The notes below the pieces were generated by a model. The model was not told the origin of the DNA. It worked only from the letters and a program-made list of their open reading frames with translations, and ran no database searches. Position numbers and translations under genes: made by a program. Source: Candidatus Kuenenia stuttgartensis (lineage in GTDB: Bacteria; Planctomycetota; Planctomycetia; Pirellulales; UBA1268). Taken from it: a stretch of 36,007 nt of DNA. Within the stretch, counting starts at the first letter, position 1. Each line of letters opens with the position of its first letter. The stretch lies in NCBI GenBank assembly GCA_945877135.1, contig CAMCQY010000025.1, forward strand, positions 1 to 36,007, read 5' to 3'. Of the stretch, positions 1 through 36,007 are shown piece by piece.

Positions 1-1803
1 CGCTGGTGGGGCTTCGAGACGTTGCGGCCGCTCCAGGCTGACGCCATCCGGGCGGCGCTCGCGGGCCGCGACTCGCTCGTCGTGATGCCGACCGGCGGTG
101 GAAAGAGCCTCTGCTACCAGCTGCCGCCGCTGGTAAACGAGACGACCGATGTCGTCGTCTCGCCGCTGGTGGCACTCATGAAGGACCAGGTCGATGCCCT
201 GGAGGCGATCGGCTATCCCGCCGCCGCCATCCACTCGGGACTCTCGGCCGACGAAAGGCGGCACATACGCGATCGGCTGGCCGCCGGTGAACTGCGGCTG
301 CTCTTTACAGCGCCCGAGCGACTGGTGAACTCCGGCCTGCTCGATCTGCTCGCGCAGGTGGGCGTGAAGCGGTTCTCGATCGACGAGGCCCACTGCATCA
401 GCCAGTGGGGCCACGACTTCCGGCCTGAATACCGGCAGCTGGCCCTGCTCCGCGAGCGGTTTCCATCGGCGAGCATCCATGCCTTCACCGCCACCGCCAC
501 GCCCCGCGTCCGCGATGACATCGTCAACCAACTCCAGCTCCGCGAGCCCGAGGTCTTGGTCGGCATCTTCGATCGGCCCAACCTCATCTACCGAGTCGTA
601 CCGCGGACCGACCGCATTGCCCAAACACTCCAGGTACTCGGCCGCCATGCGGGGGAGGCCTCGATCGTCTACTGCATCTCGCGGAAGGAGACGGAACGCC
701 TCGCGGCCCGGCTCGCGGCCGAAGGAATTCTCGCACGGCCCTACCACGCCGGCCTCGACACCAAAGAACGGCACAAGACGCAAGAGGCCTTCTCGCGGGA
801 AACGATCGACGTCGTGGTGGCCACCGTCGCCTTTGGCATGGGCATTGATCGCTCCGACGTCCGTCTTGTGCTCCATACCTCGCTCCCCAAGAGCCTGGAG
901 GCCTACCAACAGGAGACGGGCCGGGCTGGCCGCGATGGTCTCGCCGCGGAGTGCGTGCTGCTCTACTCCTCAGCCGACGTCTTCAGTTGGGAGTCGCTCG
1001 TGCGAAAGAGCGCCGAGGATTCGGACCTCGAGCCGGAGGAGGCGGAGAAACTGATCGCCGGTCAGGTCGGCCATCTCCACGCCATGCGGCGGTACGCGCA
1101 GGCCGCCCGCTGCCGCCATGCCGCGCTCTCAGAATACTTCGGACAGGCCTACGGCACCGAGCCGTGCGGCGCCTGTGATGTCTGCCTCGATGAAACGGAG
1201 AGTCTGCCCGACTCGACCATCACCGCTCAGAAGATACTCTCCTGCGTGGCGAGAGTCGGCGAACGGTTTGGCGTGCGGCATGTCTGCGAGGTGCTGCGGG
1301 GCGCGAAGACTGAAGGGATTCAGCGGCATGGCCACGACCGGCTCAGCACTTTTGGGCTCCTTGCCACGCTCGATCAACGGGCCGCCGAAAACCTGGTGCA
1401 CCAACTGCTCGACCAGGACCTGCTCTCGCGGAGCGGCGGCGACCGGCCCGTGGTCTCTCTCAATCCCCGGTCGTGGGAGGTGATGCGGGGTGAGAGGCCG
1501 GTGGTGCTCGTCGAGCCGCGGGCGGGCACCACCCGCAAGGCCAAGGCCGACGTGGACGACTGGCAGGGTGTCGATCGCGATCTCTTCGAGCGGCTCCGCA
1601 AGTGGCGGCGGCGGGTGGCCGATGCCCGTGGTAAGCCGGCCTGGACGATCCTCGACGACAAGTCGCTGCGGGCGATCGCCCGCGAGAAGCCGTCGTCTCC
1701 TGCCGCCCTGCTCCGCTGCAAGGGTATCGGCGAAAAGCGGCTGGCCGACTTCGGCGCCGCGGTGCTCGACCTCGTCGCCGGCCGCGAAGCCCCCTCCGAA
1801 TAA
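1..1803 (+). CDS. recQ: ATP-dependent DNA helicase RecQ (5' end outside window)
   Basis: RecQ is a 3'-5' superfamily 2 DNA helicase acting in recombination and replication-fork repair in the cytoplasm. The frame is open from base 1, and the residues before the ORF-track TTG (RWWGFET-LRPLQ) match the normal RecQ N-terminus, so the TTG at 22 is not the start and only a short N-terminal piece is missing. Visible in order: Walker A MPTGGGKS, DEAH box IDEAHCISQWGHDFRPEY, motif III FTATAT, motif V/VI region with VAFGMGIDRSDVR and QETGRAGRDG, then the zinc-binding segment with its cysteines (CRHAALSEYF...CGACDVC). A winged-helix RQC region follows, and then a C-terminal HRDC-type domain (LLRCKGIGEKRLADFG). 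The length of about 600 aa is normal for the full E. coli-like form. It ends with TAA at 1801-1803. The ~200 bases downstream hold repeats, then the convergent livF. Confidence 0.96.
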   Translation, partial: RWWGFETLRPLQADAIRAALAGRDSLVVMPTGGGKSLCYQLPPLVNETTDVVVSPLVALMKDQVDALEAIGYPAAAIHSGLSADERRHIRDRLAAGELRLLFTAPERLVNSGLLDLLAQVGVKRFSIDEAHCISQWGHDFRPEYRQLALLRERFPSASIHAFTATATPRVRDDIVNQLQLREPEVLVGIFDRPNLIYRVVPRTDRIAQTLQVLGRHAGEASIVYCISRKETERLAARLAAEGILARPYHAGLDTKERHKTQEAFSRETIDVVVATVAFGMGIDRSDVRLVLHTSLPKSLEAYQQETGRAGRDGLAAECVLLYSSADVFSWESLVRKSAEDSDLEPEEAEKLIAGQVGHLHAMRRYAQAARCRHAALSEYFGQAYGTEPCGACDVCLDETESLPDSTITAQKILSCVARVGERFGVRHVCEVLRGAKTEGIQRHGHDRLSTFGLLATLDQRAAENLVHQLLDQDLLSRSGGDRPVVSLNPRSWEVMRGERPVVLVEPRAGTTRKAKADVDDWQGVDRDLFERLRKWRRRVADARGKPAWTILDDKSLRAIAREKPSSPAALLRCKGIGEKRLADFGAAVLDLVAGREAPSE

Positions 1804-1821
1804 TTCGGGGACGGACATGCA

Positions 1822-1838
1822 GTGCCAGGCACCTTTCC
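1822..1838. repeat. Short palindromic motif GTGCCAGGCAC followed by CTTT
   Basis: Just after recQ lies a perfect 11-base palindrome, GTGCCAGGCAC, followed by CTTTCC. A degenerate copy (GGTCCTGGCACCTTTTT) lies at 7684-7700. Both copies stand immediately next to arms of the second repeat family (1876-1971 and 7708-7732), which suggests that they belong to a composite repeat. It could also act as a weak hairpin after recQ. No function can be assigned from sequence alone. Confidence 0.45.
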
Positions 1839-1875
1839 CCGTTTGCTGCGGGCTTGCCGGGTCCGCAAGACGGAT

Positions 1876-1971
1876 TCCCTCGCTGGCGCTTCGGGCTTGC
1901 ATGGGAGTAAGGCATCATCCACCCGCGTGCCGGCTCCCCGTCCAGCCAAGCCCGCAGCGCAAGCAAGGGGA
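1876..1971. repeat. Dispersed repeat with imperfect inverted arms (family 2, copy 1)
   Basis: Two ~24-base arms face each other: TCCCTCGCTGGCGCTTCGGG starts at 1876, and CCCGCAGCGCAAGCAAGGGG ends near 1971. The reverse complement of the second arm matches the first with about five mismatches, so the ~96-base unit can fold into a long imperfect stem. Single or rearranged arms recur at 7708-7732 and 14226-14308, always in non-coding DNA. An additional partial arm (GCTGCGGGCTTG) is at about 1846-1857. It lies between recQ and livF, which converge, so it may serve as a bidirectional transcription-end structure. That role is inference. Confidence 0.6.
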
Positions 1972-2004
1972 GGTGGGTTGCCCTCACACCTACCGTGACG
2001 AACA

Positions 2005-2772
2005 TCATCCTTCGCCGAGATACGCGTCGCGGACACGGCGGTCATGGGCCAGTTCCGTGCCGCTGCCGGTGAGCGTGATGCGGCCGGTTTCAAGAACGTA
2101 GCCCCGCGAGGCGAGCTTCAAGGCCGCTCGGGCATTCTGCTCCACGAGCACCACGGCGATGCCGCGGGCCGACAGCCCCGCGATCACCTCGAAGATCTTC
2201 GCCACCACCAGCGGCGCCAGACCCAGCGACGGCTCGTCGAGCAGGAGCAGCCGCGGCCGGCCCACGAGCGCACGCCCCAGCGCGAGCATCTGCTGTTCGC
2301 CACCTGAGAGCGTGCCTCCCATCTGTCCCATCCGGCCGCCGAGTACGGGGAAGAGACTACAGACCTCGTCGATGTCGCGACGCACCTCGGCCCGGTCGGA
2401 TCGCGTGAAGCCACCGAGTTCCAGATTCTCCCGCACTGAGAGCCGTGGAAAGATTCGTCGTCCCTCGGGCGAATGGCCGATGCCGAGCCGCACGATCTCA
2501 TGCGGCTCGAGGCCGGTGACCGGGCGGCCCTCGAATCGCACCTGCCCACCGCGGACGGGCACGACGCCCGAAATCGCCATGAGCAGCGTCGTCTTCCCGG
2601 CACCGTTGGCACCGATGATCGCCACGAGTTCCCCTGCGGCCACTTCAAGTGACACTTTGTCGAGCGCCCGGATCGGGCCGTAGCCCGCCTCGAGGTTCTC
2701 GACCTCGAGCATCGGCGGTCGCACCTTGGCATCTCCCAAGGTGACGCGCAAGGTGTGAAGCGGATTACTCAT
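2005..2772 (-). CDS. livF: Branched-chain amino-acid-type ABC transporter, ATPase LivF
   Basis: This is one of the two cytoplasmic ATPases that drive a HAAT-family (Liv/Urt-type) importer. Visible motifs are Walker A GANGAGKT (about residues 54-61), the Q-loop region SPEGRRIFPRLSV, signature LSGGEQQ (155-161), Walker B LLLLDEPSLGLAP and the LivF-type switch VEQNA, where Gln replaces the usual His, as is normal for this subfamily. At 255 aa it is about 20 residues longer than E. coli LivF at the N-terminus. A start at the internal Met21 (MLEVENLEAGYG) would give the classic length. The ATG at 2772 is preferred because it overlaps the livG stop as ATGA, like every other junction in this operon. 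It is the last gene of livK-H-M-G-F, and the exact substrate cannot be read from the ATPase. Confidence 0.94.
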   Translation of the reverse strand: MSNPLHTLRVTLGDAKVRPPMLEVENLEAGYGPIRALDKVSLEVAAGELVAIIGANGAGKTTLLMAISGVVPVRGGQVRFEGRPVTGLEPHEIVRLGIGHSPEGRRIFPRLSVRENLELGGFTRSDRAEVRRDIDEVCSLFPVLGGRMGQMGGTLSGGEQQMLALGRALVGRPRLLLLDEPSLGLAPLVVAKIFEVIAGLSARGIAVVLVEQNARAALKLASRGYVLETGRITLTGSGTELAHDRRVRDAYLGEG

Positions 2773-4124
2773 GACTCACTGCCCAGGTAGGCCTCGATCA
2801 CCTTCTCGTCCTGTCGCACCTCGGCCGGCGTGCCCTCGGCGATCTTCACGCCATGGTCGAGCACGGCCACGCGGTCGCTGATCCGCATCACCACGTTCAT
2901 GTGATGCTCGATGAGCACGACTGTCACGCCGCGATCGCGGATCCGCTCCACCAGCCGGGCCAGGTCGTCGGTCTCGGAGGGATTCATGCCGGCCGCCGGC
3001 TCGTCGAGCAGGAGAAGCTTCGCGCCGGTGGCGACCGCCCTCGCGATCTCCAGCCGCCGCTGATCGCCGTAGGGAAGCTGGCCGGCAATCCGGTTGGCGT
3101 CGCCTGCCAGTCCCACGAACTCCAGGCTCTCGATGGCCCGTCGCTGGGCTGCCGCCTCGGCCCGTCGATTCGCGGGCGACTGGAAGAGCATCGCCGGCAC
3201 GCCGCCAGGGATCGTGCGATCGAGGCCAACGAGCACGTTTTCGAGTACCGTCATGTTGGAGAAAAGGCGGATGTTCTGAAACGTCCGGGAGATGCCGGCA
3301 CGGGCGACGACGTTCGGCGACCGGCGGCCACGGTTCCAGACTGCGATCGTTCCGGCGGTACCGAGCAGCCAGCCGGCGATCAACCCCGTCCAGCCCCGGC
3401 GCCGCACCTTGGCCTTGCCGGCGGCCAGCCGATCGAGCACTTCCTCTTTCACGTGCGGCCTGCCTGCCGCAGCGTCCGCCACGCCCGCCAGATCGGTCGT
3501 GTCGGGCACGGTGCCCGGCCCTGCTCGACGGGCCGTCACTTCCGCCTGCAGCGCATCGCGAACGGCCTTGGCATCCGCGAGGTCGCGTTTGATCGCCAGC
3601 ACGTCGGTGCCGTCGGCGCTTACCACCCGCCACTTGCCTGCCATCTGATCGATCGCCAGTTCCGCCCGGAAGTAGCCACGCAGCCGCTCCGCAGCGCCGG
3701 TGAGCGTGAACCGGTCGCCCGTGATCATGCCCCGCTTCACCACAGCCAGCCAGAGCCGGTCGACGTCTACTGCCGCTGCGGCGAAGAGCAGGCCTGTGAG
3801 CAGCCCGATGCCGATCGCCGACCAGAACGTGCCGGCCGTGAACGACCGCTCCAGCCGGTGGCCCTCGAACCGCACCGACCCGCTCGTGGGCGAGTAGATG
3901 CCGCTGATCGTGTTGAAGGCGGTCGTCTTGCCGGCGCCGTTGGGACCAATGACCGAGACGATGCTCCCCGCCGGCACCGCCAGATCGAGTTCCGAAACCG
4001 CGACCAGACCCCCAAACCTGACCGTCACCCGATCCAGATCGAGCAGCGGCAAACCGGCCGCGTCGCGCAGGGACGTGCCGGCGGCAGACGACGAGGACGA
4101 CGATGTTTCGGGCTGCCGATTCAT
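2769..4124 (-). CDS. livG: Branched-chain amino-acid-type ABC transporter, ATPase LivG with a membrane-spanning insert
   Basis: This is the second ATPase of the Liv-type importer. All nucleotide-binding motifs are present: Walker A GPNGAGKT (60-67), Q-loop ISRTFQNIRLFSNMTV (Q283), the LivG-type signature LPYGDQRRLEIARA (350-363), Walker B LLLLDEPAAGMNP and H-loop IEHHM. Family members are about 255 aa, but this protein is 451 aa because ~180 residues (about 92-272) sit between the beta-strand after Walker A (SGSVRFEGHRL) and the Q-loop. The insert contains two hydrophobic helices (about 100-121, FWSAIGIGLLTGLLFAAAAV; about 245-263, WTGLIAGWLLGTAGTIAVW) separated by ~125 polar residues. The frame is uninterrupted. 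The N-terminus has a Ser run. Start and stop overlap livM and livF as ATGA. The insert's function is unknown; if both helices span, the middle would lie outside the cytoplasm. Confidence 0.93.
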   Translation of the reverse strand: MNRQPETSSSSSSAAGTSLRDAAGLPLLDLDRVTVRFGGLVAVSELDLAVPAGSIVSVIGPNGAGKTTAFNTISGIYSPTSGSVRFEGHRLERSFTAGTFWSAIGIGLLTGLLFAAAAVDVDRLWLAVVKRGMITGDRFTLTGAAERLRGYFRAELAIDQMAGKWRVVSADGTDVLAIKRDLADAKAVRDALQAEVTARRAGPGTVPDTTDLAGVADAAAGRPHVKEEVLDRLAAGKAKVRRRGWTGLIAGWLLGTAGTIAVWNRGRRSPNVVARAGISRTFQNIRLFSNMTVLENVLVGLDRTIPGGVPAMLFQSPANRRAEAAAQRRAIESLEFVGLAGDANRIAGQLPYGDQRRLEIARAVATGAKLLLLDEPAAGMNPSETDDLARLVERIRDRGVTVVLIEHHMNVVMRISDRVAVLDHGVKIAEGTPAEVRQDEKVIEAYLGSES

Positions 4125-5233
4125 GCGTTGTCCTCATGGAGTTCGGCGGCGAGACGCCGCGAGGGCACGAGACCCTCCGGCCGATATCGCATCACGAGCA
4201 CGAGCGCCAGCCCAAAGATCGCCAGCCGCCAGCCACTGAAGGACAGCAAGCTCGAACCCGTGGGGTTGATGTTCATCTGCTGGATCCAGGAATCGGCCCA
4301 CGGGGCCAGCACCGTGTCGAAGCCGACGAGGATCGCCACGCCCAGGATCGTGCCCGGGATGCTGCCCAAGCCCCCGAGGATCACGGCGCAGAGAACCATG
4401 ATCGAGCGATTGAAATCGTAGGCATTGGGATCGGCCGTGGTGGAGAGACTGGCGGCGTAGAGGCAGCCTGCCAGTCCGGCCACCGCCGAAGACATCGCAA
4501 ACGCGGAGAGCTTCACCCGCGTCGCCGAGATACCCATCGCCGAGGCGGCGAGTTCGTCCTCGCGGACGGCCACCCACGCCCGGCCGAGCCGCGACTGCTC
4601 CAGCCTCCGCATCGCCACCACGACACCGGCCAGCGCCAGCAGGGCGAGGTAGTAGAACCACCGTGGATCGATGGCGAACGCCAAGCCGAGATCGAGGCCG
4701 GCAATCTTCACTCCGGCCCCCGGGGGCGGCACAGGATTCAGTCCCTTCATGCCGCCGGTGATCTGTTCGAGATTGCGGAGCGTCACCTTCACCACTTCTC
4801 CGAAGCCGAGCGTAACGATGGCCAAATAGTCACCGCGGAGGCGGAGCGTGGGCGCGCCGAGCGCCAGACCGATGCCGGCCGTGGCCAGCACGCTCACGAT
4901 CGTCGCCGCCAGAAACCCGATCTGAAACGGATACATCGGCACCGTGAGGATCGCCATCAGGTAGGCGCCGATGCCGAAGAACGCCGCGATGCCGAGATGC
5001 ACGAGGCCCGTGTAGCCCACCATCACATTGAGCCCAAGTGCCAGGATGCAATAAATGAAGAGCGTGGTCACCTGCCCGCCAAGCGCCCCCCCGAGCGCCG
5101 GCACCACGAGCGGCGCCACCGCCAGGACCGCGAGCGCGACCAGATCCCATCGTTCTCGCACGAAATCTCGCAGGCCAGTCCAGCCAGGCGCAACTGCGTT
5201 CTGCGGCTGAACATTGGAAGGAGCGGGCGTCAT
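4121..5233 (-). CDS. livM: Branched-chain amino-acid-type ABC transporter permease LivM
   Basis: This is an inner-membrane permease of the HAAT family (BPD_transp_2 fold), pairing with LivH to form the translocation channel. It is 370 aa with about nine to ten hydrophobic segments after a ~30-residue polar N-terminus. Family hallmarks include LNVMVGYTGLVHLGIAAFFGIGAYLMAIL near the N-terminal third, GAPTLRLRGDYLAIVTLGFGE in the middle and the cytoplasmic coupling region RSRLGRAWVAVREDELAASAMGI. It also has AVILGGLGSIPGTILG and a C-terminal MRYRPEGLVPSRR. The start ATG overlaps the livH stop (ATGA at 5230-5233) and the stop overlaps the livG start, so translation is probably coupled. It is a normal full-length family member. 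Confidence 0.95.
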   Translation of the reverse strand: MTPAPSNVQPQNAVAPGWTGLRDFVRERWDLVALAVLAVAPLVVPALGGALGGQVTTLFIYCILALGLNVMVGYTGLVHLGIAAFFGIGAYLMAILTVPMYPFQIGFLAATIVSVLATAGIGLALGAPTLRLRGDYLAIVTLGFGEVVKVTLRNLEQITGGMKGLNPVPPPGAGVKIAGLDLGLAFAIDPRWFYYLALLALAGVVVAMRRLEQSRLGRAWVAVREDELAASAMGISATRVKLSAFAMSSAVAGLAGCLYAASLSTTADPNAYDFNRSIMVLCAVILGGLGSIPGTILGVAILVGFDTVLAPWADSWIQQMNINPTGSSLLSFSGWRLAIFGLALVLVMRYRPEGLVPSRRLAAELHEDNA

Positions 5234-6147
5234 ACTTTCTCCTTCGTCCGACGTCCCAGCAGGCCTTCCGGCCGGAACACGAGGATCACGATCAGGATCG
5301 CGAAGACGATCGCGCCGGTCCAGCGTTCACCGACATACGCGCTCGACAACGACCGGACGAGCCCGATCACGAGCCCCCCCACGACCGCCCCCGGAATGCT
5401 GCCGATCCCGCCGAGTACCGCAGCCGTGAAGGCATAGAGGCCGTTCTGGAATCCCATCTGGAAGCCGATGGTGTTGATGTAGAGCCCATAGATCACGCTC
5501 GCCGCACCACCCAGAGCCCCGCCGATGAAAAAGGTCGCCGCGATCACGCGATCGACGTCCACGCCCACCAGCGCCGCCGCCGTCGGATCCTGCGACACCG
5601 CCCGCATTGCCCTGCCCAGCCGGGTTGTCTGCACGAGGAGCGACAGGGCCAGCATCAGCGGCACCACGACGACCAGCACCAGCAGATCCTTCCAGGTGAA
5701 CTGCAGCCCCTCGCCGGGCAGCAGGTTGGCAGAGGGAAGCAGTTCGGGGAACGAACGGTCGGAGGGACCGAGCCAGAACAGCCCAATGTTCATGAAGATG
5801 AACGACACGCCGATCGCGGAGACGAGCGGCGCGAGCTTCGGGGCATTCCGCAGCGGCTTGTAGACGATTCTGTCGACACAGACATTGAGCGTGCCGCAGA
5901 ACAGGCCGCAGGCCACGATCAAGACCACGATGCCCAGCCAGGTGGCCGTCGGCCCCGCCGTCGCCAGACCGAAGGTGGTCACCAGCGACAGGGCCAGGCA
6001 GGCCCCCAGCATGATCAGGTCGCCATGCGCGAAGTTGATCAGGCCGATGATCCCGTAGACCATGGTGTAGCCCAGCGCCACGAGTGCCACGAGCGCCCCA
6101 TTGGTCAGTCCGATCAGGCACTGCTGGAGGAAAAACTGGGCTGACAC
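5230..6147 (-). CDS. livH: Branched-chain amino-acid-type ABC transporter permease LivH
   Basis: This is the partner membrane subunit of LivM in the importer. It is 305 aa, close to the E. coli LivH length, with about eight hydrophobic helices. Diagnostic stretches are GLTNGALVALVALGYTMVYG and INFAHGDLIMLGA near the N-terminus, the coupling-helix region RLGRAMRAVSQDPTAAALVGV (about 175-195), AVLGGIGSIPGAVVGG and a terminal VFRPEGLLGRR. It begins 59 bases after the livK-like stop, the only gap in the operon, and its stop overlaps the livM start by ATGA. No strong ribosome-binding site stands before its ATG. Confidence 0.95.
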   Translation of the reverse strand: MSAQFFLQQCLIGLTNGALVALVALGYTMVYGIIGLINFAHGDLIMLGACLALSLVTTFGLATAGPTATWLGIVVLIVACGLFCGTLNVCVDRIVYKPLRNAPKLAPLVSAIGVSFIFMNIGLFWLGPSDRSFPELLPSANLLPGEGLQFTWKDLLVLVVVVPLMLALSLLVQTTRLGRAMRAVSQDPTAAALVGVDVDRVIAATFFIGGALGGAASVIYGLYINTIGFQMGFQNGLYAFTAAVLGGIGSIPGAVVGGLVIGLVRSLSSAYVGERWTGAIVFAILIVILVFRPEGLLGRRTKEKV

Positions 6148-6206
6148 GGGCGGGCTTTCAGGAAGCTGGCTTTTCAGACACGGGACGACTGGCGAAGCCG
6201 GAGTTT

Positions 6207-7478
6207 TTACCGCGCGGCCTCTGTTGTTGCAGCGCCATCTGCGGCCCCGCCACTTGGCGGTTCACCATCAGCCCCACCGCCTTCAGCATTGGCGTCGAGG
6301 ACTTCCTCGAACTCAAATCGGCCGTTTTTCACGACGCTGACGGTGAGCGTCCGCATGGTGGTGTCGCCATTAGCGTCAAACCCCCAGTGCCCGAGCGCCC
6401 CGTCGAAGTCGCGGATTGTCAGGGCCGCATCGGAGATCGCACGACGATCTTTCGTGCCGGCCCGGCGGATCGCCTCGAGCGCCACGCAGGCGGCCTCGTA
6501 GCCGTAGACGGCGTAGGCTTCCGGGAGCTCGTGATACTTCTCCCGGTAGCGTTCCACGAAGGTGTGCCCCTTGCCGGTGAGCTTCTCCGGCGGCAGCCCT
6601 CCAAACGTCACGAAGCACCGCCCCTCCAGATTGGCAGCCCCGGCCGAATCGATGAACACCTGCTCCCGGCAGCCGTCGGGCACCATCAGGATCGCGGTGA
6701 TGCCGGCGCTGGCCATGTCCTTGGCGAGTTGGCCGCCCTTGCTCTGCGTGGTGCCGCCGAAGTAGACGAGGTCGGGCTTCGCCGCCTTGATGCTCGCCAT
6801 CAACGACTTGAACTCCTGCGCCTTGGCGTCGATCGAGTCGTGATCCAGCACCTCGATGCCGATCTCGCGGCACCGCTCGTCGAAGAGATCAGCAAGGCCT
6901 TTGCCGTAGACCTCGTTGTCGTCGAGGATGCAGACGGTCTTCACGCCGCGGCGCTTGGCCCAGTCGGCCGACAGCGGCCCCTGCAGGTCGTCAGCGGGCA
7001 CGACGCGTGTGTAGTTGAGCCTCCCGGTGGGCCGGTAGACGCCGGGTTCCCCCGGTTCCCCGAGGCCGGGCTTCGTGAGCCCCACGGCCGTGTTGGCCGG
7101 CGACACCATCAACAGGTCGCCGAGGTTCAAGATCGGCATCGACACCTTCGCGGCACCCGAGTTGAAGGTGCCGATGTAGGCAACCACGTCGGGGTCCTGC
7201 AGCGCGCGGCGGGCATTGGCCGCCTCGGCCTCGCTCGTCCACTGGCCGGCAGCGGCTGTCGAATCGTCGAGGTCAAGATACTCGACGCGATAGGGCCCGA
7301 CCCTGCCTCCGGCCTCCTCGACCGCCATACGGATGCCCCGCACGATCGTGTCGGACTGCTGCTTCGCGCTGCCGGTCCGCGGCAGGCTCGAGACGATGGT
7401 GACAAGCGTGGGATCAGCCGGCCGGCAGCCGGCGAGAAATAGGCTGACGAGCAGGATGGCGGAGATGCGCGGCTTCAT
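6207..7478 (-). CDS. livK: ABC transporter substrate-binding lipoprotein, LivK/type 1 periplasmic-binding fold
   Basis: This is probably the extracytoplasmic receptor that delivers ligand to LivHM. The protein is 423 aa. A lipoprotein signal peptide ends in the lipobox LFLAGC with Cys18. The body matches the two-lobed type 1 periplasmic-binding fold of the Leu/Ile/Val and amide-binding group: SSLPRTGSAKQQSDTIVRGI at the first lobe, VAYIGTFNSGAAKVSMPI, then GVKTVCILDDNEVYGKGLAD entering the second lobe, and YGYEAACVALEAIRRAG. The last ~25 residues are Gly/Ala/Glu-rich and look disordered. It is the first gene of the operon, 59 bases before livH. The ligand (branched-chain amino acids, another amino acid, or urea/amide) cannot be fixed from sequence. 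A -10-like hexamer ends seven bases before the ATG, suggesting a leaderless message. Confidence 0.88.
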   Translation of the reverse strand: MKPRISAILLVSLFLAGCRPADPTLVTIVSSLPRTGSAKQQSDTIVRGIRMAVEEAGGRVGPYRVEYLDLDDSTAAAGQWTSEAEAANARRALQDPDVVAYIGTFNSGAAKVSMPILNLGDLLMVSPANTAVGLTKPGLGEPGEPGVYRPTGRLNYTRVVPADDLQGPLSADWAKRRGVKTVCILDDNEVYGKGLADLFDERCREIGIEVLDHDSIDAKAQEFKSLMASIKAAKPDLVYFGGTTQSKGGQLAKDMASAGITAILMVPDGCREQVFIDSAGAANLEGRCFVTFGGLPPEKLTGKGHTFVERYREKYHELPEAYAVYGYEAACVALEAIRRAGTKDRRAISDAALTIRDFDGALGHWGFDANGDTTMRTLTVSVVKNGRFEFEEVLDANAEGGGADGEPPSGGAADGAATTEAAR

Positions 7479-7485
7479 GACTGAT

Positions 7486-7491
7486 ACTTTA
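7486..7491 (-). promoter_or_regulatory. Candidate -10 element of the liv operon (leaderless start)
   Basis: On the minus strand TAAAGT is followed by seven bases (ATCAGTC) and the livK ATG. Transcription from such a -10 would begin at or next to the A of the start codon, and no Shine-Dalgarno sequence is visible. No convincing -35 hexamer is seen 16-19 bases upstream. Confidence 0.4.
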
Positions 7492-7515
7492 GCAGACCCT
7501 GAGCCGCTGCGGTTC

Positions 7516-7647
7516 GGGGCTGCCCGTGCCCCGTCGCCGGACGTTCACTACGGCCATCCTGGCCTTCGCTCACTCGATGCTGACTGCGCTCCGGCATCCT
7601 GCCTGCGCTGGTCAGCAACGCCGGCTCTCGGGACACGGGCAGCCCCT
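7516..7647 (+). repeat. Structured dispersed element with 13-bp terminal inverted repeats (family 1, copy A)
   Basis: This is a 132-base unit bounded by GGGGCTGCCCGTG and its exact reverse complement CACGGGCAGCCCC. It is nearly identical to copy B (15981-16111), and copy C (24539-24695) is an inverted relative. Internal stems are GGCC-ATCCT-GGCC and TGCTGAC...GTCAGCA. Copies A and C also share flanks outside the terminal repeats (GGTTC on one side, TCAC-GATG on the other), so the true element may be some 15 bases longer. It stands 38 bases upstream of the livK start codon, next to its presumed promoter. No transposase is linked to it. Confidence 0.85.
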
Positions 7648-7683
7648 CACAGATGATTCCTAGTCCCATCCAAGCGTCAAAAG

Positions 7684-7732
7684 GGTCCTGGCACCTTTTT
7701 CCTCCATCCAAGCCCGCAGCGCAAGCAAGGGA
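7684..7732. repeat. Single arm of repeat family 2 with adjacent GGCACC-T5 motif
   Basis: CCCGCAGCGCAAGCAAGGGA (in 7708-7732) is almost identical to the right arm of the repeat after recQ, but no matching left arm is present. It is preceded at 7684-7700 by GGTCCTGGCACCTTTTT, a decayed version of the palindromic motif at 1822. It lies between rlmL (stop at 7760, read leftward) and livK, so it forms part of the rlmL 3' trailer. Together with copy A of family 1 it fills most of the 281-base gap. Confidence 0.6.
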
Positions 7733-7759
7733 ATACGGGCCACCCCATGTGGCGACTTG

Positions 7760-10213
7760 CTACCGTTTCACAAGCCGCCACGCCCTATGAATCCGTTCGT
7801 TCCGGAAGTCCTCGGGAATCGTGCGATTCGTGATCTCGCGGAGGGTGTAGAGGGCCGACAGACGTTCTTCGGCGAGATGAAACCGGCGGAAGTTGGTCGA
7901 AAAATAGACGACGCCTCCGGTCACGAGATTCTTCGCCACCAGTTCCAGGAGTTCGACATGGTCGCGCTCGATATCCCACGGCGTCTCGCTCTTCGCCGAC
8001 CGCGAGTAGGTCGGCGGATCGACCACCACGAGGTCGAACGGCGGCTCGCCACGCTGCGACCGGTGCTCGAGGAAGGCGCGGGCCTCGTCACGCACGATCC
8101 GGTGGCGACCCGCGTCCTTGAAGCCATTCTTCGAGAGGTTCGTCCGCGTCCACTCGAGATAGGTGTTGGAGAGATCGACGCTCACCGTCTCCTTGGCCCC
8201 GCCCGCGGCCGCATAGACGGAGAAACTGCCCGTGTAGCAGAAGAGGTTGAGCATCCGCTTCCCCTCGGCTTCGCCGCGGACCATGGCCCGCGTCTGCCGG
8301 TGATCGAGGAAGAGTCCCGTGTCGAGATAGTCGGAGAGATTGACCTCGAACGAGAGGTCTCCCTCCTTCACGGAGAGCAACGCCTGCCGTTGGTCCACTT
8401 TTTCATACTGCCCACCATCTCGCTGGCGGCGGCGTACCTTCAGGAAGGTCTGCATCGGCGGCACGCCCAGTTCCACTGCCGCCGCCTCGATCATCTTGTC
8501 GAGCCAGACGTCGTGCTCGATGTCGGTGCGTTCGTGCGGCCGCTCATACTCGGCGGCGTGCAGCCAGCCGGCATACCAGTCGATCACCAGCGGGATCTCG
8601 GGGATGTCGCGGTCGTAGACACGAAACGCCTCGATCCCTTGGCGGCGTGCCCACTTGGAGAGGTGTTTGAACCGCTTGGCGAGCCGGCGGCGGAAGTCGC
8701 CAATTTGATCGTCGGTCGTCCGCGCGCGCGAACGGCCGGTGGCCGGCATATCGTGGGCAGCGTCACTCGCGCCGACGGCGCCGGGACGGTGCGGGTTGTC
8801 TCGCGGGGGCAGGATAGCCTCATGCTCGCCATCCTCGCCCCGATCCCGACTTGCGGCGGTAACGCGTTCGCTCGTGGTGGCTGGCCCGCGGCCTTCGACC
8901 TGGGATAATTCGGGGGTGGCTCGCCTTCTGACCTCCACCTCCAGGAGCCGGCATGCGATCGGACCGTTGGAGAGCGGCACGCGATACGTGGGACGCAGGC
9001 CGAGCTGACCTGCAGCAGGCGTGTCGGCCGCGAGAATCGCCGCCCGCCAGCCGCCGCAGTGCTGCACGAGCCAGTCGCCAAACCGCCTGAAGAAGGCCGC
9101 AGACCGAGGGAGCGGCAGCCGCTCGCCATAGGGAGGATTGGTGACCACCAGCCCGCTCTCCCCCGCCGGCCTCGCCTGTTCGAAATGCTTTACGTCGATC
9201 GCGATGCACGATGCCACGCCCGCAGCCTCGGCACAGGCCTTCGCCGCGGCCACGGCATTCGGATCGAGATCGCTGGCCTGGAAGCCTCCGGCCGGTTCCC
9301 GCACGCGGGCCTCGAGCTCCGCCACCAGTCGATCAAAGAGCCCGCGGTCACAGTCGCGAAACCTAAAAAAGCCGTGGGCCTTCCGCCGCGCGCGATACAA
9401 GCCCGGCGCGATGCGTGCCGCGATCGAGGCCGCCTCGATGACGAGCGTGCCGGAGCCGCACATAGGGTCTAACAATAGCCCGCATGTCTCATCATCAACC
9501 GTACGCCCGCATTTCTCATCATCAACCGTACGCTCGCATGTCTCATCATCAACCGTACGCCCGCCGACATGCCACCAGCCCGCGATGCCGAGGATGCCTG
9601 CGGCCAACACTTCTGAGAGCGGCGCATCGACCTCACCCATCCGCCAGCCCCGCTGGTGAAGCGACCGGCCGGCCGCGTCGCGGAATATCGTCGCCGTGTC
9701 GCCCACCAGATGGAGCCCGAGCCGGAGGGTCGCCCCCCGCAGTTGCACGCTCGGCCGCTTGCCGCTCGGCGTGCGAAGCTGGTCCACGATCGCATCCTTG
9801 ACGATCTGCGCCGCATAGAGCGAGTGCGTGAGAAACGTGTCATGAATCGCAGCATCGACCCGGAGCGTGTCGGAGGTTTTTAATTCTTCCGTCCAGTCGA
9901 CCTCCTGCATCGCGCGATAGAGCGAGTCTGGGGAGTCCGCACGAAACCGTCCAAGCGGCTCGAGCACGCGGATCGCCGTCCGACTCTCGAGCACCGCCCG
10001 GTAGAGCGTCTCCTTCTCGGCCCCGGGAGCGGCCGAAAATTCGATCGTCCGCCGACCGATGCGAAGGTCCCGCGCACCGACTCGCTCCAACTCCCGCGCG
10101 AGGATCCATTCGAGACCTTCGAGCGTCCGCGCGGTCATCCGCGGCGGCTCGTCAGGCGACGGTGCCGGCAGCGGCCGGGGCACCGGGGGTACAGCGGGAA
10201 AGGGAGCGGTCAT
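7760..10213 (-). CDS. rlmL: Bifunctional 23S rRNA guanine methyltransferase RlmKL
   Basis: This enzyme modifies 23S rRNA with two SAM-dependent methyltransferase halves (N2 of G2445 by RlmL and N7 of G2069 by RlmK, E. coli numbering). The product is 817 aa from the ATG at 10213; the ORF-track extension overlaps carB and is rejected. A start at 10138 (MTARTLEGLEWIL) would fit the E. coli N-terminus equally well. A THUMP-containing region covers about residues 28-180. The first methyltransferase has LLLDPMCGSGTLVIEAA and catalytic VVTNPPYGERLP (about 247-366). The RlmK half starts near 508 (KRFKHLSKWARRQGIEAFR), with DYLDTGLFLDHR, LNLFCYTGSFSVYAA and VVVDPPTYS. Two oddities are a triple nine-residue repeat (about 218-245) just before motif I and an extra ~65-residue low-complexity linker (about 434-500) containing a dispersed repeat. 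It follows carB by 37 bases. Confidence 0.93.
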   Translation of the reverse strand: MTAPFPAVPPVPRPLPAPSPDEPPRMTARTLEGLEWILARELERVGARDLRIGRRTIEFSAAPGAEKETLYRAVLESRTAIRVLEPLGRFRADSPDSLYRAMQEVDWTEELKTSDTLRVDAAIHDTFLTHSLYAAQIVKDAIVDQLRTPSGKRPSVQLRGATLRLGLHLVGDTATIFRDAAGRSLHQRGWRMGEVDAPLSEVLAAGILGIAGWWHVGGRTVDDETCERTVDDEKCGRTVDDETCGLLLDPMCGSGTLVIEAASIAARIAPGLYRARRKAHGFFRFRDCDRGLFDRLVAELEARVREPAGGFQASDLDPNAVAAAKACAEAAGVASCIAIDVKHFEQARPAGESGLVVTNPPYGERLPLPRSAAFFRRFGDWLVQHCGGWRAAILAADTPAAGQLGLRPTYRVPLSNGPIACRLLEVEVRRRATPELSQVEGRGPATTSERVTAASRDRGEDGEHEAILPPRDNPHRPGAVGASDAAHDMPATGRSRARTTDDQIGDFRRRLAKRFKHLSKWARRQGIEAFRVYDRDIPEIPLVIDWYAGWLHAAEYERPHERTDIEHDVWLDKMIEAAAVELGVPPMQTFLKVRRRQRDGGQYEKVDQRQALLSVKEGDLSFEVNLSDYLDTGLFLDHRQTRAMVRGEAEGKRMLNLFCYTGSFSVYAAAGGAKETVSVDLSNTYLEWTRTNLSKNGFKDAGRHRIVRDEARAFLEHRSQRGEPPFDLVVVDPPTYSRSAKSETPWDIERDHVELLELVAKNLVTGGVVYFSTNFRRFHLAEERLSALYTLREITNRTIPEDFRNERIHRAWRLVKR
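8796..8830. repeat. Dispersed repeat fragment within the rlmL linker (family 3)
   Basis: On the plus strand this reads GTCTCGCGGGGGCAGGATAG followed by CCTCATGCTCGCC. A close relative, GTCTCGTCGCGTGGGCAGGA followed by TAGCCCAATGCTC, lies in the tkt downstream region at 24414-24450. Here the sequence is inside the rlmL frame and encodes part of the extra linker between the two methyltransferase halves (GEHEAILPPRD). Confidence 0.55.
9481..9561. repeat. Three tandem 27-bp repeats inside rlmL
   Basis: Three consecutive 27-base units (9481-9507, 9508-9534, 9535-9561) differ at only two or so positions, with the core CTCATCATCAACCGTACGC. On the coding strand they add nine residues each (GRTVDDETC, ERTVDDEKC, GRTVDDETC). 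The array sits directly before the SAM-binding motif LLLDPMCGSG. The frame is preserved. Confidence 0.95.
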
Positions 10214-10250
10214 ACCGCAGATTAGACCGCCGACGCTGAAAAAGCGACTG

Positions 10251-13520
<3,270 letters not shown>

Positions 13521-13552
13521 GGAAAAACCTGAGGTGCGCGCAAAACTGCCAC

Positions 13553-13582
13553 AGAGTAGCATTCCGACCGCCCATGCTTCAA
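13553..13582 (-). promoter_or_regulatory. Candidate sigma-70-type promoter of carB-rlmL
   Basis: The minus strand reads TTGAAG, an 18-base spacer, then TACTCT. Transcription would start near 13546, about 26 bases before the carB ATG at 13520. This agrees with the shorter carB start. The -35 region lies close to the -10 of the divergent ahpD-like gene. Confidence 0.55.
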
Positions 13583-13590
13583 CGAACAGC

Positions 13591-13596
13591 TACAAT
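13591..13596 (+). promoter_or_regulatory. Candidate -10 element of the ahpD-like gene
   Basis: TACAAT (five of six to consensus) lies ~57 bases before the ATG at 13653 in the 132-base divergent gap with carB. No good -35 is visible at 16-19 bases upstream. Confidence 0.4.
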
Positions 13597-13652
13597 CCTC
13601 GCAGTCCGTATCATTTCTCACCCGCCGTCCGAGTCCACGGGATCCATCTGCC

Positions 13653-14192
13653 ATGTCCATCGCCACCCCCTCGATCGAAGCCCTTCGCGACACGCTCCCC
13701 GACGAGTTGAAGGACATCCGGCTCAATCTCTCGAGCGTTCTCGCAGGCGAAAACCTCCAGCCGCTCCAGAGCCTGGGCGTGGCCCTGGCGGCAGCGGCCT
13801 TTGTGCGGTGCAAGCCGCTTGCCCAGGCGATCGAGGCGGATCTGCGGGCTGCCGACGCGGCTGCAGCAGCCCCGGTGATCTCCGACGCCATCGCCGCGGC
13901 AGGTCTGATGGCGATGAACACCGTTTACTACCGCTTCCGCCACATGCTCGGCAAGGAGACCTACGAGGCCCGCCCTCCCCGACTCCGCATGAGCCGTATG
14001 GCCCAGCCGGCGACCTCCAAGGCCGACTTCGAACTGATGAGCCTCGGCTGCGCGGCGCTGGCCGGCTGCGAACTCTGCATCAAGAACCACGAAGCGAGCC
14101 TCGTGCACCTGAGCGTGAGCGAGGACGCCTGCCACGACGCCGTCCGCATCGCCGCCGTGATCAATGCCGTTGCCTGCGGCCTGCCGGCGTGA
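13653..14192 (+). CDS. AhpD-like alkylhydroperoxidase (carboxymuconolactone decarboxylase fold)
   Basis: The protein is 179 aa, matching the length of AhpD (about 175 aa). The family's redox centre is present near residues 145-155 as CELCIKNHE, the Cys-x-x-Cys-x-x-x-His arrangement in which two cysteines and a histidine reduce peroxide or peroxiredoxin partners. The N-terminal half (MSIATPSIEALRDTLP DELKDIRLNL) also resembles AhpD. The usual partner ahpC is not in the window, so the electron donor and substrate are unknown. The gene is transcribed divergently from carB. No obvious Shine-Dalgarno precedes the ATG. The 133 bases after the stop carry a family 2 repeat and then the convergent DUF971 gene. 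Confidence 0.85.
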   Translation: MSIATPSIEALRDTLPDELKDIRLNLSSVLAGENLQPLQSLGVALAAAAFVRCKPLAQAIEADLRAADAAAAAPVISDAIAAAGLMAMNTVYYRFRHMLGKETYEARPPRLRMSRMAQPATSKADFELMSLGCAALAGCELCIKNHEASLVHLSVSEDACHDAVRIAAVINAVACGLPA

Positions 14193-14225
14193 GTCCGTCG
14201 CGCAACCATCAGCCCGCTCTCATTC

Positions 14226-14308
14226 ACGCCCGCAGCACAAGCAAGGGGAAACGCGTGGCCTCACGCTTCGCGTCGTGGATCCCCTCGCTGGCGGGTTGGG
14301 CTTGCAAG
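14226..14308. repeat. Family 2 repeat arms in outward order
   Basis: The arm CGCCCGCAGCACAAGCAAGG (14226-14250) is followed 30 bases later by TCCCCTCGCTGGCGGGTTGG (14280-14308). These are the same two arms as in the repeat after recQ but in reversed order, so the inverted pair still forms a stem. The unit sits between the convergent ahpD-like and DUF971 genes and fills most of that gap. Confidence 0.6.
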
Positions 14309-14325
14309 TTCACGACGCAAAGAGT

Positions 14326-14637
14326 TCAGCCGCCGAGTTCCCGCAAATATTCGAGCGTGTAGATGCCGCTGGAGTGACCGTCGGAGAATTCGATCGAGTA
14401 GGCGTATTGGCCAACGGGCTTCATCCCCGCGATCGCCAGCGGTGCCACCTCCTCGGGCCGGAGCACGGGAAGCAGCGCCGGTGCAGCCGGCTGAACCCGC
14501 TGCTCGCGGCAGGTGGCACACGGGCAGGCGTCGCGGAGGAGACGCGGCGAGTAGCAGCCGATCGCAGCGTCGCTCCAGACGATCTCGATGCCGCCCTGAG
14601 CGATGCGTCGGATGGATTGTGGTGTCGGCTGCGTCAT
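14326..14637 (-). CDS. DUF971 domain protein
   Basis: This is a small 103-aa protein made of a DUF971 domain (also called the gamma-butyrobetaine hydroxylase-like N-terminal domain). Characteristic features are the opening IEIVWSDA, the CPCATCREQR segment with three cysteines that could bind metal, and the terminal IEFSDGHSSGIYTLEYLREL. The start at 14637 (MTQPTPQSIRRI) has GAGG six bases upstream. The ORF-track GTG at 14649 overlaps the stop of the PaaK-like gene (GTGA) and is possible. Either way the two genes are translationally adjacent. Family members are found fused to dioxygenases or near Fe-S biogenesis genes, but the molecular role of the stand-alone domain is not settled. Confidence 0.85.
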   Translation of the reverse strand: MTQPTPQSIRRIAQGGIEIVWSDAAIGCYSPRLLRDACPCATCREQRVQPAAPALLPVLRPEEVAPLAIAGMKPVGQYAYSIEFSDGHSSGIYTLEYLRELGG

Positions 14638-14645
14638 GGTCATCC

Positions 14646-15935
14646 TCACCCTGACCGAGTGCCACGCCGGTCCACGATCCGCCGTCCCTTGCCCTCGAAC
14701 CGCGGTAGGCTGCCGATCGGCACGGCGATCACCTGCACCCGCAATCCGAGCCGGATCTGCAGTTCGCGGGCCACGCGATCGGGAGCGGACAGCCGATCCT
14801 CTATTTCCAAGGTCAACTCGTCAAGGCTTTCGTGCCTCGCGACCGTGAGGCGGTATTCGACGATCTCGGGAAAGCTGCGAACGATGCCGTCGATCCCACC
14901 GGGGAAGACATTCACGCCACGGATCACAAGCATGTCGTCGGTGCGGCCGAGAATGCCCCCCTCGAGCCGCACCCACGGGCACGCTCCTGCCGCGATCTCG
15001 TCGGCCGCGGGCCACCGGGGTCGCACGAGGTCGCCGGTGCGGTAACGGATGACGGGGGCACCTGCGCGGCCGAGCGTCGTGAGCACGAGTTCCGCCAATT
15101 CATCCTGCTGGGCCGCCTGCCCGGTCTGCACGCTGAGGAACTCGGCATGAAACCAGGGCTCGATCACGTCGAGGCCCCGGCCCGCCAGATCGCCCACGCC
15201 CCACGGCCCCACCTCCGTTGCGCCGGCATGGTCGAGCAGTTCCGCCCCCCACGCCTCGCGAATTCTCGACCGCACCGCAGGCACCGAGCCACCAGGCTCC
15301 CCCGCCACGATCACCAGCCGAATCGGGAGATGCTCGAGGTCAAGCTTGGATTCGGCCGCCACCTCCGCCAGGTGCAGGGCATAGCTGGGCGTGGCCACGA
15401 GCACCGTCGCCCCGAGAGCTCTCGCCATCTCGAGCCGCGCGAGCGTTGTCATGCCACCCGTGGGAATCGCCATCGCCTGCCGCGTGAGCACCGCATCGAA
15501 ACCGCTCCAGAAGCCGGCATAGGGACCGAACGAGGAGGCCACGAGCACGCGATCGCCCGGCTGCACGCCGCCACGGTCGAGGATCGTCTGCCAGCACGCC
15601 ATCCACCATGCCCAGTCTTCCGCCGTGTCGAAGACGGGCAACGGCCGGCCGTGCGTGCCACTGGTCTGGTGAAACCGCACGTAGCGATCGGACGACCAGG
15701 TGAGGTTTCCGGGGCCACCGCTCGCCGCCGCCTCGACCAGTTCCTCCTTAAACGTGAACGGCCACTGCTCAATCGCCGCGAGCGACGGCAGGTCGCGTGA
15801 CACCCGGCCGAGCTTGGCCGCATAGAAGCGGTTGTGCGGCAGGATCGCCTGCACGAGCCCGCGCAGCCTCTCGAGCTTGAGCGCATCGAGCTGCTCACGG
15901 GAAGACGAGGCTGCAGTGGGTCGGTGGGCGGCCAT
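14646..15935 (-). CDS. PaaK-like phenylacetate-CoA ligase family protein (adenylate-forming)
   Basis: The protein is 429 aa, the usual size of PaaK-type ligases that activate an aryl or related acid as an adenylate and pass it to CoA. Motifs visible are the P-loop-like HQTSGTHGRPLP (about 89-100), AGEPGGSVPAVRSRI, YRTGDLVRPRW and GRTDDMLVIRGVNVFPGGI, and a C-terminal lid ending GKGRRIVDRRG. The ORF-track extension of 29 residues is translated largely from repeat copy B and is rejected. The start at 15935 (MAAHRPTAASSS) follows a CATAAT hexamer by six bases, which suggests leaderless transcription. There is no paa catabolic cluster nearby, so the acid is unknown. The DUF971 gene follows directly and is probably cotranscribed. 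Confidence 0.85.
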   Translation of the reverse strand: MAAHRPTAASSSREQLDALKLERLRGLVQAILPHNRFYAAKLGRVSRDLPSLAAIEQWPFTFKEELVEAAASGGPGNLTWSSDRYVRFHQTSGTHGRPLPVFDTAEDWAWWMACWQTILDRGGVQPGDRVLVASSFGPYAGFWSGFDAVLTRQAMAIPTGGMTTLARLEMARALGATVLVATPSYALHLAEVAAESKLDLEHLPIRLVIVAGEPGGSVPAVRSRIREAWGAELLDHAGATEVGPWGVGDLAGRGLDVIEPWFHAEFLSVQTGQAAQQDELAELVLTTLGRAGAPVIRYRTGDLVRPRWPAADEIAAGACPWVRLEGGILGRTDDMLVIRGVNVFPGGIDGIVRSFPEIVEYRLTVARHESLDELTLEIEDRLSAPDRVARELQIRLGLRVQVIAVPIGSLPRFEGKGRRIVDRRGTRSG

Positions 15936-15941
15936 GTCAGC

Positions 15942-15947
15942 ATTATG
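15942..15947 (-). promoter_or_regulatory. Candidate -10 element of the paaK-like gene (leaderless start)
   Basis: CATAAT on the minus strand ends six bases before the ATG at 15935, placing the expected transcription start on the start codon. No Shine-Dalgarno sequence and no clear -35 are seen. Confidence 0.4.
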
Positions 15948-15980
15948 CCATGAACAGCATGAGCACGGGCTACGAGGGCC

Positions 15981-16111
15981 GGGGCTGCCCGTGCCCCGTC
16001 GCCGGACGTTCGCTACGGGCATCCTGCCCTTCGCTCACTCGATGCTGACTACGCTCCGGCATCCTGCCTGCGCTTGTCAGCAACGCCGGCTCTCGGGGCA
16101 CGGGCAGCCCC
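15981..16111 (+). repeat. Structured dispersed element with terminal inverted repeats (family 1, copy B)
   Basis: This 131-base copy has the same 13-base termini as copy A (GGGGCTGCCCGTG and CACGGGCAGCCCC) and differs from it at only a handful of positions. The internal hairpin is GGGC-ATCCT-GCCC, where copy A has GGCC-ATCCT-GGCC, so both arms have changed together. It lies between the PEGA lipoprotein gene and the paaK-like gene, both read leftward. The 90 bases from 16112 to the lipoprotein stop hold nothing else I can name. Confidence 0.85.
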
Positions 16112-16201
16112 TCACGCGTTTTGCAAAGCAGATGTCGGGGTAGCCGGGATCGGCGGACTCATTCCTTCTGCCGTCCCGGCGGTGCGAGTCGGTTGACTCC
16201 C

Positions 16202-16831
16202 CTACAGCCCCGGGATGCCCTGGGACGGTGCGTTCTGCCGCGGGGCCTGCAATCCCTGCATCGGCGATGGCGACGGAGGCGGCAGCACGAGTCCGCCGCC
16301 CGGTGGCGGCAGCGGCTGCGGGCCCAGCAGCGGTTGCGCGGGCGGTGCCGGAATCGGTTGGGCAATAACCGGCTGCTGCACCACGGGAGCCGGCGGCGGG
16401 GCAGGCAGACTGCCGGCGGCCAGCCGGGCCTGTTCGGCCCGGGCGACGACCGACTCCGGTGGAATCGAGGCCGTCGTGGTCATGGCGAGATCCACAACCC
16501 GCTCGTCGCGAATCTCCCAGGGCCAGAGGTTCTCCGTGACGAAGTCGAGCGGAAAGATCTGGTACCACGGGAGAGGGAACGGCTGTCGCACCGTCAGCGT
16601 TTCGTAGCCGTCCTTGACGAGCCGAATCTTCCGCGTGCCGTAATAGATGAAGTCGGTCGATACCGGCGTGGTGCCGATCTGGTAGTCATCGACGTAGACG
16701 AGGGCTCCCGGTGGATTGCTGCGGACCGTCATTCTCCGCTGCACACAGCCCCCGGCCACCGCCAGCAGACAGCAGCCCACCACGGCCGCACGCCCACTCC
16801 GCGATCGAATTGTGGCTGCTTTTGCATTCAT
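16202..16831 (-). CDS. PEGA-domain lipoprotein with proline-rich tail
   Basis: The protein is 209 aa. The N-terminal signal (basic residues, then AAVVGCCLLAVAGGC) suggests a lipoprotein modified at Cys29. The residue at -3 is Ala rather than Leu, so the lipobox is imperfect. Residues about 33-75 form a PEGA domain (MTVRSNPPGALVYVDDYQIG TTPVS followed by RKIRLVKDGYETLTV), a small beta-sandwich usually found on surface or periplasmic proteins. From about residue 140 the chain is Pro/Gln/Ala-rich and probably disordered. AAGGA stands eight bases before the ATG (on the minus strand). It is transcribed divergently from the PP2C gene. The family is common in planctomycetes, but the specific function is unknown. 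Confidence 0.8.
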   Translation of the reverse strand: MNAKAATIRSRSGRAAVVGCCLLAVAGGCVQRRMTVRSNPPGALVYVDDYQIGTTPVSTDFIYYGTRKIRLVKDGYETLTVRQPFPLPWYQIFPLDFVTENLWPWEIRDERVVDLAMTTTASIPPESVVARAEQARLAAGSLPAPPPAPVVQQPVIAQPIPAPPAQPLLGPQPLPPPGGGLVLPPPSPSPMQGLQAPRQNAPSQGIPGL

Positions 16832-16893
16832 GGTTGGGATCCTTGGCGGCCAGGGCTCCAGTGGCCGGAAACCATAGATTTCTGCCCTGCCGG

Positions 16894-16923
16894 TCGCCAG
16901 CCCAGCCTGTTTTTACGTATTCT
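16894..16923 (+). promoter_or_regulatory. Weak candidate promoter of the PP2C gene
   Basis: TCGCCA, 18 bases, TATTCT gives four of six matches in each hexamer and would start transcription near 16930, just before the ATG at 16936. An alternative -10 is TAGAAT at 16964-16969, which would favour the GTG start at 17008. I cannot decide between them. Confidence 0.25.
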
Positions 16924-16935
16924 GCCCGGACAATC

Positions 16936-18369
16936 ATGTCTCGCCTGAGCCACGCCATCAGGCTAGAATCCGCTCTTTTCCGCCACCCGCCCGAGGTATG
17001 TCGACGCGTGGGAAAAGTGACGAGCCTCGTCTATTGCGACCGCACCGACATCGGTCGCCGCCGCTCGAACAATCAAGACTCGAAGGCCGTGCTGCCTGCG
17101 AGCCCGCAGCAGTTTCGCACGCGTGGGTGGCTGTTCATCGTGGCCGACGGCATGGGTGCCCACGCCGCGGGCGAACTGGCCAGCGCCATCGTGGCCGACC
17201 GCGCTCCCAAAATCTACGAACAACGTTCCGAGTTTTCCCCGCCGCTGGCCCTGCGGATGAGCCTCGAACGAACCAACGCCGAGATCAACGCGAAGGGTGA
17301 GAGCGGCCATGAATTCAAGGGCATGGGGACGACCTGCACCACGCTCGTGCTCCTCCCTCGCGGTGCCATCGTCGGCCACGTGGGCGACAGCCGCTGCTAC
17401 CGCATTCGGGGCGGTCGGATCGAACAGTTGTCGCGGGATCATTCGCTCGTCTGGGAGCTTGAAACGGCCGGCGGCATGTCCCGCGAACAGGCCAATGACG
17501 CCGCACCAAAAAACATCATCACCCGATCGATGGGCCCGCATCCCCACGTCGATGTCGATCTCGAAGGGCCATTTCCGGTGACGCCGGGCGACGTGTTCCT
17601 GCTCTGCAGCGATGGTCTCTCCGGGCAGGTTGCCGACGAGGAGATTGGCCTGCTTGCCGCCGAACTCGAGCCCCAGGAGGCGGTGCCCGCCCTGATCGGC
17701 CTGGCGTTGGTACGGGGCGCCCCCGACAACGTCACTGTGATCGTGGCGCGGGCCGGGGAGGAAGAGGCCTCGAAGCCGTCCCGGAGCGACGCGGCGTGGC
17801 CGCTCAGCGCGGAGGCCACGACCAATCAGCGGCAGGCCAGCCGCTCCTGGATCGCGCTCACGTTCGCCGCCGCGTGCCTGCTGGCAGCACTGATGTTCAA
17901 CCCTTACAGCCAGCTCACCAGGGAGCTGTGCCGTTCGGAGCTGATGCACGCCGTCTGCACGTTTGGCAGCCTCGGCGCCCTGATGGCGGGAATCGCCGCG
18001 CTCCTGATGGCCGTGCTGGGCTTTCTCGCGCCGGCGCCATCGCGAGGGCGGATGCTTCACGCAGGCGAGATGCTCGGCAAGGGCCCCTACCGTCGCTACG
18101 ACTGCACCCCGACCGAGCAGCTCGTGGAGAGGATCCTCGCGAGCATTGAGCGGGCCGCCGAGGAGCTCCCGGCCGCCGATCGCGACCGCACGGTCACCAT
18201 CGTGTCCCGGGCGCGGCAGCATGCCGCCGCCGGCGCCTTCCACGAGGCGGTGACGGCCGCCGCCGAGGCCATCGCCATCCATACCAAAGCCGTCGAGGCG
18301 GCACGCGGCGACGTGACGAACATCACCCCGAAGCCCGCCGCGGGCTCCCCGCCGCCCGGCCACGCCTGA
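16936..18369 (+). CDS. Membrane-anchored PP2C-family Ser/Thr protein phosphatase
   Basis: The product is 477 aa from the ATG at 16936; a GTG at 17008 (VGKVTSLVYCDRTDIG) is a shorter alternative. The PP2C domain covers about residues 30-272, with metal-ligand motifs RRSNNQDS (D48), VADGMGAHAAGE (D71), GHVGDSRCYR (D151), CSDGLSGQV (D226) and PDNVTV (D264). It is followed by a polar linker and two hydrophobic helices (about 303-322 and 345-365) with a short loop, then a ~110-residue Ala/Glu-rich helical tail. The phosphatase and tail would both be cytoplasmic. It is expected to remove phosphate from Ser/Thr-kinase substrates; no kinase gene is in the window. Next is the LptF/G-type permease, 48 bases on. 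Confidence 0.9.
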   Translation: MSRLSHAIRLESALFRHPPEVCRRVGKVTSLVYCDRTDIGRRRSNNQDSKAVLPASPQQFRTRGWLFIVADGMGAHAAGELASAIVADRAPKIYEQRSEFSPPLALRMSLERTNAEINAKGESGHEFKGMGTTCTTLVLLPRGAIVGHVGDSRCYRIRGGRIEQLSRDHSLVWELETAGGMSREQANDAAPKNIITRSMGPHPHVDVDLEGPFPVTPGDVFLLCSDGLSGQVADEEIGLLAAELEPQEAVPALIGLALVRGAPDNVTVIVARAGEEEASKPSRSDAAWPLSAEATTNQRQASRSWIALTFAAACLLAALMFNPYSQLTRELCRSELMHAVCTFGSLGALMAGIAALLMAVLGFLAPAPSRGRMLHAGEMLGKGPYRRYDCTPTEQLVERILASIERAAEELPAADRDRTVTIVSRARQHAAAGAFHEAVTAAAEAIAIHTKAVEAARGDVTNITPKPAAGSPPPGHA

Positions 18370-18417
18370 ACGCATGCCTCCAGACCGGGCTCCACACCAT
18401 TTCCAGACCGGACTCCC

Positions 18418-19602
18418 ATGAAGATCATCACCCGCTACGTTCTGAGCGAGTTGCTGCAGGTCTTTCTCGTGGCGCTGTCCGCCCTGACGCTGTTCATGCT
18501 CGTCGTAGGCCTGGTCAAGGAGGCGCAGCAGCAGGGGCTGGGAATGATGCAGATTCTCGCACTCGTTCCCTACGTGCTGCCCGAGGCGATGCGGTTCGCG
18601 GTGCCGGGCACGATGCTGTTTGCCGTGGCGAGCGTGTTTGGAAGGATGTCGGCGTCGAACGAGATCACAGCCCTCAAGGCCGCCGGCATCACGCCGATGG
18701 CCGTGATCTGGCCCGCGGCGGTGCTCGCCATCGTGGTGAGCCTCGTGTCGGTCTGGCTCAACGACATCGCCGTATCGTGGGGACGCGATGGCGTGCGTCG
18801 GGTGGTCATCAGCAGTGTCGAGGACATCATCTACGGCCGACTTCGACAGCAGCGGTCGTACAGCACGTCGCAGCTTTCGATCAACGTGAAGGGCGTCGAT
18901 GGCAGGCGGCTCATCCGCCCCACGCTTTCGTTTCAGCCGGGCGGCTCGAGCCCACCCGTGACGGTCTCAGCCGCTGAGGCCTCGCTGCGTGCTGACGCGG
19001 CCGCCGGCACGCTCACGATCACCTGCCGCGATGGCACCGTGCATGTCGGCGACGTGAAGGCGGTGTTTCCCGACACGATCGAGCGGATCGTGCCGCTCGA
19101 CGCCGTCAGCCGGAAGGGCAGCACCTCGACGAGTCCTTCAGAAATCGCCATGGCCGATTTCGCCAGGGCCCGCACCGAGCAGATCGCGAAGATCGACCAG
19201 TTCGAACAGGTGGCGTCGGGAAAGATCGCCATGGGCATCGTCACCGGCCGCATGGAGCAGACGGTGCCCGCCGCCGTCGAGCCCGACCTGCAACAGGCCA
19301 CCTGGGCGAAGTCGCGGCTCACCCGCATCATCATGGAACCCTGGCGCCGCTGGGCCAATGGATTCAGCTGCCTCTGCTTCGTGCTGGTGGGCGCACCGAT
19401 GGCGATCCGGATGCGAAACGCCGACTTCCTCACGAGCTTCTTTCTTTGTTTCCTGCCGATCCTCCTCGTCTATTATCCCGTGTTCATGCTGGGCGTCTCC
19501 CGCGTGAAGTCGGGCTCGCTCCCACCGCCGGCCGTCTGGATGGGCAACGTGCTCGTCGCTCTCTGGGGTCTGTGGCTGCTCCGCAGCGTCATCCGCCGGT
19601 AA
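18418..19602 (+). CDS. LptF/LptG (YjgP/YjgQ) family permease
   Basis: The protein is 394 aa. LptF and LptG form the inner-membrane part of the ABC machine that extracts lipopolysaccharide or related lipid towards the outer membrane. The N-terminal pattern ITRYVLSELLQVFLVALSAL and the cytoplasmic coupling stretch FGRMSASNEITALKAAGITP are typical. There are two N-terminal helices plus one at about 98-115, then a ~200-residue periplasmic beta domain (about 130-310) with the family-type order. Three C-terminal helices follow, starting RRWANGFSCLCFVLVGAPMAI. Only one such gene is here, so it cannot be named LptF or LptG. An LptD-like gene is in the same window but not linked. A direct repeat (CCAGACCGGGCTCC / CCAGACCGGACTCC, 23-base period) fills its upstream gap. 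Confidence 0.88.
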   Translation: MKIITRYVLSELLQVFLVALSALTLFMLVVGLVKEAQQQGLGMMQILALVPYVLPEAMRFAVPGTMLFAVASVFGRMSASNEITALKAAGITPMAVIWPAAVLAIVVSLVSVWLNDIAVSWGRDGVRRVVISSVEDIIYGRLRQQRSYSTSQLSINVKGVDGRRLIRPTLSFQPGGSSPPVTVSAAEASLRADAAAGTLTITCRDGTVHVGDVKAVFPDTIERIVPLDAVSRKGSTSTSPSEIAMADFARARTEQIAKIDQFEQVASGKIAMGIVTGRMEQTVPAAVEPDLQQATWAKSRLTRIIMEPWRRWANGFSCLCFVLVGAPMAIRMRNADFLTSFFLCFLPILLVYYPVFMLGVSRVKSGSLPPPAVWMGNVLVALWGLWLLRSVIRR

Positions 19603-19641
19603 CCTTTCACTCTCCGCCGCTCTGATCCCAAGGAGTTCCGC

Positions 19642-20643
19642 ATGCCGCGTCCTGTCACCCTGTTTACCGGTCAGTGGGCCGATCTCCCGCTGGAAGATCT
19701 GGCCCGCAAGGCCCGCGAATTTGGCTACGGCGGCCTCGAACTGGCCTGCTGGGGGGATCATTTTGACGTGACCAAGGCCCTCGAAGAGAGCGGCTATTGC
19801 GCCGCGAAACGCGACGCGCTCGAGCGGCATGACCTTTCCGTGTACGCCATCTCCAACCACCTCGTGGGGCAGGCCGTCTGCGACCGCATCGACGAGCGTC
19901 ACAAGTCGATCCTCCCACCGCACGTGTGGGGCGACGGCGATCCTGCCGGCGTCAACAAACGGGCTGCCGAAGAGATGAAGCGGACCGCCCGTGCCGCCCA
20001 AAAACTCGGTGTCTCGGTGGTCAACGGTTTCACGGGGTCGAGCATCTGGCATCTCCTCTATTCCTTCCCGCCGGTGCCTGAATCGATGCTGGCCGCCGGC
20101 TTTCAGGAGTTTGCCGATCGCTGGCACCCGATCCTCGACGTGTTCGCCGAGTGCGGCGTGCGGTTCGCGCTCGAGGTACACCCGACGGAAATCGCGTTCG
20201 ACACGATCACGGCCCAGCGGGCACTCGAGGCGATCGGCCGCCGCGAGGAGTTCGGGTTCAACTTCGATCCGAGCCACCTCCACTGGCAGGGCGTCGATTC
20301 GGTGGAGTTCATCCGCACCTTCCACGACCGCATCTATCACGTCCATGTGAAGGATGCCGTCACGCTCCTGAACGGTCGCAACGGCATCCTCGGCAGCCAC
20401 CTCAACTTTGGCGATCCTCGCCGGGGCTGGGACTTCCGCTCCCCCGGCCGCGGCGGCGTGGACTTCGAGGAGATCATCCGCGCCCTCAACCAGATCGGCT
20501 ACGAGGGACCGCTGTCGGTGGAGTGGGAGGACTGCGGCATGGATCGCGAGCACGGCGCCGCCGAAGCGTGCGCATTCGTGCAGCAAATCGACTTCGCGCC
20601 GAGCAAGCGCCAGTTCGACTCCGCATTCGCCGAGGAGAGTTGA
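19642..20643 (+). CDS. Sugar phosphate isomerase/epimerase family TIM-barrel protein
   Basis: The protein is 333 aa in the AP-endonuclease-2/xylose-isomerase-like superfamily. The start at 19642 has a strong AAGGAG seven bases upstream. Candidate metal ligands follow the superfamily order: Glu in [10 protein letters not shown], Asp/His in [10 protein letters not shown], His in YHVHVKDA and Glu in LSVEWEDCG. The opening [19 protein letters not shown] and [15 protein letters not shown] form the first barrel strands. Paralogues with inositol, erythrulose or hydroxypyruvate substrates are common in planctomycetes, so the substrate cannot be assigned. It is followed 12 bases later by a secreted HExxH protein and is probably cotranscribed with it. 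Confidence 0.88.
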
Positions 20644-20655
20644 ATCGCGGCCGAC

Positions 20656-22194
20656 ATGCATACGCTCGACCGTTGCCGTGCACTCACCCTGCTGATCGCA
20701 GCTGCGATGGCGATCATCCCGCCGTGGTCGCGAGCGGGGGTCGCGGTCGAACCAGCTGTCGTAAAGACGGAAGCTCAACTTGACGAGGAGTGGGCAACCA
20801 CGGCGGCTGATCTTGTGCGGCGAGCCGAGGCTGGCGGCCATCGTGAGCTCGCCACACTGGTCGGCGGCTGGCAGCTCCCCGACGAAGGGGAACGGCAGTT
20901 CGTCCTCGCCATTCCCGCGGTGCCACCGCAGGCCGCCCCGCCCGACTGGCTCGACACGCCTGCCGAGCAGACGATCTGGGAAGACTTTCTGACGGCCCGA
21001 CGAACCCGCGCCGCCGGCACATTCGCGCTGGCCGTGGCAGCGGTTCAGCCCGAGGCACCCCAGTCTCGCCGCACTGAGGCAGACGACTCGGAGCGAACTC
21101 GGCTCCGTCGCGGCGCCGAGGAGGCCATCCGACTTGTCTCCCGCGCCCTCCGCGACGACCCCGACCACCCGCGGGCCCGGGAAGCAGGCGGCTGGGTGAA
21201 GCGGGATGGACAGTGGGTCTGGCCGGAGGCAGCGCGGCGACTCGACAAAGGTGAGGAGTATTCGCCCGAGTTCGGCTGGCTGCCGCAGGGCCGGCAGAAG
21301 CGCTACGCGGCCGGCGAACGCTATGCCCACGGCCGCTGGACGAAGGCCGACGCAGCACGCCGTCCGATCACAGCGCCCGGCGACATCGACAAGCAGGGTT
21401 GGAAGTTTGCCTCCGATCACTGGCAGATCACGACGACCGCCGACGAGAAGGCGGCCGCGAAGCTGGCCATGCAGATGGAAGAGGCCCACGCCGTCTGGCT
21501 TCAGGTCTTTGGCGGCTTTCAGTACGAGCCGGCCGAATGGAAGCAGCGGCTGGAGGGCCGCGGGCGGCCGAAGGCCCTCGAGCCCTTCGCAGCCAAACTT
21601 GCTGCAAACCGGCAGGCCTATGTCGCGGCGCTCGAGCCGCTCGAGCCGCTGATCGCCCGCACGCTTGGCATCTACTGGACTCCCACGCACACGGCCTGGT
21701 TTTTCGAGGGCGAGGGACAGCAAGCGACCACGGTCCATCACGAGGCCACACACCAGCTCTTTGCCGAGAAACGTCGCACCAGTCCACTTGCGGGTGAGCG
21801 ATGTGGCTTCTGGGCGATCGAGGCGGTGGCCTGCTACATGGAGAGCCTGGAGCCGACGCCGTGGGGCTGGACCGTGGGCGGCCGAGATGCGGGGCGGGCG
21901 CCGATGGCCCGGGAACGCCTGGTCGAGGATGGCTTTCATGTGCCGCTGGCCGAACTTACGGCGCTCGGCCGGACGGCCCTCCAGTCGGACGACCGCCTGC
22001 CGCAGATTTACAGTGAAATCTCAGGACTAGCCGACTTTTTCATGAACGGCCGGAAGGCCGCGTATCGCGAGGCGTTCGTCGAGTACCTGACGCGGATCTA
22101 CACCGGCACGGTCGATGCCGACACGCTGTCCCGCCTCTGTCGGAAGAGCTACGCGGAGTTGGACGACGAATATCGGCGGCACATGAGCAGGTGA
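20656..22194 (+). CDS. Secreted DUF1570-like protein with an HExxH motif
   Basis: The protein is 512 aa with a Sec-type signal peptide (residues 1 to about 28, ALTLLIAAAMAIIPPW core). The central part has GWVKRDGQWVWPEAARR, a short motif seen in planctomycete secreted proteins. The C-terminal third has VHHEATHQLFAEKR, where HEATH (362-366) fits a zinc-peptidase HExxH site, followed by FWAIEAVACYMES, where a glutamate could be a third ligand as in gluzincins. This resembles DUF1570 proteins. Peptidase activity is inference. It sits between the isomerase gene (12 bases) and tkt (90 bases with promoter). Confidence 0.72.
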   Translation: MHTLDRCRALTLLIAAAMAIIPPWSRAGVAVEPAVVKTEAQLDEEWATTAADLVRRAEAGGHRELATLVGGWQLPDEGERQFVLAIPAVPPQAAPPDWLDTPAEQTIWEDFLTARRTRAAGTFALAVAAVQPEAPQSRRTEADDSERTRLRRGAEEAIRLVSRALRDDPDHPRAREAGGWVKRDGQWVWPEAARRLDKGEEYSPEFGWLPQGRQKRYAAGERYAHGRWTKADAARRPITAPGDIDKQGWKFASDHWQITTTADEKAAAKLAMQMEEAHAVWLQVFGGFQYEPAEWKQRLEGRGRPKALEPFAAKLAANRQAYVAALEPLEPLIARTLGIYWTPTHTAWFFEGEGQQATTVHHEATHQLFAEKRRTSPLAGERCGFWAIEAVACYMESLEPTPWGWTVGGRDAGRAPMARERLVEDGFHVPLAELTALGRTALQSDDRLPQIYSEISGLADFFMNGRKAAYREAFVEYLTRIYTGTVDADTLSRLCRKSYAELDDEYRRHMSR

Positions 22195-22213
22195 TGAGCG
22201 GGGGACGCACGCG

Positions 22214-22243
22214 TTGACGGCGGTTCCCGCGGGCTTCTACACT
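22214..22243 (+). promoter_or_regulatory. Candidate sigma-70-type promoter of tkt
   Basis: TTGACG, 18 bases, TACACT, with transcription expected near 22250. The message would have a ~35-base leader carrying AGGAGA (22269-22274) ten bases before the ATG. Confidence 0.6.
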
Positions 22244-22284
22244 TCCCCCCACTTACCAACGAATCTTTAGGAGAAGACCGTCTC

Positions 22285-24369
22285 ATGGCTGCACCCACAG
22301 CTCCCGCCGCCGGCGCGGCCCACGCCACCGACGTCGATCGTCTCGCGATCGACACGATCCGCACCCTCTCGATGGACGCGGTCGAAGCCGCCAAGAGCGG
22401 CCACCCAGGCACGCCGATGGCGCTGGCACCGGTGGCCTATACCGTGTGGAAGGATTTTCTGCGGTACGACCCGGCCGATCCGCTCTGGCCCAACCGCGAT
22501 CGCTTTGTGCTTTCCTGCGGCCACGCGTCGATGCTGCTCTATTCGCTGATCCATCTGGCCGGCATCCGCCGGGCCACATCGCATGGAGGCTCCGCCAGTG
22601 AGCCGGCCGTGTCGCTCGAGTCGATCAAAAAGTTCCGCCAACTCGACAGTGTCTGCGCGGGCCATCCTGAGCACCACATGACCTCCGGCATCGAGACGAC
22701 CACCGGGCCGCTCGGCCAGGGCTGCGGCAACTCCGTCGGCATGGCGATGGCATCGCGGTGGCTCGCCGCCCACTACAACACGCCCGGCCATGTCGTCTTC
22801 GACTATGACACCTACGTCCTCTGCAGCGACGGCGACCTGATGGAGGGCGTGGCCTGCGAGGCCGCATCCATCGCCGGCCATCTCGGCCTCGCGAATCTCT
22901 GCTGGATCTACGACGACAACTCGATCACGATCGAAGGCGAAACCCACCTCGCGTTCAGCGAAGACATGGCGAAGAAGTTTGAGGGCCTGGGCTGGCGGGT
23001 GGAGCACGTGGCCGACGCCAACGACACCGACAGCCTGAAGCAGGCGCTGCAGGGCTTCAAGAGCGAGCAGCACAAGCCGACGCTCGTGATCGTGAAGAGC
23101 GTGATCGGCTACGGGGCGCCGAAGAAGGCGGGCTCGCATGAATCCCACGGCGCGCCTCTGGGCGCGGACGAAATCAAGGGGGCCAAGGCGGCCTACGGCT
23201 GGCCGGCCGACGCCCATTTCTTCGTGCCCCCGGAGGTGCCGGAGCAGTTCGCGAAGACCATGGGTGCCCGCGGCCACAAGGCCCGCGAGGCATGGCGGCA
23301 GACGGTGGCCGACCAGGCGAAGTCTCACGCCGCGCTCGCGGCGGAACTGACCGCCTTTCTCGCCGGACAGGCCCCCGCGGGATGGGAATCGGCCATCCCC
23401 TGCTTTCCTGCCGATGCCAAGGGGCTCGCCAGCCGCGTGTCGAGCGGCAAGGTAATCCAGGCGTTGAGCGGCACCATCCCGTGGTTCCTCGGCGGCTCTG
23501 CCGACCTGGCACCATCCACGATGACGCTCGTGCCGGGAGCTGGCGACTTCGGCCACGGTTCGTTCTCCGGCCGCAACTTCCACTTCGGCATTCGAGAGCA
23601 TGGCATGGCCTCGGCCTGCAATGGCATGGCGCTCTCAGGCCTGCGTCCCTACTGCGCGACCTTCTTTGTCTTCCTCGATTACCTGAAGCCGGCCCTGCGG
23701 CTCTCTGCGATCGGCAACCTCGGCGTGGTCTACGTGCTCACGCACGACTCGATCGGCCTGGGGGAAGACGGCCCGACCCACCAGCCCATCGAGCAGCTCG
23801 CCAGCGCCCGGGCCGTTCCCGGCCTGAGCGTGTTTCGGCCCGGCGACGCCAACGAAGTGGCGGAGACCTACCGTGAGGTCATCCGGCAGGCCGATCGTCC
23901 CGCGGTGATCGTGCTCTCCCGACAGAACCTCCCTACGCTCGATCGCGCCGCCTATGGCTCAGCTGCGGGCGTTGCCAAGGGAGCCTACGTGCTGAAGGAC
24001 GCCGCCGATGGCAAGCCACAGTGCATCCTGATCGGCACCGGCAGCGAGGTTCAACTCTGCCTCGAGGCCGCCGAGAAACTCGCCGCAGAGGGCGTGCAGG
24101 CCCGCGTGGTAAGCATGCCGAGCTGGGATCACTTCGAGGCGCAGGACGAAGCCTACCGGGAGAGCGTGCTGCCCAAGGCGGTCACAGCACGGGTCGCCTG
24201 CGAGGCGGCCTGCGGCTTTGGGTGGGATCGCTGGATCGGCCCGCGGGGCCGATTCGTCGGCATGACGAGCTTCGGCGCATCGGGCCCGGCTCCAGCGCTC
24301 TACAAGCACTTCGGCATCACCGCCGAGGCGATCGCCGCCGCCGCAAAGCAGTCGATCGCAGCTGGCTAG
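22285..24369 (+). CDS. tkt: Transketolase
   Basis: Transketolase moves two-carbon ketol units between sugar phosphates in the pentose-phosphate pathway, using thiamine diphosphate. The 694-aa length is normal (E. coli 663). Seen in order: DAVEAAKSGHPGTPMALAP at the N-terminus, SCGHASMLLYSLIHL, ETTTGPLGQG, the ThDP/Mg motif CSDGDLMEGVACEAASIAGH to IYDDNSITIEG, and GYGAPKKAGSHESHG. The pyrimidine domain has FHFGIREHGMASACNGMAL (catalytic Glu) and THDSIGLGEDGPTHQPIEQL, and a C-terminal domain ends AAAAKQSIAAG. It has its own promoter and ribosome-binding site, so it is probably expressed independently of the genes before it. Confidence 0.97.
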   Translation: MAAPTAPAAGAAHATDVDRLAIDTIRTLSMDAVEAAKSGHPGTPMALAPVAYTVWKDFLRYDPADPLWPNRDRFVLSCGHASMLLYSLIHLAGIRRATSHGGSASEPAVSLESIKKFRQLDSVCAGHPEHHMTSGIETTTGPLGQGCGNSVGMAMASRWLAAHYNTPGHVVFDYDTYVLCSDGDLMEGVACEAASIAGHLGLANLCWIYDDNSITIEGETHLAFSEDMAKKFEGLGWRVEHVADANDTDSLKQALQGFKSEQHKPTLVIVKSVIGYGAPKKAGSHESHGAPLGADEIKGAKAAYGWPADAHFFVPPEVPEQFAKTMGARGHKAREAWRQTVADQAKSHAALAAELTAFLAGQAPAGWESAIPCFPADAKGLASRVSSGKVIQALSGTIPWFLGGSADLAPSTMTLVPGAGDFGHGSFSGRNFHFGIREHGMASACNGMALSGLRPYCATFFVFLDYLKPALRLSAIGNLGVVYVLTHDSIGLGEDGPTHQPIEQLASARAVPGLSVFRPGDANEVAETYREVIRQADRPAVIVLSRQNLPTLDRAAYGSAAGVAKGAYVLKDAADGKPQCILIGTGSEVQLCLEAAEKLAAEGVQARVVSMPSWDHFEAQDEAYRESVLPKAVTARVACEAACGFGWDRWIGPRGRFVGMTSFGASGPAPALYKHFGITAEAIAAAAKQSIAAG

Positions 24370-24413
24370 TACGCTTTCGGCGTAGGTTGAACACCGGCTT
24401 CGGGGCGGCAAAA

Positions 24414-24450
24414 GTCTCGTCGCGTGGGCAGGATAGCCCAATGCTCCTCG
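24414..24450 (+). repeat. Dispersed repeat fragment (family 3) downstream of tkt
   Basis: GTCTCGTCGCGTGGGCAGGA continuing TAGCCCAATGCTCCTCG is closely related to the segment inside the rlmL linker at 8796-8830. The rest of the 342-base gap between tkt and the convergent anti-sigma gene holds family 1 copy C (24539-24695). I see no other feature there apart from a small possible hairpin TACGC-TTTCG-GCGTA just after the tkt stop. Confidence 0.5.
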
Positions 24451-24538
24451 AGCTTTCGCCGACCCCTTCGCCTACGTCTTCTGGTTTACTCGGGCATGGC
24501 TACAGCTATCGTGCATGCGTTCGAGCCCGCATCCGTGA

Positions 24539-24695
24539 GGGGCTGCCCACGTCTCGAGAGCCGGCGTTGCTGACCAGCGCAGGCAGGATGCCGGAGCGCA
24601 GTCAGCATCGAGTGAGCGAAGGGCAGCGGGCACCGATCCGTCTAAGCGGATTGGTCGACGAAGCGAACGTCCGGCGACGGGGCGTGGGCAGCCCC
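24539..24695 (-). repeat. Structured dispersed element (family 1, copy C, inverted and longer)
   Basis: This 157-base copy reads in the opposite orientation to A and B. Its termini are GGGGCTGCCCACG and CGTGGGCAGCCCC, so two positions differ from A/B in both arms and pairing is kept. The middle hairpin of A/B is replaced by a larger one, ACCGATCCG-TCTAAG-CGGATTGGT (nine pairs including one wobble). The TGCTGAC/GTCAGCA stem is conserved. The element lies between two convergent genes (tkt and the anti-sigma gene). Confidence 0.85.
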
Positions 24696-24711
24696 GAACC
24701 GTCGCCATACC

Positions 24712-25695
24712 CTACGGCTGGTCTTCCGAATCGCCGATGACGGCGTCTTCTTCATCGATGCCGGCGGCCACGTTGCCGTCGTGATTCTTGAAGAGATGGT
24801 CGTCGCCGTGCAGGTCTCCCGGCGCGAGACGTTTCACGTGGCCGTCTTCGAAGAGCACGTGGTGGATGCCGTCGGGATGGTTGCTGCTCCGTTCGCCACC
24901 ATCGTTTGGGGCATCGGCCATCAGTGGATGATGGGCCCGTCGGCGATCACGATTCGGCTGCAACGTACCCGACGCGTCACGATGGCCGAGCGTGTAACCG
25001 TAGTCGCCCCCCATCGTCCTCACCATCTCCTCGAACTGCGGCGTGCCGACGGCTGCGTTGAGTTCCTCCAGAGTCGGCACTCGGAAGGTGCCGCTTCGGG
25101 AAAGCGGCGTATCCGGACAGATAAGCGTGCCATCATCGGCCACGAGACGCTGCTCCGAGACGAGCGTGGGGGCATAGAGCCCGGCCCGCGACAAAGGCCC
25201 CGAGTCGGGGGGCGAAGGGAAGACCCGATGAGCGTCGGCATAGCCTTGGAGCGCACCCGACGTCTTGAGCAGATTGCGTTCCGCCCGCCGAGCGCGGGCC
25301 TGCGAGATGGAGTCGAGCAGGAGTGGCGCCACGAGCACGCAGGCGGCCAGCGCCGAAGCAGCCATGATGGCGCGATCGAGCCAGGCCCGGGCCCCACGGC
25401 CCCGCGGCGGGGCGTCGTCTGCTGACAGCCCTCTCGGCATCGGCAGCGGTCGGCTGGCGGAAGCCTTGGCTGCGGCCTCCTGCTCGACGATAAATCGCAT
25501 CGTGCGGCCCGCCAGACCGGCAGGCGCCGGCAACACGTCGCGATCGCCCGCCAGCGGTTCGAGCGCCAATTGCAGCCGATCGAGATCCTGACGCAGCGCC
25601 GGACCGCTGAGCGGATCGGCCAACGCCATCTCGATCGCTTTTGATTCGGACGGCTCGATGGCCCCCAGAAGGTGGCCGACAAGGTCTTCTCGCAT
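24712..25695 (-). CDS. Probable membrane anti-sigma-like protein with H-X-DG C-terminal motif
   Basis: The protein is 327 aa, encoded 83 bases downstream of the ECF sigma factor gene. Residues 1 to about 60 (LVGHLLGAIEPSESKAIEMA, DPLSGPALRQDLDRL) look like the cytoplasmic anti-sigma-type helical domain of planctomycetes, without a zinc-finger His/Cys set. One membrane helix follows (about 106-130, LDRAIMAASALAACVLVAPL). The extracytoplasmic part (about 135-327) has a helix with AERNLLKTSGALQGYADAHR and ends with HPDGIHHVLFEDGHVKRL. This resembles the H-X9-DG motif of DUF1559 pseudopilin-like proteins, with one extra residue. The last ~40 residues are acidic and His-rich. Anti-sigma function is inferred from position and topology. 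Confidence 0.7.
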   Translation of the reverse strand: MREDLVGHLLGAIEPSESKAIEMALADPLSGPALRQDLDRLQLALEPLAGDRDVLPAPAGLAGRTMRFIVEQEAAAKASASRPLPMPRGLSADDAPPRGRGARAWLDRAIMAASALAACVLVAPLLLDSISQARARRAERNLLKTSGALQGYADAHRVFPSPPDSGPLSRAGLYAPTLVSEQRLVADDGTLICPDTPLSRSGTFRVPTLEELNAAVGTPQFEEMVRTMGGDYGYTLGHRDASGTLQPNRDRRRAHHPLMADAPNDGGERSSNHPDGIHHVLFEDGHVKRLAPGDLHGDDHLFKNHDGNVAAGIDEEDAVIGDSEDQP

Positions 25696-25708
25696 GACAA
25701 ATACTCAC

Positions 25709-25754
25709 ATCACTCGTGATTGACGACGAACCTTCAGTGGGGCGTCAGGTTCGT
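25709..25754. promoter_or_regulatory. Inverted repeats between sigma and anti-sigma genes
   Basis: Two symmetric elements occupy the 83-base gap. ACGAACCT (25726-25733) and AGGTTCGT (25747-25754) form a perfect 8-bp stem with a 13-base loop. ATCAC-TC-GTGAT (25709-25720) forms a second small palindrome nearer the anti-sigma start. They could be a processing or attenuation site, or an operator for a second promoter. There is no long U-tract on the minus strand to make a classic terminator. Confidence 0.5.
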
Positions 25755-25778
25755 TTTCATCGTCTTTATTCCAGATGC

Positions 25779-26462
25779 TCAACGCGTATGACCGCTTTCC
25801 TGCCATGCCTCGTTGAGTTTGAGCAAGGCCGAATGCAACCGGCTCTTCACGGTTCCCACCGGAATGCCGAGCACATCTGCCGCCTCGCGATACTTCATGC
25901 CTTGGTTGTAGACGAGGATCAGGGCGCTCTTCAGCGGATCGGGGAGTTCCTCGACCGCCGACCGCACCCAGTTCTTCGCCTCCTCGTCCTCCAGTTTCTG
26001 ATCGGCCGTCTGGCCTCTGCCCGAGAGCATTTCCACGAGCGCACCGACGTCGTCATCTCCACCCGTGCGATGATCGAGGCTCACCATCCGGTGACGACGA
26101 TTGCGACGTTGGGCATCGATGGCCTGGTTGGTTGCGATCGTGTAGAGCCAGGGGCGAAACCGCCGGCCGTCCTCAAAATTCTCCCGCTTCAGGTGGACCT
26201 GTAGAAACGTGGCCTGAAACACGTCCTCCGCCATCTCCGCGCTGCCGAGGTAGCGGCGAAGGTAGCTGAACAATTCGCGTTCATACCTGTGGACGAGCGA
26301 CTCGAATGCGGCCGCGTCGTCCCCAGACCGAACCCGACCAATCAATTCCTCATCAGTTGTCCCAGCCCCCACGTCCAGGCGTTGTGTCAACGGTTCGACA
26401 ACCGAACCGCCGCCGGACCGGTTGTCGTGCCCTGAACTGGAGTGGGACTCGTGCAAATCCAT
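25779..26462 (-). CDS. ECF-type RNA polymerase sigma factor
   Basis: The protein is 227 aa. The sigma region 2 domain covers about residues 50-125: FESLVHRYERELFSYLRRYL, then AEDVFQATFLQVHLKRENF and FRPWLYTIATNQAIDAQRRN. The sigma region 4 helix-turn-helix domain covers about 165-220: LKSALILVYNQGMKYREAAD, then VLGIPVGTVKSRLHSALLKL. The first ~38 residues are polar and Ser/Gly-rich, longer than in most ECF factors. The sigma would direct RNA polymerase to a small regulon and be held by the membrane protein encoded next. A TATACT hexamer at 26573-26578 (minus) suggests a ~100-base leader. The internal sigma binding sites cannot be predicted. Confidence 0.93.
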   Translation of the reverse strand: MDLHESHSSSGHDNRSGGGSVVEPLTQRLDVGAGTTDEELIGRVRSGDDAAAFESLVHRYERELFSYLRRYLGSAEMAEDVFQATFLQVHLKRENFEDGRRFRPWLYTIATNQAIDAQRRNRRHRMVSLDHRTGGDDDVGALVEMLSGRGQTADQKLEDEEAKNWVRSAVEELPDPLKSALILVYNQGMKYREAADVLGIPVGTVKSRLHSALLKLNEAWQESGHTR

Positions 26463-26760
26463 TGGTCCTACGCGGGCCCAGCGAGAAAAGTTCGCGGGGA
26501 AAAACCCCGTGCCGAAAGTCTAGTGCCGAAAGACCGACCGGCGACCATGCAGCAATCGCCCGACGGGTACCGAGTATAGCCACCGGAGCGGGGGTGCGGG
26601 GAATATTTGCGGCCCCCGAACGGGTTTCCAAAGGGGTGCTGTGGCGTGTCCGATTTGACTTTTCCGGCGGCTCTACGGACATTCCGGCGACGGCTGCTGC
26701 GGCCCCCATCCCCGCACCATTCACAGCCCCGATCGAAACGCCCCGGCACGGACACGCCTC
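26463..26760. promoter_or_regulatory. Divergent regulatory region between the sigma factor and permease genes
   Basis: These 298 bases contain no convincing gene. On the minus strand TATACT (26573-26578) is a good -10 for the sigma gene, but without a clear -35. Within the expected leader are two direct copies of GTGCCGAAAG (26509-26518 and 26523-26532, 14-base period). A CGGGG-AAAAA-CCCCG hairpin lies next to them at about 26496-26508. On the plus strand TTGACT at 26655-26660 is a possible -35 for the permease, but no matching -10 is clear. Confidence 0.4.
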
Positions 26761-28377
26761 ATGGGACCACGCCCGCCTTCCTCCTCGCCAATGCCCTACC
26801 GCTGGGCCACCGCTGGCGACATCAACGCCTTTTTCGGGCTCTCGCTGGATAATCTGGCCGACCTCGTACTGGCCGTCTCGCTGCTGGCGGCCGTCTTCGA
26901 CTATCCGGCCCAATTCGCGCTCTCCCACTTTGTGCCGGGCACGGCCGTGGGCGTGGTGGTGGGCGACCTGATCTTCACCTGGATGGCCTTTCGTCTGGCC
27001 AGGCGGACCGGCCGCTCCGACATCACCGCCATGCCGCTGGGGCTCGACACGCCGAGCACGTTCGGCATGGTCTTCTTCGTGCTCGGCCCGGCCTATGCGG
27101 CGTCACTCGCCAGCGGCATGGAACGGGAGGCCGCCGCCCGTCATGCCTGGCATGTCGGCATGTGTGCCATCGTCGCCAGTGGGGTTTTCAAAGTGCTCTG
27201 TAGCTTTGTCGCCAACTCCATCCGCCGACTCGTGCCCCGCGCGGGCCTGCTCGGCAGTCTGACGGCCATCGCTCTGGCCCTGATCACCTTCCTGCCGCTT
27301 TTGGAGATCTTCGATTCGCCGCTCGTGGGCCTTGCCTCGTTGGGCATCGTGCTGGCGGCGCTCACGGCGCGGATTCCGTTTCCGGCACGGATCCCCGGCG
27401 CTCTGGCCGCCCTCGTGGTCGGCGGCGCGATCCACGCGATCGGCACCGTCACCGGTTGGATTCCCACGGTCGACTCGCATGCCGCGATCGACCCGCGGGC
27501 CGCACTCTGGCCGGTCGAATGGCTGTCGGCCCTGCGACTCGAGTGGCTGGAGGCGTGGAGCGACACGGTCAAGTATCTGCCGATTGTGATCCCCTTTGCC
27601 CTCGGCACGGTGGTCGGCGGCATCGACTGCACCGAAAGCGCCGCGGCGGCCGGCGATGAATACGACACCGGCTCCATCATCGGCGTCGAAGGAATCGCCA
27701 CGATCATCGCAGGAGCCTGCGGCGGCGTGATCCAGACCACCCCCTACATCGGTCACCCCGCCTACAAGGCGATGGGCGGCCGCGCGGCCTACACGCTTGC
27801 CACGGCGGTCTTCATCGGCGTCGCCGGACTCACGGGCAGCTTCGCCTACCTCTACCAGGCCATCCCCGGCCCAGCGATCCTGCCGATCCTCGTCTTCATC
27901 GGCCTGGAGATCACCGCCCAGAGTTTTCATGCCACGCCCCAGCGGCACTATCCGGCGGTGGCCATCGCGTGCGTGCCGGCACTTGCCGCGCTCGTGACGA
28001 TTCAGGCCGACAAGCTCATCGCCGCGGGCGCCGTGCCGACGGGCCCGCTGGCCCGCGAGCTCTTCTCGATCCGGCTCCTCTCCTCGGGCTTTATCGTCAC
28101 GAGTCTCCTCTGGGCGGGGCTGCTGGCGTCGCTCATCGACCAGAAACTTCTTGCGGCCGCCGGCTGGTGTCTGGCCGCCGGAGCCTGCACGCTCTTTGGC
28201 GTGATCCATTCCCCGTTTGCCGACGGCCGACTCTTTCTGCCATGGAGCATCGGACAACTTCCCGCCGAGGCCGCGGGACGTGGCCCTCTCGCGCTCGCCG
28301 GGTCCTACGCCCTGCTGGCTGCGATCTTCGCGGCGTGGCACATGGCCCTGCGGGGCCGTGCTCACTCGAGGCCGTAG
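26761..28377 (+). CDS. NCS2-like (xanthine/uracil family) permease
   Basis: This 538-aa membrane protein has roughly 12-14 hydrophobic segments. The central motif region DCTESAAAAGDEYDTGSIIG, followed by VEGIATIIAGACGGVIQTTPYIG and GGRAAYTLATAVF, matches the layout of NCS2/AzgA nucleobase permeases (a conserved acidic segment, then a G-T-S-x-x-T-T-Y-like loop). The N-terminal PLGLDTPSTFGMVFFVLGP is another conserved stretch. The sequence is divergent, so a nucleobase substrate is a family-level inference only. A start at 26791 (MPYRWATAGDI) is an alternative. Its 3' end overlaps the convergent lptD-like gene by 16 bases. Confidence 0.75.
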   Translation: MGPRPPSSSPMPYRWATAGDINAFFGLSLDNLADLVLAVSLLAAVFDYPAQFALSHFVPGTAVGVVVGDLIFTWMAFRLARRTGRSDITAMPLGLDTPSTFGMVFFVLGPAYAASLASGMEREAAARHAWHVGMCAIVASGVFKVLCSFVANSIRRLVPRAGLLGSLTAIALALITFLPLLEIFDSPLVGLASLGIVLAALTARIPFPARIPGALAALVVGGAIHAIGTVTGWIPTVDSHAAIDPRAALWPVEWLSALRLEWLEAWSDTVKYLPIVIPFALGTVVGGIDCTESAAAAGDEYDTGSIIGVEGIATIIAGACGGVIQTTPYIGHPAYKAMGGRAAYTLATAVFIGVAGLTGSFAYLYQAIPGPAILPILVFIGLEITAQSFHATPQRHYPAVAIACVPALAALVTIQADKLIAAGAVPTGPLARELFSIRLLSSGFIVTSLLWAGLLASLIDQKLLAAAGWCLAAGACTLFGVIHSPFADGRLFLPWSIGQLPAEAAGRGPLALAGSYALLAAIFAAWHMALRGRAHSRP

Positions 28378-31300
28378 GCACCCGCCATCGGGATGTCGAG
28401 GCCCGTGCGGCTGGCGAACTGCGTCCGCGACAGGAACCGCGGCTCGAGGTTGAACGTGAAGCCGACGTTGTTGCGGCTGTAGTCGACGTTGAAGCCAAAC
28501 GTCATCAGGAACGATTCGCCGATCCGCACGAGCTGGAAATTCTGCCCGATGTTCATCCCCTTGAGATTGAGCGCCGTGCCGAAGGAGCTCGCCCACTTGG
28601 GGCTCATACGGTAGGTGTAGGAGCCGGTGAGCACGCTGGCATCGATCGGGCCGCCGAATTCATTGAAACCTATATAGAAGCTGCCGCGGGGCGTGCGGTT
28701 GAGCAGCGCACCAAAGGTGTAGAGCTGCTGGCCCCCGGTGAAGAAGTCCACGTCGGCGGTCGAGAGCAGCGTGGTGCGGTCGCCCACGTGCCAGCGGAAG
28801 TCATACTGCCAGAGGCCGAGCGTCTGGCCGAAGTTCTGACTCGTCGTCGGGAAGAGTTCGCCGTCCACGTCGAAGACGATCCAGTCGATAATCCGGCGGT
28901 TGCCCATCGGGCCGCGCTTCGTCTGCCACCTCTGCCGTGCCCCGAGCCGGAAGGCAGTCAGGTCGTTGGCGATCTCCGTCGGACCGGTCACCCAGCCGCC
29001 CATGCCGCGGCGGACGGCGTAGGTCCGCGGGTCGTATTTATTGCTCGGGCCAAAGACAAACGGCGATCCCAGCGGCGTAGCCTGCCCCGGAATGGCGCCG
29101 TAATCCCAGTAGGGAATGTTGCGGCGGTATTGGTTGATCGTGTCGTCATCGATCTGATCGTAGAGCGGAAATTGCGTGATGCTCTGCGTGCTGTTGGCGT
29201 AGGAGAACTCCGCCTCCCAGACCACCTTGTGGGCGAGGCCGTGCACATTCCAGAGCTGGCTCTCCACCGAATCGTCCGACGTCCACATCGGCAGCGTCGA
29301 GCGGACGCCGACCTGCCCGTAGGCCCGGTCGATCGGCGACTGGGTGATGTCCTGACCCCAGTGGGCCAGTTCGCCGAGGGCGTAAGGAACGATCTTCACC
29401 ACGCCCGCCTGGAAGGGCAGGTCGATCTCCTGCCGCGTCGCCAGCCGCTCGCCGATGACGTTGTTTTCGTAGGGAAGCGTTGTCCAGATGCTCGACCCCT
29501 GCCCCGCCGTGGGCGTCTGCGGCAGGTTCTGTCGCACGTACGACACGCCTGAGTGCTGATACCACGTCAGCGAGTCCTGCAGGAGGGGCTGCCCCAGCCA
29601 GTAGTGGTCGAGCCGCGGCCACCACTCGCTCTGGGTGAAGAACGGATTGACGCGGACGCTTGTCAGCAGCCGCAGCTCACGGTTCTCGATCGGCCTGCGC
29701 AGGTCGAGCCAGGTCCGCTGTTCATAGCCTTCCTCCCACTCCGCCTCGTAGTATTCCTCGAGGAAGTTCATGTCACTGATCCAGCCGGCCGTGCCGCGAG
29801 CCTGCCAGCCGCCGAAGAAGCTCTCCGTACTGCCGCCGATATCTTGCCGGTGCCGCCAGAACGAACGGCCGCGGAAGGTGCGGTTGGGATAGCCCGGATA
29901 GGTGAAGTCGCGTCGATAGAGACCGAGATTATCCTGACCCACGTCGCCGATGAACCAAGCGTCGAGGTCGCCGCTGGCGGGTCCGCCGAAGCCTAAGAAG
30001 TCGGGCCGGTTGTAGAGCAGCGACGTGCCGCCGCCAGGGCCGCGGAGACTCAGGTAGTCAACGTCGAAGTCCCAGTCGACGCCGTCTGGCGGCCGCCGCC
30101 AGCCAAACACCTGGAAGGCATCCCAACTGGTGAGCAGCTGCGTGCCAAAGATGCGGTCGTTCTTGATCTGCGCATTATTGATATAGAAGGTCGGCTTCTT
30201 CGCATTGGTTGCCAGCACTGGCCACCAGAGCACCGGCACGCCGCCGAGCGTGAGCGTGTTGCCACGGCTCGTGATGAACTGCTGGTGCTCGACGGCAGGC
30301 TCACCGGTGACGGGATCGATCGCCCGCTGGCCGCCGGGTCCTGCCAACGGCACCTGTTCGTCGGTGAACTCGAGTTCGCGGGAGCGGAACTCCCAACTCG
30401 GCACGCCCAGTCGGCTCGAGGTGAGGCCCGTCTGCTGGGCGACGAAGCGGCTGCGGTCCACCTGGCGAAGCACGTCGGCCCGCAGCCGCACCACGCCGGA
30501 ATAGTTGTCAACCGGCGTGAGCACGGTTGCGCCGGTGATCACGCCGCTGGACCGCGGCACGTCGTAGAACATGCTCACCGCCTCGACGACCCGCTGCCCC
30601 TGCCGGAAGACGACGTTGCCCTCCATGTAGAGTTCGAGCGGCACATCGCCGGCCTGGGCGGCGTTGCCTTCGAGGTCAGGCTGCGACTGACCGCGGGTCC
30701 AGATCACGAGCCGGTCGGCGGAGATGTCGAGCGGGCCGGCCGGATCGACGCCGTCCACGACGAGGTTCACGCCCGAGGTGATCACCGCCACCCACTCGTT
30801 GCCCGCAGGACTGGGAAACCAGCGGATGTTGAGCGGCACGCTCGACCGCGGGAATGCCCGCAGCCGACGGGCGGTCGTGGCGGTGTTCACCTGCGGCACC
30901 GGCGCCGCACCAAATTCGCTGAACTGGGCCCGCTGGATCGGCTCCTCGGTCGCGGCATCGGCGTCGGCGTTGTAGGCGACCGGCACGACGCGGTCGGCGG
31001 GCGCATCGTAGATCGGCGGCATGCCCGCGTTGGGCACGACGCTGGCAAACTCGAGTGTCGGGTCGCGATGCATCCAGAAGCGGCCCGTCCAACGCGGACC
31101 GCGGACGGTCGTAGCGGCGGCATCGGCGCCGGCGGCTCCCGAACGCACAGAGACATTCCCCGCCATACGGACAAGCATGCTGCGGACGGCCGGCGGCGGC
31201 ATCTCTTCCCCGTCCACCGCATCGCCGTCGATCGATGGCGCCGGCTCCTGTTCGATCCAGACCACCGCCTCGTGGGCCACGGCCTCGGTCGTTCCCTGCG

Positions 31301-31634
31301 TGATCCGCACGCCGCCAGTGAGATGCCAGACGTCGTACGAGCCTTCCGTCCACCGCGCGGCCTGCGTGGCGTTGACCGTGACGTTCTCGCGCGGATCGGC
31401 CGACGGCACCTCGATCCTTCCCGCCTCGGCGATGGCCGCGGCCAGCCCGCGGGCAGGCAGCGAGGCAAGCGCGCCTGCGGTGGCCGTCTCCTTGAGCGGT
31501 TGCGCGTTGAGCGGTTGCGCGTTGAGCGGTTGCGCGTTGAGCGGCTGCACGGCAGCGGGAGGCTGCGCCGCAGCCGACCGTGTGCCCATCATCGTCACAA
31601 CGGCCGTCAGCAGGCATGTCACCAGCACCCGCAC
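28362..31634 (-). CDS. lptD: LptD-like outer-membrane lipid-assembly protein
   Basis: The product is 1090 aa from the GTG at 31634. The ORF track begins far upstream inside the divergent gene and is rejected, and an in-frame GTG at 31730 is another option. A signal peptide (VRVLVTCLLTAVVTMMGTRS AAA) is followed by a four-fold QPLNA-type repeat. Two LptA/OstA-like stretches are readable (HLTGGVRITQGTTEAVAHEA, then YMEGNVVFRQGQRVVEAVSM). Then come ITSRGNTLTLGGVPVLWWPV, the position of the LptD GVPV-x-x-x-P motif, and ~550 residues of aromatic-rich alternating strands typical of an outer-membrane barrel. The protein should insert lipopolysaccharide-like lipid into the outer leaflet. It is larger than E. 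coli LptD (784 aa). No LptE is seen nearby. Confidence 0.75.
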   Translation of the reverse strand: MRVLVTCLLTAVVTMMGTRSAAAQPPAAVQPLNAQPLNAQPLNAQPLKETATAGALASLPARGLAAAIAEAGRIEVPSADPRENVTVNATQAARWTEGSYDVWHLTGGVRITQGTTEAVAHEAVVWIEQEPAPSIDGDAVDGEEMPPPAVRSMLVRMAGNVSVRSGAAGADAAATTVRGPRWTGRFWMHRDPTLEFASVVPNAGMPPIYDAPADRVVPVAYNADADAATEEPIQRAQFSEFGAAPVPQVNTATTARRLRAFPRSSVPLNIRWFPSPAGNEWVAVITSGVNLVVDGVDPAGPLDISADRLVIWTRGQSQPDLEGNAAQAGDVPLELYMEGNVVFRQGQRVVEAVSMFYDVPRSSGVITGATVLTPVDNYSGVVRLRADVLRQVDRSRFVAQQTGLTSSRLGVPSWEFRSRELEFTDEQVPLAGPGGQRAIDPVTGEPAVEHQQFITSRGNTLTLGGVPVLWWPVLATNAKKPTFYINNAQIKNDRIFGTQLLTSWDAFQVFGWRRPPDGVDWDFDVDYLSLRGPGGGTSLLYNRPDFLGFGGPASGDLDAWFIGDVGQDNLGLYRRDFTYPGYPNRTFRGRSFWRHRQDIGGSTESFFGGWQARGTAGWISDMNFLEEYYEAEWEEGYEQRTWLDLRRPIENRELRLLTSVRVNPFFTQSEWWPRLDHYWLGQPLLQDSLTWYQHSGVSYVRQNLPQTPTAGQGSSIWTTLPYENNVIGERLATRQEIDLPFQAGVVKIVPYALGELAHWGQDITQSPIDRAYGQVGVRSTLPMWTSDDSVESQLWNVHGLAHKVVWEAEFSYANSTQSITQFPLYDQIDDDTINQYRRNIPYWDYGAIPGQATPLGSPFVFGPSNKYDPRTYAVRRGMGGWVTGPTEIANDLTAFRLGARQRWQTKRGPMGNRRIIDWIVFDVDGELFPTTSQNFGQTLGLWQYDFRWHVGDRTTLLSTADVDFFTGGQQLYTFGALLNRTPRGSFYIGFNEFGGPIDASVLTGSYTYRMSPKWASSFGTALNLKGMNIGQNFQLVRIGESFLMTFGFNVDYSRNNVGFTFNLEPRFLSRTQFASRTGLDIPMAGAYGLE
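31494..31553. repeat. 15-bp tandem repeat in the lptD-like gene
   Basis: GAGCGGTTGCGCGTT occurs three times in a row (31494-31538), followed by a diverged fourth unit. On the coding strand it gives QPLNA repeats just after the predicted signal-peptide cleavage site. It preserves the frame and may vary in copy number between strains. Confidence 0.9.
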
Positions 31635-32181
31635 CGCATCGAATCGCAGGCGCGCGGAGCCTCGGCGCGACGGAGCGTGAGTCCGATATCGCGAGGGCGC
31701 AGCGGTGGCGTGGTCGAGCGGAAAAAACACGCGTGCAGGGGAGTCTCTGGAGGGCGGAACTGGGCCGATCTTGAAATGCGCGGGACTATAGGAGTGCCTG
31801 CGCCGACGGGTCAAGGCGTTGCCGCCGCCGCTCAGACTCCGCAAGTCGTGGCTGCAAACGGGGTTACCGACGTGCGTGGGGCATCCCAAACGAGAATGCA
31901 GGCCTGTGCCTGCCGGGCCGTTCCGCAACGCCCTGCCCCCACAGGCCGCGCAGGCTGGGCTATCCGGAGAGCGACCACTCTGGCAACCCAGGCAACCTTC
32001 GGGCTCACGCCGTCTGCCCAGCCCGCTTCTCCCCGCCGCGGTACCATACTTCTCCGGACTGCGTGGACCGTGCTTTGCCCGCGGCTCTGGCGGGTTGCCC
32101 ACGCCGCCCTCGCCCCGCCCCATCGCTCGCCCTCCCCGTCCTTCAGCCTCCTCTTCCATCCTCACGCGAGTCGTTCGATCC
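31635..32181. other. Divergent intergenic region between lptD-like and RND exporter genes
   Basis: This 547-base gap holds the lptD promoter (31785-31814), the lptD leader with the alternative GTG start at 31730, and about 370 bases before the RND ATG. I see no gene in that stretch: its reading frames on both strands (for example the ORF-track extensions) show no recognisable domains. A possible -10 for the RND gene is TACCAT near 32042-32047, but it is weak. Confidence 0.5.
31785..31814 (-). promoter_or_regulatory. Candidate sigma-70-type promoter of the lptD-like gene
   Basis: The minus strand reads TTGACC, 18 bases, TATAGT: five of six matches in each hexamer, the best promoter in the window. 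Transcription would start near 31778, leaving a ~144-base leader to the GTG at 31634 or ~48 bases to the GTG at 31730. Confidence 0.65.
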
Positions 32182-34548
32182 ATGCCTGCGATTGAGCATC
32201 GTGTCGCACGCTGGCTGATCCGCCACCGGAATCTGCTCGCCGTTGTCGCGGTCGTGGCCACGATCCTGTCGGTCGCCCAATCGCGACGGCTCGAGTTCTC
32301 AAGGTCGATCGACACGATGTTCGACCGCACCGATCCGGCGCTCGTGCCCTACCGTAGGATGATCCGCGCGTTTGGTTCGAGCGAAGTGGTGCTGGCGGCC
32401 TACGACGACCCAGACCTCTTCTCCCCTCCGGGCATCGAACGGTTGCGGACGCTCACAGACACGCTCGCCGCGGTTCCTGGCATCGCCTCGGCCACGAGCC
32501 TCGCCGACACGCCGCTGGGAAATCGCATCATCGAGACCGACACGAGCCCGACTGCACGGCGCCTCGTTGAACTGTTGGAAGGGTATGCCGTCGGCACCGA
32601 CCACCGCACCGCCGCGGTCGTCTGCATGCTGGAGACTCCGGCTGCAGCGTCTGACGCAGCAACCACCAAAGCGTCTTCACAGCCGCAGTCGGACTTCCGC
32701 GCCGATGCGATCGATCGGCTCCGCGCTGTCATGGACGACCGACCCGCAGGCACTGTCGCGGGGGAGCCGGTGATGCTCCGCGACGGGTTCGCCATGCTCA
32801 AGCGTGACGGGAACCTGCTGGGAACGGCCAGCGCGGTCCTGGCCGGCGCGGTCCTGCTCGTCTCATTTCGCAGCGTTCGCTGGCTGGTCGTGCCGCTGGC
32901 GGTGGTGCTCCTGGCACTCTGGAGCACGCGGGGTGTGCTGGCCGTGATCGGCCTCAAGCTGACGATGGTCTCGACCATGCTTTCGGCAATGGTCACGGTA
33001 GTGGCGATCGCCACCGTCGTGCACGTGATCGTGGAGTTTCGGCGGCAGCGGGAGGAAGGGCTGTCCCCGGCCACGGCCCTCGAACGCACGATCTCGATCC
33101 TGTTCTGGCCGATGGTCGGCTCGATCGTCACCGACGTGATCGGCTTCGGATCACTCATCGCCAGCAGCGTCGGGCCGGTCCACGACTTCGGCATCATGAC
33201 GAGCGTGGGCGCGGTGATGGTGCTCGTCGCCGCGGCGCTCGTCGTGCCATTTCTGGCGCTCTGGGGACGATTCGACGCCGATCCGAAGCGGGCCTGGGGC
33301 GAGGGCGTGCTCGAACTCGGACTCGACGGGCTCGTGCAGCGGATCGTGCACCAGCCGGGTCCGATCCTGCTCGGGTCAACGCTGCTGGTGGCCGCGGCCA
33401 TGGCAGGTATGGCCTGGCTCCAAGTGGAGACCGATTTCACCCGCAACTTCCGCCGGTCGAGCCCCGTTGTTGCCTCCTACGACATGATCGAGTCACGCCT
33501 GGGAGGAGCCGGCGTGTGGGACGTGCTCCTGCCCGCAGGGAAGGCGATCGATGGCAAGGTGCTCGGCGACATGGCCCGGCTTGAACACCGGCTGCGGACC
33601 GAGGTCACGATTCCAGATGACGAGGGCCGACCGGTGCCCGCGCTGACCAAGGTGATAGGGTTGACCGACGTCATGGCGGCGGTGTCGCCGATTTCACTTG
33701 AGCGATTGCAGAGCACCCAGCTGGGCAGTTGGCTCGTGGCCGGCGCGATCGAGGTGATTCAGAAGCAGGTGCCACAGTTGAGCCGTACGTTCATCGGCCG
33801 CGATCCCGAAGACGGCTCCACCTGGCTGCGGGTGATGCTGCGAGCCCACGAACGACAGCCGGCGCCGCAGAAACGCGCCATCATCGATCAGGTCAACCGA
33901 ATCGTGGCTGAGGAATTTCCGGCCCGGGATGGTCGGCCGGCCGGGGCGGTGACGGGCTTCTTCGTGCTTCTGGCACAGCTCGTGGACAGGATGCTCTCCG
34001 ATCAGTGGCTCACGTTCCTGCTGGCCGCGGTGGGGATCTTTCTGTTTCTGGCGGTCAGCTTTCGCAGCATGCTGGTGGCGACGGTGGCGCTGGTGCCCAA
34101 TGCCCTGCCGATCTTCGTGGTGCTCGGACTGCTTGGCTGGGCCGGCGAGCGAATCAACATGGGCACGGCGATGATTGCGGCGGTGTCGATGGGGCTCTCG
34201 GTGGACAGTTCGATCCACTACCTCGCGGCCTTCCGTCGGAGGCTCGCATCGGGGGAGCCGATCGCCGCCGCACTCACCACTGCCCACCAGACCGCGGGCC
34301 GGGCGATGATCTTTTCGACGCTTGCACTCGTGATCGGTTTTCTCGCGCTTACGACCAGTGGGTTCATCCCCACCGTATCGTTCGGCGCACTCTCCAGCCT
34401 CACACTCACGGGCGGCCTTCTGGGTAACCTCGTCGTACTCCCCGTGCTGCTCTCCCTCCTGGGCCCTTGGCTCGGGCAGGGATGTCGTACCGCTGAAAAC
34501 ACGCTACATTCGTCGCTTCAACCCACAGACGCCAGGAGTGGCCCATGA
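32182..34548 (+). CDS. RND-superfamily (MMPL-type) exporter
   Basis: The product is 788 aa from the ATG at 32182 (MPAIEHRVARWLIRHRNLL); the ORF-track start 121 residues earlier adds only low-complexity sequence. It has the duplicated RND layout: one helix (about 17-36), an extracytoplasmic domain to about 210, and a helix bundle starting with LLGTASAVLAGAVLLVSF. A second lone helix follows near 395-415 (GPILLGSTLLVAAAMAGMAW), then a second extracytoplasmic domain (to about 610) and a final bundle containing GTAMIAAVSMGLSVDSSIHY. The Asp in SVDSSIHY is a typical proton-relay position. The cargo is unknown, perhaps a lipid or hydrophobic compound as in MMPL/HpnN-like exporters. The stop overlaps the pepA start by ATGA. 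Confidence 0.87.
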   Translation: MPAIEHRVARWLIRHRNLLAVVAVVATILSVAQSRRLEFSRSIDTMFDRTDPALVPYRRMIRAFGSSEVVLAAYDDPDLFSPPGIERLRTLTDTLAAVPGIASATSLADTPLGNRIIETDTSPTARRLVELLEGYAVGTDHRTAAVVCMLETPAAASDAATTKASSQPQSDFRADAIDRLRAVMDDRPAGTVAGEPVMLRDGFAMLKRDGNLLGTASAVLAGAVLLVSFRSVRWLVVPLAVVLLALWSTRGVLAVIGLKLTMVSTMLSAMVTVVAIATVVHVIVEFRRQREEGLSPATALERTISILFWPMVGSIVTDVIGFGSLIASSVGPVHDFGIMTSVGAVMVLVAAALVVPFLALWGRFDADPKRAWGEGVLELGLDGLVQRIVHQPGPILLGSTLLVAAAMAGMAWLQVETDFTRNFRRSSPVVASYDMIESRLGGAGVWDVLLPAGKAIDGKVLGDMARLEHRLRTEVTIPDDEGRPVPALTKVIGLTDVMAAVSPISLERLQSTQLGSWLVAGAIEVIQKQVPQLSRTFIGRDPEDGSTWLRVMLRAHERQPAPQKRAIIDQVNRIVAEEFPARDGRPAGAVTGFFVLLAQLVDRMLSDQWLTFLLAAVGIFLFLAVSFRSMLVATVALVPNALPIFVVLGLLGWAGERINMGTAMIAAVSMGLSVDSSIHYLAAFRRRLASGEPIAAALTTAHQTAGRAMIFSTLALVIGFLALTTSGFIPTVSFGALSSLTLTGGLLGNLVVLPVLLSLLGPWLGQGCRTAENTLHSSLQPTDARSGP
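34531..34548 (+). promoter_or_regulatory. Ribosome-binding site and ATGA start-stop overlap for pepA
   Basis: CAGGAGTGGCCC places AGGAG six bases before the pepA ATG (34545). This is one of the few strong Shine-Dalgarno sites in the window, and it lies inside the last codons of the RND gene. The RND stop TGA (34546-34548) overlaps the pepA ATG. Confidence 0.8.
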
Positions 34549-36007
34549 CCAACGAATTTTCCCACCTCCGTACCGGCGGCGCTGCCGGTGGCATCGTCGC
34601 CGATCCAACCGCGAGGCCCGAAGCGATCGAGGCCGACGCCGTCGTGACGTTTCTCACCGAGGGGGGCATCGGGTCCGGCACCGTCGCCGAGATCGATCGG
34701 GCGACCGGTGGACTTCTCTCGAGGCTGGCCGCCGCCGGGGAAATCACTGGCAAGCGGTATGAGTGCGTGCCTATCCTCGCGGCTCCCGGCCTCAAGGCCG
34801 GTCAACTCGTGGTGGTGGGGCTCGGCAAACGCGAGGATCTTGACGCTGGCGTGCTCTACCGCGCGGCGGCGACGGCCTCGAAGCATCTCGCCGGCCGTCC
34901 CCGCGCGAAGGTCGTATTTGTTGCCGACGGCTCCTGGTCGACCCGGCAGACGGAGCAAGCCGTGGCGGGTGCGGCCGTCGGCATGGTTGGGCAGGATCTC
35001 TACCGGGCCGAAAAGAAACGCACGCGGTTCGGCAGCACCGTCTGGCTGGTGGCGGCTCCCGAGGCCGTCGCCCACGGTGTGGTGATCAGCGAGGGGGTGA
35101 ATCTGGCACGGCGGCTGGTCAACATGCCGGCTGATGATCTCTACCCGCAGACCTTTTCCGAGGAGGCGGCGGCCGTGGCCGGCCGCACCGGGATGGAGAT
35201 CGAGATCTGGGACGAGGAGCAGCTGGCGAGGGAACGCTGCCACGCGATCCTGGCGGTCGGCCGGGGCTCGAGCCGTGCGCCGAGGCTGGTCATCCTCCGC
35301 TACCGCGGACCAGGGGCTCACAACGGCCAGCCCGACATCGCGCTTGTCGGCAAGGGCGTGACCTTCGATTCTGGTGGTCTCTCGCTCAAGCCCTCCGATT
35401 CGATGCTCGGCATGAAGTGCGACATGTCCGGAGGGGCCGCCATGCTGGCTGCGGCCGCCACGATCGCCGCGCTCAAGCTGCCGGTGAATCTCTTGGTCGC
35501 GATCGGCCTCGTGGAAAACATGACCGGCCCGGCGGCCTACAAACTCGGCGACGTGATCACGGCGAGAAGCGGCACCACGATCGAGATTCACAACACCGAC
35601 GCCGAGGGACGCGTCGTGCTGGCCGACGTGCTCGACGTGGTCCGCGGCTATAAGCCGAAGCGGATCATCGACGCCGCCACGCTCACGGGGGCCTGTATGG
35701 TGGCGCTTGGCCATGATGTCGCCGGTCTCTTCACCAACGATCAGCCCTGCTGCGACGATCTCGCCCGGGCGGCCCGCGCCGTTGGCGAGCCCGTCTGGCA
35801 GCTGCCGATGTATGCCGACTACGACGACCAGATCCGAAGCGACGTGGCCGACATCAAGAACGTCGGCGATGGCCGCTGGGGTGGCGCCATCACGGCGGCG
35901 AAGTTCCTCGAGCGGTTTGTGGGCGGTATTCCCTGGACCCACGTTGACATCGCCGGCCCGGCATTCGCCGAGAAGCCCCGCCCGTGGATCGACGGCGGCG
36001 GCACAGG
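34545..36007 (+). CDS. pepA: Leucyl aminopeptidase, M17 family (3' end outside window)
   Basis: PepA is a cytoplasmic, hexameric di-metal aminopeptidase that trims N-terminal residues from peptides. The frame is open from the ATG at 34545 to the end of the window (487 codons), so it is missing from the closed-ORF track. The N-terminal macro-like domain covers about the first 170 residues. The catalytic domain begins near NLARRLVNMPADDLYPQTF. It contains the metal/active-site motifs LVGKGVTFDSGGLSLKPSD, MKCDMSGGAAMLAA and the M17 signature HNTDAEGRVVLAD, then DAATLTGACMVALG. The last visible residues (WTHVDIAGPAFAEKPRPWID) belong to the C-terminal end of the family, so only a few dozen residues are missing. 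It is translationally coupled to the RND exporter. Confidence 0.96.
   Translation, partial: MTNEFSHLRTGGAAGGIVADPTARPEAIEADAVVTFLTEGGIGSGTVAEIDRATGGLLSRLAAAGEITGKRYECVPILAAPGLKAGQLVVVGLGKREDLDAGVLYRAAATASKHLAGRPRAKVVFVADGSWSTRQTEQAVAGAAVGMVGQDLYRAEKKRTRFGSTVWLVAAPEAVAHGVVISEGVNLARRLVNMPADDLYPQTFSEEAAAVAGRTGMEIEIWDEEQLARERCHAILAVGRGSSRAPRLVILRYRGPGAHNGQPDIALVGKGVTFDSGGLSLKPSDSMLGMKCDMSGGAAMLAAAATIAALKLPVNLLVAIGLVENMTGPAAYKLGDVITARSGTTIEIHNTDAEGRVVLADVLDVVRGYKPKRIIDAATLTGACMVALGHDVAGLFTNDQPCCDDLARAARAVGEPVWQLPMYADYDDQIRSDVADIKNVGDGRWGGAITAAKFLERFVGGIPWTHVDIAGPAFAEKPRPWIDGGGT

Follow-up and report, generated by a model that had tools for sequence, protein, structure and literature searches.

Copies of the element in the window

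The window, which is the whole stretch of DNA analysed (36,007 nucleotides), was found to contain three copies of a structured element, A, B and C, whose ends, internal stems and paired differences agreed with the earlier note. Copy A (GGGGCTGCCCGTG..CACGGGCAGCCCC) was located at 7516-7646, with its start as claimed and its end one base before the claimed 7647, whereas copy B (15981-16111) and copy C (24539-24695, in the opposite orientation to A and B) were found as claimed. The repeat shared by A and B was 136 nt long with 96% identity. The copy ends contained a paired arm difference, GTG/CAC versus ACG/CGT, followed by a paired change in the internal stem from GGCC/GGCC in copy A (7552-7564) to GGGC/GCCC in copy B (16017-16029). 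The stem TGCTGAC/GTCAGCA was also present. The features were as follows, where the folded strand is the one identified in a later section.

7505..7659, folded (RNA-like) strand minus: copy A with conserved flanks (covariance-model match 7511-7653 minus; flank conservation; A-C versus G-U asymmetry)
7516..7646, minus: copy A core, inside its 13-bp inverted ends; outer stem ~18 bp
7552..7564, minus: hairpin 1 of copy A, GGCCAGGATGGCC on the folded strand, loop AGGAU (sequence; loop conservation)
7592..7603, minus: hairpin 2 of copy A, GGCAGGATGCCG on the folded strand, loop AGGAU (sequence; loop conservation)
15970..16124, folded strand minus: copy B with conserved flanks (covariance-model match 15976-16118 minus)
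16017..16029, minus: hairpin 1 of copy B, GGGCAGGATGCCC on the folded strand (sequence)
16057..16068, minus: hairpin 2 of copy B, GGCAGGATGCCG on the folded strand (sequence)
24528..24706, folded strand plus: copy C with conserved flanks
24582..24592, plus: hairpin 2 of copy C, GGCAGGATGCC (sequence)
24620..24665, plus: module CACCGATCCG..CGGATTGGTCGACG replacing hairpin 1 of copy C, apical loop without GGA

The end GGGGCTGCCC was not rare by itself in the window (10 matches versus 7.7 expected). Beyond the 13-bp ends, the conserved unit continued leftward for ~11 nt (GGC..CGGTTC) and rightward for ~13 nt (TCACGGAT.C). On both strands the fold lay far below those of shuffled sequences, with z values of about -6.0 to -6.5. 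Copy C was longer than A and B because its hairpin 1 was replaced by another module (CGTCGACCAATCCG..CGGATCGGTGCCCG). This module occupied hairpin 1 in 4 of the 60 copies of the genome (copy C, L040, L050 and L067) and hairpin 2 once (L076); a similar module was present in hairpin 2 of L207. The hairpins are therefore swapped as units.

A third short repeat (CAAGCCCGCAGCGCAAGCAAGGG..), besides the element and a second family described below, was found at 1947-1982, 7709-7744 and 14225-14260 of the window. Hairpins related to it that resembled terminators, the folded strand carrying a T-run, frequently lay ~25 nt from the element. Tandem repeats of 27 bp and 15 bp were present at 9478-9564 and 31492-31551, respectively, and the 27-bp repeat lay inside a called gene.

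Copy number, distribution and genomic position

Three copies were too few for a claim of covariation, and more copies were therefore collected. A looser pattern (3 mismatches) was used for the 3.9-Mb genome, which was found to contain 60 copies of ~145 nt, 28 forward and 32 reverse, a larger observation than the three copies first claimed; a reversed pattern in the same genome gave 0 matches. Copies on scanned contigs were selected by a pattern touching hairpin 2, and those of other genera by whole-element similarity.

The element was present in 51 of 99 relatives, all 51 within the same GTDB family. Of 147 genomes from the order, the covariance model built here matched 21; every one of these belonged to that family, and the genomes outside it gave no match. 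The public records containing the element were lake planctomycete assemblies, and the element is a clean family-specific marker for these planctomycetes. The records L145, L147, L148, L159, L176, L180 and L217 (CAMDFJ01, CAMBSN01, CAMDDA01) were titled Candidatus Kuenenia stuttgartiensis and yet contained the family-specific repeat; these titles are probably wrong.

Gene calls made with a simple codon-usage script placed 196 copies in intergenic gaps versus 3 inside called genes. Convergent gene pairs flanked 84 of the 196 and divergent pairs 17, and the convergent copies lay close to gene 3' ends; the element avoids promoter regions, as REPs do. In tandem gene contexts the folded strand was sense in 59 and antisense in 36 (p=0.023), a weak sense bias, and about a quarter of the 196 copies (36 antisense and 17 divergent) were without a co-directional upstream gene. 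No conserved promoter was found upstream of the folded strand in the aligned copies.

The excess of convergent contexts near gene 3' ends and the terminator-like hairpins adjoining many copies would suit a hairpin transcribed at 3' ends that would terminate or protect messages of both strands, the classic role of REPs, with no specific loop protein. Such a role leaves unexplained both the strand bias described below and the swapping of stems around fixed CA(N)GGAUG loops, and we consider it quite unlikely.

Conservation of the paired structure

A total of 191 distinct copies were aligned by sequence alone, without the use of structure. The outer stem was paired in 92.7% of cells versus 87.6% when the 3' arms were shuffled among copies, followed by hairpin 1 with 94.1% versus 81.5% and the tip of hairpin 2 with 98.8% versus 93.8%. 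On the folded strand of 40 diverse copies, 98.6% of cells were paired versus 91.2% when shuffled and at most 43.0% when slid, and two-sided changes were found in 21 of 41 pairs (102 cells), a result equalled in 0 of 500 shuffles. The covariation thus exceeded both the shuffled and the slid controls.

Among orthologous copies in sister species, 12 of the 55 changed pairs were two-sided Watson-Crick swaps, and the one-sided steps on the folded strand led 17 times to G-U versus 3 times to A-C. These copies diverged by 4.9% within the element versus 9.2% in the flanks. The pair-keeping changes and the low divergence indicate that resident copies, and not only an active lineage, keep the fold, with a possible contribution from gene conversion among copies. 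Other local hairpins, seen by eye at the two ends between the flank GGCGAC and the inner GTCGCC, were rejected, as the flank letters varied without matching inner changes.

The selection on a folded form that the earlier note had proposed from three copies was upheld far beyond them by the covariation in 40 and 191 copies, the orthologous pairs and the strand asymmetry given next, and folding of the element is well supported.

The strand that folds

In the orientation read in the earlier note (copies A and B on the forward strand), the non-Watson-Crick pairs were A·C in 417 cases versus G·U in 50, a difference of ~8-fold. The ratio was 104:10 within the genus, 173:24 on the scanned contigs and 140:16 in other genera, and the pairs leaning to A·C versus those not leaning were 21:5, 27:5 and 30:6, respectively. 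Since an A·C pair reads as G·U on the complementary strand, selection for folding acts on the reverse complement of that orientation.

The unpaired bases of the folded strand were found to contain 43% A and 42% G, with 84% purine. Purine-rich unpaired bases are typical of structured RNA. In the unpaired columns G>A did not outnumber C>T in the same way, although only two such columns are G, and strand-biased mutation is therefore not an obvious cause of the asymmetry. A replication-strand insertion bias is unlikely, as copies on one contig were found in both orientations. Taken alone, the strand bias would also fit single-stranded DNA.

Among the possibilities raised at first, that of a transcribed RNA was favoured in the form of a strand-specific RNA-like fold, to which the G-U asymmetry, the purine-rich unpaired bases and the conserved loops with exchangeable stems all point. 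Even without CsrA, the A·C versus G·U asymmetry offers a simple general test for the fold-selected strand of a bacterial repeat.

Conserved loops and the candidate CsrA link

Both apical hairpins on the folded strand were found to end in CAGGAUG or, one base longer, CANGGAUG. The GGA nucleotides were kept in 177/191 and 187/191 loops of the two hairpins, and the middle base was invariant; a purely structural GNA loop needs no fixed middle base. At least one GGA hairpin was present in 254 of 261 copies and two in 195. The stems around the loops were freely exchanged (AGGGCAGGATGCCCG, AGGCCAGGATGGCCG, AGGACAGGATGTCCG, AGCCCAGGATGGGCG, AGAACAGGATGTTCG), and the loop-adjacent pair in other genera was CG in 44 cases and GC in 37.

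In CsrB, the hairpin loops repeat the element CAGGA(U/A/C)G, and SELEX with CsrA gave the consensus RUACARGGAUGU, with 4-bp stems favoured (PMC7652899); the stems of the present element are more stable than these. ANGGAX hexaloops are bound best by RsmE, and AGGAX loops lacking the N more weakly (PMC4005645). Two traits of CsrB/Rsm-type RNAs, GGA in the A(N)GGAX context within apical loops and a host CsrA with RNA-binding residues, were found for the element.

The csrA gene was present in 60 of 60 family genomes, with six profile matches in this genome. It was equally present in family members without the element and did not track it. Four own CsrA proteins begin with MLVLSR and retain L4 and R44, and one own CsrA protein was aligned to a solved CsrA. 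Own csrA genes were located at G000:C51, C33 (two) and C1, two of them near-identical and two divergent from these. In the relative G049 (contig C88, 49269-49424 and 50194-50341), a csrA gene lay less than 1 kb from a copy of the element, likely by chance, given the copy density. No Rfam family matched the element at the gathering threshold, and up to E 10 only unrelated chance matches, with no CsrB/Rsm family, were found. A search of the open-access literature found no dispersed CsrA-binding repeats and no such repeats in Planctomycetes. On the motif, CsrA would be the best candidate partner of the predicted loop sites.

A second repeat family with similar loops

Among intergenic hairpins outside the element, GGA/TCC was the commonest class of loop trinucleotide (24% versus 9% in coding hairpins), in large part because of a second repeat, CCAAG-stem-CAGGATG-stem-CGTG. 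It had 28 matches in this genome; in four element-rich relatives from two other genera the number was 4 to 43, and most element-poor family members contained only chance-like matches. This modular intergenic repeat ran from CCAAG through a stem containing a bulged G to CAGGATG or CACGATG, and then through a stem to CGTG; its stems varied with compensation, and CAGCACCAGC and a GGAG hairpin commonly lay ahead of it. An array of five CAGGATG hairpins was located at G000:C52 (L028 1712-1965), with a sub-threshold match to RsmW (E 1.2). The loop of the second family was often CACGATG, which is not a CsrA motif, and the CsrA reading is therefore weaker for this family.

A distributed CsrA network of repetitive DNA in this planctomycete family, in which at least two unrelated repeat families (the element and the CCAAG-hairpin-CGTG repeat) are shaped to display A(N)GGAU loops, is a doubtful proposal. 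If it held, dozens of scattered transcripts would titrate or recruit several CsrA paralogs and replace a few CsrB-like sRNA genes.

Transposase, loss of copies and exchange of arms

The own genome was found to contain one weak Y1 fragment, and Y1_Tnp did not track the element across 60 genomes: G024, G031, G042, G046 and G052 contained element copies and no Y1, whereas G005 contained four Y1 and no copy. The Y1 loci examined were without an element copy. The literal GTAG tetranucleotide was absent from the element ends, where the outward tags were GTTC and GTGA. The search for a REP-associated tyrosine transposase thus gave no RAYT association by distribution or neighbourhood, and the RAYT hypothesis is rejected on these two grounds; the proposed hairpin substrate of a REP transposase acting in trans is not supported. 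As for the REP/BIME-like option, the anatomy and distribution are REP/BIME (REPIN)-like, and the likeness of the element to the RAYT-linked REPINs lies in these traits.

A broader form of this idea, a REPIN/BIME-like fold of single-stranded DNA that a RAYT or another HUH transposase moves in trans, would derive the strand bias from single-stranded transposition and would not take the loops as protein sites. Two inverted palindromic ends with outward tags, many intergenic copies, a long hairpin and the compensatory changes reported for REPINs (PMC3116915) agree with it, and single-stranded DNA tolerates G-T wobble too. The Y1 results and the missing GTAG tag tell against it, as do the occurrence of both copy orientations on single contigs (C41, C25, C26) and a loop conservation exceeding its prediction, and we regard it as unlikely.

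No target-site duplication was found, as 231 copies contained no direct repeat beyond chance, and no longer element with the same ends or autonomous partner was found among the own-genome matches (240 contigs, ~94% complete). A MITE, mobilised by a double-strand DNA transposase of the classical kind that recognises the 13-bp inverted ends, would account for the terminal inverted repeats and the dispersed copies of uniform length. With these two absences, and with structure conserved far inward of the ends, it has little credibility.

The sister species shared most compared sites, and turnover is therefore slow. At site A, two relatives contained a scar and a third, more distant relative contained a full element with an insertion in hairpin 2; this suggests a deletion between GCCCC direct repeats. 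Solo scars of the form GGTTCGGGGCTGCCCATGCCCCTCACGG were found at L245 ~2047, L248 ~3770, L254 and L255. These solo sites were rejected as the ancestral target, being rare (four in five genomes) and with the distant relative having the full element at site A.

Mirror-image 4-nt flanks were present in 29 of 231 copies versus 5.9 expected, and the left inner arm of L020 and L039 was of the right-arm type; arm-to-arm exchange therefore occurs. These observations and the deletion scars between GCCCC repeats favour a functionless origin of the arm complementarity by templated arm-to-arm correction (quasi-palindrome correction or conversion). Such correction is strand-neutral and can yield neither the A-C:G-U ratio of 417:50 and the one-sided steps (G-U 17 versus A-C 3) nor the invariant unpaired loops, which leaves this explanation very unlikely. 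Conversion between arms, named in the earlier note as its refuting case, was thus found to occur, but strand asymmetry and invariant loops do not follow from it.

Interpretation

The element is a real, widespread, strand-specific folded repeat with REPIN-like anatomy and distribution and CsrB-like loops. Our preferred reading, to which we give a probability of roughly 45%, is that of a dispersed REPIN-like repeat with CsrA-type sites displayed on its folded transcript. The unit of selection would be one folded strand, most probably a transcript, that is the reverse complement of the orientation first read. Its 18-bp outer stem and inner stem would support two apical hairpins, and the A(N)GGAU loops of these match those bound by CsrA/RsmA-family proteins. 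The transcribed copies, mostly downstream of genes, would bind the host CsrA and by this may either titrate it in the manner of CsrB/RsmZ or mark the 3' region of the message. Copies would be spread, or at least homogenised; they are lost by deletion between GCCCC repeats and exchange their arms. The copy number, the confinement to one family, the covariation, the strand bias, the kept loops, the csrA gene of all family genomes and the scars are observed, whereas we infer that the strand is transcribed, that CsrA binds and is titrated, and how copies spread. The replacement module of hairpin 1 without a GGA loop, in copy C and a few other copies, stands against the CsrA reading. So do the missing conserved promoter, the weak sense bias, the copies that lie antisense or between divergent genes, the presence of csrA in family members without the element, the CACGATG loops of the second family, the stability of the stems, the selection of scanned copies by a pattern touching hairpin 2 and the missing CsrB/Rsm match in Rfam.

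Should the folded strand prove to be transcribed and bound, this REP-like repeat would serve as a spread-out regulatory RNA controlling a global RNA-binding protein, and repeat expansion would be linked to CsrA regulation in uncultured lake bacteria.

Comparison with known systems

MITEs resemble the element in being short, non-coding and dispersed with terminal inverted repeats, whereas the element contained a branched conserved fold, with no target duplication and no autonomous partner found among the own-genome matches. The GTAG- and CGTC-tagged REP superfamilies are tagged palindromes, often dimers, with Planctomycetes among the reported phyla (PMC3733652). In contrast, the element ends in GTTC and GTGA and has a ~145-nt unit with a branched interior; CGTC REPs also occur without a transposase, but their loops and tails differ from those of the element (PMC3733652).

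The REPINs and BIMEs of Pseudomonas and enterobacteria share with the element the inverted palindromic ends that form one long hairpin, the many extragenic copies and the compensatory changes (PMC3116915). The element differs in the absence of a RAYT link and a GTAG tag, in its strand-specific G-U pattern, in two internal hairpins with fixed GGA loops and in its confinement to one planctomycete family.

Like CsrB/CsrC and RsmX/Y/Z, the element has short hairpins with CA(N)GGA(U)G in their apical loops, at least two to a molecule (PMC7652899, PMC4005645), and csrA is present in its hosts. Those RNAs are encoded by one to few genes, whereas the element, known from sequence alone, has a long closing stem, no recognised promoter or terminator and no Rfam match, and is present in dozens of dispersed copies.
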